Source: Rhodohalobacter sulfatireducens
Lineage (GTDB): Bacteria; Bacteroidota; Rhodothermia; Balneolales; Balneolaceae
NCBI RefSeq assembly: GCF_022012475.1
Contig: NZ_JAKLWS010000002.1
Span: 186,001-250,000, forward strand
Direction of reading: 5' to 3'
DNA length: 64,000 bases
The translations under genes were made by a program, and so were the position numbers. Under the pieces are notes generated by a model, which saw only the letters and a program-made list of their open reading frames with translations, made no database searches and was not told the DNA's origin. Positions 1-64,000 of the stretch are shown in pieces. Every line of letters starts with the position of its first letter. The first letter of the stretch is position 1.

Positions 1-1
1 G

Positions 2-829
2 TATCACCGGGTAATAGATGCTGCCAAAATTGCCGAGCAAAAAAACCTGAATCTTGTATCAGGTTTTTGCTGGAGATATCATAATGCGAAGAAGGCATTA
101 TTTAATAGAGTATTGAATGGTGAGGTTGGTGATATTACATCCATATATACCACGTATAATACCGGTGAACTATGGTCATTTGATCGAAAGCCCGAATGGT
201 CAGATGCTGAATATCAGCTTCGAAACTGGATCTACTATACCTGGATTTCAGGTGATCACATCGTTGAGCAGGCAATTCACAGCGTTGATTTTATGATGTG
301 GGCAATGAATGATGCAACACCGGTGAGCGCGATGGGAACCGGTGGACGACAGGTTCGAACAGATAAAAAGTATGGAAATGTTTATGACCATTTCGGAATA
401 ACCTATGAATTTGAGGGCGGAGTAAAAGGATTCCATTTTTGCCGACAGCAGCAAAATTGTGAAAACAGTTACCATGCAGAAGTTTTCGGTACAAATGGAC
501 GTGGGGTAGCTGATGTAACACGAGGTGAGCATTTCATTGAAGGTGATAACAATTGGATTTTTAACGGTGAAGAAAATGACATGTACCAAGCTGAACATGA
601 TGCTCTATTTTCCGCAATCAGGTCCGGGAATATTATTAACCAGGGAGAACAACTTGCCAATAGTACAATGGCAGGTATTCTTGGCAGAATGGCTGCTTAC
701 ACCGGCAAACGAATAACATGGAATGAGGCGGTTAACTCCGGTCAGCAGTTATCGCATGATATCGAAAGCTGGAATCACTTTCCCGAGATTAATGGAGTAG
801 CTATGCCGGGTAAGACATCTATAGTTTAA
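2..829 (+). CDS. Gfo/Idh/MocA family oxidoreductase, 5' end cut by the window
   Basis: The reading frame is open from base 2, so the gene begins upstream of the window; the TTG at 113 is not its start. What remains is the end of the Rossmann domain and the C-terminal alpha/beta substrate domain of an NAD(P)-dependent Gfo/Idh/MocA oxidoreductase. Typical features are FCWRYHN followed by GEVGDI, the HIVEQAIHSVDFMMWAM segment (conserved His-Asp pair of the family) and a TYEFEGGVKG strand. These enzymes oxidise or reduce sugars and cyclitols. It lies 28 bp before a sugar isomerase-like TIM barrel, a common pairing in sugar catabolism. The substrate cannot be read from the sequence. Confidence 0.85.
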   Translation, partial: YHRVIDAAKIAEQKNLNLVSGFCWRYHNAKKALFNRVLNGEVGDITSIYTTYNTGELWSFDRKPEWSDAEYQLRNWIYYTWISGDHIVEQAIHSVDFMMWAMNDATPVSAMGTGGRQVRTDKKYGNVYDHFGITYEFEGGVKGFHFCRQQQNCENSYHAEVFGTNGRGVADVTRGEHFIEGDNNWIFNGEENDMYQAEHDALFSAIRSGNIINQGEQLANSTMAGILGRMAAYTGKRITWNEAVNSGQQLSHDIESWNHFPEINGVAMPGKTSIV

Positions 830-857
830 ATTTCCTGTATAAAATAAATCAGTATCT

Positions 858-1799
858 ATGAAAAGAATAGAATTTTTAAAAATGGGGACTGCCGGACTAG
901 TTGCATTAGGATCCGGTTCTGCTTTCAATACCCTTTCAACTCAGCCACAAAAAGTAAAGAATATATCTATGAACGCACCTCTTAAAAAAGCATACATGCT
1001 TGATACATTTCCTTCAGGCGATGACTACACCGTTTTTGAAAAGTTTCAGATGCTGAAAACTGCTGGATTTCATGGCGTTGAGCCGCCCAGCGGAATGGAT
1101 CGGTCCGAAGTGCTTGATGCAAAAGAGGAAACAGGTCTTGAAATTCCGAGTGTGGTTGTTTCTACCCATTGGAATCATCCACTTTCCAGTCCGGATCAAT
1201 CCGTTAGAAAAGCCGGGTTGGATGGTTTGGAAACTGCTTTATACGACGCCAATGAATTTGGTGCATCGACCATTCTTTTGGTGCCCGGAGTAGTTAATGA
1301 TAACGTCTCTTACCGGGATGTTTACCAGAGATCACAGAGAGAAATTAAAAAAATGCTGCCTCTTGCGGAGGAGTTGGAGATCGTGATAGCGATTGAAAAT
1401 GTATGGAACCAGTTTTTGTTGAGCCCATTGGAAGCAGCCCGATACGTCGACGAATTTGAGTCGCACTGGGTAGGCTGGTATTTCGATATCGGGAACATCA
1501 TGAACTACGGCTGGCCTAGCCAATGGATAGAGGTGTTGGGAGATCGAATTGAGATGATCCATATCAAAGAGTTCAGTCGGCAAAAGAGAGACGATGAGGG
1601 ATTATGGAATGGATTCCAAGTCAACTATTTAGAAGGGGATAACGACTGGCCAAAAATCATGAAAACGCTTCAGAATATTGGATACAGCGGTTACGCTATT
1701 GCTGAGCCGGCATATCGGCCGGATGATATTGCACCGGATGAGTTTCTGCGTGATTATGTCTCCACCAGAATGGACAAGATGATCGGGTATTTACAGTAA
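858..1799 (+). CDS. Sugar phosphate isomerase/epimerase-like TIM barrel, exported
   Basis: Protein of 313 aa. Residues 1-25 form a Tat-like leader (KRIEFLKMGTAG, with Lys-Arg rather than Arg-Arg), so export by Tat or Sec is likely but not certain. From about residue 43 it is a xylose isomerase-like/AP endonuclease 2 TIM barrel. Candidate metal ligands are Glu180 (AIEN), Asp210 (WYFDIGN) and His235 (MIHIKEF). The ATG at 858 is the only start that keeps the leader. It follows the Gfo/Idh gene by 28 bp and is probably cotranscribed. Known relatives isomerise or epimerise ketoses or process inositol and 3-keto sugars; the exact reaction is unknown. Confidence 0.8.
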   Translation: MKRIEFLKMGTAGLVALGSGSAFNTLSTQPQKVKNISMNAPLKKAYMLDTFPSGDDYTVFEKFQMLKTAGFHGVEPPSGMDRSEVLDAKEETGLEIPSVVVSTHWNHPLSSPDQSVRKAGLDGLETALYDANEFGASTILLVPGVVNDNVSYRDVYQRSQREIKKMLPLAEELEIVIAIENVWNQFLLSPLEAARYVDEFESHWVGWYFDIGNIMNYGWPSQWIEVLGDRIEMIHIKEFSRQKRDDEGLWNGFQVNYLEGDNDWPKIMKTLQNIGYSGYAIAEPAYRPDDIAPDEFLRDYVSTRMDKMIGYLQ

Positions 1800-2050
1800 T
1801 TTTTTATCTGATTATTATTTTCCCTCATTGAGCTACGCACAAGTATGAAGATATTCTAGTCTATTCTATTGGCTATACTGGTTTGTTTTTTTGTGGTCAC
1901 CGGATAGCTTTTCTGATGAAAGCGCTTTTTTAATCGATGAAGATCGGTTTAATTCATTGGCTAACAATGCGAATCAAAATTCTCAGAACTGTTTCGATGT
2001 TGGATATAATTTGTTATTGTATCACTTGATAAACGCAAACAAATTTTAAA
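1800..2050. other. Intergenic region before the cysteine attenuator
   Basis: No gene is visible. A weak stem (about 1907-1923) followed by a T run at 1925-1931 may terminate the upstream pair. A TATAAT hexamer at 2005-2010 is a possible -10 for the cysH leader transcript, but no convincing upstream partner box is seen, so the promoter is only suggested. Confidence 0.3.
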
Positions 2051-2173
2051 CCGCTACCAGAAATGTTATTAAATATTTCATGTTGTTGTTGCGCATGTAA
2101 GAAATGCAATCACTGATGATCTGGTAGTGGGATATCAAATATTTTATTGACAAAGCATGTTGAACCCGCTGCC
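2051..2173 (+). promoter_or_regulatory. Attenuator segments 1-3: protector stem and antiterminator of cysH
   Basis: Segment 1 (2051-2061) pairs over 11 bp with segment 2 (2120-2130), with one G-U pair. Segment 2 (GGTAGTGGG, 2123-2131) can instead pair over 9 bp with segment 3 (CCCGCTGCC, 2165-2173), with two G-U pairs. Segment 3 is also the left arm of the terminator, so 2:3 and 3:4 exclude each other. The leader stop codon lies 4 bases before segment 2, so a ribosome finishing the leader should cover segment 2 and allow termination. A ribosome stalled on the Cys codons would leave segment 2 free to form the antiterminator. Confidence 0.75.
2063..2116 (+). CDS. Polycysteine leader peptide of the cysH attenuator
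   Basis: ATG at 2063 and TGA at 2114-2116 enclose a 17-codon ORF, MLLNISCCCCACKKCNH. Six of 17 residues are Cys, four of them consecutive (codons at 2081-2092). It lies 124 bp upstream of an APS reductase gene and exactly between the two arms of a stem (2051-2061 with 2120-2130), followed by an intrinsic terminator. This is the arrangement of amino-acid leader peptides such as trpL and hisL, here with cysteine, the end product of the pathway. Cysteine-rich leader ORFs acting as attenuators are known from mycobacteria; I know of no described case in this group. Translation is inferred, not seen. Confidence 0.8.
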   Translation: MLLNISCCCCACKKCNH

Positions 2174-2194
2174 TTAAAGCAAGTGGGTTTTTTT
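2163..2194 (+). terminator. Intrinsic terminator inside the cysH leader
   Basis: Left arm AACCCGCTGC (2163-2172), loop CTTAAA, right arm 2179-2189 with one bulged A, then T7 at 2188-2194. It lies 46 bases before the cysH ATG and after the leader ORF, with no other gene upstream on this strand within 360 bp, so it fits an attenuator better than a simple gene end. Confidence 0.8.
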
Positions 2195-2239
2195 ATGCCC
2201 TGAATATTTGATTTGGATGAAAATTTTATCTGAAAAAGG

Positions 2240-2986
2240 ATGAAAACAGAAACGAAAGAGGTTCTTTTAAAAGATTCAGTTGATGTAAAGACTGACGATC
2301 TGCCCGCCTTGAACAACCGGTTCGAACATCAATTACTGGATGATCTGTTGATATGGGCGTTTGAGCAATTTGGCAATGAATTAGTATTGGGCACTGGATT
2401 TGGCCCATCAGGTGTGGTTTTGATTCATAAAATCACTCAGCTCAATTTACCGGTCAAAGTATTTTGTTTGGATACAAATCTTCTATTCGATGAAACCTAT
2501 TCTTTGTGGGATAAAATTGAGAAGAGATTTAATATTACCATAGAGTCTGTTTCACCAATTCTTACCCTGGAAGGGCAAGCCACTCTCCACGAAGAAGAGA
2601 TGTGGAAATCTAATCCTGACCGATGCTGTTACCTCCGGAAAGTACTCCCGTTACAAAAATATCTTAGTAATAAAAAAGGGTGGATTACCGGTTTACGCCG
2701 TTCACAATCGGATATGAGAAAGGGTATTGACAAAATCGAGTGGGATTCTTCCAACAAAGTATTTAAGCTGAATCCACTTGCTGATTGGAGCCAGGGGAAA
2801 ATCTGGGACCATATCGATGAACATAACTTACCATATAATCCTCTGCATGATGAGGGCTATCCAAGTATAGGCTGTATTCCATGTACGGAACCTTCCAAGA
2901 ACCAGGATGAACGATCCGGTCGTTGGAAAAACATGGAAAAAACGGAATGTGGGATTCATCTTCCAAATCTTCAAAATAAAAAGTAG
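2240..2986 (+). CDS. cysH: Assimilatory adenylyl-sulfate (APS) reductase, 4Fe-4S type
   Basis: Protein of 248 aa of the PAPS/APS reductase family; it reduces activated sulfate to sulfite with thioredoxin in cysteine synthesis. A PP-loop-like GTGFGPSG lies at 51-58. The cluster ligands CC (129-130) and CxxC (212-215) mark the 4Fe-4S subfamily that prefers APS over PAPS. Substrate loops GLRRSQS (151-157) and the catalytic C-terminal motif ECGIH (Cys237) are present, so it should be active. The ATG at 2240 directly follows AAAAGG. No other sulfate assimilation gene is adjacent, so it is probably monocistronic and controlled by the leader attenuator just upstream. A ZIP transporter follows after 166 bp. 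Confidence 0.9.
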   Translation: MKTETKEVLLKDSVDVKTDDLPALNNRFEHQLLDDLLIWAFEQFGNELVLGTGFGPSGVVLIHKITQLNLPVKVFCLDTNLLFDETYSLWDKIEKRFNITIESVSPILTLEGQATLHEEEMWKSNPDRCCYLRKVLPLQKYLSNKKGWITGLRRSQSDMRKGIDKIEWDSSNKVFKLNPLADWSQGKIWDHIDEHNLPYNPLHDEGYPSIGCIPCTEPSKNQDERSGRWKNMEKTECGIHLPNLQNKK

Positions 2987-3080
2987 TCTAACTTTTCTTT
3001 CCAATAGATAAATCGGGCGACCTCCTGGCCTGCGTTAACCTGTAAAATACCGGAGCCCAAAAAGATGAAAAATTTAATTT

Positions 3081-3096
3081 TTAGCTTTGGCTAAAT
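3081..3096 (+). promoter_or_regulatory. MntR/DtxR-like operator upstream of the ZIP transporter
   Basis: Perfect palindrome TTTAGC-TTTG-GCTAAA, 57 bp before the ZIP start codon. The form TTTAG(G/C)-N4-(C/G)CTAAA resembles boxes bound by MntR/DtxR-family metal repressors. The regulator itself is not in the window. Confidence 0.5.
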
Positions 3097-3152
3097 ATTC
3101 GATACATTTAGAAAGTTGTTGATTTTGAAATTGTAATTCTTTGGATTGAAAT

Positions 3153-3989
3153 ATGGAATTTGAAGCAATAAAAACTTGGTTTTTTGAATTAAGCCCTGTG
3201 ATGCAGGCACTGATGGGGGGATTATTTACATGGACACTTACTGCGCTTGGTGCCGGATTGGTTTTCTTTACAAAAAATGTGGGTTATAAATTACTCGATT
3301 CTATGTTGGGTTTTGCAGCAGGAGTGATGATTGCCGCAAGTGTCTGGTCGCTCATTATTCCTTCTATTGATATGGCCGAAGGCCAGGGATATATCCCATG
3401 GATTCCCGCTGTCATAGGATTTATTTCCGGGGCTGTTTTCTTGCGCATTTGTGATGCATATTTACCACACCTTCATTTGGGACAACCAAAACAGGAAGCC
3501 GAGGGTGTTGTAACGACCTGGAGGCGCACCACGCTTTTGGTTCTTGCAATTACACTACACAATATCCCGGAAGGTTTGGCTGTCGGTGTTCTTTTTGGTG
3601 CAGCTGCTGGTGGTATCGACCCAACAGGAACGGCAACTGTTGCAGGTGCAATTGCACTGGCTTTGGGAATTGGAATTCAAAATTTTCCCGAGGGAGTTGC
3701 GGTATCTGTGCCTCTCAGAAGAGAAGGTGTAAGCATGGGCAAGAGTTTTAACTATGGTCAACTTTCAGGTGTAGTCGAGCCGATCTCGGCTGTAATTGGT
3801 GCTGCCGCTGTTTTGATGGTGCAGCCAATATTACCTTATGCGCTGGCGTTTGCAGCAGGCGCAATGATGTTCGTAGTTGTAGAGGAGTTGATTCCCGAAT
3901 CGCAGCAACACGGGCATACCGATTTGGCTACACTTGGTACAATGATTGGTTTTTGTGTGATGATGGTTTTGGATGTGGCTTTGGGGTAA
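3153..3989 (+). CDS. ZIP family divalent metal transporter
   Basis: Protein of 278 aa with about eight hydrophobic segments. The two signature helices are intact: HNIPEG (136-141) and QNFPEG (176-181), which form the binuclear metal site of ZIP proteins. A His-containing loop (LPHLHLG, 104-110) lies between helices 3 and 4. ZIP proteins of this length (ZupT/GufA type) import zinc, iron or manganese across the inner membrane, often with broad specificity. The gene has its own promoter region with a palindromic metal-box-like site. It converges on pckA, from which it is separated by a terminator for the other strand. Confidence 0.9.
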   Translation: MEFEAIKTWFFELSPVMQALMGGLFTWTLTALGAGLVFFTKNVGYKLLDSMLGFAAGVMIAASVWSLIIPSIDMAEGQGYIPWIPAVIGFISGAVFLRICDAYLPHLHLGQPKQEAEGVVTTWRRTTLLVLAITLHNIPEGLAVGVLFGAAAGGIDPTGTATVAGAIALALGIGIQNFPEGVAVSVPLRREGVSMGKSFNYGQLSGVVEPISAVIGAAAVLMVQPILPYALAFAAGAMMFVVVEELIPESQQHGHTDLATLGTMIGFCVMMVLDVALG

Positions 3990-4046
3990 ATCAGGAGATA
4001 AAGATTTCGTATCTGCATCTTGAAAATAATGGATATTCGTACTTGT

Positions 4047-4091
4047 AAAAAAAAGGGCATGATTAAAGGAAATCATCCTAAACCATGCCCT
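4047..4091 (-). terminator. Terminator of pckA
   Basis: Inverted repeat AGGGCATG (4054-4061) / CATGCCCT (4084-4091) with an inner GATT/AATC pair; on the minus strand it is followed by T7 (A run at 4047-4053). It ends the pckA transcript between the convergent ZIP and pckA genes. Confidence 0.85.
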
Positions 4092-4113
4092 AAACTAAGT
4101 TAACAATTTTGGT

Positions 4114-5691
4114 TTATACGTTAGGTCCTGCTTCTATAATTTCAGGACTACTTTCCTCTTGGTACTTTTTGAAGTTATCATTAAACAATCCGCCAAGTTT
4201 AACGGCTTGTTTGTCGTATGCTTCCGGATCTTTCCATGTATTTCTTGGAAGAAGAATCTCAGAATCAACGTTTGGACATTCGGTTGGTATTTCAAATCCG
4301 AATACTTCGTCTGTTTGCGTTGGTACATCATCGAGCTTTCCGCCATGGATAGCATTGATGATAGCCCGTGTACTTTTCAGATCCATACGGTTTCCTTCAC
4401 CATAAGGTCCACCGGTTATTCCGGTATTTACTAACCATGCTTTGGCATCATGCTTACGCATCTTATCAGCCAGTAGCTCAGCATACTTAGCAGGTGGCCA
4501 GGCCAGGAATGCAGCTCCAAAACAAGCAGAGAATGCCGCTTTAGGCTCAGTAACTCCAACCTCAGTCCCAGCAACTTTGGCTGTATACCCACTAATAAAG
4601 TGATACATGGCTTGTTCCGGTGTGAGTTTACTTACCGGGGGCAGAACACCAAAAGCATCATAGGTCAGAAATATAACATTTCTGGGATGACCGGCTTCGC
4701 ATGGGATTTTTGCATTGGAAATATAATCAATCGGATAAGAAGCTCTTGTGTTAACGGTGATTGATGTATCCTCATAATCTACTTCTCTTGTATCCGGATC
4801 GTATACTACGTTTTCCAGCACCGTACCGAATTTTATAGCGTTGTAGATTTCAGGTTCTTTCTCTTCAGAAAGGTCAATGGTTTTTGCATAGCATCCACCT
4901 TCTATATTAAAGACTCCTTTGTCACTCCAGCAGTGTTCGTCATCTCCAATCAGTTTTCGGCTGCTGTCTGCAGAAAGGGTTGTTTTCCCGGTTCCTGATA
5001 GGCCAAAAAAGAGTGCCACATCCTCCGGTGAATCTCCTTCGTTTGCAGAGCAGTGCATCGAGAGGACATTTTGTTTGGGCATCAGGTAGTTCATAACTGT
5101 AAAAATGCCTTTTTTCATTTCCCCGGCATACTCTGATCCTAAAATTACCATTTCTTTACGATCGAAGTTAACATCAACACTGGCATCGGATGTCATACCT
5201 TCGGTAAATCTGTTAGCAGGGAATTTCCCAGCGTTGTATATGACAAAATCGGGTTCACCGAAATTTTCTAATTGTTCCTTCGTAGGACGAATCAGCATAT
5301 TTTGCATAAATAAACCATGGTACGGCCTTTCGGCAATGATGCGAACTTTAAGCTGATATTCAGGATCCCAACCGGCGAAACCATCCAAGACATAGAGCCG
5401 TTCTCTTGTATTCAGGTAGTCAGTTGCTCGTTGATGATTGATCTCGAATGTATGTTCATCCAGCGGGATATTGATATCTCCCCACCAAATATCCTCTTTG
5501 ATTCCCTCTGTTGTAATGACTCGTTTATCGGCAGGGCTCCTTCCTGTCCTTTCACCTGACCGTACAACTAAAGCCCCTTTATTGGTAATGGCTGAACCGG
5601 GATCGTGTTTAATAGCCTCTTCATAAAATCGTGATGGAGAAGGATTCCTGATAATGTTTTTGACATTGATATCATGTTTTGAAAGATCCAT
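4114..5691 (-). CDS. pckA: Phosphoenolpyruvate carboxykinase (ATP)
   Basis: Protein of 525 aa, the usual length of bacterial ATP-type PEPCK. It converts oxaloacetate plus ATP to PEP and CO2, the first step of gluconeogenesis, in the cytosol. The substrate-binding region [14 protein letters not shown] (44-57), the P-loop [11 protein letters not shown] (230-240), the kinase-2 stretch LIGDDEHCW (247-255) and the signature around [10 protein letters not shown]-like [11 protein letters not shown] are all present. The ATG at 5691 agrees with the family start. It is monocistronic, with a clear terminator downstream; gluconeogenic control cannot be judged from the upstream DNA. Confidence 0.97.
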
Positions 5692-5903
5692 ATCTTGACT
5701 TTTTTTGATGAAATATTTTTTGTTATGATTTCACCTCTGGCCAAAGAAAATGAACAGAGGTGAGAATATTTGAATTTGTATTATTCAATAGGTTCAAATT
5801 ACCTATTTGCTATAGATAAATGATAGAAGAGCACTGGTTAAATTTGTATAGGGCTATCCCTGATAAGCCCCAAAACACCAAATAGAAGCGCTTTTAATTT
5901 TAA

Positions 5904-5919
5904 TTTAGATTTATTCTAC
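5904..5919 (+). promoter_or_regulatory. Upstream metal-box-like operator of the iron operon
   Basis: TTTAGA-N5-TCTAC, differing in one base from a perfect TTAGA-N5-TCTAA palindrome, 49 bp upstream of a better copy. The shared spacing suggests two sites for one dimeric regulator. Confidence 0.5.
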
Positions 5920-5953
5920 ATAAACCTTGTGTGATTTCTCTCTGCTCCTTACC

Positions 5954-5968
5954 TTAGAATTAGTCTAA
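5954..5968 (+). promoter_or_regulatory. Proximal metal-box-like operator of the iron operon
   Basis: Perfect 5-5-5 palindrome TTAGA-ATTAG-TCTAA, 37 bp before the DUF4856 start codon, where a repressor could block transcription. The TTAG...CTAA core resembles DtxR/IdeR-type iron boxes. Regulator identity is inferred only from this likeness and the gene content. Confidence 0.55.
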
Positions 5969-6005
5969 ATAAAACAGTTAACCTTACTCTATTCCAAAGA
6001 AGAAA

Positions 6006-7232
6006 ATGCAGAATAAATTACTACTGTTCGCAGTTCTTTTATCAATAACTTTTATCTCTTGTTCTACTGACAGTAATAACGACCCTACCATCGACGAACC
6101 CGCAACTTATGAATTTACGCGTAATGGTGAATCCACTGTTTCATTTACCGGGCAAACCACTCGGTTGCAGATGGGGGCTGAACTCTTTGGTGCGATGACA
6201 GATTTTGACAACACAACAGAAAATCTGCTCTACCAAATGTATCGAAATCAAACAGCAGACGGCGGTGATGCCGATCCCTATGCCAGTGCCGAACTGAACG
6301 ATGCCACAAAGAACATTAAAAGCAAAGTAGCGGCGTCTGAAGATTATTTCTCATCAAATACCACTTTAAGTGCTGAAATTAAAGATCAATTTGAAGAATG
6401 GATGAAAGCTCAAGTCGATGAAGTGTTTCCAAATCAAAATACATTGGCTGAGCCCGGAGTTCCCGGACAGATTGCTGACGGATCATCTACTCGGTATGTA
6501 AACGCTCAGGGTCTGGAGTATGATCAGCTTGTAAACAAATCATTGATCGGAGCCTTAACTGCAGACCAAATGCTAAACAATTACTTAAGTGTTTCTGTAC
6601 TTGATGCCGGAACAAACAGGCAAGATAATACAGACGGAGTACTTGCAGAGGGAGCCAACTATACAAATATGGAACATAAATGGGATGAAGCATACGGTTA
6701 CCTTTTTGGAAATTCGCCAAATAAAGCAAATCCTCTCAATACCATTGGTGATGATGATATTTTTCTGAATAAATATTTTGGCCGTGTTGAAGGCGATGAA
6801 GATTTTGCCGGAATAAGCGAGAAAGTATTTAATGCATTTAAACTGGGCAGGGCCGCCATCGTTGCCGGAGATTATGAAGTTCGAGACGAACAAGCAGAAA
6901 TCATTCGGGAAGAAGTTTCTAAAATTATTGGTATTCGGGCGGTTTATTACCTGCAAACGGCTAAAGCAGCAATTGATCAAGAAACACCGGATTATGGAGG
7001 AGCATTTCATGATCTCTCTGAAGGCTATGGTTTTATATACAGCCTGATGTTTACAAGGATACCAAATACCGACTCCCCGTATTTTACGAAAGCGGAAGTC
7101 GAGGGATTTTTAAATCAATTACTGGGTGATGGTCCGAATGGACTTTGGGATGTAACACCTGAAACACTCGATGCCCTCTCTAATGATATTGCCGAGGCAT
7201 TTGATTTCACCCTGGAGCAGGCTGCAAGCTAA
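6006..7232 (+). CDS. DUF4856 lipoprotein of an iron-type operon
   Basis: Protein of 408 aa. Residues 1-19 are a lipoprotein signal with lipobox FISC, so it is probably anchored to the outer membrane or periplasmic face. The body, beginning YEFTRNGESTVSFTGQTTRLQMG, matches the DUF4856 family, which in Bacteroidota usually precedes an imelysin gene. The rest is helical with no catalytic motif I recognise. It is the first gene of the run DUF4856-imelysin-HTTM-TonB receptor, 74 bp before the imelysin gene, behind two operator-like palindromes. A role in iron acquisition is inferred from that context. Confidence 0.8.
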   Translation: MQNKLLLFAVLLSITFISCSTDSNNDPTIDEPATYEFTRNGESTVSFTGQTTRLQMGAELFGAMTDFDNTTENLLYQMYRNQTADGGDADPYASAELNDATKNIKSKVAASEDYFSSNTTLSAEIKDQFEEWMKAQVDEVFPNQNTLAEPGVPGQIADGSSTRYVNAQGLEYDQLVNKSLIGALTADQMLNNYLSVSVLDAGTNRQDNTDGVLAEGANYTNMEHKWDEAYGYLFGNSPNKANPLNTIGDDDIFLNKYFGRVEGDEDFAGISEKVFNAFKLGRAAIVAGDYEVRDEQAEIIREEVSKIIGIRAVYYLQTAKAAIDQETPDYGGAFHDLSEGYGFIYSLMFTRIPNTDSPYFTKAEVEGFLNQLLGDGPNGLWDVTPETLDALSNDIAEAFDFTLEQAAS

Positions 7233-7306
7233 ACTTTGTTCACCATCTAAAACTGGCAGCTCGAAAGGGTTGTCGGTTTTTCTAATTCATAAACACTACC
7301 TAAACC

Positions 7307-8452
7307 ATGAGGAAATTCAGTTTTGTTTTCATATTGGGTTTGATTCTATTGTGGGGATGTACGGATGATAATCCCTCAGGCCCGGATGCGGATGATTTCG
7401 ACCGCGAAGAAATTCTTGTAAATTGGGCTGATAATATTATTCTACCTGCTTTCGAATCTTTTTCAACAACTACTGGCGAACTTAAGACCGCCGGTGAAAA
7501 CTTCACAACCAATCCAAATCAACAAACACTTCAGGAACTCCGTGATGCCTGGAAAACAAGCTACCTGGCATGGCAGCATGTCTCAATGTTCGAGATGGGC
7601 AAAGCAATGGATGTCCGGTTCCGGGACTATCTGAATACGTACCCTGTGAGTGCTAACGAGAGTAGCCCGAATGCTGATCAAACGATTCAAAAAAATATTC
7701 AAACTGGCACATACAACCTGGAGCTTCCATCTTTGAGAGATACTCAGGGATTTCCAGCATTGGATTATTTGCTAAACGGGCTGGGTGATTCAGATGATGC
7801 AATTCTTGAATATTACACCACACATCAAGACGCTGTAGAGTACAAAAAGTATATCAATGATCTGGTTACACGCATGGACCAACTGACGGTTGAAGTGCTG
7901 GATCACTGGGAGTCAGGATATAGAGATCAGTTTGTGAGCAACTCAGGGAATGGCGCGAATGGATCCCTTGATATGATGGTAAACGACTACATTTTTTATT
8001 ACGAAAAATATTTACGGGCTGGAAAAATTGGCATCCCAGCCGGAGTTTCTGCTATATCATCTGGTACTCCATCTCCAGTACGTGTGGAAGCTTATTATAG
8101 CGAAGGATTATCTAAAGCACTATTTATGGAAGCCTTGAACGCCACTCAAAACTTTTTTAACGGAAAACATTATGGTACCCAGGAGATGGGTGAAAGTCTT
8201 GCTTCTTACCTCGATTACCTGAACACAATGAAAGAAGGTGCGGATCTGACACAGTTGATTAACAACCAATTTGAATCTGCAAGAAATCAGGCAGAGAATT
8301 TGAATTCAGACTTTGTAACTCAAATAGAAACCGACAATTCCGAAATGTTGGCTACGTATGATGAACTCCAAAAAAATGTAGTTTTCCTGAAAGTGGATAT
8401 GCTTCAGGCGCTAAATATTAACGTAGATTACGTAGACGCCGACGGTGATTAA
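7307..8452 (+). CDS. Imelysin-family (IrpA-like) lipoprotein
   Basis: Protein of 381 aa with a lipoprotein signal (LLWGC, Cys18). The imelysin fold is recognised from LPAFESF, the AWKTSYLAWQHVSMFEMG helix pair and the DTQGFPALDYLLNGLG segment. Imelysin and IrpA proteins are iron-regulated surface or periplasmic proteins used in iron uptake. The family's GxHxxE motif reads GFPALD here (148-153): His becomes Pro and Glu becomes Asp, so direct metal binding by that motif is doubtful. Its stop codon is 3 bp from the next start, so cotranslation with the HTTM gene is likely. Confidence 0.85.
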   Translation: MRKFSFVFILGLILLWGCTDDNPSGPDADDFDREEILVNWADNIILPAFESFSTTTGELKTAGENFTTNPNQQTLQELRDAWKTSYLAWQHVSMFEMGKAMDVRFRDYLNTYPVSANESSPNADQTIQKNIQTGTYNLELPSLRDTQGFPALDYLLNGLGDSDDAILEYYTTHQDAVEYKKYINDLVTRMDQLTVEVLDHWESGYRDQFVSNSGNGANGSLDMMVNDYIFYYEKYLRAGKIGIPAGVSAISSGTPSPVRVEAYYSEGLSKALFMEALNATQNFFNGKHYGTQEMGESLASYLDYLNTMKEGADLTQLINNQFESARNQAENLNSDFVTQIETDNSEMLATYDELQKNVVFLKVDMLQALNINVDYVDADGD

Positions 8453-8455
8453 GTT

Positions 8456-9829
8456 TTGAGCATAGAATCCACCCTTCAAGAGTATTTAAGAAAGACAGCG
8501 AATGCGGCGCCACTGGCTGTCTTTCGTATTTTTTTCGGGATTTTAATGCTCATCAGTATCATACGGTTTGCCGCAAATGGATGGATCTATAAACTATACA
8601 TCGAGCCGGATTTCTTTTTCTCATACTATGGTTTTGAATGGGTCCAGCCGATTGGCGAATGGACATATTTGATTTTCATCATTTGCGGTCTCTCAACCAT
8701 TTTCGTTTCCATCGGGTATAAATACCGGGCAGCAATCATTGTTTTCTTCCTCAGTTTTACCTACATCGAACTGATGGACAAAACCACCTATCTGAATCAT
8801 TACTACTTCATCAGTATTCTCAGTTTTCTGATGATTTTTCTTCCTGCCCACGCATATTACTCGGTTGATGCCTGGAAAAATGAATCGCTTCGGGCTCAAA
8901 AAGTCCCTGCGTGGACCATTGATTCTATCAAATTACTTTTGGGAATAGTCTACTTTTATGCCGGTTTAGCGAAACTGAATTCAGACTGGTTGCTTCGAGC
9001 GATGCCTCTTCAAATCTGGCTTCCGGCAAACTATTCACTTCCAATTTTGGGTGATCTTCTCCAACAAACATGGGTTCATTATGCATTTTCATGGGCCGGA
9101 GCTCTCTACGATCTGACGATTCCGTTTCTATTACTGATGAAACGAACCCGCTTGTTTGCATTCGTCCTTGTGATCGTCTTTCATGCTCTGACAAGAGTTC
9201 TGTTTCCGATCGGCATGTTCCCGTACATCATGATAGTGAGTGCGCTGATCTTTTTTGAGCCGAAACTTCACAATACCATCCTGAGTCGGATCTCAAGATT
9301 CTTTAAAATCCAAAAAGATCGGTTTGATAATGCGAGATCTTATCTCTTCTCCAGCACTATAACCAGGAAAGCAAGTATTGGTTTACTCTCACTATTTTTT
9401 ATTGTCCAACTATTAATTCCGTTTCGATATCTGCTCTATCCCGGTGAGCTATTTTGGACAGAGGAGGGGTTCCGGTTTTCATGGCGGGTGATGCTTATGG
9501 AGAAAGCCGGTTATGCCAATTTTAAAGTTGTAGATTCTGAATCGGATCAGAGTTTCTACGTTGATAACACCGAATTTCTCACTCGATTCCAGGAAAAACA
9601 GATGGCAGCTCAGCCCGATTTCATCCTCGAGTATGCGCATCACCTCGAAGATTATTACCAACAAAAAGGGATTGAAGATCCCGGAATTTATGTAGAGAGT
9701 TTCGTAGCGCTAAATGGCAGAAGAAGCCGTCCGTATGTGGACCCAAATGCAGATCTGACTGAAATCGAACCATCACTGAAACACCGAACCTGGATACTTC
9801 CATTTGATGATGAGATTAAAGGACTTTAG
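8456..9829 (+). CDS. HTTM-domain membrane protein
   Basis: Protein of 457 aa read from TTG at 8456, 3 bp after the imelysin stop. No ATG gives the complete N-terminus, since PLAVFRIFFGILMLISIIRF already belongs to the first membrane helix of the family. It has about eight transmembrane segments and the HTTM (horizontally transferred transmembrane) pattern seen in vitamin K-dependent gamma-carboxylase-like proteins, for example YFYAGLAKLNSDWL and the periplasmic C-terminal domain. Its biochemical role in bacteria is not established. Here it sits between imelysin and the TonB receptor, overlapping the latter by 23 bp, so it probably helps iron or ligand handling at the inner membrane. Confidence 0.8.
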   Translation: MSIESTLQEYLRKTANAAPLAVFRIFFGILMLISIIRFAANGWIYKLYIEPDFFFSYYGFEWVQPIGEWTYLIFIICGLSTIFVSIGYKYRAAIIVFFLSFTYIELMDKTTYLNHYYFISILSFLMIFLPAHAYYSVDAWKNESLRAQKVPAWTIDSIKLLLGIVYFYAGLAKLNSDWLLRAMPLQIWLPANYSLPILGDLLQQTWVHYAFSWAGALYDLTIPFLLLMKRTRLFAFVLVIVFHALTRVLFPIGMFPYIMIVSALIFFEPKLHNTILSRISRFFKIQKDRFDNARSYLFSSTITRKASIGLLSLFFIVQLLIPFRYLLYPGELFWTEEGFRFSWRVMLMEKAGYANFKVVDSESDQSFYVDNTEFLTRFQEKQMAAQPDFILEYAHHLEDYYQQKGIEDPGIYVESFVALNGRRSRPYVDPNADLTEIEPSLKHRTWILPFDDEIKGL

Positions 9830-12293
9830 TCTTTTTATAATTCTATTTATTTGCCCAATTGTTGCCTTCTCTCAACACTCTATTTCGGGAACCATCACAG
9901 ATCAGAATTCCGGCGAACCGTTGGCCGGTGTTGATATCTACGACAATGCTGCTGGTAAATCATACCAGTCGAATAGAGATGGAGAATTCGTCATCGAAAA
10001 TCTCCCGAATGGAGAATACAATTTCTACTTCTTTTTTCTGGGTTATGAAATTCTGAACAAAACGGTTGCTGTGGATGGGGAAAATGTCAATTTAGATATT
10101 GAGCTTGAAAAGCTGGCCCGGGAGATGTCGGAAGTAGCCGTAATTGATCAGCGGGATCAGATTTTTGCAATCAAACGATTGCGTGAAGTGGAGGGTACAT
10201 CGATTTTTGCCGGCAAGAAAACCGAGGTGATTTCAGTCAATCAGGTAGTTGGGAATACGGCAGCGAATAATGCACGCCAGATCTATTCACAAATATCCGG
10301 CCTCAATATTTATGAGTCGAATGACGCCGGGTTACAGTTGAATGTGGGTGGGAGAGGGCTTGACCCAAATCGCTCGTCGAACTTTAATGTACGACAGAAT
10401 GGATATGATATCAGTGCCGATGTTTTGGGCTACCCGGAGAGTTATTACACCCCTCCGGCTGAGGCGCTTCAAGAGATCCAGGTGATTCGCGGGGCCGCTT
10501 CCCTTCAATATGGCACGCAGTTTGGCGGGTTGATCAATTTCCAGATGAGAAAACCCGATCCCGCAAAAAATATTGAATGGCGATCCCGGCAATCGGTCGG
10601 CTCAAATAGTCTGCTCACCAGTTTCAATAGCCTTGGAGGAACCGTGGGGAAGGTAGGCTATTACGGGTACTTCAACTACAAAGATGGCGAAGGCTTCAGG
10701 CCAAATTCAGGTTTCGAATCAAGTAATTTCTATCTCTATAAAGATGTAGAACTGGCTGAAAAAACCACGGTCAGTTTCGATTTTACCTACCTCTATTACC
10801 TGGCTCAACAACCGGGCGGTTTGACGGATGCCCAGTTTTACGAGGATCCAACCTTCAGCAACAGAACAAGAAACTGGTTTGAAGTAGACTGGAAACTGGC
10901 ATCGGTAAAGTTAGATCACCGGTTTTCATATCAATCCAGGTTGAGTGTAACGGTGTTTGGTTTGGATGCTTCCCGAAAATCTGTGGGATTTCGTACGAAC
11001 CGTGTTTCCCAGGAGGATGATTTGGACGCTCCTCGTGACCTGATTCTCGGAAACTTTAAGAATTGGGGAGTGGAAACCCGGTTCCTCCAGCGCTATAAGT
11101 TAGGAGATAAAAACGCTGTATTCCTGATCGGATCAAAATATTATCAATCCAAGAACACATCCGTTCAGGGACCCGGAACAGCGGGAGCTGAGGCTAATTT
11201 TTCTTTGGCTGATGATGCATTTCCAAACTACCCGAATCAATCGAACTTTACGTTTCCCAACCGGAATGCAGCGGTATTTGGTGAGAACATTTTTTACTTG
11301 AAAGATAACTTTTCGATTACACCCGGATTTCGTTTTGAATACATCAAAACAGAGAGTGAGGGATCGTATAAACGCGTCAACTTTGACCTGGCCGGAAACC
11401 CCATCCAAAATCAAACGTTTGAGGATAACCGAGTATTCGATCGCTCATTTGTATTGTTGGGTCTTGGTGTGAGCTATCTTCCGAAACCGGGTATTGAACT
11501 CTATGGAAATTTTTCGCAGAACTACCGGTCTGTCACATTTAACGATATTCGAGTCGTAAATCCGACATTCCAGGTTGATCCCGATATCTCAGATGAAAGT
11601 GGATTTACAACAGATTTTGGGGTTCGGGGAAATATCAATGATGTTCTTTCCTTTGATGTGGGAGGATTCGGACTGATGTACGACGATCGCCTCGGGGAAG
11701 TACTTCGGGCAGAAACACGGGTTAATGCAGATGGTGAGCTTGAGGAAACCGGACGGGTAGTGCGATTTCGAGGAAATATCGGACAGGCGTTTATGTATGG
11801 CCTCGAAACCTTGGTGGATCTGAACCTGCTTCCGATACTTGATTTTGATGCCCGAAATGCTCGTTTGAACTTATATGCCAACACGGCCATCACAAAATCA
11901 GAATACCTCGATTCGGATATTCCGGGAGTTGAGGGTAATGAGGTGGAATTTATACCATTGATAAATCTCAAAACGGGGATCCGGTTTGGATATAAAAATC
12001 TGTTGGGCAGCCTTCAATACACCTATCTATCCAAGCAGTTCACGGATGCGTCCAACGCACTCCAAAATGTGAATGACAATCAGAGTGGGATAAAAGGGGA
12101 GATTCCAGCTTACGATATTCTGGATTTGTCGCTTTCCTGGTCATACAAAATGTTTAAGGTTGAAACGGGGATCAACAATCTGTTGGATAAGAGTTACTTT
12201 ACCAGACGAGCGACCGGTTACCCCGGTCCCGGAATTATTCCATCCCCGCCACGTACCTATTATGTGACGTTGCAGTTTATGCTGGATTCGTGA
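9807..12293 (+). CDS. TonB-dependent outer-membrane receptor, probably iron-related
   Basis: Protein of 828 aa from ATG at 9807 (a second ATG at 9810 is equally possible; both lie inside the preceding gene). A signal peptide ends near FSQ. Then come a carboxypeptidase-like beta-sandwich (about 24-105, GTITDQNSGEPLAGVDIY), the plug domain (about 110-240, with IQVIRGAASLQYGTQFGG) and a 22-strand barrel ending in the hydrophobic VTLQFMLDS. There is no STN domain, so it does not signal to a FecR. As last gene of the DUF4856-imelysin-HTTM run it likely imports an iron complex; FecA-like receptors occur in the same place in related genomes. Confidence 0.88.
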   Translation: MMRLKDFSLFIILFICPIVAFSQHSISGTITDQNSGEPLAGVDIYDNAAGKSYQSNRDGEFVIENLPNGEYNFYFFFLGYEILNKTVAVDGENVNLDIELEKLAREMSEVAVIDQRDQIFAIKRLREVEGTSIFAGKKTEVISVNQVVGNTAANNARQIYSQISGLNIYESNDAGLQLNVGGRGLDPNRSSNFNVRQNGYDISADVLGYPESYYTPPAEALQEIQVIRGAASLQYGTQFGGLINFQMRKPDPAKNIEWRSRQSVGSNSLLTSFNSLGGTVGKVGYYGYFNYKDGEGFRPNSGFESSNFYLYKDVELAEKTTVSFDFTYLYYLAQQPGGLTDAQFYEDPTFSNRTRNWFEVDWKLASVKLDHRFSYQSRLSVTVFGLDASRKSVGFRTNRVSQEDDLDAPRDLILGNFKNWGVETRFLQRYKLGDKNAVFLIGSKYYQSKNTSVQGPGTAGAEANFSLADDAFPNYPNQSNFTFPNRNAAVFGENIFYLKDNFSITPGFRFEYIKTESEGSYKRVNFDLAGNPIQNQTFEDNRVFDRSFVLLGLGVSYLPKPGIELYGNFSQNYRSVTFNDIRVVNPTFQVDPDISDESGFTTDFGVRGNINDVLSFDVGGFGLMYDDRLGEVLRAETRVNADGELEETGRVVRFRGNIGQAFMYGLETLVDLNLLPILDFDARNARLNLYANTAITKSEYLDSDIPGVEGNEVEFIPLINLKTGIRFGYKNLLGSLQYTYLSKQFTDASNALQNVNDNQSGIKGEIPAYDILDLSLSWSYKMFKVETGINNLLDKSYFTRRATGYPGPGIIPSPPRTYYVTLQFMLDS

Positions 12294-12307
12294 ATATAAA
12301 TAGAGAT

Positions 12308-12330
12308 GGCGCGAGCGTCTCGCTCGTGCC
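12308..12330. repeat. Dispersed GC-rich palindrome, copy 1
   Basis: GGC-GCGAGCG-TCT-CGCTCGT-GCC, an almost perfect hairpin between two genes on opposite strands. It belongs to the same family as the repeats at 15432, 42611 and 45750. It has no T run, so it is not a simple terminator. Confidence 0.7.
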
Positions 12331-12429
12331 TGTTGAAGTGAACTCGGGGGATGTTCCTTCGCCATGAGAACACCTCTCTGAGTTTTCCAAGAACAATTGA
12401 AAAACTCTGTATCTGCTGAAGGAGAGATT

Positions 12430-13764
12430 TTACAAAAACTTACTCGCCAAATTTGCCAGTTCCGAACGCTCTCCTTTTTCGAGGTTGATATGCGCATAGA
12501 CATCATTATTGTTCATGCGGTCCACAAGGTAGGAGAGGCCGTTGCTTTGTGTGTCAAGATACGGTGTGTCGATCTGGAAAATGTCACCCGTAAATACAAT
12601 CTTCGTATTTTCCCCGGCGCGCGTGATAATCGTTTTTACTTCATGCGGCGTTAGGTTTTGAGCTTCATCAATAATAAATATCACATTATTCAGACTTCGT
12701 CCGCGGATATATGCGAGCGGTACAATTGAGAGTTTCTCATTCTGGACCATCTCATCAATCTTCTTGTACTGCTTGCTGCTCTCTTTATACTGATTTTTGA
12801 TGATGTTCAGATTGTCCCACAATGGTTGCATGTAAGGGTCAATTTTTGATTTAACATCGCCGGGAAGGTATCCCAAATCGCGATTACTTAGCGGCACAAT
12901 CGGTCGTGCCAAATAGATCTGTCGATATTCGCGTCGCTGCTCAAGGGCACATGCCAGTGCGAGCAGTGTTTTTCCTGTTCCTGCCGCTCCTGTAATGGTA
13001 GCTAGCAGAACCTCCGGATTCATCAGTGCGTGCATCGCAAAGGTTTGTTCGGCATTTTTCGGTGTGATACCGTAAGCGTTTTTCGGATTGACCAACTCTA
13101 CTTTCTCACTCGCCGGATTATAATAACCAAGCGCCGAACTGGAGTGATTTTTCAGAATATAGTAATGGTTGCTGACAGGCTTCGTTTGATCAATCTCTTC
13201 ATAATCAATCTGCCCTTTTTTATACAGATCGTTGATATGACTGTTGTCTTCAAATTTCAGATCAGTCTTGCCGCGGTAGAGATGATTGATATCCTTGATG
13301 CGAATCGTCTCATAATCCTCGGCATCCAGGCTCAATGCTCTGGCCTTTAAACGAAGATTAATATCTTTCGAAACCAGCGTGACTTTCTTGTCTGGTTCTT
13401 CCTCTCGAAGCTTAAGGGCTGAATTCAGAATGCGGTGATCATTTTTTTGAGACCCGAATACCTCAGCGGCATCCACTTTGCTTCCTTCGTTGCTGATCAC
13501 CCTGATTTTTCCATGTGATTTGCCATTCAGTGGAATCCATTTCTGGATCATATTGGCATCGGTAATTTTGTCGAGGTAGCGGATAAATTCTCTTGCATGA
13601 AGATTCGTGACCGTATTTCCTTTTTTAAAAGAGTCCAACTCTTCCAACACGGTTATGGGAATAGCAATGTCGTGCTTTTCAAAGTTCTTTACAGCTTCAG
13701 AATCATATAAAAGAACGGATGTGTCGAGTACGAAAATCTTCTTCGCTTTCTTTTGTCTGGGCAT
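12430..13764 (-). CDS. PIN-PhoH fusion ATPase
   Basis: Protein of 444 aa. Residues 9-145 form a PIN nuclease domain (FVLDTSVLLYD, with acidic residues Asp14, Glu41/42 and DxNLRLKA near 134-141). Residues about 225-444 form a PhoH-type P-loop domain with Walker A GAAGTGKT (259-266) and Walker B VIFIIDEAQN (361-370). PIN-PhoH proteins are suggested to be ATP-driven RNA helicase/RNases; mycobacterial PhoH2 has this activity. The gene is transcribed alone towards the TonB receptor operon. The family is chromosomal and housekeeping-like, and this copy appears complete. Confidence 0.92.
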   Translation of the reverse strand: MPRQKKAKKIFVLDTSVLLYDSEAVKNFEKHDIAIPITVLEELDSFKKGNTVTNLHAREFIRYLDKITDANMIQKWIPLNGKSHGKIRVISNEGSKVDAAEVFGSQKNDHRILNSALKLREEEPDKKVTLVSKDINLRLKARALSLDAEDYETIRIKDINHLYRGKTDLKFEDNSHINDLYKKGQIDYEEIDQTKPVSNHYYILKNHSSSALGYYNPASEKVELVNPKNAYGITPKNAEQTFAMHALMNPEVLLATITGAAGTGKTLLALACALEQRREYRQIYLARPIVPLSNRDLGYLPGDVKSKIDPYMQPLWDNLNIIKNQYKESSKQYKKIDEMVQNEKLSIVPLAYIRGRSLNNVIFIIDEAQNLTPHEVKTIITRAGENTKIVFTGDIFQIDTPYLDTQSNGLSYLVDRMNNNDVYAHINLEKGERSELANLASKFL

Positions 13765-13925
13765 AGGCCATACAAATTTGTGTGAGAGATGTGTGTCTGT
13801 AGTGATGTATTAAAACAACAATAATCAAACAAACTCACAGAATCAATTCCCTGTAAAAATTTTACGAAGAGTTTATTTGACTTTTCTGATTTGGTTTAAA
13901 TCTATAAAGGATTGTTTTGAGCAAT

Positions 13926-14225
13926 TTATACAGCATTCATTTCAAGAGATTTGATTTCTTCCAAGTCTTTCTTCTTGCTTTCTGCTTCTTCCTCAAGATC
14001 ATAATCATCCTGCAAGCCTAACCAGAATTTAGCACTGGTTCCAAAATATTTGGAAAGCCGAAGAGCAGTATCAGCGGTAATACTTCGCTTTTTATGGATA
14101 ATTTGACTAATCCGGGTTTGTGGCATAAACGTCTCTTTTGCCAGCCGATAAGCGGAGATGCCGAGAGGATCTAAAAACTCTTCTTTCAACACTTCACCAG
14201 GATGTATGTTCGGTAACTTTTCCAT
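13926..14225 (-). CDS. higA: HigA-family antitoxin
   Basis: Protein of 99 aa. The opening IHPGEVLKEEFLDPLGIS is typical of HigA. A helix-turn-helix follows (about 22-62, YRLAKETFMPQTRISQIIHKK), then KFWLGLQDDYDLEEEAES, the usual HigA end. It binds HigB toxin and represses the operon. It lies 13 bp downstream of the toxin gene, the reversed toxin-first order that is standard for higBA. Confidence 0.92.
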   Translation of the reverse strand: MEKLPNIHPGEVLKEEFLDPLGISAYRLAKETFMPQTRISQIIHKKRSITADTALRLSKYFGTSAKFWLGLQDDYDLEEEAESKKKDLEEIKSLEMNAV

Positions 14226-14238
14226 TGCACTTGGGTTT

Positions 14239-14520
14239 TTAATGATAATCTATAATCTCAACTTGATACGCATCATCGTTCTTCCATTGGAAAATGATAC
14301 GCCATTGTTGATTGATACGGATGCTGAAATAATCCTTTAAATCACCTTTTAGCTTTTCCAATCGATTTGCTGGAGGAATACTAAGATCATTTATACTTTG
14401 AGCATTATTTATCATCCTTAATTTTCGACGGGATTTTGATTGAATATCTGGCGGCAGTTTTGTAGATCTTATGCCATTCCAAATTAACTCCGTCTCCTTA
14501 TCGTTAAAGCTTTTAATCAT
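14239..14520 (-). CDS. higB: HigB-family toxin (RelE/ParE fold)
   Basis: Protein of 93 aa. It matches HigB/RelE-like mRNA interferases: IRSTKLPPDIQSKSRRKLRMINNA, then LPP/PANRLEKLKGDL, and the strand YFSIRINQQWRIIFQW with the conserved Arg residues used for mRNA cleavage on the ribosome. Full length and intact, followed by its antitoxin. A 9 bp inverted repeat just upstream is a candidate HigA operator. Confidence 0.92.
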   Translation of the reverse strand: MIKSFNDKETELIWNGIRSTKLPPDIQSKSRRKLRMINNAQSINDLSIPPANRLEKLKGDLKDYFSIRINQQWRIIFQWKNDDAYQVEIIDYH

Positions 14521-14561
14521 TTTACTTATGTTATACGATACTAACGCGAAAAATAAGTAAA
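14521..14561 (-). promoter_or_regulatory. Candidate operator/promoter of higBA
   Basis: Perfect 9 bp arms TTTACTTAT (14521-14529) and ATAAGTAAA (14553-14561) directly upstream of the higB start codon. Such palindromes are usual HigA targets; binding is inferred. Confidence 0.4.
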
Positions 14562-14598
14562 AAATTTTAGATATGTGTCAAAAATTTAGAAAAGAGTC

Positions 14599-15381
14599 TT
14601 AGAACGTCGATGAGTTACTTGAAAACTTATAAAGAGCAATCGAACAAGCAATCGCCGCATTCAAACTCTCCACCTGATTCGGTTTTCCATCAATTTTGAT
14701 CGAATGTCGGCCATCTCTGAATAACTCATCAGAAATTCCATTTCCTTCATTTCCCACAACCAGAATACTTTTCTCTGATTTCGGTCTCTCTTCAAGATTT
14801 TTTGATCCTTCACCTGCATCAAGCAGGAAAGTCGTCCAATTTTCTTTTTCGAAGGATGTTAACAGATCATTCAGATTCCCAGAGATATATGGTAACACAC
14901 CGGTCGCGCCTGCCGTACTCCGAACCACTTTAGGATGAAAGGAATCCACAGTTCCGGTTCCAAATATGATTCCTGTCACGTCAAACCAGCTAGCCGTTCG
15001 GATGATTGTCCCCAAATTTCCCGGGTCCTGGATAGCGTCGATAGCGAGTATTACTCCTGATTTTTGGCTTAGATTTTCCACACTCGATTCTTGCGGAATT
15101 TTACAGACAGCAACAATTCCCTGGGGGTTATCGGTATCCGAAACAGTTTCAAAATCAGAAGACTCCAATTCAAAAAACGAAAGATCTCTTTTGATTGATA
15201 GCTGCTCAGGATTCCAGCCTTTTTGAATGATCAACTCTTCTACCTCTATTTTACCATTCTCAAGAATTTGCTCCACACACCGAACACCCTCGGCCAGGAA
15301 TTGACCACTCCTCTTGCGATATTTTCCCATCAGAAGTTTTTTCCAGTTCTTCAGTTGATTGTTCGATGCGGGTTTAATCAT
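14599..15381 (-). CDS. SpoU/TrmH-family RNA 2'-O-methyltransferase
   Basis: Protein of 260 aa starting at the ATG at 15381 (MIKPASNNQLKNWKKLL). The longer frame to 15474 was rejected because its first 31 residues are encoded by a dispersed inverted repeat and have no family likeness. An N-terminal substrate-binding domain (about 10-90) is followed by the SPOUT knot with motif 1 (DPGNLGTIIRTASWF), motif 2 (VGNEGNGIS) and motif 3 (SLNAAIACSIALY). Members methylate ribose 2'-OH in 23S rRNA or tRNA using SAM. Close relatives are called RlmB/TsnR-like; the target nucleotide is not evident. Confidence 0.9.
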   Translation of the reverse strand: MIKPASNNQLKNWKKLLMGKYRKRSGQFLAEGVRCVEQILENGKIEVEELIIQKGWNPEQLSIKRDLSFFELESSDFETVSDTDNPQGIVAVCKIPQESSVENLSQKSGVILAIDAIQDPGNLGTIIRTASWFDVTGIIFGTGTVDSFHPKVVRSTAGATGVLPYISGNLNDLLTSFEKENWTTFLLDAGEGSKNLEERPKSEKSILVVGNEGNGISDELFRDGRHSIKIDGKPNQVESLNAAIACSIALYKFSSNSSTF

Positions 15382-15431
15382 AAGTGTGAAGTAAAAAAAG
15401 TGAAAACGCAAAAGTGAAAATACTAAAGATA

Positions 15432-15489
15432 GCGCAAGCGTCTCGCTTGTTCTTCGGTGTCGTGTGGGGCACAAGCGAGACGCTTGCGC
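15432..15489. repeat. Dispersed GC-rich palindrome, copy 2 (19 bp perfect arms)
   Basis: GCGCAAGCGTCTCGCTTGT (15432-15450) and its exact complement ACAAGCGAGACGCTTGCGC (15471-15489) flank a 20 bp centre. Each arm is itself a small hairpin of the same family as the copy at 12308. It sits in the upstream region of the methyltransferase gene. Confidence 0.8.
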
Positions 15490-15553
15490 CAGCCTGAAGT
15501 CCTACTTACTTAATAAGTCCATTGATTATATAAAAAGATTTAGATTTTTCTTA

Positions 15554-15670
15554 CCAGAAACCAGAAACCAGAAACCAGAAACCAGAAACCAGAAACCAGA
15601 AACCAGAAACCAGAAACCAGAAACCAGAAACCACAAACCAGAAACCAGAAACCAGAAACCAGAAACCAGA
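15554..15670. repeat. Heptamer tandem repeat, about 16.7 copies of CCAGAAA
   Basis: A near-perfect array of 7 bp units, with one variant unit CCACAAA at 15631-15637, 69 bp before the ALDH start codon. Since 7 is not a multiple of 3 it can be read in all frames and creates a false ORF of repeated KPETRNQ. Length change by slippage could affect the downstream promoter spacing. Confidence 0.9.
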
Positions 15671-15738
15671 TCTGCCTTTTCACTTAACTACTTTCCCTAT
15701 ATCTTACTAGAAATATTCAAATAAAAGCCATTCAAGAC

Positions 15739-17259
15739 ATGAAAGATTTTTTGAGCAAGCTCGGTATTAAACATGAGAATTCAGGCACATCAACCGGACA
15801 AGAATTTTTGAAGGATGTAACTTCGGAAAAAATTACAAGTTATACACCTTCCGACGGATCAGAGATTGCCACAGTTTATGAAACGACAAAAAGTGAGTAT
15901 GAAGAAGTCGTACAAAAATCACAAGAGGCGTTCAAAGAGTGGCGAATGATGCCGGCGCCGCAGAGAGGAGAGATTGTTCGGCAGATTGGTGAAGAGCTTC
16001 GAAAATACAAAGAACCGCTGGGGAAATTGGTCAGTTACGAGATGGGCAAAGTCTACCAGGAAGGATTGGGTGAAGTCCAGGAGATGATCGACATCTGTGA
16101 TTTTGCCGTGGGTCAGTCGCGAATGCTGTATGGCAAAACGATGCACTCCGAAAGACCTCAACACAGAATGTATGAGCAGTGGCATCCGTTGGGTCCCGTT
16201 GGTGTGATTTCCGCATTTAATTTTCCGGTTGCAGTCTACAGTTGGAATGCCATGATTGCAGCCATTTGCGGCGATACTATCATATGGAAGGGATCCGAAA
16301 AAACGCCACTTTGCGGAGTTGCGGTTCAAAATATCATCGGAAATGTTCTGAAAGCAAATGATGTGCCGGAAGGCGTTTTTAGTTTGATAACAGGCGGCCG
16401 AGAGGTCGGCGAATGGATGACAACCGACGAACGAATTCCGTTGATTTCTGCAACCGGATCAATCCGAATGGGTAAACAGGTTGCGCAGACCGTTGGAGCC
16501 CGCCTCGGTAAAACGATCCTGGAACTGGGTGGCAATAACGCAATTATCATCAGTAAAGATGCGGATTTGGAAATGGCGGTCCGTGCGGTTGTCTTTGGAG
16601 CGGTGGGAACGGCTGGCCAGCGTTGTACATCCACCCGGCGACTCATCATTCACGAATCTGTTTTTGATGAATTGAAAGATCGGTTGGTCTCGATTTATCA
16701 AAGTATTAAAATCGGGGACCCGCTGGATGAGGATACATTGGTCGGTCCGCTGATTGATCAGGATGCAGTGCAGGCGATGCAAAATGCACTCAAACAGATC
16801 AAAGAAGAAGGGGGAAAGGTTATCACCGGTGGGGAAGTGCTTGAAAATATGGAAGGTCATTATGTGAAGCCCGCCATTTGTGAAGTAAAAAATCATTACG
16901 AAATCGTTCAGGAAGAGACGTTTGCCCCGATTTTATATCTCATCAAATATTCATCATTGAAGGAAGCGATGGAATATCACAATGGTGTAAAGCAGGGATT
17001 AAGTTCAGCCATGTTTACGCTGAATATGCGTGAAGCTGAGACATTTTTGAGCCATCGGGGATCGGATTGCGGCATTGCCAACATTAATATCGGGACGAGT
17101 GGCGCAGAAATTGGCGGAGCATTTGGTGGTGAAAAAGAGACCGGCGGCGGACGCGAATCCGGCTCGGATGCCTGGAAAGCGTATATGCGTCGGCAGACGA
17201 ATACCATCAATTGGGGCGATGAACTGCCTCTTGCACAGGGCATTGAGTTTGATGTGTAG
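15739..17259 (+). CDS. Aldehyde dehydrogenase, ALDH7 (alpha-aminoadipic semialdehyde/P6C) type
   Basis: Protein of 506 aa, full length. It carries the ALDH7 features FNFPVAVYSWN (160-170), the general base Glu262 in LELGGN and the catalytic Cys296 in GQRCTSTRR. The C-terminal EIGGAFGGEKETGGGRESGSD stretch is typical of ALDH7A1/AmaB-type enzymes, which oxidise alpha-aminoadipic semialdehyde (piperideine-6-carboxylate) to aminoadipate with NAD+ in lysine breakdown. The plain ALDH assignment is firm; the lysine role is inferred from subfamily likeness, since no other lysine gene is adjacent. A heptamer repeat lies upstream and a 97 bp inverted-end element just downstream. Confidence 0.88.
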   Translation: MKDFLSKLGIKHENSGTSTGQEFLKDVTSEKITSYTPSDGSEIATVYETTKSEYEEVVQKSQEAFKEWRMMPAPQRGEIVRQIGEELRKYKEPLGKLVSYEMGKVYQEGLGEVQEMIDICDFAVGQSRMLYGKTMHSERPQHRMYEQWHPLGPVGVISAFNFPVAVYSWNAMIAAICGDTIIWKGSEKTPLCGVAVQNIIGNVLKANDVPEGVFSLITGGREVGEWMTTDERIPLISATGSIRMGKQVAQTVGARLGKTILELGGNNAIIISKDADLEMAVRAVVFGAVGTAGQRCTSTRRLIIHESVFDELKDRLVSIYQSIKIGDPLDEDTLVGPLIDQDAVQAMQNALKQIKEEGGKVITGGEVLENMEGHYVKPAICEVKNHYEIVQEETFAPILYLIKYSSLKEAMEYHNGVKQGLSSAMFTLNMREAETFLSHRGSDCGIANINIGTSGAEIGGAFGGEKETGGGRESGSDAWKAYMRRQTNTINWGDELPLAQGIEFDV

Positions 17260-17270
17260 AGGTTTCACCA

Positions 17271-17367
17271 AGACATTGTATTTTTTTCAATTGGCAAATA
17301 ATTTTCAAACTCTAAAAAGCGCGTACTAGTATTGGCGTTTTTGAATGGTAAGAAAAATACAATGTCT
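17271..17367. repeat. 97 bp inverted-end element, copy A
   Basis: Perfect 15 bp ends AGACATTGTATTTTT (17271-17285) and AAAAATACAATGTCT (17353-17367). Two more elements with the same ends and nearly the same length lie at 18902 and 19728, though the interiors differ. After the right end copies A and B share AAAACTT(G/A)TTG. MITE-like or a strong long-range hairpin; no ORF inside. Confidence 0.75.
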
Positions 17368-17503
17368 AAAACTTGTTGCGTTACTTGTACATGGTATTGA
17401 ATTTGATACGTAAACAGCATTTTTCTTTCCCGATTTCTAAACTTTGAAAATGAGATTTCGTACACCACGGGTGCATAAAATATGAATCCCTCAAAAGAAT
17501 AAG

Positions 17504-18862
17504 ATGAACAAATTTACATCAAGAATAACCGGATTACTTCTATGTCTAATTCTGTTGCAACCACAGCTTTCAGAAGCCCAGCACACTTTTGATCAACAAA
17601 AACTAAATACATATCTAACCACACTTGAAGAAAGTGACAAATTTATGGGATCGGTTGCTATTCTTGAGGATGATAATGTACTATTTCAAAATGCTTACGG
17701 AATGGCGAGCCGGGGACAGCCGTCTGATATAAATACCATTTACAGAATAGGTTCCATTACGAAGACGTACACGTCAACCATGTTAATGCAACTAGTGGAG
17801 CAGGGAGAGATCAGCCTTTCAGATCATCTAAGTGAATTTTTTCCTGAGATACCCAATGCCGATAAAATTACAATAGAGCATCTTTTACATCACAGATCTG
17901 GTTTGGTGAGCATAACAAGCGTTGAGGAATACATGGACTATTACACCGAAGGCTCAACCCGCCAAGAGATGATCGACCGGATGATTGAGTATGGAACTAA
18001 TTTCGAGCCGGGTGAAAAAATGGAATATAGTAATTCCGGCTACTTGATTTTGGGATATGTTATCGAGGATGTAACAGGGATGGATTATGCAGACGCTCTT
18101 CAAAATATGATTGTAGAACCGCTTGGGCTTGAAAAAACGTACAATGGGATGGATATATCTTCAGACCGTGGGGAAGCTCAGTCATTCAGCTTTACCGAAG
18201 ATGAATGGGAAGAAAGTCCCGAAACAGATATGTCAGTTCCGCACGGTGCCGGTGCCATTGTTTCTACGCCAACCGATGTTGGATTATTCTTAAACGCTTT
18301 ATTTGATGGCGAGTTGGTTTCGATGGAGTCACTTGAAAAGATGAAAAACCTCAAAGATGGTTATGGATTAGGCATTTTTCGGATACCGTTTAATAAAAGA
18401 TTTGCCTGGGGGCATAATGGTGGAATTGACGGTTTCCAATCCACATCTGGCCACTTTCCGGAAGAGGATCTCACGTTCGTTCTTCTTGGAAACGGCGTGA
18501 ACTATTCTCTGAATGACATAGCTATCGGAACCCTGAGTATCCTGTTTAATAACGATTTTGAGATTCCGGATTTCTCGAATGAACCTGAACCTGTTGAGTT
18601 ATCAGAAAATGAACTTCAGGCATACACCGGTTATTATACGTCCGATGATATTCCTCTTGAGATTGAAGTATTTATTGAGGAGGGAGTTTTGAAAGCGAAA
18701 GCAACGGGTCAGGGAGCTTTTCCGCTTTCAGCTTTTGAGGGTGGAGTAATGAAGTTTAATCCCGCTGGAATTACGATGATTTTCAACAGCCTTATCGATG
18801 GAAATTATGAAGGTTTTGAACTTCAGCAGGGTGGTCAAAGTTATCAATTCACTCAGAAATAA
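17504..18862 (+). CDS. Serine hydrolase, class C beta-lactamase-related, secreted
   Basis: Protein of 452 aa with a Sec signal peptide (about 1-26, ending SEAQ). The penicillin-binding fold is shown by the SxxK nucleophile motif SITK (84-87) and the second motif YSN (175-177), followed by GYVIEDVTG; HNGG near 305 stands in for the KTG motif. A C-terminal lipocalin-like domain (about 365-452) follows, as is common in FmtA/ESTHER-type peptidases and esterases. Likely a periplasmic peptidase or esterase acting on D-amino acid peptides or esters, not a resistance enzyme. It is bracketed by two copies of the inverted-end element. Confidence 0.88.
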   Translation: MNKFTSRITGLLLCLILLQPQLSEAQHTFDQQKLNTYLTTLEESDKFMGSVAILEDDNVLFQNAYGMASRGQPSDINTIYRIGSITKTYTSTMLMQLVEQGEISLSDHLSEFFPEIPNADKITIEHLLHHRSGLVSITSVEEYMDYYTEGSTRQEMIDRMIEYGTNFEPGEKMEYSNSGYLILGYVIEDVTGMDYADALQNMIVEPLGLEKTYNGMDISSDRGEAQSFSFTEDEWEESPETDMSVPHGAGAIVSTPTDVGLFLNALFDGELVSMESLEKMKNLKDGYGLGIFRIPFNKRFAWGHNGGIDGFQSTSGHFPEEDLTFVLLGNGVNYSLNDIAIGTLSILFNNDFEIPDFSNEPEPVELSENELQAYTGYYTSDDIPLEIEVFIEEGVLKAKATGQGAFPLSAFEGGVMKFNPAGITMIFNSLIDGNYEGFELQQGGQSYQFTQK

Positions 18863-18901
18863 GTATAGTCTAAATATTGCTTGCGAACTGAAGTGAAAGT
18901 A

Positions 18902-18999
18902 AGACATGGTATTTTTTAGAGCTGGCCCCGAGTTCTGAAATAGTTAAAAATATTAAATCACTATCAAAATCCGAGACATTACGGAAAAATACCATGTCT
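18902..18999. repeat. 98 bp inverted-end element, copy B
   Basis: Perfect 15 bp ends AGACATGGTATTTTT (18902-18916) and AAAAATACCATGTCT (18985-18999), in the gap between the serine hydrolase and the Phd/VapC module. The change T to G at position 7 of the left end is matched by the compensating change in the right end, so the pairing of the ends has been kept. Confidence 0.75.
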
Positions 19000-19030
19000 A
19001 AAACTTATTGAAACTAACAAGATTTAAAAT

Positions 19031-19064
19031 TAATTTATGTACATATATTTTTGTACATAAATTA
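19031..19064 (+). promoter_or_regulatory. Palindromic operator of the Phd/VapC module
   Basis: Perfect 13 bp arms TAATTTATGTACA (19031-19043) and TGTACATAAATTA (19052-19064) with an 8 bp AT spacer, ending 5 bp before the antitoxin start. Phd/YefM antitoxins repress their own operon from such sites. Confidence 0.6.
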
Positions 19065-19069
19065 AAGTT

Positions 19070-19306
19070 ATGAAAAAAGTTCAGGTAAATGAGGTTCGAG
19101 AAAAGCTTGCGAAATATCTTTCCGAGGCAGAGAGAGGAGAGGAGATTATTATCACCAAACACTCCAAGCCGATTGCACGATTATTGCCGGTGGAAAGTAA
19201 AACCTCAGAATTTCCGGATTTATCTGAATTCAGAGAGAAAATAACCGTCAAGGGAAAGTCAATGTCTGAAGAAGTCAGTGAAATGAGAAGAGAAGAACGT
19301 TATTGA
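19070..19306 (+). CDS. Phd/YefM-family antitoxin
   Basis: Protein of 78 aa. VNEVREKLAKYLSEAERGEEIIITKHSKPIARLLP (written as the family's DNA-binding and dimer region, residues about 5-40) is the typical Phd/YefM N-terminus; the acidic C-terminal part (about 50-78) should bind and block the toxin. Its stop codon overlaps the toxin ATG in TGATG, indicating translational coupling. A strong palindrome precedes it. Confidence 0.9.
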   Translation: MKKVQVNEVREKLAKYLSEAERGEEIIITKHSKPIARLLPVESKTSEFPDLSEFREKITVKGKSMSEEVSEMRREERY

Positions 19307-19722
19307 TGTACGTTGATACAAGTTGTCTCGTAGCTTACTACTTACCTGAACCAAAAAGCGAACTTGTTCAGTATAAGTTTCAGGAAGCTGACCAGGTATT
19401 TATTAGCTGGATAACTGATGTCGAAATACTTTCAGCTGTTAAAAAGAAAGAAAGGATGAATGAGATCAGCTCAAGGGATGTGGATAATGCATTCCAATTA
19501 TTTAAAAATCATCGGGAGAATGGTCTTTTCAATGTAATTGAGTTAACGCCAGCCATTTTTAAAAGTGCTGAGTTTGTTCTTCAAACCTCATCCACGGCAC
19601 TCAGAACACTTGATTCAATCCATTTGGGGATTACAAACGAATTGAAGCTGGAGTTATTTACCTTTGATCAAGTTTTGTTGAAGAGTGCTGAAAAGTTGAA
19701 TGTTCGTCTTACAAAGATGTAA
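19306..19722 (+). CDS. PIN-domain toxin, VapC type
   Basis: Protein of 138 aa from the ATG at 19306; a TTG one codon earlier is less likely. PIN acidic residues are seen in MYVDTSCLVAYY (Asp4), DVEILSA (Glu near 42), and LRTLDSIHLGI plus FTFDQVLL (two Asp near 106 and 124). VapC proteins are RNases, often cutting tRNA or rRNA. A Phd/YefM partner with a PIN toxin is a frequent mixed pairing. Intact and operon-linked to its antitoxin; inverted-end elements lie on both sides of the module. Confidence 0.9.
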   Translation: MYVDTSCLVAYYLPEPKSELVQYKFQEADQVFISWITDVEILSAVKKKERMNEISSRDVDNAFQLFKNHRENGLFNVIELTPAIFKSAEFVLQTSSTALRTLDSIHLGITNELKLELFTFDQVLLKSAEKLNVRLTKM

Positions 19723-19727
19723 AACGA

Positions 19728-19821
19728 AGACATGGTTTTTTTTTCGTTTAGTAAATCTGTGGAAATATAGAAAGTGATATCTGAATCAACATTTTGAGGT
19801 GGTTTGAAAAATCCAATGTCT
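19728..19821. repeat. 94 bp inverted-end element, copy C (degraded ends)
   Basis: Left AGACATGGTTTTTTT and right AAAAATCCAATGTCT ends (three mismatches between them), 5 bp after the VapC stop codon. Same length class as copies A and B, but more diverged. Confidence 0.6.
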
Positions 19822-19836
19822 AATCCGGTCTAATTT

Positions 19837-19855
19837 CTCGGCTCGGCGAGCCGAG
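19837..19855. terminator. GC-rich hairpin at the 3' end of wbqC
   Basis: CTCGGCTCG-G-CGAGCCGAG, 9 bp perfect arms abutting the WbqC stop codon. No T run follows on either strand, so it may be an mRNA 3' end stabiliser or Rho-type end for the convergent genes. Confidence 0.45.
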
Positions 19856-20521
19856 TTACAAGTCGTCAACCACTCGAAAACTCTCCGGGCCGTACTGAAA
19901 TAGCAGATCCAGCAGACAGCAATCGGGTTCGAATCCATCAAAATGTTGCCTGTATTCCGGGTGTTTAAACTTTATTGTTGATTTGTTCTTGCCCTGACGC
20001 TGATAATGACGAGCACCCGGTTCCTGGAAATACTGGTCAGCATTCAAATTTTTGGCAAGTTGATCGGGGTCAGAATTATAATCATTTAAATTGGATGCAA
20101 GGACAAATCCAGGGAGATTTTCCGCTTCAAGAAATCTGAAGATTCTGTTTCGCAGATAGAGATTGAAATTCAATAAAAGATCGAATGCAGTGGCAGATTC
20201 AAAATCCGAACGAATCTCCGGCTCATAAAAATCGAAATAAACGCTGTTTCGATAGTTGAATTCCACGGATCGCAGGAGTGGTTCAATCCAATCTTCAGAA
20301 TGGTCGATTCGAACTTGGTGAATAGGTTTGTCGCGATCTTCAGTTACCACCGGAATATTGAGATATTGTGTTCCTTCCGGAGTTCGAATCTTTGCCCGGT
20401 GTACCCGGCTTTTACGCGACCACTTTTCTGTATCCTGTAAAACCACCTGATCTGAATGGAGAATAATTGCCAAATCATGAAGATTGGGTATCATGGTTGG
20501 TTGTAGGAATGCAAGTATCAT
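19856..20521 (-). CDS. WbqC-family protein
   Basis: Protein of 221 aa. It begins with LAFLQPTMIPNLHDLAIIL and continues with WSRKSRVHRAKIRTPEGTQYLNIPV, a WbqC family pattern, and ends with an FRVVDDL-like tail. WbqC-like proteins occur in O-antigen and surface polysaccharide loci but also alone; their enzymatic role is unproven. The usual family signature is QPxYxPxxxxxxxi; here the second aromatic is replaced (QPTMIPNLHD). It is monocistronic and convergent with the Phd/VapC module. The assignment is good, the function unknown. Confidence 0.8.
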   Translation of the reverse strand: MILAFLQPTMIPNLHDLAIILHSDQVVLQDTEKWSRKSRVHRAKIRTPEGTQYLNIPVVTEDRDKPIHQVRIDHSEDWIEPLLRSVEFNYRNSVYFDFYEPEIRSDFESATAFDLLLNFNLYLRNRIFRFLEAENLPGFVLASNLNDYNSDPDQLAKNLNADQYFQEPGARHYQRQGKNKSTIKFKHPEYRQHFDGFEPDCCLLDLLFQYGPESFRVVDDL

Positions 20522-20686
20522 TTCTTGTATTTCAAATTCAGAAATTCATTTTAGGACGAATCAAGTAATTCCAAAAACAAATTACCGATTTAATACCCGT
20601 TTAAAAATGCACGTTGAAATTCGTTTCACAAGGGTAGATGCCTTATTTTAATATGTAACTGTATATAAAAACTGTTTTTCTTTTTT

Positions 20687-21340
20687 ATGGGGAATTATTC
20701 CAATCGAAAACATAAACAAAGACGTAATGCTCTTGCCGATAAACTTGAAAAGCGGGGGATTGAAGACCAGAATGTGTTGGCTGCAATCCGGGAAATTCCA
20801 AGACATGAGTTTGTAGATACTGCTTTGGAAGATCGAGCTTATGAAGATACAGCACTGCCTATCGGGGCGGGACAAACTATTTCACAGCCTTATACGGTTG
20901 CAGTCCAAACAGAACTTTTACAGGTAAAGAAGGGAGAGAAAATTCTTGAGATTGGGACCGGGTCCGGATACCAGGCGGCAATTTTATGCGAGATGGGTGC
21001 GGATGTATACAGCGTTGAACGCCAGGAAAAACTCTATCATACAGCAAAAGAAAAACTTCATCGGCTCGGATACAGGCCTCAGTTAAAATTGGGTGACGGA
21101 ACTTTGGGATGGAGTGCATATGCTCCCTATGATGGTATTGTTGTAACGGCCGGTGCACCCGTTGTTCCGGAAGACCTGGTTGAACAACTTAATATTGGGG
21201 GAAGACTGATTGTACCCGTCGGCAATCAGAATAGCCAGGTGATGGTTCGGATTACACGCGTCTCGGAAAATGAGTACGATGAGGAACGACTTCAACATTT
21301 CAAGTTTGTACCATTGATTGGAGAGAAGGGTTGGGATTAA
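20687..21340 (+). CDS. pcm: Protein-L-isoaspartate O-methyltransferase
   Basis: Protein of 217 aa, typical length. It repairs isoaspartyl residues in damaged proteins using SAM. Family marks are IPRHEFV (37-43), PIGAGQTISQPYTVA (58-72) and SAM motif I LEIGTGSGYQAAIL (87-100), then YDGIVVTAGAP and LIVPVG. The ATG at 20687 gives the standard N-terminus. Single gene, with a 250 bp downstream gap in which no real gene is seen. Confidence 0.96.
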   Translation: MGNYSNRKHKQRRNALADKLEKRGIEDQNVLAAIREIPRHEFVDTALEDRAYEDTALPIGAGQTISQPYTVAVQTELLQVKKGEKILEIGTGSGYQAAILCEMGADVYSVERQEKLYHTAKEKLHRLGYRPQLKLGDGTLGWSAYAPYDGIVVTAGAPVVPEDLVEQLNIGGRLIVPVGNQNSQVMVRITRVSENEYDEERLQHFKFVPLIGEKGWD

Positions 21341-21590
21341 TCACTGGATCAACAACAAATTTATACCCGTCACGCACAAAATTCTGCTCATCTTCATAAT
21401 TATTTCTTCAAAATATATTTTTTTGGAAGAATCATTAAGCCACTATTCAATTCTATCACAACAATTTAGGAGTGATTTATCCATTGCTTTAAATTTTTTA
21501 AAGAGCGGGAATTCAAGGTATAGGGCAGATGTTATTCCTGCAGTTCTCGAGAGCATCTAATTATATCAATCATTCTTAAACCCCAATTCA

Positions 21591-22115
21591 ATGAAACTTT
21601 TAAAAATAATAACTGTTGCAATTTCGGTGATGCTGTTTATTGCCGCAACACCTCTATCTACTGATACTGAAAAGTCAGATGCCAGCCATCATGATATTGT
21701 AAGTATAGCGAGTGATGCAGATAACCTATCAACACTTGTCACAGCTGTTCAGGCTGCAGGACTTGTTGAAACCCTTCAATCCGAAGGCCCTTTTACGGTC
21801 TTTGCCCCTACGAATGAAGCTTTTGCAGCTCTGCCTGATGGAACACTTGAATCACTTCTTTTGGAAGAGAACAGAGATAAGTTAATCCAAATCTTAACCT
21901 ATCATGTAGTGCCCGGAAAGGTGATGTCGACCGATCTGGAAGATGGTATGATGGCTGAGACAGTTGAAGGTTCCAGTATTACAGTTGATCTGGACGGAGG
22001 CGTTTCTATCGATAATGCCAACGTGGTTACGGCTGATATTGAAGCCGATAATGGTGTGGTACACATTATTGATGCTGTAATAATGCCAAGCGAAGAAGAA
22101 AGCTCTTCATACTAA
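21591..22115 (+). CDS. Fasciclin (FAS1) domain protein, secreted
   Basis: Protein of 174 aa. A Sec signal peptide (about 1-21) is followed by one FAS1 domain (about 33-166) with the conserved TLVTAVQAAGLVETLQSEGPFTVF start and H1-type box FAPTNEAFAALP, the YHVVPGKV motif and the closing VVHIIDAVIMP. Such small secreted FAS1 proteins are thought to mediate adhesion or ligand binding. It has no lipobox and ends with a Glu/Ser-rich tail. A strong terminator follows at 22141, so the gene is monocistronic. Confidence 0.92.
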   Translation: MKLLKIITVAISVMLFIAATPLSTDTEKSDASHHDIVSIASDADNLSTLVTAVQAAGLVETLQSEGPFTVFAPTNEAFAALPDGTLESLLLEENRDKLIQILTYHVVPGKVMSTDLEDGMMAETVEGSSITVDLDGGVSIDNANVVTADIEADNGVVHIIDAVIMPSEEESSSY

Positions 22116-22140
22116 AATTATCAGCTCCATTTGCAAACAT

Positions 22141-22177
22141 AGCCATCTGCATTTATATGTAGATGGCTTATTTTTTT
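22141..22177 (+). terminator. Terminator of the fasciclin gene
   Basis: AGCCATCTGCAT - TTAT - ATGTAGATGGCT, a 12 bp stem (one G-U), followed by TTATTTTTTT. Confidence 0.9.
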
Positions 22178-22614
22178 AAAAAGTAGAATAGTGTTTATCC
22201 CCTTAATTATTTTTCAAGTACGTAAGTTTGAGTGTAACAATCGAAGCAATTCTCGCATAAAATAAGTGTATCAAACAACTCTAAAATAATCGACTGTAAT
22301 TCCGCTGAATCATACTGGATACAAATTTCTTAGTCGCGTCATATCCATCAGTATTTTTTAATAGTGACATTTTTATAGATTCTGCTATCTCTTGTTCTTA
22401 AGTAGTTGTGGTTTTTTAAAAAATCATCCTCTGGTCATATTTTCCGTCTCATGGGTAAGTTTATGACACATAAAATCACCCCGGAGAAAGATCCATTTCC
22501 AGGAAGCTTAGAGATTACTTTCACAATATCCCGGAATTAGTTCACAGCCGAAAAAACAGAAGTTTTAAACCTTCTTTGGTGTTCTAATCGCCCAAGTACT
22601 AGTCAAAGATTATT
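22178..22614. other. Gene-free AT-rich gap
   Basis: No gene or RNA that I recognise. A 29-codon ORF at 22451-22540 (ATG to TAG) exists but has no visible ribosome site, partner or family, and may be a chance frame or the remnant of a decayed gene. Confidence 0.5.
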
Positions 22615-22665
22615 AAAAAAATGCGCAGCCCTCACTAACTGAAAGAAGGGCTCAGGACTGCGCAT
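22615..22665 (-). terminator. Terminator of the unknown membrane-anchored gene
   Basis: ATGCGCAG (22621-22628) / CTGCGCAT (22658-22665) with an inner AGCCCT/AGGGCT pairing; on the minus strand a T run follows (A run 22615-22620). Confidence 0.85.
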
Positions 22666-22679
22666 GATTGGGGTAAAAT

Positions 22680-23735
22680 TTAAAATCGAACCTGCATCTC
22701 TAAAGCAGGCACACGTTCACTTCTTTGTAGGAAACCTGGCTCAAGTTGCGTCACTCCAAATGACGATGAAGATGATTTTTCTCTTGGATCTGTTCTTTTA
22801 ATAAGGTGATAACCGGCCCTCAAAACCGTAACCAATCCCACTCCCATATTTGCGATGGATAGGACTCTCCGGGTGTCATTTTTTACAGTCACTTTACGCA
22901 TTGCCGGACAATTAAATCCCAAGCATGCTCCTTCACTTCCAATTGTTTCTGTAAAAGACCGTTTGTTATCAAAATTTAAAGCACCTATTAAAATCGATCC
23001 GCTGCCTGCCGCAAGTCCAAACCAATGTTTAGACGATCTCTCGTTGAATAGCCAGGGTTCGTTTGGATTGTTTGTGTGATACAGAATATTTGCAGCCGTT
23101 AAGACAGATGATCCAATACCATAGGATAGATCGATATTGTTTTCATTCCGCTCCACCTCTTCTATGATGGAAGGACCGTACATAGGTTGAATCATTCCCA
23201 ATTCGCGAATCGTAAATCCGGAGGATTTCACCCATTCTTTGAAAACCGGGGCATCAATATCTGTGATGTAAGCGTACTTATATTTTTGATTAATCTTTTC
23301 CACGATTTCTCGTCCTAACGATTTCTCAATCAAATATCCCACTGCACAGATATCACCATCATTGCTGATAAAGGTTGGGCGTCTTGAATCGGGGTGGCCA
23401 TCATTGTGAGGAAATTCTCCCGCCAGGTAATATTCGCGAAGATGATTCAGGTGCGTGAACCGATTTCGTTGCTGCTCTTCAGTAAGATGATCCACCGCCC
23501 GATTTCGAAGAATGCTCTCCACATACTGCAAATGTGTTTTAATGCGGACCTGTTCAGGAACTTCATCGGTAGGCTGTTTTCCAAAAACATGCAAAAAACT
23601 CTTATTGCCAATAACAGCATTTACCGCTTTTTGATTTTTCGTGTTTTCCGCTCCCTTGTTGTAATGAAGGAAAAAAAGTACAGACAATGTAAAGATCAAC
23701 GGAAGCACAAGAAGAAACGAATATTGGCGATACAT
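22680..23735 (-). CDS. Unknown membrane-anchored periplasmic protein
   Basis: Protein of 351 aa. One N-terminal hydrophobic segment (about 5-25) serves as signal or anchor. The middle part (about 48-180) is a conserved region I recognise only as a hypothetical family: FGKQPTDEVPEQVRIKTHLQYVE, then EYYLAGEFPHNDGHPDSRRPTFI and DGDICAVGYLIE, with a conserved Cys after DGDI. The C-terminal part holds a short hydrophobic stretch (around 250-265), two Cys in a loop and a possible helix hairpin. No catalytic site can be named. Transcribed alone, with a terminator directly downstream. Confidence 0.7.
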   Translation of the reverse strand: MYRQYSFLLVLPLIFTLSVLFFLHYNKGAENTKNQKAVNAVIGNKSFLHVFGKQPTDEVPEQVRIKTHLQYVESILRNRAVDHLTEEQQRNRFTHLNHLREYYLAGEFPHNDGHPDSRRPTFISNDGDICAVGYLIEKSLGREIVEKINQKYKYAYITDIDAPVFKEWVKSSGFTIRELGMIQPMYGPSIIEEVERNENNIDLSYGIGSSVLTAANILYHTNNPNEPWLFNERSSKHWFGLAAGSGSILIGALNFDNKRSFTETIGSEGACLGFNCPAMRKVTVKNDTRRVLSIANMGVGLVTVLRAGYHLIKRTDPREKSSSSSFGVTQLEPGFLQRSERVPALEMQVRF

Positions 23736-23844
23736 GATGATAAAATCTGTATAGTTAATAAGGTTTCATTCTTAGTACACATCAATTCCAACCAGTACCT
23801 ACCCTGATTTGAAGTTGTTTATTGGAAGCGGAGCTTCGGCTTGG

Positions 23845-23983
23845 GAGGATGTCCAAAAAAGGTGTCATTCTGAACTTGATTCAGAATCTCAAGCCGTTCA
23901 TCAGGCTTGGAGATACCGGATCGGGGTCCGGCATGACGAAATTAAGTTTTCCAGCTCATCTCACACCCTTTTTGGACAGCCTC
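23845..23983. mobile_element. MITE-like element, 139 bp, with 21 bp inverted ends
   Basis: Left end (23845-23865) and the complement of the right end (23963-23983) read GAGG(A/C)TGTCCAAAAA(A/G)GGTGT, two mismatches. Inside lies a second inverted pair (23863-23889 against 23910-23937) of the widespread kind GTCATTCTGAAC...GGCATGAC. No coding capacity and no clear target duplication. The ends resemble those of insertion sequences, so it is probably a non-autonomous derivative. Confidence 0.7.
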
Positions 23984-24028
23984 AGAAAAAGTAATCAAGG
24001 AAAATCCTAAAAATCCCATGAATCAAGG

Positions 24029-26806
24029 TCAAAACTCCACCTGCAAACTTATTGTTGGATGAAACCCCGGCAGGCTCCTGTGCCGAACTCGGTAAATTGT
24101 TTCTTCTCCATTTTGAACCGGCTGTAGATATTTTTCGAGCGTGTTTTCCCGGTTCAGGATGTTTAATAGTTCCAGCCGAACTTCCAGGTTTGCACTACCA
24201 AGAGTGGGTTGATAGATGAAAGAAAGATCAACCTGTTGGAAGGAACTCATTTTATCATTTTCCGGGGTATTGAATGAAAAATTTGTTGGCATTTCAAACT
24301 GACGGTATCGAAGAAAATCGTAATAAGATTTTCTGAAAGCCCATTTTCTCCCCCAGATTCCCTGCCATTTTGCAGTAACGGCCAGGTCGGGCATCATCCG
24401 CCATAAAATCCTGAGTTGAGTACGATGTGGTTCATTCCAGGGGGCCGGCATCATTCGTCCAAATTGCGATTCCATATCAATCCGGGAGTAACTGTAATCG
24501 TAACCGGTTTTCAATTTTAGATTTGAGTCTGCAAAGCTTTGGTTCACTTTAATCCCGCCTCCCCACGCTTTCATCTCAGTTGTTTCTGCAAAAGCCCGAA
24601 TGCCGCTAACCTGAACATTTTGGACCGACAGATTCTCCTGTGAACTCAAATTCGAGTATGAGGTTATATTTGTAACCGGCTGCCACTTGTAGTATAGCTC
24701 TAACTTAATCGATCTATTTGATGAGGGTTCTATCAAAGCTGATCCATTCAAATGCCATGCTTTGGGTATGTTATCCTCATTAGCCAATGACCAGATTGCA
24801 AAGGAAGGAACCAGAGATGTGGGGCCCGAATTGGTAACCTGAAATTCATTGATAAACTGCCTGTAGAGTCCACCGGAGAGTTTGGCGCTCCAATATCCAA
24901 TATTCGATTCGGGTTGATCGAACTGAACGGTAAAACGGGGCTCTGCATATACTTGATTTGAGAGAGCAGCGTATGTAAAGCGCGATCCCCATTCAACATT
25001 CCAGTAACTGCCGAAAGTATGTTTGGTATTCAGGTAACTGCTAAGCAGGGTTGCAGACTGGTCGATCCGGGCCGGGAAATAACTCAGATTAGAGATATCT
25101 ATTCCGGATGTCACGCGATCAAGTTGTACACCACCCTCAATTAAAAGGTGTGGAGAAATGCTGTATGAGCCATCGGCTTTAAGGATGAAATGCTGAATTT
25201 CGTTTCCGTCAAACTGAGTTGGAAGAGGTGTTGAATTTTCAGAAAAAGCACTATCTAAATTAAAATTACGGCCGGAACTGCCAACCGAAATCGGGTAATC
25301 CGCCGTACCCATTCTGTTTTGATGTTCAAACTGGTTGATACTGTAGCTGGCTTGGGTGGAAACATCAAACCTGGGAGTCAGTATTTCATTCCATGAAATT
25401 TGTGCTGTAAGGTTATTCCACTGGTAGCCATCACTCGCGTAGAGATAGGGGGCCGCAGACAACCCGGTATTACTTCTATGCTGGTTTAGCAGCCTGGTTT
25501 CTACTTCGTTTTCAGCAAGATAAAGTGAAGCAGAAATGGAACTGAAATTGTCAATTTTATAAGATGTAGCCAGGTGATAATCAAAAAATTTAATGTCTGA
25601 ATTGTGGCGAATGGGTTCGTATGCAGCAGCATCATACTCAATATCTCCCACAGCATTGGTGATCAGGGGATCAATAGTATTCCAATCTTGGAGTGTATTC
25701 TCTAAAGTTGGGTTTTTGTAGATATCCCAAAAATTGGTTCTCAGGGCAGTCATAATTTGAAGTGAGGACTCTTCGCCTGTGGTAAACGACAGATCACCTC
25801 TGAGATTCGTGCTGAGCGGATCTCCCTGCAGAACAATACTTTTATTTCCGGTTGCAGGTAGATCATGTGAGAGATTAATCAACCCGGCAATTTGGCTGCC
25901 CGCCTGAACACCATACCCGGTTTTGTGCACCCTTACATTTCCAATAGCATAGGGGCTAAAGGAACTGAACATCTGACCAAAACTATATGGATTATACACC
26001 GGAACACCGTCCAGCAAAATTCTGTGTTCACTCTGTTGCCCGCCCTGCAAGTGGAGATCAGTTAACGGCAGGCCGTATTGAATTCCCGACATCAGGTTTA
26101 GATTCCGGATCGCATCTCTCATCACCCCTACAGTGTTTAACTCTGAACTCACAGGCATTGTTGGATTTTGATGATGAGGAATTTTTGCCCTGTGTGCCTC
26201 TACAACTACCGGCAATACATCTACTGGTTTTCGTTCTAGTGAGATTCGCTCCGTCAACTCGTTGTCGGGGCGGATCTGAATAGTTTTCGAAACAGGTTCA
26301 TAACCTACATAACTAAAAGTAATTCGATGCGTGCCGCTCAGTAATTTATTAATTGAAAAGTTACCTGAGTGATTCGTACTCGTTCCGCCCGATGCATCTG
26401 CAAGCATGACTGTAGCCCCGGGAAGAGGTTCACCCGTTTCACTGTCCACGACTTTACCGGCAAAGGTTCCATAGAAAGGTCCTCCGCGTGAGGACTTTAC
26501 AATTACGTAGGTTCCGGATGAAAGGATGATGTAATCAAGTTCGTGATCTTCAAGAAGTTGTGTTAGAAGTTCGTCGGTATTTTTTGGGTTGATGCGCTCG
26601 TAGATGTGAATACCTTCCGTAATTTTAGGATCGTACACAAGATCGATTTCCGTTCTTTTGATAATCTGATCGAGCGCTTCGCTCAGGGATTCTCCGCTAA
26701 ACTCGAACGAAACGAACTCTTTCTTTGAATCCTGGCCAACAGATACAGAGTTCAAGCCCAAACAAAGAAGAACGGTAAGAGTAATTGCAATCCCTGAACG
26801 AATCAT
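24029..26806 (-). CDS. TonB-dependent receptor with STN signalling domain (FecA-like transducer)
   Basis: Protein of 925 aa. Signal peptide 1-24; STN domain about 30-106 (FEFSGESLSEALDQI, ERINPKNTDELLTQLL), which contacts FecR in the periplasm; carboxypeptidase-like domain about 112-195 (GKVVDSETGEPLPGATV); plug about 205-320; then the barrel, ending LQVEF. The STN domain and the adjacent fecR and fecI genes show it both imports a ligand and reports its presence. It lies 6 bp downstream of fecR. No SusD-like lipoprotein is adjacent, so the ligand may be a siderophore or other small complex rather than a glycan; this is inference. Confidence 0.9.
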   Translation of the reverse strand: MIRSGIAITLTVLLCLGLNSVSVGQDSKKEFVSFEFSGESLSEALDQIIKRTEIDLVYDPKITEGIHIYERINPKNTDELLTQLLEDHELDYIILSSGTYVIVKSSRGGPFYGTFAGKVVDSETGEPLPGATVMLADASGGTSTNHSGNFSINKLLSGTHRITFSYVGYEPVSKTIQIRPDNELTERISLERKPVDVLPVVVEAHRAKIPHHQNPTMPVSSELNTVGVMRDAIRNLNLMSGIQYGLPLTDLHLQGGQQSEHRILLDGVPVYNPYSFGQMFSSFSPYAIGNVRVHKTGYGVQAGSQIAGLINLSHDLPATGNKSIVLQGDPLSTNLRGDLSFTTGEESSLQIMTALRTNFWDIYKNPTLENTLQDWNTIDPLITNAVGDIEYDAAAYEPIRHNSDIKFFDYHLATSYKIDNFSSISASLYLAENEVETRLLNQHRSNTGLSAAPYLYASDGYQWNNLTAQISWNEILTPRFDVSTQASYSINQFEHQNRMGTADYPISVGSSGRNFNLDSAFSENSTPLPTQFDGNEIQHFILKADGSYSISPHLLIEGGVQLDRVTSGIDISNLSYFPARIDQSATLLSSYLNTKHTFGSYWNVEWGSRFTYAALSNQVYAEPRFTVQFDQPESNIGYWSAKLSGGLYRQFINEFQVTNSGPTSLVPSFAIWSLANEDNIPKAWHLNGSALIEPSSNRSIKLELYYKWQPVTNITSYSNLSSQENLSVQNVQVSGIRAFAETTEMKAWGGGIKVNQSFADSNLKLKTGYDYSYSRIDMESQFGRMMPAPWNEPHRTQLRILWRMMPDLAVTAKWQGIWGRKWAFRKSYYDFLRYRQFEMPTNFSFNTPENDKMSSFQQVDLSFIYQPTLGSANLEVRLELLNILNRENTLEKYLQPVQNGEETIYRVRHRSLPGFHPTISLQVEF

Positions 26807-26812
26807 GCCGGA

Positions 26813-27766
26813 TTATTTAAAAATTCTATAACCGCTTGTAGTTTTTGTAAAACGCAGTCCCTTCACCGTACATATATCTTCCAGGATTGTTTCGACATTT
26901 GCAGGCTGGTTATAATATGCTGTGAGCGTTTCATACTCCATATCTTCAACGTCTAACTCTATCTCAACATCAAAACTGCGTTCAAGATCGTGTAAAATTA
27001 CAATCAGCGGTGATTGCTGAAAGACCAATCTATTATCTCTCCATGCCAGATGTTCTTCAGAAGAGGCAGTTGGTTGAGCTGGTGAACCCATTTCGATATT
27101 CAGCCTGCTGGTTTGTCCTGCCTGAAGTGAGACTATTTTTGAACTGTTATCAACCGGATAGAATTGGACGCTTCCTTCGGTTACGGTTATCGTTGTTTCA
27201 ACTGCCGGATCATCCGCCCAGGAACGAACATTAAATTCTGTACCCGTTACTTCCGTCGCCGAGCCGTTAGCTTCCACGATAAAGGGATCCTCGCCCTCTT
27301 CGACCGAGAAGTACGCTTCTCCATTCAGTGTGATATCGCGATTCGTGAAGGCAAATAGCCGGTTGTACTGCAGGGTTGATCCGCTGTTTAGCTCAACAGA
27401 AGACCCATCCGGTAGCTTTATCTCAGCTATTTCAGCATTTGGAACCGTTACTGTCTTTGGTACAAATAAAAATCCAAACCCGAGGATAATAAGAGCCACA
27501 GCTGCTACAAGATATCGTGCGTTTGAAAGAATAAATCCTGATATGCTCGAACCTTGATTACGGGATCGTTTTTCCTGTTCTATGCGGAAGTGAACATTTT
27601 CTAAAGCCTCATCTACCTCCTTTTCAGAAACGATATCTTCTCGGCGGGCGGCTTTTTTACTCTTCTGCCAGATATCTTTTGCACCGGCCCGTTCTTCGTC
27701 TGCAAACTGACTCAGAACATCTTCAAGATCTGCTTCATTATGATTGTGTTTATTTTGATTTTTCAT
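26813..27766 (-). CDS. FecR-family anti-sigma factor
   Basis: Protein of 317 aa. A cytoplasmic N-terminal part (1-88) with ADEERAGAKDIWQ is followed by one transmembrane helix (about 89-108) and a periplasmic FecR domain with the typical IKLPDGSSVELNSGSTLQYN, LNGEAYFSVEE and FIVEANGSATEVTGTEFNVR stretches; the C-terminal DUF4974-like part (about 250-317) touches the receptor. It holds the upstream sigma factor until the STN receptor is loaded. It starts 3 bp after the sigma stop codon. Confidence 0.93.
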   Translation of the reverse strand: MKNQNKHNHNEADLEDVLSQFADEERAGAKDIWQKSKKAARREDIVSEKEVDEALENVHFRIEQEKRSRNQGSSISGFILSNARYLVAAVALIILGFGFLFVPKTVTVPNAEIAEIKLPDGSSVELNSGSTLQYNRLFAFTNRDITLNGEAYFSVEEGEDPFIVEANGSATEVTGTEFNVRSWADDPAVETTITVTEGSVQFYPVDNSSKIVSLQAGQTSRLNIEMGSPAQPTASSEEHLAWRDNRLVFQQSPLIVILHDLERSFDVEIELDVEDMEYETLTAYYNQPANVETILEDICTVKGLRFTKTTSGYRIFK

Positions 27767-27769
27767 GAT

Positions 27770-28342
27770 TCAAGTATGACTGCTTTTCCCTGAGTATTCT
27801 TCATACAAGCTCCGAAGTTGTTTCAAAGCCGCTACAATGTGATTATTCACAGTTTTCGGCGATACGTCCATTACCGATGCAATTTCTTCGTGATTCAATC
27901 CCTCGAACCGGCTCAGTTCAAATGCCTCTTGCTGGCGCTCGGGCAGTTGTTCAATCCACTCACTAAATTTTTCAGACAACTCATCGGCTTTTTCATTTGA
28001 GTTGACCTCTTCGGCCGTTTGCAATCTTTCTTCCACAATAATGTCAGACTGTGCAATTTCAGACGACCGGTTACGCAAATAATTCAACGATCTGTTGCGA
28101 ACAATTCGGTACAAATAAGCTTTCAAAGATTGCCCGGGATCGATCGATGTTCTGTTTTGCCAGAGTGAGATAAAAGAATCCTGTACAATATCGGCGGCTG
28201 AAGATTTTTCATGAGTATATGTAGCAGCAAAATTTACAAGTTGCGAATACATAGATCGAAACAGGCTGTCGAACGCGCGCCTGTCCGACTGCCAGATCTT
28301 CTCCGCCCAATGTTCAAATTGTTCCTTTTCTGGTCGATTCAT
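27770..28342 (-). CDS. ECF sigma factor, FecI-like
   Basis: Protein of 190 aa. Region 2 (about 20-90: FDSLFRSMYSQLVNFA, then DIVQDSFISLW) and region 4 (about 120-175: LPERQQEAFELSRFEGLNHEEIASVMDVSPKTVNNHIVAALKQL, described here in parts) are complete. It directs RNA polymerase to the receptor operon when FecR releases it. First gene of sigma-fecR-receptor, with its own AT-rich upstream region shared with the divergent amidohydrolase gene. Confidence 0.93.
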   Translation of the reverse strand: MNRPEKEQFEHWAEKIWQSDRRAFDSLFRSMYSQLVNFAATYTHEKSSAADIVQDSFISLWQNRTSIDPGQSLKAYLYRIVRNRSLNYLRNRSSEIAQSDIIVEERLQTAEEVNSNEKADELSEKFSEWIEQLPERQQEAFELSRFEGLNHEEIASVMDVSPKTVNNHIVAALKQLRSLYEEYSGKSSHT

Positions 28343-28685
28343 GAATTCACTCTACCCTTAATACACAAGTGAATGGGATGATACCTAATAATAACAGAAT
28401 TAATTTTCAGCTTTATAAAAGAGACTTATCAATCATAAAAAATTGAGCTAATTGTAAGTCAAGTAGCTTAAAGAAGTGTACTATTAAATACTCATTCTAA
28501 TTCTTTAGAATCGATCAGGTGAGATCTTATTCAATTTCTAATGAAATGAGATCGGAATATTTTTCTTTTGTTATATTTTTTTACGTATTTATAAAAAATA
28601 GCAAACAAAAGAAGATTAAAGTGTTTGATTTGGTAAAAAAATAAATAAATAAAAGTAACATGTTGAATGCGGAGTTTATTTATTC
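28343..28685. other. Divergent AT-rich promoter region
   Basis: No gene seen. Promoters for the sigma factor (minus) and the hydrolase cluster (plus) must lie here. An imperfect inverted repeat at 28565-28611 (CTTTTGTT...AACAAAAG) lies about 75 bp before the amidohydrolase ATG and could be an operator. Confidence 0.4.
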
Positions 28686-29954
28686 ATGAATAATAAGAAA
28701 AAAAATAAGGCCGGGAGATGTATGGGGACAAGTCGTAAGGATTTTTTAAAAATAACAGGTGTTGCGGGGTTGAGTGCAGCCGGGTTGGGAATTGTTACCG
28801 TCGGTTGTAGCCAAAAAAGTGAAACTGTAGAAGGAATACCTGAAAAAGACTGGCATTCCGATCCGGAGTGGCAGAGAATTAAGTATGGCGACTGGGGAGG
28901 GCCGGGGGTGCCATCCGGACCGGGGCCTATGGATCATGTTCTGCTGAAAGATCATGCACCGAAATCTTCAGTAATTGCACAAGAGACATTTATTGAACAA
29001 GCGAAGTTTCCCGTTATTGATGTGCATATCCACAATTATGCTGAATCTGCTAATGAGATATCGCCCGAAGTAGCCCTGGCTAACTGGGTTGATGATATGG
29101 ATGAAGTAGGTGTTGAGTTGTCAGTTGTTCATACCGGGGAGGTGGGTGAAGATTTTGACAGGGTTGTTGATTTCTTTTTGACGGATTACCCGGATCGATT
29201 TCAACTTTACTGTGGAATATTGTCAGATGGAATTGATCAACCGGATTACCCGGAACGCGCAGTAAGTGAACTCGAACGTTGCTATGAAATGGGAGCGCGT
29301 GGACTTGGTGAAATTACGGATAAAGGATTTGGAATCACGCGAGATCCGGATCTGGCACCTGACGAGCGTTTACACCCCAACGATGATCGCCTGGTTCCGC
29401 TTTGGTCGAAAGCTGCCGAGTTGAATATGCCGGTTAACCTTCATATCGCCGATCATCCGTCGGCATGGCAGGCACCGGATGTGTTCCAGGAGAGGACACC
29501 GATCTATCAGCAATTTAATCAACACGAAAGTGATGGGCTTCATTATGGTGAGCTTTTGGATTTACTGCCGCTAACTCTTCAAAAAAATCCGGAAACGACT
29601 TTTATAGCCTGCCATTTAGCAAATTTAGGAAATGATTTGGGCAGGTTGTCTGATTTGCTCGATCAGCATTCAAACCTTTTTGTGGACATCTCGGCCCGGG
29701 ACTATGAGATAGGCCGAACACCGAGAGCAGCAAAGGAATTTTTTACGGCTTATAAAGAACGTGTGCTTTTTGGTACTGATATGGGTATGCAAAAAAGTAT
29801 GTATCAAGCATGGTGGCGGTTGCTGGAAAGTGCGGACGAGCACATGCCCGGACGAGTTTGGTGGAGATATTACGGCACAGACTTGACGGATGAAGTACTC
29901 GAACCGCTTTACAGGGGAAATGCCCTGCGACTCATGAATTGGGAGCCTGTTTAA
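28686..29954 (+). CDS. Amidohydrolase-2 family metal-dependent hydrolase, Tat lipoprotein
   Basis: Protein of 422 aa. The N-terminus SRKDFLKITGVAGLSAAGLG is a Tat signal with a lipobox-like TVGC (Cys41), so export in folded form and lipid anchoring are likely. From 108 it is an amidohydrolase TIM barrel with the metal motif DVHIH (112-116), later His in NLHIADHP and ACHLANLG, and Asp in LFGTDMG. Relatives hydrolyse lactones or decarboxylate aromatic acids. ATG at 28686 or 28722 are both possible. First gene of the exported hydrolase run; a sugar-lactone substrate fits the neighbours but is a guess. Confidence 0.85.
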   Translation: MNNKKKNKAGRCMGTSRKDFLKITGVAGLSAAGLGIVTVGCSQKSETVEGIPEKDWHSDPEWQRIKYGDWGGPGVPSGPGPMDHVLLKDHAPKSSVIAQETFIEQAKFPVIDVHIHNYAESANEISPEVALANWVDDMDEVGVELSVVHTGEVGEDFDRVVDFFLTDYPDRFQLYCGILSDGIDQPDYPERAVSELERCYEMGARGLGEITDKGFGITRDPDLAPDERLHPNDDRLVPLWSKAAELNMPVNLHIADHPSAWQAPDVFQERTPIYQQFNQHESDGLHYGELLDLLPLTLQKNPETTFIACHLANLGNDLGRLSDLLDQHSNLFVDISARDYEIGRTPRAAKEFFTAYKERVLFGTDMGMQKSMYQAWWRLLESADEHMPGRVWWRYYGTDLTDEVLEPLYRGNALRLMNWEPV

Positions 29955-30014
29955 GGAAATATGCTTTCAACCGACTTCAGAATTTAAAATTATCAATCAA
30001 ACGAATACAAAAGA

Positions 30015-31448
30015 ATGAATAGCAATCGAAGGGATTTCTTAAAGACAGCGGGTTTGGCAGGTGCCGGGATGCTGATTGGCGCCTCAAAAACTGCACAGAG
30101 CGAACAACCGTTCAAGCAAAATGAATCACAACATTTTAACATGCACGGTTATGCGGCTCCAAAGTTGGATCGGGTACGCATCGGTTTTGTGGGTGTGGGC
30201 AGCAGGGGATCGGGTACAGTTGAACGAATGGCCGTGATTGAAGGTGTAGAGATTACTGGTTTATGTGATCTTTATACTGACAGGTTAGAGAATACCATCC
30301 AATCTCTCCGAGATTTTTCAGATCATGATCCGGAACAATATTCCGGGAGTGATGACGCATGGAAAGAGATGTGCAGCAGAAATGATATTGACCTCATCTA
30401 TATCGCAACACCTTGGGATCTGCATGCAGAAATTGCCGTTTTTTCAATGGAGCATGGAAAACATGTTTTTACAGAACTTCCTGTAGGAGTAACGATGGAC
30501 GAATGCTGGAAGGTTGTTGAGACCTCCGAACGAACCCGAAAGCACTGTTTCATGGAGAGTAGCGATTGCCACGGCGGAATATCGTCAGTACTGTTGAATA
30601 TGGTTCGCGATGGTTTCTTTGGTGAGTTAATTCACGCCGAAGGTCATTATATCCACGATAGGGTTTCTGATGATGGCAGATGGGTAAGAGATGAAGACAA
30701 CCACCAATGGTTTGGCTACCGGCCATGGCGACTCAAAGAAAACATCAACAGGAATGGAAATCTTTATCCCGGTCACGGGTTGGCGCCTTTGTCACAAATG
30801 ATGGATCTGAACTATGGCGATCAAATGGATTACCTGGTTTCCATCTCCAGCAACGATTTTACGATGGCAGACAGGATGGAAGAGCTGGCAGAGAGGGATG
30901 ATTATTATGAAGCATTTGTTGGTCTGGAGTTCCGGGGGAATATGAATACAACCGTCATTCGGACAAAGAAGGGGCGAACCATTATGCTGCAACATGATAT
31001 CAGTTCCCCGCGGCCCGGCAGAAGATTTCACCTAATTAGCGGAGATAAAGGTATCTACGAAGCAGAACCGTCGAGAATTGCGATGAGTCATGACGGCTGG
31101 GTTCCCGAAGAGGAATTTGAAGCGTTGATGGAACAGTATACGCCTGAAATAACAAAGAAATTTAACGAGAAAGTACAGCAGGCCGGTGGTCGAAGAGGCG
31201 ACCGTTCGTATGCCAGGGTAACTGCAAGTGACTGGCGATTAATCGATTGTTTGCGAAATGGGCTGCCTTTAGAAAAAGATGTGTATGATGCTGCTCTTTA
31301 CAGTGCAGTTACTCCCTTAAGTGAATGGTCGGTAGCCCGTCAGGGAGCAACGGTGAAAGTTCCGGATTTTACGGTCGGAGCCTGGAAGACCAATTCAAGA
31401 GGACTCGATATTTCGATTCAAAATGGAGGAACAACGAACCTTTTATGA
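30015..31448 (+). CDS. GH109-like Gfo/Idh/MocA protein, Tat-exported
   Basis: Protein of 477 aa. Tat signal NRRDFLKTAGLAGAGML (4-20). The NAD-binding Rossmann motif is GFVGVGSRGSG (57-67). The central GHGLAPLSQMMDLNYGDQMDYL stretch is described in parts: GHGL followed by MDLNYGD, characteristic of GH109, the family of NAD+-dependent alpha-N-acetylgalactosaminidases. It should bind NAD tightly and act in the periplasm, cleaving a glycoside by an oxidation-elimination route. Its last codons overlap the next gene in ATGA (31445-31448), so they are translationally coupled. Confidence 0.85.
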   Translation: MNSNRRDFLKTAGLAGAGMLIGASKTAQSEQPFKQNESQHFNMHGYAAPKLDRVRIGFVGVGSRGSGTVERMAVIEGVEITGLCDLYTDRLENTIQSLRDFSDHDPEQYSGSDDAWKEMCSRNDIDLIYIATPWDLHAEIAVFSMEHGKHVFTELPVGVTMDECWKVVETSERTRKHCFMESSDCHGGISSVLLNMVRDGFFGELIHAEGHYIHDRVSDDGRWVRDEDNHQWFGYRPWRLKENINRNGNLYPGHGLAPLSQMMDLNYGDQMDYLVSISSNDFTMADRMEELAERDDYYEAFVGLEFRGNMNTTVIRTKKGRTIMLQHDISSPRPGRRFHLISGDKGIYEAEPSRIAMSHDGWVPEEEFEALMEQYTPEITKKFNEKVQQAGGRRGDRSYARVTASDWRLIDCLRNGLPLEKDVYDAALYSAVTPLSEWSVARQGATVKVPDFTVGAWKTNSRGLDISIQNGGTTNLL

Positions 31449-33658
31449 GACAGAATTGGAAAATAGCCCGGTTTGATCTCCTTAGGAGAGTTGGCAAGGC
31501 ACTGGTTTTGGTGCTACCCATGTTTCTATTCTTGAGTGAACATGCATTTGCTCAAGATGAACTGAATGTCTTACGCGGAGAATCTTCGAATAACAGGTGG
31601 CTGCATTATAGTGATGTAGAAAACGCTTTATACCATCACTTAGCAGATGAGGCATACCAACATCTTAACAGTCGAAAAGAACATCTGTCTGAATTGGAAT
31701 CTCTTTCCGATTGGCAAAAAAGGCAGGGAGAAATTCGAGAGGCGTTACAAAGCATTGTTGGACCCTTTCCGGAAAAGACATCATTAAATGCCAGGATACA
31801 ACGAACTATCCAAAAGGATACATACAAAGTTGAACACATTGTGTTTGAATCCCAGCCTGATTTTTTTGTCACATCTTCTCTCTTTATTCCAAACGGACTT
31901 ACTGAAAAAGCACCGGTAGTGATCTATGTAAGCGGTCATACGGCAGAAGGGTATCGAAGTGAAATCTATCAGCATAAAATCCTGAATCTTGTTGATAAAA
32001 ATTTCATCGTATTTGCGTTTGATCCGGTTGGCCAGGGAGAGCGTCTTGAGTATAATTTTGGTAACGAAAGAGTACCATCATCATTTGGAAGTCCGGCCGG
32101 TGGACATTCTTACTCCGGCTTACAAGGTTATATCACGGGAAATACCCAAGCTCAAATCATGATTTGGGATGGAATACGGGCTGTTGATTATTTGCTAACC
32201 AGGGATGAGATAGATCCGGAAAGAATTGGAATTACAGGAAGATCGGGCGGCGGAACGCAATCGTCCTATATTGCCGCCTTTGATGATCGAATTTATGCGG
32301 CAGCCCCGGAATCCTATATCACAAATTTTACGCGTCTTTTGCAATCTATTGGTCCGCAGGACGCTGAACAGGTCTTTGCAGGGGGAATTGCAAATGGGAT
32401 CGATCATGCAGATTTGTTGGCGGTTCGGGCACCGAAGCCGACATTAATGATTGCAACTACGGAAGATTATTTTAGTATTCAGGGTGCGCGCGAAACTGCG
32501 AATGAAGTTTTAAAAATCTACTCAGCGTATAATGAAGAAAACCATTTTGAAATGGTTGAGGATTTCGGGGAGCATGGATCCACTGAAAAAAACAGGGAAG
32601 CGATGTACAGTTTTTTCCAGGATGTTCTCGACAACCCGGGCAATTCTGAAGATGTTGATGTTGAGATTTTATCGGATGAAGATAACCAGGTTACAGAAAC
32701 CGGACAGGTTTTTACATCATTGAGTGGAAAAACAATTTCAGACTTAAACCGCGAAAAAGCAGAATTACAGTTTTCCCAACTAAAGAATGATCGAGAAAAT
32801 CTTGATCAGCATTTATCAGAAATTGTAGAGTCTGCCAAAAATTTATCTGGGTACAGGGAAACGGAATCAATTAAAGAGCCTGTTTTTACGGGGCGAATAC
32901 AGAGAGAGGGTTATGTTATTGAAAAGTATTTTTTAGAAGGGGAAGGTAAGTATCCCATTCCATACCTGTTGATAGTTCCTGAAAATTCAAATGACAAAGC
33001 GGTTCTCTACCTGCATCCGAACGGAAAAATGGCAGAAGCTTCTGAATCGGGCCAAATAGAATGGTTTGTTCAAAAAGGATTTACAGTATTGGCGCCCGAT
33101 CTGATCGGTACTGGAGAAACGTCACCGGGAGGATCGGGGAATTTATTAAAAGAGTGGCATGCATCTGTTTTAATTGACAGAAGCATCACTGGAATTCGTG
33201 CCGGAGATATCAACCGGCTGACTCAACTCTTAAAGCAGAAGAATTCATTTTCTGATATTTACAGCGTAGCCGTACAAGAGATGTCACAAGGTTTACTGCA
33301 TTCTGCTGCTATTTCAAACTCCTTTAGCCGGGTGGCTCTGATTGATCCGTTGATCTCATATCGGTCATTGGTATCAACAAAATATTACGATCCTGGTTTT
33401 ACGGCCGGTGCTGTTCTTGGCTCTATGCAATCTTACGACCTTCCCGGTTTGGCGGCCAGCCTGGCTCCGGGAAAACTGTTGATGATCAACCCGGTGAATG
33501 GAGCTAACGGCCCGGCAGATGAAGAAGACATTGATAAAGATACACGGGTTATTCACGCAACATATGATCAAGCGAATCTCCCAGAAAATTTTAGAATAAC
33601 CGGCCCTCAAACCGAAGATGAGATATTTGAGAGTTTAGAAGAATGGATCAACAATTAA
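31445..33658 (+). CDS. Large secreted alpha/beta hydrolase with two hydrolase-like domains
   Basis: Protein of 737 aa starting at ATG 31445, which overlaps the preceding stop by 4 bp and gives a signal peptide (12-36, ending AFAQ); the longer frame to 31325 has no signal peptide and lies inside the previous gene. Domain 1 (about 105-420) resembles acetyl xylan esterase/prolyl oligopeptidase hydrolases, with nucleophile Ser267 in GRSGG and an AFDPVGQGER loop. Domain 2 (about 490-737) looks like a second alpha/beta hydrolase core (LHPNGKMAEAS, APDLIGTGET) but shows no clean GxSxG, only EMSQG. Likely an esterase removing acyl groups from a sugar polymer; the second domain may be non-catalytic. 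Confidence 0.8.
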   Translation: MRQNWKIARFDLLRRVGKALVLVLPMFLFLSEHAFAQDELNVLRGESSNNRWLHYSDVENALYHHLADEAYQHLNSRKEHLSELESLSDWQKRQGEIREALQSIVGPFPEKTSLNARIQRTIQKDTYKVEHIVFESQPDFFVTSSLFIPNGLTEKAPVVIYVSGHTAEGYRSEIYQHKILNLVDKNFIVFAFDPVGQGERLEYNFGNERVPSSFGSPAGGHSYSGLQGYITGNTQAQIMIWDGIRAVDYLLTRDEIDPERIGITGRSGGGTQSSYIAAFDDRIYAAAPESYITNFTRLLQSIGPQDAEQVFAGGIANGIDHADLLAVRAPKPTLMIATTEDYFSIQGARETANEVLKIYSAYNEENHFEMVEDFGEHGSTEKNREAMYSFFQDVLDNPGNSEDVDVEILSDEDNQVTETGQVFTSLSGKTISDLNREKAELQFSQLKNDRENLDQHLSEIVESAKNLSGYRETESIKEPVFTGRIQREGYVIEKYFLEGEGKYPIPYLLIVPENSNDKAVLYLHPNGKMAEASESGQIEWFVQKGFTVLAPDLIGTGETSPGGSGNLLKEWHASVLIDRSITGIRAGDINRLTQLLKQKNSFSDIYSVAVQEMSQGLLHSAAISNSFSRVALIDPLISYRSLVSTKYYDPGFTAGAVLGSMQSYDLPGLAASLAPGKLLMINPVNGANGPADEEDIDKDTRVIHATYDQANLPENFRITGPQTEDEIFESLEEWINN

Positions 33659-33676
33659 CTGAAAATAGATAGTAAG

Positions 33677-34972
33677 ATGAAAAACAACAGAAGGGATTTT
33701 ATCAAAAAAGCAGGGTTGGCAGGATTGAGCTTTGCCGGTGGTAGCTTATTCGGAAATATGGCTTTGGCAAAGAATACGGATCAAAAAGACAAAAGAAATT
33801 CGCTGTCTATGAATGTAAATATGGATAATGGAGATGAAACTTTGATCGGTGCTTATGGTGATTGGGCGGCTTCTATGATAGAGGGAAAAATCCCTTCTCA
33901 CTCACTCAGGGGGGATCAGTGGAGTGATGTAGATGAATGGAAAAAAGCTGCCAGGGAACGATATGCCGATCGAATTGCAGTGCCAGATATTGGACCTACA
34001 CCGGCTGTATCTGTGGATAAACAACACAGCTATGATGGATTGCACATTGAAGAGATAAGCTGGCAGCTGCCTTATGGCCCCCGAAGCGAAGGGATTTTAT
34101 TGAAACCGGAGGGTTCCACAGGTCAGCTTCCGGGTGTCCTGGCATTTCATGACCATGGAGGGAATAAATACTTTGGCAAGCGAAAAATCACACGCACAAG
34201 TGATAGCAGGCATCCCTTAATTGAAGAGCACCAGGCACACTATTATGAGGATGTTGCATGGGCCAATGAACTTGCCAAGCGAGGATACGTGGTTTTGGTG
34301 CCGGATGCATTTCCCTTTGCAAGCCGACGAGTTCTATTGAAAGATGTGCCCGAGCATTTGAGAGATGGTCTTACGGATGATAATCCTGAAAATCCCGAGA
34401 ATATTGAAGCTTATAACGATTGGGCTGGATCGCATGAGAGTGTGATGGCGCGGTCGCTTTTCAGTGCGGGAACCACTTGGCCGGGTGTGTTTTTTGCCGA
34501 AGATCAACAGGCGTTGAATATTCTTGCCGGGAGGGATGATGTGGATGAAAACCGGCTTGGCTGTGGCGGACTTTCCGGTGGAGGAATGCGAACGGTTTTT
34601 ATGGCCGGGATGGATTCACGAATTAAATCGTCGGTCTGTATGGGTTTTATGACTACCTGGAAAGATTTGGTTGTTGCAAAATCGTTTACTCATACATGGA
34701 TGACCTACGCGCCTATTCTGCCGAATGAACTTGATTTTCCGGAAATCCTGGGACTTAACCTGCCGAATGCAACATTTGTTCAAAACTGCAATGAAGACGG
34801 TTTGTTCACGCTATCGGAAATGCATGTTGCTGATGACATCCTGCGGGAAGTTTATGACAAAGCCGGTGTTTCTGATAAGTATAAGTGTTCGTTTTATCCC
34901 GGCGGGCACAAATTCGACAAACTGATGCAGAAGGATGCATATGCCTGGTTTGACGATACCTTAAAGGGATGA
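33677..34972 (+). CDS. Alpha/beta hydrolase (acetyl xylan esterase/dienelactone hydrolase-like), Tat-exported
   Basis: Protein of 431 aa. Tat signal NRRDFIKKAGLAGLSFAGG (4-22). Alpha/beta hydrolase with an oxyanion-side FHDHGG (158-162 region), a VLVPDAFPF loop and nucleophile Ser300 in GGLSGGG; the closing PGGHKF provides the His. A C-terminal NEDGLFTL segment supplies a candidate acid. Starts 18 bp after the previous gene and belongs to the same transcript. Probably a periplasmic carbohydrate esterase; the substrate is not visible. Confidence 0.82.
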   Translation: MKNNRRDFIKKAGLAGLSFAGGSLFGNMALAKNTDQKDKRNSLSMNVNMDNGDETLIGAYGDWAASMIEGKIPSHSLRGDQWSDVDEWKKAARERYADRIAVPDIGPTPAVSVDKQHSYDGLHIEEISWQLPYGPRSEGILLKPEGSTGQLPGVLAFHDHGGNKYFGKRKITRTSDSRHPLIEEHQAHYYEDVAWANELAKRGYVVLVPDAFPFASRRVLLKDVPEHLRDGLTDDNPENPENIEAYNDWAGSHESVMARSLFSAGTTWPGVFFAEDQQALNILAGRDDVDENRLGCGGLSGGGMRTVFMAGMDSRIKSSVCMGFMTTWKDLVVAKSFTHTWMTYAPILPNELDFPEILGLNLPNATFVQNCNEDGLFTLSEMHVADDILREVYDKAGVSDKYKCSFYPGGHKFDKLMQKDAYAWFDDTLKG

Positions 34973-35024
34973 AATTTTTTACTCATTACCCAAAAATTAC
35001 ATCTAACCTGCTTAATCTGTTGCC

Positions 35025-36275
35025 ATGTCTGACAATGTCATAAAAAAAATTCTTATTGCCGTAAGCGCCGTTGGACCGGGGCTGTTCCTGATTGGTTACA
35101 ATATTGGTACAGGAAGTATTACAACGATGGGGATGGCCGGCGCTCAATATGGCATGACCTTACTTTGGGCATTAATACTTTCAGGTTTGTTTACATACAT
35201 CCTGATGGTAGCATTTGGTCATCTTACATTGGTTACGGGGCAAACAGCTCTCCATAATTTTAAGAATGAAATTCCAGGGATTGGAAAAATTCTTGCTATC
35301 TATATCATGATCGCTTTAATCATGGGTGAATTACTGGCATTGATGGGAATTATGGGAATTGTGTCGGAATTAGTCCAGGAGGGGATACGGCTTGTTTCAA
35401 CCGGCCAAAACCTTTTTGTTGATACGTTTTGGATTATTCTCGTTATCAGTGTTTTGATATTTATACTCCTCTGGAAAGGACAATACAAACTGTTCGAAAA
35501 AATCCTGACTGTCTTTGTCATATTGATGGTTTTTTGTTTTGTAGCTGTGCTCTTTATGGTTGTCCCGTCTTTTTCTGCAATTGCTGAGGGAATGGTTCCG
35601 GGAATTCCGGATACGCAGGGAGCAAATCGATTGGTTGCTGCAATGGCCGGCACAACTTGTTCAGCTGCAGTATTCATAATTCGTAGTACAGTTGTTGCAG
35701 AAAAAGGTTGGGGAATTCAGCACTTGAAACATGAAAAAAAAGACGCTCTTGTTTCCGCCTCGGTTATGGTTTTATTAAGTGCGGTGGTGATGGCAGTTGG
35801 AGCCGGTACGCTGCATGTAATGGGGTTAACGATGGAAACGACCCTGGAAATGATTCGCCTTTTGGAACCGATTGGTGGGGATTTTGCTGCCTTTCTTTTA
35901 ATTATTGGAATTGCCGGAGCCGGACTTTCCACCATTTTTCCGATTGTTTTAATCGCTCCCTGGTTGGTAGCTGATTACATGGGGTGGGAGAGAGATATCC
36001 AATCCCCTATGTTTAGGACGTTGATTATTGCAGGTTTAGTTTTTGCATTCGGATCTGTATTTCTCGAACAAACGCCACCTGTCTTGATGGTCATCTCACA
36101 GGCGTTCCAAGCTACAATTCTGCCTGCGGTTGCCATCCCAGCTTTTTATCTTCTGAATAAATCAAGTTTGATCGGCAAAGAGCATCTGCCTTCTAAATTT
36201 AGAAATACTGGATTAATAGCTGTGATTCTATTTTCACTCATAACGACTTATTTTGCCATTCTTGGATTTCTGTAA
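35025..36275 (+). CDS. Divergent Nramp-family transporter without DPGN and MPH motifs
   Basis: Protein of 416 aa with about 11 transmembrane helices. The Nramp/SLC11 scaffold is recognised from the GPGLFLIGYN start (17-26), the GQTALHNFK loop and the overall helix pattern. The metal-binding DPGN of helix 1 reads N-I-G-T-G-S (26-31), and the helix 6 region reads GTTCSAAVFIIRS (209-221) with no Met-Pro-His. Divalent metal transport by the usual site is therefore doubtful. It follows the exported hydrolase genes by 52 bp and may carry a product of their action or another ion. Next gene is 203 bp away. Confidence 0.75.
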   Translation: MSDNVIKKILIAVSAVGPGLFLIGYNIGTGSITTMGMAGAQYGMTLLWALILSGLFTYILMVAFGHLTLVTGQTALHNFKNEIPGIGKILAIYIMIALIMGELLALMGIMGIVSELVQEGIRLVSTGQNLFVDTFWIILVISVLIFILLWKGQYKLFEKILTVFVILMVFCFVAVLFMVVPSFSAIAEGMVPGIPDTQGANRLVAAMAGTTCSAAVFIIRSTVVAEKGWGIQHLKHEKKDALVSASVMVLLSAVVMAVGAGTLHVMGLTMETTLEMIRLLEPIGGDFAAFLLIIGIAGAGLSTIFPIVLIAPWLVADYMGWERDIQSPMFRTLIIAGLVFAFGSVFLEQTPPVLMVISQAFQATILPAVAIPAFYLLNKSSLIGKEHLPSKFRNTGLIAVILFSLITTYFAILGFL

Positions 36276-36478
36276 GATTATCGTTTCAATAATTAGCTGC
36301 ATCGTTTAGGCTTTCGTTTTCAAAAAAACCCACATGATGGAATGATTTTCTACATCTTGAATGTATGTTAAAAGATCAATCTGTAATTTGGAACCGGTTT
36401 CATGAGATGATAACATGGCATCTGGCCTGAATTCGTATATTTTATATGAAATCAAATAACGTAAGAGCTTAGTTTAGA

Positions 36479-37483
36479 ATGACTTCCAGAAGAAAGTTTT
36501 TAAAAAATGCAATTCTATCATCAACATTAATGATACCCGGAGCGGTTAAAAGCGAGGCTAATTTTTTGTCATCCAGAAAGAAAAACTTTGCCCAAAAACC
36601 ACTTTTTCTTTCAACATGGAATCACGGTCAGGCTGCAAATGAAAAAGCGTGGGAGATTCTGCAAAATTCAGGTTCTATTCTTGATGCGGTGGAAGAAGGC
36701 GTGAAAGTGACTGAGGCAGATATCAGAAGTCGGTCAGTAGGTCTCACAGGCTTTCCGGACCGGGATGGTCACGTGACACTGGATGCTTCCATTATGAACA
36801 GCGACGGCAACTGCGGATCCGTTTGTTTTGTAGAACGCATAAAACACCCGATCACACTGGCTCGAAAAGTGATGGAAGAAACGCCCCATGTGATGCTTGC
36901 CGGAGATGGAGCTCAGCAGTTTGCCGTATCACAGGGAATGCCTTTAGAAGATGTTGAGCTGCCTGACGATGTAGTAAGAGAATACGAAGAATGGAAGGAG
37001 ACGTCTGAATATAATCCCGCAGCCAATTCCGAAAATCACGATACGATCGGGATGGTTGGAATTGATGGCGATGGAAATTTAGCCGGATCATGCACAACAA
37101 GCGGCCTTAAATTTAAGATGCACGGGCGGGTTGGCGACAGTCCTATTATTGGTGCCGGGCTGTATGTTGATAATGAAGTCGGCGCTGCCACGGCAACAGG
37201 AATGGGTGAAACAATCATTAAAGTCTGCGGAAGTTTTCTGATCGTTGAGTTAATGCGCCAGGGTCGAACTCCCCAGGAAGCGTGTGAAGAAGCAATTGAT
37301 CGTTTACTGCAGAAAACCCCTTTCGAAACAGATAGTGAGCTCCAGGTTGGATTTTTAGCGATCGACAAAAATGGGGATCACGGGGCCTATGCAGTTCAAT
37401 CGGGTTTTACCTATGCGATTCATCACCAGGAAGGAAATAGTATTGAGAATTCTGATTGTCGGTACGAAACTATGGTTGAATAG
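36479..37483 (+). CDS. Glycosylasparaginase (N4-(beta-N-acetylglucosaminyl)-L-asparaginase)-like Ntn hydrolase
   Basis: Protein of 334 aa. Tat-like leader TSRRKFLKNAI (2-12). It belongs to the asparaginase-2/glycosylasparaginase family: a precursor cut before the catalytic Thr189 in HDTIGMVGID, giving alpha and beta chains. RVGDSPIIGAGLYVDN and GAATATGMGE (substrate-binding) follow. It releases aspartate from GlcNAc-Asn, the last step of N-glycan breakdown. Together with the GH109-like gene this points to glycoprotein or glycopeptide use. It has its own upstream gap of 203 bp. Confidence 0.9.
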   Translation: MTSRRKFLKNAILSSTLMIPGAVKSEANFLSSRKKNFAQKPLFLSTWNHGQAANEKAWEILQNSGSILDAVEEGVKVTEADIRSRSVGLTGFPDRDGHVTLDASIMNSDGNCGSVCFVERIKHPITLARKVMEETPHVMLAGDGAQQFAVSQGMPLEDVELPDDVVREYEEWKETSEYNPAANSENHDTIGMVGIDGDGNLAGSCTTSGLKFKMHGRVGDSPIIGAGLYVDNEVGAATATGMGETIIKVCGSFLIVELMRQGRTPQEACEEAIDRLLQKTPFETDSELQVGFLAIDKNGDHGAYAVQSGFTYAIHHQEGNSIENSDCRYETMVE

Positions 37484-37584
37484 GAATAGAGTTTAGTTAT
37501 TATTAATTTTTGAACTATTATAAATTTATTTTTGCAAGATTTTATCTTTCTAAAGGTTAATGAAGAGAATTAAGTCACCAAATC

Positions 37585-37803
37585 ATGATAAAACCAAGTG
37601 AAGTAAAAAATTTATCTGTTGAAGAGAAACTTCTATTAATGGAAGCTCTGTGGAATGATCTATCAGAAAAGGTAGGGTCAATGGAGATTCCTGAAAGTCA
37701 TAAAGCAATTTTAGACGAGAGAGAGAAGAAGATTCAGGTCGGAGAAGCCAAATTTGTCGATTGGGAGAAAGCAAAAAAACAGATCAATAAAGCAGTTCAA
37801 TGA
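37585..37803 (+). CDS. Addiction module antitoxin (TIGR02574-type)
   Basis: Protein of 72 aa. The LSVEEKLLLMEALWNDLSE stretch is the signature of the 'putative addiction module component' family, and PESHKAILDEREKKIQVGEAKFVDWEKAK is the usual second half (given as positions 36-64). Its stop overlaps the toxin ATG in ATGA. It should neutralise the ParE-like toxin that follows. Confidence 0.9.
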   Translation: MIKPSEVKNLSVEEKLLLMEALWNDLSEKVGSMEIPESHKAILDEREKKIQVGEAKFVDWEKAKKQINKAVQ

Positions 37804-38099
37804 AACTCCAGATTCTGGATGCTGCAAAGAATGATTTGATCGAAGGATTTCATTTCTACGAAGAACAGCAACAAGGCTTAGGAGATTATTTTCTTGTCAA
37901 TCTTTATGCAGATATTGAATCACTGAAAGTTTTTGGGGGAATTCATCAAAAAGTTTATAAAGATCTTCAAAGAGCCTTATCAAAAAAATTTCCATATGCT
38001 ATTTACTACTCGATTGATGAGGATATCGTGAAAGTTAGAGCCATCATTGATTACAGGCGAAGTTCTTACTGGATTGAAAAGCACTTGAAGAATGCCTGA
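37800..38099 (+). CDS. ParE/RelE-family toxin
   Basis: Protein of 99 aa. ParE fold marks are AAKNDLIEGFHFYEEQQQGLGDYF, the KFPYAIYYSIDEDIVKVRAIIDYRR strand pair (residues about 63-88) and a C-terminal aromatic/basic end. Such toxins inhibit gyrase or cleave mRNA. It overlaps its antitoxin by 4 bp and the downstream cutC gene by 8 bp, an unusual coupling of a toxin to a metabolic gene. Confidence 0.88.
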   Translation: MKLQILDAAKNDLIEGFHFYEEQQQGLGDYFLVNLYADIESLKVFGGIHQKVYKDLQRALSKKFPYAIYYSIDEDIVKVRAIIDYRRSSYWIEKHLKNA

Positions 38100-38832
38100 C
38101 AAATTAATTCTCGAATCCCCGGTATTTGATGTCGATTCAGCATTAAAAGCGGCAAAATATGGTGTTGATCGTCTTGAGCTCTGCTCCTCCTTTTCTGATG
38201 GCGGACTTACTCCCGGACCCGGCCTTTTATCTTTTCTCAAATCAAATATAGAGATTCCTATTTTTGTGATGATTCGTCCACGGGCGGGTGATTTTGTATC
38301 CTCGAGTGAAGAAGTAGTGGTAATGAAAGAGGAGATTAAGATATTTGACTCATTAGGAGCCGATGGATTTGTATTTGGGGTTTTAAATGAAGATGGATCT
38401 GTGAATCAAACGGCTTGTAAACAACTAATTGAACAAGCTGATGGAAAACCATGTACATTTCACAGGGCGTTTGACGTTTCATCAAACTTGAATCGGGCTC
38501 TTGAAGAGAGTATTGATTGTGGGTTCCAGAGAATTCTAACCTCCGGTGGAAAGAAGAATGTAGAAACCGGACTTTCAACAATAAAAGAGCTGATGGAAAA
38601 GGCAGGAGACCGAATCATCATCATGCCGGGTGGAGGCACGAAGCCCGAATTCATTCCATTATTGCGAAAAACCGGGTATTTAAAAGAGGTCCATGCAAGT
38701 TGCAAAAAAGTTGAGAAAGCCCGGGTGCGTTATATTCACGATGATCTGCAATTTACTATTGATGGACTCGAACCCGACGAATTTTTATCTGTGGATGAGA
38801 AAAAAGTCCGAAATTTTAAACGTATTTTCTGA
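38092..38832 (+). CDS. cutC: Copper homeostasis protein CutC
   Basis: Protein of 246 aa, TIM barrel. Typical of CutC are the opening SALKAAKYGVDRLELCS, GGLTPGPGLLSFL, the IFVMIRPRAGDF strand and HRAFDVS near 125, and GGKKNVETGL then IIIMPGGGTKPEF. Copper binding of CutC in bacteria is debated; the fold is sure, the role less so. Its ATG lies inside the toxin gene, 8 bp before the toxin stop. The family start agrees with this ATG, so the overlap is real. A Cu/Zn superoxide dismutase gene follows after 117 bp. Confidence 0.93.
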   Translation: MPDKLILESPVFDVDSALKAAKYGVDRLELCSSFSDGGLTPGPGLLSFLKSNIEIPIFVMIRPRAGDFVSSSEEVVVMKEEIKIFDSLGADGFVFGVLNEDGSVNQTACKQLIEQADGKPCTFHRAFDVSSNLNRALEESIDCGFQRILTSGGKKNVETGLSTIKELMEKAGDRIIIMPGGGTKPEFIPLLRKTGYLKEVHASCKKVEKARVRYIHDDLQFTIDGLEPDEFLSVDEKKVRNFKRIF

Positions 38833-38949
38833 AACTAATTTTGATTTGGTCGAAAAGATATTAATAATTGAGCGCCAACTTGTTGAATGAAAATAAGGCT
38901 ATGCCTGTTTATTAATTTGAAACTAAAAACCAAAACACAAATAAATACG

Positions 38950-39537
38950 ATGAGATATATTTCAGTAAGCTTATTAACCATTTTTCTCCTGGCATCATGC
39001 AGCCAGGCCGATATGTCTGATGCAGAATCAGAAGCGGGAATGGAAGAAACCGTTGAATCGGCACCCGAAATTACAAAAGCAACAGCAGTATTGAGCCCTA
39101 CGGATGGGAGTCAAACAGCCGGTGTTGTAACACTCACCCAAACAGATGAAGGCGTTCGAATAGAGGCAACGGTTTCCGGTTTAGATGCTGAAGCAAGACA
39201 CGGATTTCATATTCACCAATTTGGTGATTGCAGAGCTCCCGATGGTACATCTGCGGGTGGACATTTTAATCCCGAAGATGTCGAACACGGTGCACCCACT
39301 GATGATATTCGACACGTAGGAGATCTTGGAAATCTGCCGACAAATGCACAAGGTACCGCTGAAGTGGACTTTCTTGATACACATGTAGAGTTGAATGGCC
39401 CGAATTCTGTGCTCGGCCGGGGTGTTATTGTGCATGCAGGTACTGATGATTTTGAAACACAGCCGACGGGCGCTGCCGGCTCAAGATTGGCATGTGGCGT
39501 AATTGGTGTTGCAAATCCTGATGTAGTCGTTGAGTAG
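38950..39537 (+). CDS. sodC: Cu/Zn superoxide dismutase, lipoprotein
   Basis: Protein of 195 aa from the ATG at 38950; the upstream extension to 38887 has no signal value and was rejected. Lipobox FLLASC gives a lipoprotein. All metal ligands of SodC are present: HIH in GFHIHQFGDC, HFNP (GGHFNPEDVEHG), HVGDLGNL (Asp included) and IVHAGTDDF; the disulfide Cys pair is in GDC and LACGVIGVA. It disproportionates superoxide in the periplasm or at the surface. A strong terminator follows. Confidence 0.95.
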   Translation: MRYISVSLLTIFLLASCSQADMSDAESEAGMEETVESAPEITKATAVLSPTDGSQTAGVVTLTQTDEGVRIEATVSGLDAEARHGFHIHQFGDCRAPDGTSAGGHFNPEDVEHGAPTDDIRHVGDLGNLPTNAQGTAEVDFLDTHVELNGPNSVLGRGVIVHAGTDDFETQPTGAAGSRLACGVIGVANPDVVVE

Positions 39538-39581
39538 ATATCATGGATCGAATTAATTGCAATACTCTCTTTTAAATTTTT

Positions 39582-39612
39582 AAAACCCGGAATTTAAATC
39601 CGGGTTTTTTTA
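39582..39612 (+). terminator. Terminator of the cutC-sodC region
   Basis: AACCCGGA-ATTTAAA-TCCGGGTT hairpin followed by T6, 45 bp after the sodC stop. Confidence 0.95.
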
Positions 39613-39721
39613 TATCCAAAGGAATTGGTTTACTGCACAAATAAATTGTGTAATGGTTTGGATAATGGTATGATGAAATGATATTTTTAGTTGTTCATTC
39701 AATACTGCTCAGTTCTTTTCT

Positions 39722-41125
39722 ATGTACCAAGCTTTTTTAAAAACACTCTCCCTGCTACTAATATTGATACCTGTCCCACTCCAGGGTCAGGACATTTCTG
39801 ATATGGAAGGAAACTGGTCCGGTTATATCGAAATTGATAATCGGGAGATGGGGATTCAGATAACCTTTTCTTACAGTGATCAAATACTTGATGGTACGAT
39901 CGACATTCCAAACCGGGGTACTTTTACTATTCCCGTTGAGGTGATTGATACAAATAACAACCAGCTTGTATTCCAATATGAAACAGGACGGGGTCCTGCA
40001 GTTTTTTATGGGAGTGTGAACACAAATGGCGATAAGATTTCAGGTGATTTTGAAGAATCCGGAAATGTTTTTCCCTTTATACTCAATAAAACCTCCGATC
40101 CAGGTGGTTTCTATGCCGATATTCCCGAATCAGATATCACCATTTCTACAGGAAATGCCAACATTGGTGGAAGCCTGATATTAAGGAATGAACGTTCACC
40201 CCTTGTATTACTCGTATCAGGTTCGGGTGGAGAAGATCGTAACCAGGAGATTGGAGGTTTTCAAACTTTCAGGAAATTGTCTTCAAGACTCTATGAACAG
40301 GGATACTCATCTTTTCGCTATGATGATCCCGGAATTGGAGAATCAACGGGGAATCCGGATGTTACTCTACAGGAACTATCAGCAGATCTGGTTGACATCA
40401 TTCAACATTTAAGAACAGAATACTCGGAAAGTATTTCGGGTATCGTATTACTTGGATATAACCAGGGGGGAATCGTATCAGCGATGGCGGCTGCAGAAAT
40501 TGAAACCGACGGAGTAATACTTGCAGCAACACCTTTTGTATCCGGTGAAGAGAACATTGAGCAACAGATACGAAAAATTTCCAGTGTACAAGACGTATCT
40601 AAAGAGATCGTAGATCAAAACCTGGCATTCCAGGAAAAGATCTATAAAGTAGTTCGGGAAGATGGCGACTGGATGCCAATTGAAGAACAACTTGAGATGC
40701 GGCTGCGCAGTCAAATTGAGGAACTTCCACTTGAACATCAAAATGCTTTGGGAGAAATGAATGCATTCATTCAAAGCCAAATCGACCGTCAGTTGGAAAC
40801 AGCAAAGAGCCGTTGGTTTAAATCCTGGATAGAGACAGATCCGGTAAGTGTTTTCAAGCAAACAGAAGCTCCTATATTGGCTCTTTTTGGAGCGAAAGAC
40901 AGCCAGGTCCTGCCTCAGTCAAATTTAACAATAGCGGATTCTCTCGCCTCATCCGGTGACCTGTATCTGGAAACCGCATTGGTGGATGAAGCTAATCATC
41001 TATTCCAGGACGCAAATACCGGCATGCCGACCGAATACAGTATGCTTGATAAAGAGTTCGCGGATGGGTTTATATCCCGCATCGATCAATTTATAGATTC
41101 TATTCAATTTCGGGCGCCAAACTAA
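39722..41125 (+). CDS. Alpha/beta hydrolase paralogue with Ser to Asn at the nucleophile
   Basis: Protein of 467 aa. Signal peptide (1-22), an N-terminal beta-rich domain (about 25-125, WSGYIEIDNREMGIQITF) and an alpha/beta hydrolase domain (about 140-467) with the oxyanion segment LVSGSGGEDRN and SFRYDDPGIGES. The nucleophile elbow reads GYNQGG, so the expected Ser is Asn247 (codon AAC at 40460-40462); the Asp (FGAKDSQV) and His (ANHLFQ) of the triad are kept. Its downstream neighbour is a paralogue with an intact GHSQGG. This copy is probably catalytically dead or uses another mechanism, possibly a binding or regulatory partner. Confidence 0.85.
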   Translation: MYQAFLKTLSLLLILIPVPLQGQDISDMEGNWSGYIEIDNREMGIQITFSYSDQILDGTIDIPNRGTFTIPVEVIDTNNNQLVFQYETGRGPAVFYGSVNTNGDKISGDFEESGNVFPFILNKTSDPGGFYADIPESDITISTGNANIGGSLILRNERSPLVLLVSGSGGEDRNQEIGGFQTFRKLSSRLYEQGYSSFRYDDPGIGESTGNPDVTLQELSADLVDIIQHLRTEYSESISGIVLLGYNQGGIVSAMAAAEIETDGVILAATPFVSGEENIEQQIRKISSVQDVSKEIVDQNLAFQEKIYKVVREDGDWMPIEEQLEMRLRSQIEELPLEHQNALGEMNAFIQSQIDRQLETAKSRWFKSWIETDPVSVFKQTEAPILALFGAKDSQVLPQSNLTIADSLASSGDLYLETALVDEANHLFQDANTGMPTEYSMLDKEFADGFISRIDQFIDSIQFRAPN

Positions 41126-41142
41126 ATCACTAATTCAGGTAA

Positions 41143-42528
41143 ATGAGAAGACCGGCACTTCTTTTACTCTTTTTGTCAATCTCAGCTTTTGTATCTGCTC
41201 AACCATCACTGAACGGAACATGGGAGGGGGCAATTTCTATACAAGGACAAGATCTTGGCATCATTTTTAATATCGAGGGAGAAGCCGGTAACTATTCCGG
41301 GACCTTGGATATACCCGCCCAGGGAGCTGCTGACCTGCCCCTGATTTATATTATCATGCGTGGCGATTCAATGTCTACGGCATTTAATACCGGAACAGGA
41401 ATGGGAGAATTTAAGGGACAACTCGTAAATGAAAACAATATTGAAGGTACATATATACAATCCGGTTCATCTTTTCCTTTTCGGCTAGTTCGGCAGGATC
41501 CGTCCTCTGTAAATGTTGTTGATCCCGGAGCAGGTGAAGAATTTATCATTACCAATGAAGAGGTGAAAATTGCAGGAACTCTTGTTGTTCCGGATGGTGT
41601 GAATCAACCATCGGTGGTTATTTTATTGTCCGGGAGTGGTGCTCAAAACCGAGATTCGGAAATCGTTGGATTCAGACCTTTTGCCGATATCGCCGAGCAT
41701 TTAAAAAATCAGGATATCGCAAGTTTTCGGTTTGATGACCGACAGGTTGGCCAATCAACCGGCAATTTTATGGAAGCCGGTCTATCCACTCTCGCTTCGG
41801 ATGTAAACAGCATTATTCAGTTTTTACAGGATTCGGTTGATACTCAACTTGGAGAGATCATTCTTTTGGGGCATAGCCAGGGAGGAATTGTGGCAGGCGA
41901 GGTAGCTCGATCAAATCCAGACGTTGATAAGTTAATTCTGATAGCATCACCCGCAGTAAGTATGATGAGAATTTTACGATACCAGGTTCGCCAAGCCTAC
42001 GAGGAGATAAATTTACCTGAAGAAGCTATCCAAAATGAAATTGATGCACGCGAAGATTTAATGAAAGCAATATCAAGCAATGATGGGGTTAATACTGCTG
42101 TAGAACTTTATGAGCATGCTTACAGGGAAGTCTTGAATTCACTTTCAGAAGAGCAGTTACAAGCTGTTCCTGAAGACTGGGAGAGTTTTATCGAAAGGCA
42201 GACCAATCAGCTGATATCTTATTATGGCACAACTCAAATGGAATCTTTTCTTTTTCATAATCCGGCCGGAGACCTTTCAGAATTGAGTGTTCCGGTACTT
42301 GTGCTGTATGGTGGAAAAGATAGCCAGGTTTCAGATGAGCTAAATGCACTGGCAGCTCGGGATGCGCTGAATGAGGCGGGTACAGAATTTGAGATTCGTG
42401 TGCTTGAGAATGCAAATCACCTGTTTCAAGAAGCAGAAACAGGTGCAGTAACGGAATATTCCACTCTTGATAAGGAATTTATTGATGGATTTTTATCAAC
42501 TATTTCTGATTGGATTTTGACTCATTGA
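41143..42528 (+). CDS. Alpha/beta hydrolase, intact paralogue
   Basis: Protein of 461 aa, aligned end to end with the preceding gene, 17 bp downstream. Signal peptide (1-20, AQ), N-terminal beta domain (about 22-118, TWEGAISIQGQDLGIIF), then the hydrolase with VILLSGSGAQNRDSEI, FDDRQVGQSTG, nucleophile Ser245 in GHSQGG, Asp in YGGKDSQV and His in ANHLFQ. Probably a secreted or periplasmic esterase or peptidase of the BAAT/DLH group. The tandem pair arose by duplication. Confidence 0.9.
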   Translation: MRRPALLLLFLSISAFVSAQPSLNGTWEGAISIQGQDLGIIFNIEGEAGNYSGTLDIPAQGAADLPLIYIIMRGDSMSTAFNTGTGMGEFKGQLVNENNIEGTYIQSGSSFPFRLVRQDPSSVNVVDPGAGEEFIITNEEVKIAGTLVVPDGVNQPSVVILLSGSGAQNRDSEIVGFRPFADIAEHLKNQDIASFRFDDRQVGQSTGNFMEAGLSTLASDVNSIIQFLQDSVDTQLGEIILLGHSQGGIVAGEVARSNPDVDKLILIASPAVSMMRILRYQVRQAYEEINLPEEAIQNEIDAREDLMKAISSNDGVNTAVELYEHAYREVLNSLSEEQLQAVPEDWESFIERQTNQLISYYGTTQMESFLFHNPAGDLSELSVPVLVLYGGKDSQVSDELNALAARDALNEAGTEFEIRVLENANHLFQEAETGAVTEYSTLDKEFIDGFLSTISDWILTH

Positions 42529-42902
42529 TTAGTCCTTGTCAGCTTTTTTAAGCAAAGTAAGAAAGAGCAAAAGTCTCATTTTGTTTGAAAAAATCCTTAG
42601 ATAAAATAGATCAAGCGTCTTGCTTATTTTTTTGCCCCGCGAGCACGAGCGGGGTGATTGCGATATAAGGGTGTAACTAAATATTAATCGTTAGGGAAAA
42701 CTTCTTTCACTTTGAGCTACAATCTCAGGTATGATAAAACAAATCTCGATTTCGGGAGTACGCCAACTGTACAGGTATTGATAATGATTTAAAAATAATT
42801 CATCGGATGAGGGATCGAGTCAGTTCAGAGACATATTTTTGTATACTCACCCGATGAATCCATAAGTTAAACGCTTCAAGAAAGCTCAAATGCTAAAAGA
42901 GC
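42529..42902. other. Gap between convergent genes with degraded palindromic repeats
   Basis: No gene seen. Position 42611-42625 holds a degraded copy of the dispersed GC-rich palindrome (AAGCGTCTTGCTT), followed by a CCCCGC...GCGGGG hairpin at 42635-42654. The arms ATTCATCGG (42798-42806) and CCGATGAAT (42851-42859) form a large hairpin that may end the glyS transcript on the minus strand. Confidence 0.5.
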
Positions 42903-44372
42903 TTAATCTTCAGGCGACCAATTTTTCATTTTATCCCTTACGAAATCCCCGACTTTGGCTGCAGGAATTCGGTCCTGGGTCATATCATCGCGGTAACGGA
43001 TCGTCACTGTATCCTCGCCATCCGATTCCACACCATCAAAATCAACGGTTACACAGAAAGGAGTTCCCGCTTCATCCTGCCTGCGATATCTTTTTCCAAT
43101 TGAACCGGACTCATCATACAGAACGTTGAATTCGTCGCGCAGATCTGCTTCGATCTTTTTGGCGAGATTTTGCAGTTTGTCTTTTTTGATGAGTGGAAAG
43201 ATTCCAATTTTGGTGGGTGCCAATTTAGGATTCATTTTCAGAACCGTTCGAGTGTCACCGTCCACCTCTTCTTCCCGGTAGGCATCGCAGAGAATCATAA
43301 GCGTTGTTCGGTCAAGTCCAACCGAGGTTTCAATCACATAAGGAATGTAACGTTCCTGTTTCTGTTGATCGTAATATTCCATCTTCTTACCGGAGTATTC
43401 CTGGTGCCGGGAGAGGTCGAAATCGGTCCGGTTATGGATACCTTCTACCTCCTGCCACCCAATTGGGTATTTATACTGGATGTCTGCCGCAGCACGTGCA
43501 TAGTGTGCTAATTTATCCGGCGGGTGAGGAGATGTTCGCAGATTACTTTCACGCACCCCCATTTTTTTATGCCAGTTGAGTCGGGCTTCAAGCCATTTCT
43601 CATACTCATCTTGATCGGTACCCGGTTCAACAAAATATTGCATCTCCATCTGTTCAAACTCTCTCATCCGAAATACGAACTGCCGGGCTACTACTTCATT
43701 TCTGAATGCTTTCCCGATCTGTGCAATTCCAAATGGAACCTGTACTCGTGCGGTATCCATCACATTTTTATAGTTCACAAAAATTCCCTGGGCAGTTTCG
43801 GGCCGAAGGTAGATCGCATCGTCTTCTCCGCTCGAAGTGGCCCCGTAATGAGTCTTGAACATCAGGTTAAATTGGCGAACTTCGGTCCAGTCGAATGCAC
43901 CGGATTCCGGGGCTCGAATCTCCTCATCCATTATAATCTCATACAGATCCTCACAGATTCCTTTCCGGGTGCCGGTGGTATCCAACAGGTGCTGGATTTC
44001 ATCGGCCTTATCTTTTTTGCCCTTCTCTCTCAATTTGAGGATATGTTGTTCAATAAGCATATCCGCACGATATCGTTTGTTAGACTGCTTATCGTCAATC
44101 ATCGGGTCGTTAAATCCCTCAACATGTCCGCTGGCCTCCCAGGTTCTCGGATGCATGAAAATGGCGGCGTCCAAACCAACAATATTGTCATGTAGCTGGG
44201 TCATGGATTTCCACCACTCCTGCTGGATATTTCGTTTCAACTCTGCACCAAGCGGGCCATAATCATATACGGCACCGAGTCCGCCATAAATATCTGAAGA
44301 TTGAAATATGAATCCCCGTGCCTTGGAGAGAGATACGATTTTATCGAGGTTGTCTAAATGAGTGACTGACAT
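42903..44372 (-). CDS. glyS: Glycyl-tRNA synthetase, single-chain type
   Basis: Protein of 489 aa of the alpha2 (eukaryote/archaea/Bacteroidota-like) GlyRS class II. It begins with the family's DKIVSLSKARGFIFQSSDIYGGLGAVYDYGPLGAELKRN segment (given by residues about 8-47), has motif 2 around FRNEVVARQFVFRMREFEQMEMQYF and motif 3 near VIETSVGLDRTTLMILCDAY, and an anticodon-binding domain (about 385-489). It charges tRNA-Gly. Transcribed alone. Confidence 0.97.
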   Translation of the reverse strand: MSVTHLDNLDKIVSLSKARGFIFQSSDIYGGLGAVYDYGPLGAELKRNIQQEWWKSMTQLHDNIVGLDAAIFMHPRTWEASGHVEGFNDPMIDDKQSNKRYRADMLIEQHILKLREKGKKDKADEIQHLLDTTGTRKGICEDLYEIIMDEEIRAPESGAFDWTEVRQFNLMFKTHYGATSSGEDDAIYLRPETAQGIFVNYKNVMDTARVQVPFGIAQIGKAFRNEVVARQFVFRMREFEQMEMQYFVEPGTDQDEYEKWLEARLNWHKKMGVRESNLRTSPHPPDKLAHYARAAADIQYKYPIGWQEVEGIHNRTDFDLSRHQEYSGKKMEYYDQQKQERYIPYVIETSVGLDRTTLMILCDAYREEEVDGDTRTVLKMNPKLAPTKIGIFPLIKKDKLQNLAKKIEADLRDEFNVLYDESGSIGKRYRRQDEAGTPFCVTVDFDGVESDGEDTVTIRYRDDMTQDRIPAAKVGDFVRDKMKNWSPED

Positions 44373-44633
44373 CTGTTGAGAATAAATGTTAATTAAAATT
44401 GTTCTAAATGTTGTAGTCCTCTGATGAGTCTCATCGCTGCTTTTTCTGATTCAGCGAATAACACTCGTTCGATGACTAACGAAAACCTGATTAGAAGTGG
44501 CAAAAGATAGTAATTTTCTTTCCTTTGATGAATCGTTTGTCCGAATCATTTACTATTTTTATGCTCTTTCGGAATTTAACAAAAACAAAAGGGTTTAATC
44601 AGCCCTTAAAAAACACAATTATTACAGATTAAC

Positions 44634-45686
44634 ATGTATAAAGCAGGAATTCTAGGAGCAACCGGAGCCGTTGGCCAGAAATTTATTCGACTTTTGGAGA
44701 ATCACGATTGGTTTAAAATTCAGGCACTTGGGGCCTCAGAACGGTCGGCAGGAAAACCTTACAAGGAAGCTGCCAACTGGATTGAGAGCACACCTATGCC
44801 TAAAAAGATTGCGGATCTGGAAGTTCGAAACTGTGTTTCATCAGATTTTGATGATGTTGATTTTGTTTTTTCCGGGCTTGACTCGTCTGTAGCCTCAGAA
44901 GTTGAGAGAGATTTTGCAGAAGCTGGAATTCCGGTGATCAGTAATGCAAAAAATTACAGAACGGACCCAAGTGTTCCTCTGCTGATACCGGAAGTTAATC
45001 CCGATCACATCGATTTGATAAAAACCCAGACCTTTACCGAAGACGGTAGTGGATGGATCGTTACGAATCCCAATTGTGTAGCAGTGCCGCTAGCCATGAG
45101 CCTTCGTCCGTTATATGATAACTTCGGACTCAAAAGTGTTATTGTTACATCCATGCAGGCAATTTCCGGCGCAGGCTATCCCGGTGTTCCTAGCCTTGAT
45201 ATTCTTGGCAACGTGGTTCCGTTTATTGGCGGAGAAGAATCAAAAATTGTTGAGGAGCCCTTGAAGCTGCTTGGAAAGTTTAAGGAGGGAGCGATTGAAC
45301 ACGCTAGTTTCCCGGTTCAGGCTACGGCAACACGTGTGCCTGTTCTGAACGGACATTTACTGTCTGTTACTGCTGAATTAGAAAAAGATGCCGATGAACA
45401 AGAGGTAAAAAAAGCATTAAAAGAATGGAAGAGCCCAATTGCTAATTTCAGGCTTCCGACAGCGCCGAATTATCCGTTGCATCTGTATGACAACGATTAC
45501 TATCCGCAGCCACGACTTCACGCGGACAGCGAAAGTGGTATGCAGACAGCTATCGGACGTGTTCGGAAATCAAATGTGTTGAGCATTTCATACGTTGCGA
45601 TGGCCCACAACACGATTCGTGGGGCTGCCGGCGGAGCGATTTTGAATGCTGAACTGCTTGTGAAGAAAAACTATATCTACAAGTAA
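44634..45686 (+). CDS. asd: Aspartate-semialdehyde dehydrogenase
   Basis: Protein of 350 aa. NADP-binding GATGAVG (8-14), the catalytic Cys148 in NPNC, and HASFPVQATATRVPVLNGHLLSV as a mark of the archaeal/fungal-type subgroup. It makes aspartate semialdehyde for lysine, threonine, methionine and diaminopimelate. The neighbours are unrelated, so it is not part of a local operon. No attenuator-like leader is seen upstream, unlike cysH. Confidence 0.96.
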   Translation: MYKAGILGATGAVGQKFIRLLENHDWFKIQALGASERSAGKPYKEAANWIESTPMPKKIADLEVRNCVSSDFDDVDFVFSGLDSSVASEVERDFAEAGIPVISNAKNYRTDPSVPLLIPEVNPDHIDLIKTQTFTEDGSGWIVTNPNCVAVPLAMSLRPLYDNFGLKSVIVTSMQAISGAGYPGVPSLDILGNVVPFIGGEESKIVEEPLKLLGKFKEGAIEHASFPVQATATRVPVLNGHLLSVTAELEKDADEQEVKKALKEWKSPIANFRLPTAPNYPLHLYDNDYYPQPRLHADSESGMQTAIGRVRKSNVLSISYVAMAHNTIRGAAGGAILNAELLVKKNYIYK

Positions 45687-45749
45687 GAAAACTTTTAAGC
45701 ATTCAATGGTCCTAAAAGCGTTTTGAAATTTTTTATGATCTCCGAATAA

Positions 45750-45772
45750 GGTGCAAGCGTTTCGTTTGTGCC
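45750..45772. repeat. Dispersed GC-rich palindrome, copy 4
   Basis: GGTGCAAGCG-TTTCG-TTTGTGCC, a diverged copy of the family at 12308 and 15432. A second short inverted pair CGAGCACGA follows at 45781. Confidence 0.55.
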
Positions 45773-45858
45773 TTCATGTACGAGCACGAACAAGATGCCC
45801 GCGATATATTATGCTTGTTTAAATGATAATCAACCTTTGCCTGCAGGGTTCATTTAAG

Positions 45859-45932
45859 CTGCCGAATTTAATGGATGAAGATCGAGAGATTCGGCAGGCT
45901 AAAGAGACAATCGTCAGCCGAGAAATTGTCTC
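45859..45932. other. Two adjacent hairpins between convergent genes
   Basis: CTGCCGAAT (45859-45867) pairs with ATTCGGCAG (45889-45897); GAGACAAT (45904-45911) pairs with ATTGTCTC (45925-45932). They lie between asd and the LolA-like gene and may act as transcription ends for both, though neither has a T run. Confidence 0.4.
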
Positions 45933-45963
45933 AAATCTCACCTCTTATGGCTCAAGACTGAAC

Positions 45964-46734
45964 TTAAATTCCTCGTCTTAAACCCCGTACGGTAAACCGC
46001 CAATCCGGAATATCAGCATTAATTTCTCGTTCCTGCCAGGTTAGTTCAGTCTTTCGATCTTCTCTTAAATCGTACATTGTCATTTTCTGCGGACTCCACA
46101 GCACATCCGTAATCTGTTCGAAATTTTCTGCTTCCAGGCGTTTTATCATCTCTTCTGAACTGTTGAAATATCGCACTGTTTCAAGAGCGTAGTTATCTTT
46201 TTGAATTTCGAATTCAACAAATGCATATTGATCGGAATCGGGTTTAGTAGCCCGAACAGTGTGATGAGTCTCACCGGTTTCCAGCCACTGAAACTCATAA
46301 TCATCGGGATCTTGATCACCGAGGTCTTCATATGTAAAATCGCTGCCCATAAATTGGTCGCCCTGTTCGGCTGCACTGATTACCTGAATTCGTCCAAGCG
46401 AGGGGAGATAGAGTCGCTGAGTTTCATCTCCATCTTCATTGACGGATAAAAATCCGGTACCGCGTACAGTAGCCGGTTCAGAAAAAATAATCAGGTTGTC
46501 TGTATTTTCATCACTGTTTCGGGTCCAGGATTGCATCACTCTGGTTCGGGTTCGGCCCCGGGAATCGGTGATGATCATTTCCAAAACAGAAAATTCGGTG
46601 TCAATAGAGCCGCGTCGCTCTTCTACTTCATCGAATACGGCCCTTGCTTCATCCTCGTCTGTGATGCGTTCTTGAGCCAGGAGAGTTGTGGCCGCAAGTA
46701 GAGTGATCAAAAAAGTAAGTATGTATCGTATCAT
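45964..46734 (-). CDS. LolA-like outer-membrane lipoprotein-sorting protein
   Basis: Protein of 256 aa from the ATG at 46734, which gives a clean signal peptide (MIRYILTFLITLLAATTLLAQ); the longer frame to 46794 was rejected. The mature part starts with TDEDEARAVFDEVEERRG, then a LolA-like beta-sheet (DTEFSVLEMIITDSRGRTRTRVM, DNLIIFSEPATVRGTGFL, YLPSLGRIQVISAAEQGDQFMGSDFTYEDLG). These distant LolA relatives bind lipids in the periplasm and often work with RND transporters; no RND gene is nearby. Function is family-level only. Confidence 0.85.
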   Translation of the reverse strand: MIRYILTFLITLLAATTLLAQERITDEDEARAVFDEVEERRGSIDTEFSVLEMIITDSRGRTRTRVMQSWTRNSDENTDNLIIFSEPATVRGTGFLSVNEDGDETQRLYLPSLGRIQVISAAEQGDQFMGSDFTYEDLGDQDPDDYEFQWLETGETHHTVRATKPDSDQYAFVEFEIQKDNYALETVRYFNSSEEMIKRLEAENFEQITDVLWSPQKMTMYDLREDRKTELTWQEREINADIPDWRFTVRGLRRGI

Positions 46735-46804
46735 AATTATCGGTTTTGCAAAATAACATTGGAGAACTGCTAACCGTTCGTGATTTAATAACAATAAATG
46801 AATC

Positions 46805-47602
46805 TTACCTGAACAGATTCACAAACCAATTTACTTTTTGATCGATCCATTTTAGGAAGGAGACCGTCTCTTTAACTTTTGGATGTTGGATGGGGGATGC
46901 TAAAATAAGTCGTGCTAAAACAGCGGCTTGATCGTCTAAGGATCTTTGAAGAATTGCTCTTTCCAAATTGGTTTGAGCCGAGGTTAATGCAATTGACATC
47001 GACCACGAATGTTCCCTGGCCTTGGGAATGCTGAATGCGGTGATCTCGTCATCAATAGTACCCAACCCACGATCCAGCCGCTTTAAGATCGGGGCATATT
47101 TTTCAGCAACACTTCGTTTTAATCCGTCTGTAGCTTTTTCAAGGATAAGATTGATGTCGGTGTGATCCTGGTACTTTTCCTCGCGGTTTGGATCGATAGA
47201 GACCTGGTGTAAGGCCAGTGCTAGATCGTGATTAATATGAGCGTTTACTCCAAGTAACAGGTGTTGAATAATATACCCATCACCATTCTTTGCCAGGTTA
47301 AACGCAATTTCCCAGGATTTGGGTACCTCACTTAAATTGCCTTGTTCGTAGTTTAGAATAGCTTCTCGATAGAGATTGGCAAAACAGATCAGGTATTGTT
47401 GGCTCCAAGAGTTATTTTGAAAAGTCTTTTCTTCAATGGCCGCCCCAATAGATTGCGTGATGTGAAGATAGGCTGTGACAAAAACTCCCCTGAGGTCATT
47501 GTGATTCAGAAAATAGTTTTCGAGCCATTTAAAATTTTCTATCACCTCCGAAACGGATTGATATTGCTTCTGAAGGTTTGATATCAATTCCGTTTGACTC
47601 AC
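46805..47602 (-). CDS. DUF5995 protein, helical
   Basis: Protein of 265 aa, starting at GTG 47602 (no suitable ATG). Helix-rich throughout; the HLLLGVNAHINHDLALAL stretch (129-146) is the mark of DUF5995, with several conserved His suggesting a metal or haem site, but the biochemical role is unknown. No signal peptide. It lies 8 bp downstream of lgt, so it is very likely cotranscribed with it. The C-terminus ends with VNWFVNLFR. Confidence 0.75.
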   Translation of the reverse strand: MSQTELISNLQKQYQSVSEVIENFKWLENYFLNHNDLRGVFVTAYLHITQSIGAAIEEKTFQNNSWSQQYLICFANLYREAILNYEQGNLSEVPKSWEIAFNLAKNGDGYIIQHLLLGVNAHINHDLALALHQVSIDPNREEKYQDHTDINLILEKATDGLKRSVAEKYAPILKRLDRGLGTIDDEITAFSIPKAREHSWSMSIALTSAQTNLERAILQRSLDDQAAVLARLILASPIQHPKVKETVSFLKWIDQKVNWFVNLFR

Positions 47603-47609
47603 TCCGTTT

Positions 47610-48605
47610 CTATTTTTTCCAATTCACCTTCTTCCAGAGAATCCATATACCAATCAGAACAAGTGGAATACTTAAAAGTTGTCCCATATCAAGAAATGCA
47701 CCTTCAAGAAAATCAGCCAGTGTTTGCTTAGTAAATTCAAGGAAAAAACGACCCCCGAAAAGTGCAATCAGAAAGGTTGCAAACAGGGATCCTTCCGGTG
47801 GTTTACTATCGTATTTCTTGTAAATCCAAACCAATAAGATTAACACAAACAAGCAAAGAATGGCCTCATAAAGCATAGAGGGATGTCGGGGAAGCATATC
47901 CACTTTTGTAAAGACAACTGCCCATGGTACTTCGGTGGGAACTCCAATAATTTCTGAATTGAAAAAATTTCCGATACGAATAAACATACCCCCAATGGCT
48001 ACTCCGGGAACAACTCGATCAGCAACCCAAAGAAAATTTAACCCATGAGTTTTATTTGCAAAGAGATACATTGCAATGATAATTCCAATCGCTGCTCCAT
48101 GACTGGCTAGACCCCCTGTCCATACCTGTGGAATCAGGTGAACGTTCCGTAGGTAGAAGTCTGCTTCGTAGAAGAACACATGCCCCAGCCGTGCTCCAAT
48201 AATGGTACCTACAAGCACATACATTAAGAGCCGATCGAGCTCTTCAACGGTTCTGCCGGCGTCCCTGAACATTTTAAGGCCTATCATATACCCTGATACA
48301 AATGCAGCAACCCACATCAATCCATACCACCGGGGTTGGATAGGGCCAATGGAACTAATTGTGGGTGAAGAAATAATAAGAAAAGGAAGTTGACTTAGAA
48401 CAAGAGACCCGAGGATGATTCCCCAAACTTTCCAGCCTTCTGGTTCTTCTTTGCTTGATTTGGGTTTGATCTGTTGAAAACCAAAATAGATCAAGATGAA
48501 ACCCAGAATAATACCGTATATCGATAACGGGAAAGGGAGATTAAATTCGGGAATTGTAAAGATCACCGGATCCAGTTCCCATGTAAAATGATCAGAGTTA
48601 TTCAT
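47610..48605 (-). CDS. lgt: Prolipoprotein diacylglyceryl transferase
   Basis: Protein of 331 aa with about seven transmembrane helices. Family marks are RWYGLMWVAAFVSGYMIG, GARLGHVFFYEADFYL (conserved Arg), GGLASHGAAIGIIIAMY and the GNFFNSEIIG signature. It adds diacylglycerol to the lipobox Cys of preprolipoproteins at the inner membrane, the first maturation step for the lipoproteins seen elsewhere in this window. First gene of a short unit with the DUF5995 gene. Confidence 0.95.
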   Translation of the reverse strand: MNNSDHFTWELDPVIFTIPEFNLPFPLSIYGIILGFILIYFGFQQIKPKSSKEEPEGWKVWGIILGSLVLSQLPFLIISSPTISSIGPIQPRWYGLMWVAAFVSGYMIGLKMFRDAGRTVEELDRLLMYVLVGTIIGARLGHVFFYEADFYLRNVHLIPQVWTGGLASHGAAIGIIIAMYLFANKTHGLNFLWVADRVVPGVAIGGMFIRIGNFFNSEIIGVPTEVPWAVVFTKVDMLPRHPSMLYEAILCLFVLILLVWIYKKYDSKPPEGSLFATFLIALFGGRFFLEFTKQTLADFLEGAFLDMGQLLSIPLVLIGIWILWKKVNWKK

Positions 48606-48675
48606 GGAAACAGTTCGTAAAATTCAAAGTGCAACAAATATGAAATGCAGTAAGTTTTAACTCAAGAAACATAAT

Positions 48676-48692
48676 TTCCTGCTTCGCGGGAA
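48676..48692 (-). terminator. Hairpin after the trans-envelope gene
   Basis: TTCCTGC-TTC-GCGGGAA, 7 bp arms, 20 bp beyond the stop codon of the minus-strand gene at 48712. No clear T run, so only a probable transcript end. Confidence 0.4.
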
Positions 48693-48711
48693 TTCCATTA
48701 TACAAACTCAA

Positions 48712-50892
48712 CTATATTCGCTCGCCGGATTTTCTTGAATAGAGTGTGCTTAAATAGTCCGAAATTTCGCTGATTGTCATTTCAATATATCCACGGGATG
48801 CGAACCTATTCTTTTCAGAATCTTTTGTGGCTTCCATTTGGGATTCTTGATTTGAACTAAAGTCAGATTTATTTGAGTCTGATTTGGATTTTTTTGATTT
48901 CGGATCTACAGTAATTGAATGCTCAGGAATAGCCTCAGAAGATTTTGGTCCGGTGTCGGTTTGTCCAGTATTTTTCTTGGTACTGGCTTTTGAATCGGAT
49001 TGTTTTCTTTTGATCGTTCGTGAGTGTTCAGGAACAGGATATGATGGGCTGACCTCATCCGGAGATTTGGAACCAGTTGAGCCGCCATCAGGTGTGTCAG
49101 AAGTTGGTGAAGGTGATCCTCCTCCTTTATTATTATCACTGCCACTTCCTCCAGATTGATTATTGTCATCCTTGCTGGAAAATATTTTACTAACGAAGTA
49201 GACAATTGCTGCAACAACTAATGCAAGTAAGGTATAGATTAACCATGATAAGCTTCTGCCTTCTTCGTCTGTGTCGGCTTCTTCAGCAGTTTCAGAATCT
49301 GTAGGTTCATCAACTTCAGATTCAGGTTCAAGCTCAGTGATGCTCTCCTCTTCCTCTATTACACTATCATCTTCCTCAATAGCATCTGAATCCGTAATCG
49401 TATCGTCTGAGGTATCATCAGGATCTTTGGATGCGATGTCAGGTTCTTCTGTTGCATCGGGTGTATCATCTACGGATGCATCTTCATCGGCCCCCTCAGG
49501 TGATTCTGTTGTTTGTTGTTCTTCAGTAGCAAGTGTATCTGCAATTTCGGTAGAGGAATCAACATCTTTTCTGCCGACTGTTTCAGGTTCAGTGTCTTCA
49601 TCATCTCTACGTTCAATAGGTGTGGTAGAAGCATCATCTTCTTCTTCTGATGGATCTGTTTCTGATTCGACATCAGCTGCTTCATCTATGGCTTGTCCAA
49701 TTTGTTCACCACCCTCAACACGGTTTAACTCATTTACTAAAGAATCAATACGGGCTTGAAGATCAGCAATATTATTTTCATACAATTGCTCTTGTTCTCT
49801 TCGTGCTGCCTGTTCAGCAGATAATTGGGTTTGAAGAGAATCCAGTTGAGTTGTTAACTCATCCAGTTTTTGTAAATTTAGTTCCGCCTTTTCTCTCTCA
49901 TTTGCAATCTCTTTCTCAAGACTTTCAATTCGGGTAATAAGTGTATTTAATGTGTCAGAATTTATCTCTACAGTTCTACTTTCTAATTGTTGCTGAGATT
50001 CCAACTCTTCTTCGAGTGATTCTATCTGATTTGTAAGGCTCTCAATCTGCGCCAGTTGTTCTTCTTGTTGGGCAAGCAATCGATTTTCAAGCTCTTCAAA
50101 TACATCATCCCCAGCATAAGGGGGCTGATCTGAAGGAAGCAGTGGTGTCGGCCAATCGGCGTCTACATCACTTGATCCAAATTTAAACTGAATGCCAACC
50201 GAAATTACACTCCAAGTGTTAGAAGTTTTGGCTGAACCACTCAGATCATACAATTCACCTAAATAATCTCCGTCAACAATGTCTCGATTAGCAACATTGA
50301 ATTCATATTGTGCAAAAGAATCAATTCGGGGACCGAGATTAAATCTTATTCCACCCCCGATAGACGTAAAGAATGTTTGCCCGGGGTGGTCTGCTGAAGT
50401 TGCATTTGGAATATTATTGTTGGCTCCGTCAGATTCAACAGAAATGTTGTTGAACATCAGCCCTGTCCCAATACTGCCGTATATATTAAAATTTTGAGAA
50501 TTCCCCCCGAATAATCGCAGCAAACTAAGTTGTGTAGAAAGGGATGAAGTCCAATATTGATTTTCTAGCGATAAAAAACTCTGTTGGTTTTCAAATTCAC
50601 TCAATAATGTGAATTTACCATATCCTATATTCGCTTGAAGGGCAACTTCAGGGGTTGCCACGTATCGAATATTAAAACCTATTGTATTATTGAACTGCTC
50701 TTTAAATTCAAAATTAGCATTTACAGCCGATTGAAATGTAGAACCCACATTTAGATGGCCTTTCGTAAGCGTGCCAAATACACCTATGCTTAATCGATTG
50801 GGTGTTTCATCCTGATTTTGAGCATTAGAATGACCAAAGAGGAGCAAAAATGACAAGGTTAGTAAAGAGGTGAATTTCCCCAATTTCATCAT
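48712..50892 (-). CDS. Predicted trans-envelope protein: OM barrel, coiled coil, acidic linker, TM helix, cytoplasmic tail
   Basis: Protein of 726 aa; I know no named family for this architecture. Visible segments: signal peptide 1-24; beta-barrel-like region about 33-238 in the style of small outer-membrane proteins (GFNIRYVATPEVALQANIGYG, then IYGSIGTGLMF, ending VISVGIQFKFG); coiled coil about 262-395 rich in Gln, Glu and Leu; a linker about 400-545 made mostly of Asp, Glu, Ser and Thr; one transmembrane helix 549-570 (LSWLIYTLLALVVAAIVYFV); and a tail 571-726 rich in Gly, Ser and Lys that contains the motif PEHSxTh twice (621-627, 656-662) and a short C-terminal helix. It could tie the outer membrane to the inner membrane and cytoplasm. 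The codirectional neighbour is the actin-like gene. Confidence 0.75.
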   Translation of the reverse strand: MMKLGKFTSLLTLSFLLLFGHSNAQNQDETPNRLSIGVFGTLTKGHLNVGSTFQSAVNANFEFKEQFNNTIGFNIRYVATPEVALQANIGYGKFTLLSEFENQQSFLSLENQYWTSSLSTQLSLLRLFGGNSQNFNIYGSIGTGLMFNNISVESDGANNNIPNATSADHPGQTFFTSIGGGIRFNLGPRIDSFAQYEFNVANRDIVDGDYLGELYDLSGSAKTSNTWSVISVGIQFKFGSSDVDADWPTPLLPSDQPPYAGDDVFEELENRLLAQQEEQLAQIESLTNQIESLEEELESQQQLESRTVEINSDTLNTLITRIESLEKEIANEREKAELNLQKLDELTTQLDSLQTQLSAEQAARREQEQLYENNIADLQARIDSLVNELNRVEGGEQIGQAIDEAADVESETDPSEEEDDASTTPIERRDDEDTEPETVGRKDVDSSTEIADTLATEEQQTTESPEGADEDASVDDTPDATEEPDIASKDPDDTSDDTITDSDAIEEDDSVIEEEESITELEPESEVDEPTDSETAEEADTDEEGRSLSWLIYTLLALVVAAIVYFVSKIFSSKDDNNQSGGSGSDNNKGGGSPSPTSDTPDGGSTGSKSPDEVSPSYPVPEHSRTIKRKQSDSKASTKKNTGQTDTGPKSSEAIPEHSITVDPKSKKSKSDSNKSDFSSNQESQMEATKDSEKNRFASRGYIEMTISEISDYLSTLYSRKSGERI

Positions 50893-51236
50893 TAATTAGT
50901 CTTTTAAAAATTAATCTAGTAGAAAAAAATCAAGATGCTAACTAAAAAAACATCTATTGTGGTCTGTTGTACCAAAAATATTCGTATCAGCAATACAGCT
51001 GTAAATACTTATTTCTAATTTGGATATTCGTGCTTCATTTTTGAGCCAAAAAAATGCCTGGCTCCCCTTCAAGAAACACAAATTATTCGAATCAAAATTT
51101 AAACTAACAATATGTGAATCGATTAAAAAACACAAGTATTAAATAAAGTATGCGTTCATTTTTAATTTCAATTAAAAGCTAAATAAAAGTCCTGCATAAA
51201 AATTTAATGTCAAGGACATAAAAAGAGAACTTAATA
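50893..51236. other. AT-rich gap between the actin-like and trans-envelope genes
   Basis: No convincing gene; a 65-codon minus-strand frame at 50938-51135 looks random. No parC-like repeat array is evident. It may hold the promoter of the trans-envelope gene. Confidence 0.5.
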
Positions 51237-52250
51237 TTATTCACTGATTGAAACACAAGTATGAGCATTACCAATATCCAATCCGATACTTTTCGTATCA
51301 GTTGAATTACTTTTCTTTGCCGAATGCAAACAGTACCCTTTGCTTGCCATTGTGAGAGGGTCATCTGGAATTTCAATATTTAAAAACCCCTTGAATTCAT
51401 CATAGAAGCAATCAACCAGTTCAGGGTAGCTTGCTCCACCTCCAACTAATACCATTGTACTGGCCTTATTAAAATCATCATCATTCCATGTATTTTTAAT
51501 TAATGGTGAAATGACATTTGCATAATATTGGTTCAGTACTTTTTTCCTTAGATCCGTTAAGTCGATGCGTTGTCTATTAACGGTGATATGCCCATTTTTC
51601 AGAGCGTTATCGAATTGGTGTTCGGTTCTTAAACTCAAATAGTGAGAGTTCGACAATTCTTTCATAGCGGAGTCAATTGCGTAACGCAAGCCACTTCCAC
51701 TGTTTAACGTTCGTTGTACAAATCCATTTTCTGTACAGAGTCCAAATTCAAGTGTGCCATACCCGATACTCACAACAAACATGCTGCCCCTGATTTGCAT
51801 TTCACCTTCGCGGGCAGCAACAATGGATCCAAATAACTCTGGTATAATGCTTATTCTCTCAATGTTTACACTTGCTTCAGACATACCACTACCGCCAAAA
51901 GGCATAGAGTCGTATTGAATAGTATCGATGTTGCTGATAAGTTCGGAGGCTGCTTCTTTATTTAAATTAAATGTTGCGTGAGGAAAACCAGTAGTAATGG
52001 AAACAGGATTTTGACCAACATAATCTGATGCGATGAATAAGCCTGATTTTAATAATAGGTTATAATCGAGGTCATCCGGGGAACTGTTAATTCCTTTATG
52101 TGGTGATTTACCTTCTAATAGAGCTAAATTTCCAATTACATAATTTTCACCTTCATGATGAATTTTTATTCCATTAATTTTTTCGGTAGTTACGTTTATT
52201 AGTGTGGAATTGTACCCTTCTAAAACGCTTGGAATAATAAAAGTTTTCAT
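51237..52250 (-). CDS. Actin-like ATPase (ParM/Alp-type fold), circularly permuted
   Basis: Protein of 337 aa. Motifs of the actin/ParM fold: phosphate-2 FVVSIGYGTLEFGL (158-171), adenosine motif MVLVGGGAS (266-274) and phosphate-1 SIGLDIGNAHTCV (321-333). In ordinary ParM/actin proteins phosphate-1 comes first, but here it is the last element, and the protein begins with FIIPS (4-8), which in ParM/Alp7A follows phosphate-1. YVIGNLALL (37-45) and PVSITTGFP (82-90) then come in normal order. An in-frame TAA 3 codons before the ATG excludes a longer N-terminus. The order implies circular permutation. Likely filament-forming; it neighbours a trans-envelope protein, not a ParR-like gene. Confidence 0.8.
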   Translation of the reverse strand: MKTFIIPSVLEGYNSTLINVTTEKINGIKIHHEGENYVIGNLALLEGKSPHKGINSSPDDLDYNLLLKSGLFIASDYVGQNPVSITTGFPHATFNLNKEAASELISNIDTIQYDSMPFGGSGMSEASVNIERISIIPELFGSIVAAREGEMQIRGSMFVVSIGYGTLEFGLCTENGFVQRTLNSGSGLRYAIDSAMKELSNSHYLSLRTEHQFDNALKNGHITVNRQRIDLTDLRKKVLNQYYANVISPLIKNTWNDDDFNKASTMVLVGGGASYPELVDCFYDEFKGFLNIEIPDDPLTMASKGYCLHSAKKSNSTDTKSIGLDIGNAHTCVSISE

Positions 52251-52791
52251 GTGAGATTAGTTAAATTTTGAATTTAAAAATGGTCGGAAAAACCTGGTAT
52301 CTATATTGATAAGAATTATAAAATGTCGTTATCCCCAATAAAATAATAGTAACAGCTATAAAAAAAGATTTTTACAGTTATGCAGTAATTTATACATAGT
52401 TACAGAAAATATATAATGTAAAATGAGTGGTTTTGATCTAAGGAAATTAGTACCTCAATAGTTGCAATAAACGATCACAATTTATGTAAACTTATTAAAC
52501 AAACTTCCAAGATCAGAGAGCAAATATTACTTCTTATCGAGAAAAGTAGTTGAATGAGATTATAAACAAATACTGCATTATTATGAAATAAGGCCTCCTA
52601 TTTTATTGAAAAAACTGAGAATCGATGGAGTACTCTTAAATCATATGAACACATTAAATCATTTCTTAAATAGAGGTGGCTTGTACACAACGTTTCAAGT
52701 TGAAAGTAACTTTGCTTTCAAATAAACTTTCGCAGTGTAATATTCCTGAACGTGTTTATGCTTATCTATAGCGGGGTTTTTGCAGAAGCAC
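52251..52791. other. AT-rich gene-free region upstream of the actin-like gene
   Basis: No gene or RNA seen in 541 bp. It holds the likely promoter of the actin-like gene. One short hairpin, TTGAAAG/CTTTCAA (52700-52721), lies near the AsmA end. I see no clear direct-repeat array. Confidence 0.45.
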
Positions 52792-55700
52792 TTAATTTTC
52801 TAATAAATTTTTAAGTGTATTCTTTGCACTATCACGAATGTATTCCTTGACAATTGTATCTATAGTAGATGTATCCGGCCCAACTTTCGGAGATGCCGTT
52901 GTTCCCGTTATCTGTATCGGGACAGCTATTCTGCCATCTTCAAGTTGAAGGGCATCCGCCGCTCTGCCTGAGATGATTGTTGCAATTCCATTTTTGAACC
53001 GTTCAGGTAATAGCAGGGTGGCTTGATAATTTATGTTATCGCTCACCATGTTTAGGTTGCCATTCAGTTCAAGCCCGAGATTTCCGCTGGTCAGGTTCAA
53101 ATTTTCAAGCGTCATGATTGATTCATCCATCGTAAAATTTGCATTCCAGCGATCGAGCGTAAGTGATGAGAGTTCCGGGGTTTTCAGAAATTCAGCAATT
53201 TTGGCTTGTATGGGGTGATTAGCCAGCCTCACTTTACTCATCCCGAAAGTTCCGTTAGCTTCTGCAGTTGTGATATCGGGAGAGAGATTCGGCTGAAGTT
53301 GCGCTGTGTAATCCACATCGGCACTGAAGGTTCCGTTAATATATTGATGAATGGTGCTTTTTGGGCCGAGGAATCCTGTATCTCTGAAGAATGATTTGGC
53401 CTGAAGGCTATCGAGATTTCCTGAAAATGAGATGCTGGTATTGAGTGGTTCTGTGATGGTCCATTCCATTTCCCCCGTCGCTTCTCCTTCAAAGAGTTGA
53501 GCAGTGGCATTGGAAACACCTATGACATTTTCCTCCATTCGCCCGGTACCGGTCAGATTTGTAATGTTGAGTCCAAAAATTTGGAGGCGGTCAATCCCTG
53601 CCTGAACAGATGCTTTAAGTTCAGGAAGTTCAATGGGAATCGGTTCTTCATCGGCTTCCTCTTCCCAGTCGATCATTTCGTCAATATTTAAATAACTGCT
53701 TGTGTAGGTTCCATTGACAATGGGTTTTGAAGTCGATTCAGCATCCAGGAAACTCATGTAATTTTGAAGCGTTCCTGCAAGCTGAATATCTGATTCACCC
53801 AAGTTCATCGAAAATTGTTCGAGGCTCATTTGGTTTGGACTCACGCTCATGCGGCCGGAAAGTTGAGTAATTGGAAGCGGTAGTGAATCACCTCTCGCGC
53901 TGACATTATCTACTTCTAATGAACCATCCAGGGCGATATTCTGCATATTTCCAACCGGCCCGCGTACATTAAGATTTAAAACTGCATTTCCGGTTAATTC
54001 CTGGATCATCGGTTCCAGTGAGTAATAGGAGGTAATGCTGCTGAAAACGGCATTCCCGTCGAACGTAAGATTGATGTTTGGTTCATCGCTGAGATAATCT
54101 GTTACAGATCCGGTCATTGCGAGAGCATTATCTCCGCTGGTAAATCTCCCTTCAGAAATGGTTAATTGCCGTCCCTGGGCTCGAGCTCGAAATGTGAAAT
54201 CTTCGATAGGATTTGTCAAAGATTTATGCGAGATATACCCGTTCGTCAGATCGATGGTTCCGCGTTGTAATACTGTCTCAATTTGGTCGGGATCTAATTG
54301 ACCTTTCAGCGCCACTTCTGCAATTAATGTACCACGCATTTGAAGTGTATCCTCATCAATTGGGTAGAAGTTTCTGATGGTTGCAAGGTCGAAGTTGACG
54401 TTTGAAACAACATCTACCGTTCGTTGATCTTCATCCAGTGGATTTAAAATGGTGCCTGAAAGCTTGAATTCATTTGTCTCCGCAGTAAAACCGGATTCGG
54501 CAATATCTATTCGATTTTGATCGGCTCTGATCTGAGCATTAATCGCTTCTATGGCGTTGGGCACATCAGCATATTTCAGGTTTCCATCAGCCAGGATAAA
54601 CTCACCTGAGAACTGGGCATTTTCGAGATCATCCATGCGTCCGTTTGCAGTGGCATCAAGATTCAATTGTCCACTAAGACTTTCGATTCCCATATCCTCA
54701 ATTGGATAAAAGCTGCTGACTGTTGCCAGGTTGATATCTCCGGTGGCGTCCAGTGTGAAAGATCCATTGTCTTCAAGCGGTTGTTCGATTCGACCCGATC
54801 CCTCAAGGTGATTTTCTCCAGCCTCGGCGCTGAACTGTTCGATAGTTGCCAATTCATTATTTACTATTGCCGATATATTGATATTCTGAATGGCTTCCGG
54901 TAGTTCAGGATCTTGGAGATATCCGTCAGCAACCTCTACAGTGAAATTAAAATTAGGCAAAGATTCTTCCTCGAAAACTCCATTTATACTTCCCTCTAAT
55001 ACCAGTGAACCGCGTGTATCTAAACCGGTAAGTTGTTCCTCGTACTCAGGCGGAGCCAGTCTGAGGAGCTCTCCGAAGTTATCTGAATTTGAGTTAAAGT
55101 TGAGGGACACTTCCGGTGCTTCACTACTCCATTTTGATACAGAACCGGTGAGATTTAGAGCCAATCCGCGAATCGAAAAAGTGCCCTCAGAAAATGTCAA
55201 TACTTCATTTTCCATATCAAGTGTGGAAGTCTGTTCCATACTGAGAGCCAGATTTTCAACATAACTGGTTTCATCCATGGAGTAGGAGAGAGAGGCTAAT
55301 TCCGCATCAATTGTGCTTTCGATGATATCAGAAAAAGTTAGTGCAATGCTTGCATCTAAATCTTCAAGATGAGCCTCTGAGTTTGCGGTTTGGTCTATGT
55401 AGTGAATGGATCCATCTGTAAGTTCAAAACCGGAAATGGAGATGCTGGCAGATTCCTCTGTTGTTGCAGTAGTGTCGCTTTCAAACGCTTCAAAAAGAAA
55501 ATCGACATTGGTAGTAGAATCAGGCCGGATCGTGTAGTAAACAACAGGACGTCGAATATCTAAATTTGAGATGGATATTTGGTCCCCAAAGAGGCTGTAT
55601 AAATCCAGTGAAAGCAATAGTTCATCAACTGTAGCGACGGGTTCCCCATCCTGATCAGGTACCCGGATACTGTCGAGTTGAACTCCGAAACTTGGGAATG

Positions 55701-55875
55701 TTCTGAAAAAAGTGATAGACATATTCTCAACCTGCACCTCACTCCCGGTGGCCTCCTGAACCTTAGGCAGAACCATATTCTTGAGCCTTTCATCTGTGAA
55801 ATAGAAGTTGAGCCCGATCCCGGTAAGAATCAGAAAGATGAGAATACCGGCAATAATCTTTAAAAGTGTCTTCAT
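52792..55875 (-). CDS. AsmA-family protein
   Basis: Protein of 1027 aa. One N-terminal transmembrane helix (about 5-28) is followed by the AsmA N-terminal part (LKNMVLPKVQEATGSEVQVENMSITFFRTFPSFGVQLDSIRVPDQ, residues about 31-75), then a long repeated beta-groove region, typically of DUF748/AsmA-like repeats (many LxGS/LSGxL/LDATGxxNLxTVxxFYPI units), and a C-terminal AsmA_2-type end. AsmA-like proteins are thought to form periplasmic lipid channels between the membranes. Single gene, with no partner nearby. Confidence 0.9.
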   Translation of the reverse strand: MKTLLKIIAGILIFLILTGIGLNFYFTDERLKNMVLPKVQEATGSEVQVENMSITFFRTFPSFGVQLDSIRVPDQDGEPVATVDELLLSLDLYSLFGDQISISNLDIRRPVVYYTIRPDSTTNVDFLFEAFESDTTATTEESASISISGFELTDGSIHYIDQTANSEAHLEDLDASIALTFSDIIESTIDAELASLSYSMDETSYVENLALSMEQTSTLDMENEVLTFSEGTFSIRGLALNLTGSVSKWSSEAPEVSLNFNSNSDNFGELLRLAPPEYEEQLTGLDTRGSLVLEGSINGVFEEESLPNFNFTVEVADGYLQDPELPEAIQNINISAIVNNELATIEQFSAEAGENHLEGSGRIEQPLEDNGSFTLDATGDINLATVSSFYPIEDMGIESLSGQLNLDATANGRMDDLENAQFSGEFILADGNLKYADVPNAIEAINAQIRADQNRIDIAESGFTAETNEFKLSGTILNPLDEDQRTVDVVSNVNFDLATIRNFYPIDEDTLQMRGTLIAEVALKGQLDPDQIETVLQRGTIDLTNGYISHKSLTNPIEDFTFRARAQGRQLTISEGRFTSGDNALAMTGSVTDYLSDEPNINLTFDGNAVFSSITSYYSLEPMIQELTGNAVLNLNVRGPVGNMQNIALDGSLEVDNVSARGDSLPLPITQLSGRMSVSPNQMSLEQFSMNLGESDIQLAGTLQNYMSFLDAESTSKPIVNGTYTSSYLNIDEMIDWEEEADEEPIPIELPELKASVQAGIDRLQIFGLNITNLTGTGRMEENVIGVSNATAQLFEGEATGEMEWTITEPLNTSISFSGNLDSLQAKSFFRDTGFLGPKSTIHQYINGTFSADVDYTAQLQPNLSPDITTAEANGTFGMSKVRLANHPIQAKIAEFLKTPELSSLTLDRWNANFTMDESIMTLENLNLTSGNLGLELNGNLNMVSDNINYQATLLLPERFKNGIATIISGRAADALQLEDGRIAVPIQITGTTASPKVGPDTSTIDTIVKEYIRDSAKNTLKNLLEN

Positions 55876-55983
55876 GAAAGTAATTGGTTGATTTACTTGT
55901 TAAAACAAAGCTGAGTTTGCATTGTTCCATAAATCAAAGAGTAACAGGCAGGTAGATATTTAAATCTAACCTTTTCTTGAGTA

Positions 55984-58266
55984 TCAAAACAGAGCTTCGA
56001 TAACTATTTGAAAATTTCTTGGCGGGGCAAAAATGGCAGGTCTCTCCACGTAGTAATAATCAAATAGGTTGTTTATCAGGAAAGAAGCATTCACATCCAG
56101 ACCTTCGTACACATGGGGCACCTGAAATTTAAATCGAATATCTGTGATGTATTGAGTGGGAAATACTTCTGCATCAGGAACAAAAAGCGAAAAATCAGTA
56201 TCCACACGTTCAGGCGGACTCGCTGCCCGGAAATCAATTCCTGCTTCCATCCAGTCCGTTATTACTGAATTGGCAGACCCGTTCAGCAAGTGCTTTGAAC
56301 GATAAAGCAGGGGTTGATTCAACTCTCGATCGGTTGTATTCAGGTAAGTATAGCCAAGTTTTATTTGATGATTTTGATCCAATGTAGAAACGGAAAAAGA
56401 GGCTTCTGCTCCGCGTATCCTTGCCCGGGTTACATTTACAAACTGAAATGCAGCAAGTTCATTGACAAAGGTCGGCTCCACCAATCGCCGATACTCATTC
56501 CAAAAGCTGGTCAGTTCTGCTTTTAAACTAAAAGCGTCAAGAATAGGACTGATGTACGTGACCCCGGCCTCATATCCTGTACTGGTCTCAGGTTTCAGAG
56601 TGATATTAGATTCAAGTGGAAAAAAATCGTTATTGTTTACAAATCGTTCAGCTACACTGGGCACTCGAAATCCTCGTCCAAAAGAAGCACGGGCTGTCAG
56701 ACTTTCATTGATCGAATAAGATGCACTAAACTTTGGACTGAACTGAGTGGCTGTACTTCGGGTGTGTACCTGGTAAGCGTCGTATCGAACGCCTGCGGTA
56801 GTTGTAAGCTGATCATTCCAGGTGTACTCAGATTGCAGGAATAGAGCGCCTTCGGGTTGATTGCGAACGGTTAGCGAATCCTCGCCTACAAACACATCTG
56901 AGTTGATCACATTTTCATCAAAAGAGAGTCCGCCGCTAATGATCATTTCATCAGTGGCCTGTATGGTTGATTCTGCTTCCAAGCCGTAGCGAAGGCCTTT
57001 ATTATGTCGTTTCGGCGGACTGATATGGCCATTATCTTTAAGAGGCCGAAATGCTACTCCAAAAAGCCGTCCTTTTAACGTGTATTGAATATTTGGGTTG
57101 ATGGAGTGCTGAAAAACGGGAAGAATTGTGAGGCGATCAGAAAGTCCGTCGTTGGCTCCGCTGGCTTCGTTTCCGGTCAGATTGATCGACCCGGGGCTTA
57201 AAACATCATCCAGTCCATCCCAGTAGAGAAATTGCTCATTATTGTTTCGGCGAAGGCCGGTGTACATAGAGAGATTCATAACTTCTGAAATATCCCAGCC
57301 AAACTTGGCATATGTTTCAAAGCCTTTTCGGGTGCTGTTTTGCAGGTAACCGGAGTTGTTGTGGATTTTGCCACTGAACCAATACCCAAATGAATCAGTA
57401 ACCTGGTGAGATCGTCCGAAAATAATACCGCCCCGGGGACGAAAATCAGACCCGCCGCCCCATCCGGCTCTCCACGTTTCAAATCGAACCGGTTCATAAC
57501 CACCTCCATAGAGGCGAACAGTATTTTCAGGCTCATCAGAAAAATCTTTTGTGATGATATTAACGACTCCGCCCAAAGCTCCTCCTCCATAGAGGGCTGA
57601 GCCGGGACTTTTCAGAATCTCAATTTGCCTGGTTTGAATGAGGGGGAGGCCGTCAAAATCCATACCGCCATCGTCCGGCCCCATCAATGGAACGCCATCC
57701 ACCAATAGCAAAACACGGCTGCCTACACCATACGAAAATCCGGAGGATCCGCGAATATTCACCGAGTTGCCGTGTACCTGAACTCCGGGTACGTATTCCA
57801 AGGCTTGGTCGAGTGACGTGATATTTCTGGAGGTCAACTCTTCCGGTGAGATCGTATTCATACTCACCGATACTTTTCCAATGAGCTGACTTCGCCGAGA
57901 GGCGGTAACAACAAGTTCATCCGACTGAAAAACCAGCGGTGATAATTCAATATCAAGGGTAATAGTTTGTCCACTTGCAACCGAAATGCTATCTGTTTTC
58001 TCCTCAAACCCAACCATCGAGATTCGCAGAAGGTAGGTCCCCGGAGATGCGATTGTCAGTCGAAACTGACCATTTGCATTTGTAACGGTTCCGAGCTCTA
58101 AATCGGGAATTGAAATGTGAACACCGGGCAGAGATTCTCCCGATGAATTTTGAACCGTTCCCTCAATGGTTCCGGAATTTTCCTGGGAATAAGCCGAAGG
58201 ATGGATCAATAGAAAAACCAATAGGCTCAAAAGCAATATTTTGGTATTTCCTTGAAGCATAATCAT
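55984..58266 (-). CDS. TonB-dependent outer-membrane receptor
   Basis: Protein of 760 aa. Signal peptide (ending AYSQ), carboxypeptidase-like domain (GTVQNSSGESLPGVHISI), plug (about 115-240, with VHGNSVNIRGSSGFSYGVGSRVLLLVDGVP given by the NIRGSSGF motif and IEILKSPGSALYGGGALGGVVNI), and barrel to FQIVIEALF. No STN domain. Ligand unknown; the plug resembles those of receptors for vitamin B12, haem or metal complexes. Its start directly abuts the stop of a small lipoprotein gene, so the two form an operon. Confidence 0.9.
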   Translation of the reverse strand: MIMLQGNTKILLLSLLVFLLIHPSAYSQENSGTIEGTVQNSSGESLPGVHISIPDLELGTVTNANGQFRLTIASPGTYLLRISMVGFEEKTDSISVASGQTITLDIELSPLVFQSDELVVTASRRSQLIGKVSVSMNTISPEELTSRNITSLDQALEYVPGVQVHGNSVNIRGSSGFSYGVGSRVLLLVDGVPLMGPDDGGMDFDGLPLIQTRQIEILKSPGSALYGGGALGGVVNIITKDFSDEPENTVRLYGGGYEPVRFETWRAGWGGGSDFRPRGGIIFGRSHQVTDSFGYWFSGKIHNNSGYLQNSTRKGFETYAKFGWDISEVMNLSMYTGLRRNNNEQFLYWDGLDDVLSPGSINLTGNEASGANDGLSDRLTILPVFQHSINPNIQYTLKGRLFGVAFRPLKDNGHISPPKRHNKGLRYGLEAESTIQATDEMIISGGLSFDENVINSDVFVGEDSLTVRNQPEGALFLQSEYTWNDQLTTTAGVRYDAYQVHTRSTATQFSPKFSASYSINESLTARASFGRGFRVPSVAERFVNNNDFFPLESNITLKPETSTGYEAGVTYISPILDAFSLKAELTSFWNEYRRLVEPTFVNELAAFQFVNVTRARIRGAEASFSVSTLDQNHQIKLGYTYLNTTDRELNQPLLYRSKHLLNGSANSVITDWMEAGIDFRAASPPERVDTDFSLFVPDAEVFPTQYITDIRFKFQVPHVYEGLDVNASFLINNLFDYYYVERPAIFAPPRNFQIVIEALF

Positions 58267-58746
58267 CTATTCGGGTGGAAAAGGTGGGAGGTTCTCAAAA
58301 TCCACATGAATGCTAATGGTAGTGGTGTCGCCTTTAACGATTATTATTCCGTCGTTTTGATCATAGAGCCCCACCGGTTTCCAATCACCAAATATATTAT
58401 TCCCAAATTGCTGGGCAACGGTATTGTAAACATAAAAGCCATTCGGAACTTCGTTTACGATAAAAGTATCCTTTTCAACAAAAAAATCGAGGGGCTCGCT
58501 GAATACCAGGTTTTCTATATCAGAAAAAATGTCCTGAGCTGTTTGAGGTGGAGACTTCAAAGGAACAAATCGCAGGTCAACCAATGAGTCTTCCGTAGGC
58601 CATTCTCCTGAGTAGGTGATTGATCCGGTAATCACACCTGTGGGATTTGGTTCCTCTATCGGTGGTTCAAGCCCGCCTTCACAGCTTGCGAACAAAAAAG
58701 AAGCGATGAGGAGAAGAGCAATTGGTATGAACAAAGAGTGCTTCAA
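58267..58746 (-). CDS. Unknown small lipoprotein linked to a TonB receptor
   Basis: Protein of 159 aa. The frame has no ATG start; TTG at 58746 gives a clean lipoprotein signal (KHSLFIPIALLLIASFLFASC) and was chosen over the TTG at 58788. The mature part (GVITGSITYSGEWPTEDSLVDLRF) looks like a carboxypeptidase-like/transthyretin beta-sandwich; no ligand residues can be named. Immediately upstream of the receptor gene in the same transcript, so it may be a surface ligand-binding partner of the receptor. Confidence 0.7.
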   Translation of the reverse strand: MKHSLFIPIALLLIASFLFASCEGGLEPPIEEPNPTGVITGSITYSGEWPTEDSLVDLRFVPLKSPPQTAQDIFSDIENLVFSEPLDFFVEKDTFIVNEVPNGFYVYNTVAQQFGNNIFGDWKPVGLYDQNDGIIIVKGDTTTISIHVDFENLPPFPPE

Positions 58747-58832
58747 GAGCTTTATCCGTAATATGATCAACGGGAAGGATGCAATCAAGAGGGTAATATT
58801 AAGAAAAAAGAAGTCTTGTAATAGCGCGGGTT

Positions 58833-58874
58833 TACTCGTTCGTACATGTTACTTAGACACAAACGAGTGTTTTT
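58833..58874 (+). other. Hairpin with T run upstream of the lipoprotein gene
   Basis: ACTCGTT (58833-58839) pairs with AACGAGT (58861-58867), followed by GTTTTTT on the plus strand. There is no plus-strand gene to end, so it could be a regulatory structure or operator for the minus-strand lipoprotein/receptor pair, or the end of a small RNA. Confidence 0.35.
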
Positions 58875-58943
58875 TATAAAAAATACCTCTTTGGAAAAAG
58901 GGAAACCGCTGAAGAGGAAAATTATTTTTTTACAATCCAGAAT

Positions 58944-58976
58944 ACCCGTCAGACCGCTTGGAGCGGTCTGACGGGT
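58944..58976. other. Perfect 15 bp stem after gltX
   Basis: ACCCGTCAGACCGCT-TGG-AGCGGTCTGACGGGT, directly beyond the gltX stop codon. No T run, but a very stable hairpin; it probably marks the 3' end of the gltX mRNA. Confidence 0.6.
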
Positions 58977-58982
58977 GAAATG

Positions 58983-60464
58983 CTATCCCAACTTTTCAAG
59001 TGCTGTATCAATCCGCCGGGTCACTGCTTCTTTACCAAGAAGTTCCATCGAAGCGAACAGGTCGGGACCAAATCCCTGGCCTGTGATGGCAATTCGAAGT
59101 GGCATCATCAGCTTTCCAAAGCCAACATCTTTTGCATTAATGACGGATTCAAGAGATGATTTTAAATTGCCTGCTTCAAAATCAGATAGTTCTTCAATTT
59201 CTGTTTTGTAAAGGCCGACAAGTTCAGCGCTCTCGTCTTTCCATTTTTTGAGAGCTTTTTCATCATACTCCTTGGGATCTTCAAAAAAGAAACGTCCCAT
59301 CTCAAGGATCTCTTCTATCTTGCTGATCCGTTCTTTCAGCAATCCCACAGCACTTTTTAGGTATTCGTCGTTTACGTTATCGATCAAACCGTCATCAGAG
59401 ATTACTTTCAATCGATCGGCGATCTGTGAATCCGGTTGCTCACGCAGGTAGTGCTCGTTATACCATAATAGTTTTTTATGGTTGAAAACTGCTCCGCCTT
59501 TGCTCACTCGATCCATCGTAAAAAGTTCGATTAGCTCATCAAGTGAATGGATTTCGCTGTCATCACCGGGGCTCCAGCCGAGGTAGGCGAGGAAATTGAC
59601 TAACGCCTCAGGCTCGTAATTCTGATCGATATAATCTTTCGTGTTAATCGGAATTCCTTCAGACTCCGCTTTACGCTTGGAAAGTTTTCCGCCGCTGGGC
59701 GACATGATGAGCGGAAGGTGAGCCATTTGTGGAATTTCCCAACCAAATGCATTGTATAAAAGCACGTGTTTGGGTGTACTGCTGAGCCACTCTTCACCGC
59801 GAATTACGTGAGAAATTTGCATCTCATGATCATCCACAACATTCGCCAAGTGATAGGTCGGCATACCATCTGATTTCAACAGAACCTGGTCGTCAAGTCC
59901 TTTGGTTTCAAAGGAAACATGGCCTCGTATCAGGTCTTCAAAACGAACAGTTTCACGTCGTGGAACTTTTAAGCGAACCACATATTCATCTCCTCGCTCC
60001 AGTCTTTTTTCGACTTCTTCCTGGGGAAGAGTGAGACTGTTTTTCATCGACTGACGCGTAATGGCATCATACTTGGGCGATGGATTTCCTGATTTCTTTA
60101 GCCGTTCCCGCATCTGATCAAGCTCGTCAGTTGTATCAAAGGCATAATAAGCCTGGCCTTTTTCGATGAGTTGTTCGGCGAATGTATGATACATCTCTTT
60201 CCGTTCGCTCTGCCGATAGGGTCCAAACTCGCCGGGTGTTTCGGGGCCTTCGTCAATATCAATTCCGCTCCATTTCAGGGAATTAATTATATCTTGCTCA
60301 GCTTCTTCCACATAGCGGCTCTGATCGGTGTCTTCAATTCTCAGGATAAATTTACCGTCGTGGTGTTTGGTGAAAAGGTAATTGTAGAGTGCCGTTCTGA
60401 GTCCCCCGATATGCAAATAACCGGTAGGTGAGGGGGCAAATCGAACTCGAACAGTGTTAGTCAT
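58983..60464 (-). CDS. gltX: Glutamyl-tRNA synthetase
   Basis: Protein of 493 aa, class I synthetase. HIGH-type motif HIGG (18-21) in PSPTGYLHIGGLRTALYNYLF, and KMSKS-type motif KLSKR (260-264). The RIEDTDQSR segment (42-50) is typical of GluRS. It attaches glutamate to tRNA-Glu. Its ATG at 60464 matches the family. Stand-alone gene with a strong 3' hairpin. Confidence 0.97.
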   Translation of the reverse strand: MTNTVRVRFAPSPTGYLHIGGLRTALYNYLFTKHHDGKFILRIEDTDQSRYVEEAEQDIINSLKWSGIDIDEGPETPGEFGPYRQSERKEMYHTFAEQLIEKGQAYYAFDTTDELDQMRERLKKSGNPSPKYDAITRQSMKNSLTLPQEEVEKRLERGDEYVVRLKVPRRETVRFEDLIRGHVSFETKGLDDQVLLKSDGMPTYHLANVVDDHEMQISHVIRGEEWLSSTPKHVLLYNAFGWEIPQMAHLPLIMSPSGGKLSKRKAESEGIPINTKDYIDQNYEPEALVNFLAYLGWSPGDDSEIHSLDELIELFTMDRVSKGGAVFNHKKLLWYNEHYLREQPDSQIADRLKVISDDGLIDNVNDEYLKSAVGLLKERISKIEEILEMGRFFFEDPKEYDEKALKKWKDESAELVGLYKTEIEELSDFEAGNLKSSLESVINAKDVGFGKLMMPLRIAITGQGFGPDLFASMELLGKEAVTRRIDTALEKLG

Positions 60465-60658
60465 AGATCGTCAATACTTTATTCAGATTTTTTCTCAGTT
60501 CAAAAATACGGTGAATTTGAACCGATGGCTAATAAATTCAGAAGGATGAGTAAGATCCGCGAAGTTTTCAAAACTTCACGCATCTATCTTTATCTCTAAT
60601 GAAATTTCTACTCTCAATTTTATACATTGAGTTATAATCCTTACTTAAATTGGCTTCT

Positions 60659-61381
60659 ATGCTTTACTCTCGAATTTTGTTTTACCTGTCTTTACTTGCA
60701 GTACTCGTTTTCATTGCATCGGGTTATGGTTACAACTGGGAGATATGGTCTCTCGGAATGGCATTTACACTCCTAACCTACAGTGCATATGCTACGATTG
60801 CCCTTGCACTGATTGGATTAATTTCGATATGGTTTTTAAGAAAAGGCCGGGCGAAAGCCATTGTTTTTGCCGTGTTGGCATTATTACTGACAGGTTCTGT
60901 TTCCATAACAGCTTTATACTGGCAGCAACGAGCTCAATCCGTTCCTCCCATTCACGATATAACAACAGATATCGAGAATCCACCGGAATTTTCTGCGATG
61001 CTGAGGCTTCGGGCCGATGCTCCTAATCCGCCGGAATATGCCGGGCCGGAAACTGCCGAGGCACAACGAGAAGCTTATCCCGAAATTCAGCCTATTATTT
61101 TACCTGAGAATCTGCAAGACGTCATGGATGCTGCCGTGATGTTGATCACCGATCGTGAATGGAAACTTGTGGCGATCAATCGGAACCAGGGTCGAATAGA
61201 AGCAACAGAGAAACTGGCCTGGTTTGGATTTAAGGATGATGTTGTTCTTCGGTTCACAGAAACTGCAGAAGGAACCCTTGTAGATATGCGTTCGAAATCC
61301 AGGATTGGCCGGGGCGATGTAGGCGTAAATGCTCAAAGGATTGAAGAATTTTTGGAAGATTTAGAGGATAGTGTTGATTAA
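60659..61381 (+). CDS. DUF1499 membrane protein
   Basis: Protein of 240 aa from the ATG at 60659 (a TTG 9 bp upstream was rejected). Three transmembrane helices (about 6-24, 38-60, 66-90) are followed by a DUF1499 domain (about 130-238: NLQDVMDAAVMLITDREWKLV, then FKDDVVLRFTETAEGTLVDMRSKSRIGRGDVGVNA in parts). DUF1499 has no established activity. Stand-alone. Confidence 0.85.
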   Translation: MLYSRILFYLSLLAVLVFIASGYGYNWEIWSLGMAFTLLTYSAYATIALALIGLISIWFLRKGRAKAIVFAVLALLLTGSVSITALYWQQRAQSVPPIHDITTDIENPPEFSAMLRLRADAPNPPEYAGPETAEAQREAYPEIQPIILPENLQDVMDAAVMLITDREWKLVAINRNQGRIEATEKLAWFGFKDDVVLRFTETAEGTLVDMRSKSRIGRGDVGVNAQRIEEFLEDLEDSVD

Positions 61382-61485
61382 AGATTCACTCAGTTGGATG
61401 TATGCAAAAAATTGAGAAATTTAGATTGAGGACTGGGCAGTGTTCATTTTGACTTTCACTTCAAATATTCCAGAACCTTTTTTGG

Positions 61486-61522
61486 CACAACCCACAACCC
61501 ACAACCCACAACCCACAACCCA
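61486..61522. repeat. Heptamer tandem repeat, about 5.3 copies of CACAACC
   Basis: 37 bp array of 7 bp units that ends 5 bp before the ATG of the VOC gene, so it occupies the place of the ribosome-binding region. It recalls the CCAGAAA array at 15554 in unit length. Confidence 0.85.
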
Positions 61523-61527
61523 ATTTT

Positions 61528-61947
61528 ATGAGCATACCTCGTTTCCATCTCGCTTTTCCCGTTAAAGAACTCGAAAAAACGCTTGCCTTTTATCGAGATA
61601 TACTTGGGTGTAAAACCGGTCGCAGTTCCGATAAATGGATCGATTTTGATTTTTGGGGCCACCAGGTGGTGGCGCACGTCAGCCCGGAGGATGCCGGGAA
61701 ATCAGCTTCGAATGAGGTTGATGGCCACAAAGTTCCGGCAAAACATTTTGGGGTAATCTTGGAGTGGGATGAATTTTTTGAACTGGCCGAACGCCTGGAA
61801 GAGCACGATCTGGATTTTATTATTGAGCCATACATTCGGTTCAAAGGAAAACCCGGAGAACAAGCCACCATGTTTTTCCTTGATCCGAGCGGAAATGCAC
61901 TTGAGTTTAAGGCGTTTCGGGATGAGTCGCAGATTTTTGCGAAGTAA
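61528..61947 (+). CDS. VOC-family protein (glyoxalase/dioxygenase-like)
   Basis: Protein of 139 aa. RFHLAFPVKELEKTLAFYRDILGC opens the VOC fold, and PSGNALEFKAF closes it; the candidate metal residues are His7, Glu near 130 and a His in the middle. The family covers glyoxalases, dioxygenases and resistance proteins; the exact role is not evident. The heptamer repeat directly upstream leaves no normal Shine-Dalgarno sequence. Confidence 0.85.
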   Translation: MSIPRFHLAFPVKELEKTLAFYRDILGCKTGRSSDKWIDFDFWGHQVVAHVSPEDAGKSASNEVDGHKVPAKHFGVILEWDEFFELAERLEEHDLDFIIEPYIRFKGKPGEQATMFFLDPSGNALEFKAFRDESQIFAK

Positions 61948-62082
61948 CCCATCCCCTCAATCCCCTTCCCTATCCCGAAAAACACGGAACAAGGAAGGGG
62001 AGGTAAATTCATGGCCAAACAAAAGCCCCTCCTTGTTTCAACAGTGCTTTTCTGTTGAAATAGGGAGGGGTTTGGGGTGGGT
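61947..62082. repeat. Nested palindromic spacer element
   Basis: ACCCATCCCCTC at the left and GGGGTGGGT at the right end frame inner pairs: AACAAGGA (61989) with TCCTTGTT, and TCAACAG with CTGTTGA. About 136 bp between convergent genes. Similar C/G-rich nested repeats are common in this group of bacteria; no coding capacity. Confidence 0.55.
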
Positions 62083-62097
62083 CAAAATCGCAAAGAT

Positions 62098-63096
62098 TTA
62101 AGAAGAGCTCACCTTGGCTTCCTCAACAAACGGAATAACGGTTTCCCGCAGGAAATCAAAAATTCGATCCTGATAGCGTCGGGATCCGCTGCTTCGACCG
62201 AGATCGGAAGTGATAGAGATAACAGCTTCAAGTTCCGGTAAGATCATGATGTACTGCCCGCCATTTCCCCATGCAAAGAAGAGCTGGTATTTGCCAACAG
62301 GCCTTCTCCACCACATATACCCGTAATTGTAAGGATTGTAATTGCTGCGTGTGTACACCTGAACGGATTCCAAAATCCAATCTTTTGAAACTATTCTTTG
62401 ACCGTTATACTCCCCTACATCCATCATCATCGTGCCGATTTTCAACAAGTCTAGCGGGGCTACGGCAAGGTTGTTGCCACCCATATAATATCCCTGCGGG
62501 TCGCGATCCCAGCCTCCAATTTGAATATCCATCGGTTCAAACAGATGCTCATTGGCAAAAGCCCGTGTGGACATCCCTGTGGCTTTGGTTAGAATCACAG
62601 AGAGCAGATGCGACGTCCCTGTGCTGTACACCATCTCCCCGCCCGGCTCCTCAACGAAGGGCTGGTCGAGGGTAAACTCAACCCAATTATTACTCATTAC
62701 CCAGCGTCCGTAGTTCCGGAAGCTGGTGGTTTCGAGCCCGCTTCGCATCGTCAAAAGATCTTGTAGCGTGATGGCAGCTTTTGCCGAATCAGGATTTTGC
62801 TCAAAATAGTCCGGGAAAAAATCACTTAGCGGTTGATCGACCCCCTTAATGAATCCCTTATCTATAGCAATTCCAATCAATAATGAGACGATACTTTTGG
62901 ATGCCGATTTAATATTCGTGGGATCATTTCCACCTATCGAGCCGTTGTACTCTTCGTGGATAATTTCTCCATCTTTCTGGATGATAAGACTTTGAATGGT
63001 TCCGATATCAAAAACGTCATTCAGCGTTTCCTGTTGGAAAGCAAAACCCCGGGTAATTGACAGTAAACAGATGATAAAAGGAAGAATAAATTTCAT
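62098..63096 (-). CDS. Serine hydrolase, class C beta-lactamase-related, secreted
   Basis: Protein of 332 aa. Signal peptide 1-20; SxxK motif SASK (64-67) and second motif YST (157-159), with the third motif in the GNGGQYI region (about 276-282). Without the extra C-terminal domain of the gene at 17504. Probably a periplasmic esterase or peptidase, not a beta-lactamase in the resistance sense. Stand-alone. Confidence 0.88.
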   Translation of the reverse strand: MKFILPFIICLLSITRGFAFQQETLNDVFDIGTIQSLIIQKDGEIIHEEYNGSIGGNDPTNIKSASKSIVSLLIGIAIDKGFIKGVDQPLSDFFPDYFEQNPDSAKAAITLQDLLTMRSGLETTSFRNYGRWVMSNNWVEFTLDQPFVEEPGGEMVYSTGTSHLLSVILTKATGMSTRAFANEHLFEPMDIQIGGWDRDPQGYYMGGNNLAVAPLDLLKIGTMMMDVGEYNGQRIVSKDWILESVQVYTRSNYNPYNYGYMWWRRPVGKYQLFFAWGNGGQYIMILPELEAVISITSDLGRSSGSRRYQDRIFDFLRETVIPFVEEAKVSSS

Positions 63097-63250
63097 GGCT
63101 CTAGATACAACAGCAGAAAATTAATATCAATGGTTGCAGAGTTAACGCTTATGAGATTTACAACGTTTAAAACTTTTAGAAGAAACTGTTTTTATAAACA
63201 CGTTTGAGCGTCCATCTCCATGTTGTATATTTGAGAAAAGCAAAACGAGT

Positions 63251-64000
63251 ATGACTGACACTATTCAACTATCCATCATCTTAACGACTCACGCCAGGGA
63301 AAAGCATTTCAGCTCGCTGTTGAATGATATTCTTGAATTTGAGCACGGAAAGTTTGAGCTGATTGTTATTGATGATGCGTCTGACCCTGTTACATCGCAA
63401 GCGATTCAAAAAAAGATTGCTGCCAGCGGTAATGACCGGGTATACCTGTTTGAACACGATGAATCTAAAGGCAGGGGAGCATGCCTGAATGAGGCACTGG
63501 TTCAAGCATCCGGAACGATGATTTGGGCTCCATTGAGAGCCGATCGGCTGAATGAATCATTATTGAAGGAAGCGATCCGGAAATTCAAAGCCGATCCTGC
63601 CGCATTTTGGGTACTCGATTATAAACTCCCTGAAGAACCGGTGGATTGGGTTGATGCCGCCGAGGAGGGAGACTTACCGGATGACAGTTGCATGATTTGG
63701 AACCGTAATGTAATTCATCCCGAGCAGCTTTTTTTTAACCCGTTTTTAGAGCACCTACACGGAGCCGAATTGGCATTTCGCCTGGTAGACAGTAATGTTT
63801 GGTATACGACCGACCCATTTTTTGTGGTAGCTGATGATCAATCCGTCCATCCTACGCACCTGGATATCCAGGAGTTCTTGTATACCGCCCTGAGATTGAA
63901 CAATGAAAGTGAGGTCCGAAAAGCTTTACTCGATGAGCTTCTGGATTCCGAATCAAGGCTTAAAAAACAAACTTCGGATGACGAATTCCTGATTCAATCC
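63251..64000 (+). CDS. Family 2 glycosyltransferase, 3' end cut by the window
   Basis: ATG at 63251 opens a frame with no stop to the window edge (250 codons). The start LSIILTTHAREKHFSSLL and LIVIDDASDP, then GRGACLNEALVQASG, are the GT-A nucleotide-sugar binding core of GT2 enzymes, which transfer sugars to polysaccharides or lipid carriers. The usual DxD reads ADRLN (about 97-101). Acceptor and donor are unknown. Confidence 0.85.
   Translation, partial: MTDTIQLSIILTTHAREKHFSSLLNDILEFEHGKFELIVIDDASDPVTSQAIQKKIAASGNDRVYLFEHDESKGRGACLNEALVQASGTMIWAPLRADRLNESLLKEAIRKFKADPAAFWVLDYKLPEEPVDWVDAAEEGDLPDDSCMIWNRNVIHPEQLFFNPFLEHLHGAELAFRLVDSNVWYTTDPFFVVADDQSVHPTHLDIQEFLYTALRLNNESEVRKALLDELLDSESRLKKQTSDDEFLIQS

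Follow-up and report, generated by a model that had tools for sequence, protein, structure and literature searches.

The gene at positions 51237 to 52250 of the window, the 64,000-nucleotide stretch of Rhodohalobacter sulfatireducens DNA analysed here, raises the question of whether the actin fold, which is among the best-studied folds, occurs naturally in a circularly permuted form. A sequence-only reading had named its product a circularly permuted actin/ParM-like ATPase, and this was upheld by family conservation, by an un-permuting test and, indirectly, by the predicted fold, ATPase activity being proposed from the motifs. The finding was confirmed to be larger than a single gene, comprising a patchy family of permuted actins that often has a bactofilin gene beside it and has distant relatives on plasmids. 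In open-licence papers no natural circular permutant of actin, ParM or MreB and no actin-bactofilin pair was found, nor any earlier description of the permuted family or of its bactofilin pairing; the circular permutation papers met there concern, in the portions available, methylases, the ends of phage DNA or kinase fold groups. The gene has the following features:

51237..52250, minus strand: coding sequence of the circularly permuted actin-like protein, 337 aa, ATG start (open reading frame translation and relatives)
52257..52259, minus strand: in-frame TAA upstream of the ATG, read in the sequence
52227..52241, minus strand: N-terminal strand FIIPS, residues 4-8, placed by the ALP_N match
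51837..51839, minus strand: E138, putative catalytic glutamate, present in 35/35 members and set against the E of Hsp70 'INEP' in profile alignments
51753..51770, minus strand: phosphate-2 loop SIGYGT, residues 161-166, with Ser161 for the usual Asp, aligned to Hsp70 FDLGGGT
51432..51446, minus strand: adenosine motif VGGGA, residues 269-273, with G270 and G271 in 35/35 members
51294..51311, minus strand: loop, residues 314-319, connecting the former C-terminal helix with the relocated hairpin, taken from the secondary structure of the model
51258..51284, minus strand: GLDIGNAHT, residues 323-331, the relocated phosphate-1 motif, flanked by strands 320-326 and 330-336

The window protein begins MKTFIIPS, and no longer in-frame N-terminus is possible because the run TAA-TCT-CAC-ATG places a stop directly upstream; the earlier argument that this stop rules out a missed N-terminal motif was thus verified in the sequence, as was the position of GLDIGNAHT at residues 323-331 of 337 in the translation. 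The motif order is phosphate-2 (P2), adenosine, phosphate-1 (P1), and not the usual P1, P2, adenosine. By sequence comparison, FIIPS corresponds to the strand found just after the phosphate-1 hairpin in ordinary actin-like proteins; S8 is conserved in 35/35 and P7 in 31/35 rows of the family alignment.

This assignment of the N-terminus, also made in the sequence-only reading, is supported by the ALP_N profile (PF17989), which hmmscan places on residues 2-140 with 34.5 bits (E 2.9e-8; gathering cut-off 26.3 bits), starting at profile position 17 of 148. The partition protein family phrog_691 matches residues 3-306 from profile position 25 of 329 (E 1.6e-21). The query N-terminus thus leaves the first 16 or 24 positions of these profiles unmatched. 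The most direct sequence test in this analysis is un-permuting, in which the C-terminal piece was moved to the front and ALP_N rescored in four members. The score rose from 34.5 to 47.2 bits in the window protein, from 53.5 to 62.2 in L042, from 39.7 to 47.0 in L045 and from 53.6 to 63.4 in L052, a gain of 7.3-12.7 bits in 4/4, and the match start moved from profile position 17-20 to 1. The one shuffled control, made from the window protein, reached 35.6 bits (+1.1) and started at profile position 16. Since the un-permuted ALP_N match aligns from position 1 and gains bits, GLDIG fits the phosphate-1 position by profile.

Among 296 Bacteroidota genomes, ALP_N matched 11 times, in 10 genomes; each match begins at profile position 16-21 and falls in a permuted-family locus. 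The profile misses several family members in six-frame searches, and the window gene was not reported by the six-frame genome search at E 0.001. Searched against solved structures by sequence, the single window protein had no significant match, and the family profile had weak matches to Hsp70 and ParM. Four Hsp70 alignments, among five alignments shown, place positions 316/319/321 to 338 on the N-terminal P1, a hint and no proof because each contributes only -1.8 to 1.5 bits; the ParM match (8x1i) showed no P1 match.

The permuted form is conserved in the family, and the permutation is, as far as sequences tell, a trait of the whole family and not of one odd gene. The beta1-P1-beta2 hairpin is C-terminal instead of N-terminal, with new termini between old strands 2 and 3. 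A search for homologues with the same C-terminal GLDIG, proposed in the sequence-only reading, found the phosphate-1 motif 15-58 residues from the C-terminus in 44/44 non-redundant loci (drawn from the named loci and the Bacteroidota sample, near-duplicates removed, window excluded, open reading frames chosen partly by the P1 motif). The additional N-terminal copy that would have spoken against permutation was found within the first 70 residues in none of these 44. In the 35-row alignment, which consists of the window protein and 34 of 36 named loci (the incomplete L019 and L051 being left out), G323, D325, G327, N328 and T331 are invariant in 35/35 members, the most divergent of which is 38% identical to the window protein. 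A single G-x-D-x-G motif, close to the C-terminus, is present in each of the 35 named loci whose sequence extends to that end; L051, the sole fetched relative without the C-terminal motif, is truncated at a contig end.

An AlphaFold2 model built on the 35-row alignment reached a mean pLDDT of 90.6 and a pTM of 0.90, with 92-93 for the C-terminal hairpin. It shows a helix at 298-313, a loop, and strands at 320-326 and 330-336, in agreement with the linker that had been placed at about 311-320. Foldseek returned as its top match Ta0583 (2fsj; E 8.2e-16, TM 0.71), and its first ten rows (E <=2.1e-12) include Ta0583, pCBH ParM, Dh-cParM1, a pSK41 ParM and CorM. VIA-align gave Z 27.4 to Dh-cParM1 (8x1i; 303 aligned, 2.9 A), 27.2 to pCBH ParM (293 aligned, 2.6 A), 25.3 to Ta0583 (289 aligned, 2.5 A), 25.2 to CorM (290 aligned, 2.9 A) and 21.0 to MreB 1jcf; the chain is thus predicted to adopt the two-lobed actin fold over its length (pLDDT 90.6; Z 27.4 to 8x1i).

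In 50/50 listed PDB rows, residues 1 to 313-318 of the model aligned to chains from their residue 18-60 on, so that the N-terminal part of the targets and the last 20 residues of the query are left without a sequential partner. The earlier placement of GLDIG at the phosphate-1 position is therefore backed by the profile and, indirectly, by the predicted fold; from the model we infer that the hairpin occupies the P1 site in three dimensions. Dh-cParM1 of Desulfitobacterium, a chromosomal ParM, and pCBH ParM (6ixw, 6izr) share with the query a two-domain fold over nearly the whole chain. Their alignments start at residue 22-23, and in both the N-terminal hairpin is presumably in its usual place, whereas in the query the hairpin is C-terminal and the P2 aspartate is replaced. 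The alignment to the archaeal actin homologue Ta0583 starts at its residue 20, and we take its motif order to be the usual one.

The claim that all three nucleotide motifs are recognisable held in part. Phosphate-1 and the adenosine GG are present in 35/35 members, but the phosphate-2 motif is without its usual aspartate in 35/35. Among the 35, the residue there is Ser (32), Cys (2) or Asn (1), and among the 44 loci Ser (39), Cys (2), Gly (2) or Asn (1). Besides the P1 residues, E138, which we take to be the counterpart of actin Gln137, G163, G165, E168, G270 and G271 are invariant in 35/35. The protein is predicted to bind ATP between its two lobes and probably to form filaments like those of ParM. 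Hsp70 and ParM suggest by analogy that hydrolysis should be strongly slowed when the P2 aspartate is lost; it might even be absent, and the putative filaments would consequently be stable scaffolds, a tentative step for which the balance falls slightly on the negative side.

Membership in MreB (PF06723; 11.9 bits against a cut-off of 27) was rejected, as was membership in the FcmB equivalog (NF052678; 15.6 bits against 300), and the NCBIfam matches of the 35 members were weak and mixed (MreB 11, PRTRC_D 6, ParM 3, EutJ 3). FcmB/FcmC of Nostoc and CorM/CorR of Anabaena (PDB 9rmi) are presumably related to each other; the query stays far below the FcmB cut-off, and its predicted fold is close to that of CorM (Z 25.2). 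FcmB is described as an actin of the partition type that was co-opted for cell shape, FcmC being its operon partner; the paper contains neither 'permut' nor 'bactofilin' (PMC12645912).

Relatives were found in 16/98 related genomes (own genome counted) and in 23/394 sampled Bacteroidota genomes representing 11/170 genera, and the genome collection gave 36 named loci, so that the family is widespread but patchy. It is apparently chromosomal in the Bacteroidota, and chromosome-sized contigs carry members (L012, 4,294,247 bases; L036, 1.68 Mb; L046, 1.55 Mb). Named cultured carriers include Belliella aquatica, Mongoliibacter ruber and Sphingobacterium species. Among loci L075-L079 of the genomes G272, G223 and G268, which may be Salinibacter-like, G223 and G268 each hold two paralogous permuted actins, each with its own downstream bactofilin ending EW or DW.

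A phage origin was rejected, the window protein having no relative in phage records and no match in viral contigs. With the family alignment, 23 stretches of viral contigs fitted the pattern and 0 were confirmed. Foldseek against viral predicted structures gave 29 matches at E <=0.001, with Bacillus phage G Gp506 on top; among those listed, most are ordinary Hsp70- or actin-like proteins.

A tblastn search of plasmids with the window protein gave two weak matches. The ParM/StbA of an Acinetobacter plasmid (L091) carries P1 at its N-terminus and aligns to phrog_691 from position 4; a Pigmentibacter ruber protein ends IKIGLDVGNFALKAVTMGD and is therefore permuted. Relatives of the latter occur in eight Aeromonas plasmid records and in L122, a contig from a viral collection, and the five plasmid-type proteins aligned are all permuted with the same breakpoint as the chromosomal family. 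They carry a C-terminal GLD[IV]GN and are likewise without the P2 aspartate, with Q at the matching place. hhalign matched the plasmid-type and Bacteroidota families with probability 98.3 and E 1.5e-14; the alignment is colinear across residues 1-330 and keeps the N-terminal strand and the C-terminal P1 in register. One old permutation would be the simplest reading for both families, judging from these alignments; independent permutation is possible because identity between them is about 21%.

Where a ParR gene would stand, the plasmid-type gene is followed by a small gene and not by one for a bactofilin. In the Pigmentibacter ruber plasmid (L092:2435-3757) and in L122:3001-4315, the permuted ParM-like gene precedes a gene of 90-93 aa ending EGW, and in the Pigmentibacter record both genes are annotated as hypothetical protein. 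The small downstream proteins of three Aeromonas plasmids end NFK, FNT or DLK. The Pigmentibacter small protein matched nothing noteworthy in Pfam or PHROGs, and the small gene may be called ParR-like by place and size only. In the Aeromonas plasmids L123, L124, L125 and L127 (190-283 kb), the end of the permuted gene overlaps the small downstream gene; the annotation is hypothetical protein, and several have conjugation genes nearby. In Aeromonas media pE31A (L126), an insertion sequence interrupts the permuted ParM-like gene, intact relatives of which are found on other plasmids. The chromosomal family may thus descend from an already permuted plasmid actin, relatives of which were kept in Pigmentibacter and Aeromonas plasmids, and may have been recruited to a cell-shape or envelope task; arguments for and against this descent are in balance. 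A cell-shape role would have a precedent in FcmB/FcmC, a partition actin turned morphology protein in cyanobacteria, as far as the available part of that account goes (PMC12645912).

A recurrent neighbouring gene encodes a bactofilin. A same-strand bactofilin lies within 500 nt downstream in 28/44 non-redundant loci, and within 50 nt in 17, as counted with a profile built from canonical bactofilins only and with at least 699 nt visible downstream per locus. A close downstream bactofilin is missing in 16/44 loci. Seven further loci have one within 2 kb, namely L025 (at 1.0 kb), L033, L072 and L073 (about 1.2 kb off, past another gene that appears by eye to encode a TPR protein), L047 and L048 (upstream) and L049 (on the other strand). 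All nine bactofilin-like neighbours scanned (8 downstream, 1 upstream) passed the PF04519 cut-off, with 42.9-83.7 against 27.9 bits, and thus belong to the bactofilin family. In L033/L067, L072 and L073, the order read by eye is M23 peptidase, permuted actin, TPR protein, bactofilin. M23-peptidase-like genes, identified by reading, stand beside the actin in three non-redundant loci, and bactofilins are often clustered with M23 peptidases according to the part of the source available (PMC10945521).

These neighbours differ from other bactofilins in their last residues. Among the 28 close downstream bactofilins, 23 have a terminal Trp, 26 a Trp in the last two residues and all 28 an aromatic residue in the last two. 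Of 30 other bactofilins, 0 have a Trp and 2 an aromatic residue in the last two, this control set being tilted to canonical bactofilins because it holds the 30 highest-scoring of the 51 matches that 61 genomes gave, and one of its members, L119, lying itself near a permuted actin of a TPR-type locus. The Trp tail was likewise present in 0/11 bactofilins from 11 further-checked genomes (some also among the 30 controls) and in 0/3 upstream bactofilins (L036, L042, L044). A Fisher test of the Trp contrast overstates independence, because the weak tree of the short domain implies 6 parsimony changes. Trp-tailed bactofilins were not joined in one clade in that tree. In L036, L042 and L044, two bactofilins flank the permuted actin, a short upstream one without Trp and a tailed downstream one ending WW. 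At the TPR-type loci, no bactofilin Trp tail is seen where the end is visible (L033; L119 for L073), and the L033 protein ends QSP.

In most of the family the actin may work with the bactofilin encoded nearby, whose flexible tail would dock on the actin through a Trp-type peptide at its end, a proposal drawn from these gene neighbourhoods and standing about midway between acceptance and rejection. Most bactofilin C-terminal tails are described as poorly conserved, and Myxococcus xanthus BacP as binding PadC through a long tail, in the portion of the source available (PMC12448750). When the L043 actin and bactofilin were folded as one chain, a weak test on a shallow alignment, no tail docking was seen; the tail had a pLDDT of 25-34 and the model a pTM of 0.64.

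Together these parts make up a full explanation that we regard as somewhat probable, in which a permuted actin of the ParM/Alp branch, of plasmid type, was domesticated and in most of the family coupled to a bactofilin. A more specific version appears doubtful: a previously unknown two-polymer cytoskeleton in which a permuted plasmid segregation actin lost its P2 aspartate, formed long-lived filaments, became chromosomal in the Bacteroidota and exchanged ParR for a bactofilin that acquired the C-terminal Trp peptide of the adaptor. If it were true, a nucleotide-gated actin would control, or be positioned by, a nucleotide-free bactofilin polymer at the envelope. The family shows that the chain can deliver the ATP-binding hairpin from its opposite end, and it offers a natural tool for asking which termini matter for partners and for the ends of filaments. 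A genuine link to bactofilin would make this a type of actin-bactofilin pair that the literature searched did not show, and the cultured carriers make the pair testable now.

Several other explanations were weighed. That there is no permutation at all, GLDIG being a chance motif or an N-terminal motif having been lost by frameshift or other error, is extremely improbable, and nothing was found in its favour: the family rules it out (35/35 invariance, 44/44 loci), sequencing error is excluded because the whole family shows the same arrangement, and the un-permuting test with its shuffled control and the confident model hairpin argue the same way. A permuted actin-like ATPase that does not polymerise, acting as a nucleotide switch or as an adaptor anchoring bactofilin or envelope proteins, would accord with the absence of the P2 aspartate (35/35, 44/44) and with the weak, mixed NCBIfam matches; however, the fold is closest to filament formers (8x1i, pCBH ParM, CorM) and the other motif glycines are invariant, and this alternative is considered unlikely. 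Still less probable is a partition system that remains active, in which the gene serves to move DNA or a mobile element and the bactofilin stands in for ParR as adaptor. It draws on the distant plasmid relatives beside small genes in the ParR place and on the phrog_691 'partition protein' match, but chromosome-sized contigs carry at least some of the members, gene neighbours vary, and the window protein has two weak plasmid matches and no phage or viral-contig match.

A further alternative concerns the tail alone. The terminal Trp of the bactofilins could have nothing to do with the actin and could serve, for instance, to anchor the protein in the membrane, in which case the linkage would mark a shared envelope locus only. 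Consistent with this are the L043 single-chain fold without docking, the bactofilins without Trp at TPR-type loci with a visible end (L033, L119) and the binding of membranes by bactofilins, as stated in the available part of the source (PMC12448750). Yet, in the sets examined, Trp tails occur only on bactofilins just downstream of a permuted actin (26/28 against 0/30 controls, 0/11 in further genomes and 0/3 upstream), and a terminal Trp also occurs on the small plasmid partner of Pigmentibacter and of L122, although three from Aeromonas lack it. We therefore hold an unrelated Trp to be the less probable reading, though not a negligible one.

The linkage of permuted actin and bactofilin genes does not extend to the window itself. 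No bactofilin was found near the actin in the window, L017, L018, L020 or L021, and since this partner is missing, the actin of the window lineage would act alone or with another partner, which could, from its sequence, be the 726-aa product of the downstream gene. The single bactofilin over threshold in the window genome was rejected as partner, being encoded elsewhere, beside an M23-peptidase-like gene (by eye), and without a Trp tail. The genome encodes MreB elsewhere (465 bits) and, by reading, an FtsA-like gene; no ParR-type gene was noticed on reading the neighbours of the window gene.

The downstream gene (48712-50892, minus strand, 726 aa) had no Pfam match above cut-off. By eye, its product appears to combine an outer-membrane barrel, a coiled coil, an acidic linker, one transmembrane helix and a basic tail. 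The tails of this protein and of its L017 relative share an aromatic helix-like motif, EISDYLSTLYSRKS and EVSDFFGDLFSSKS, in a comparison of two sequences only. The L018 relative of the 726-aa protein is encoded upstream of the actin gene and ends in an OmpA-like part.
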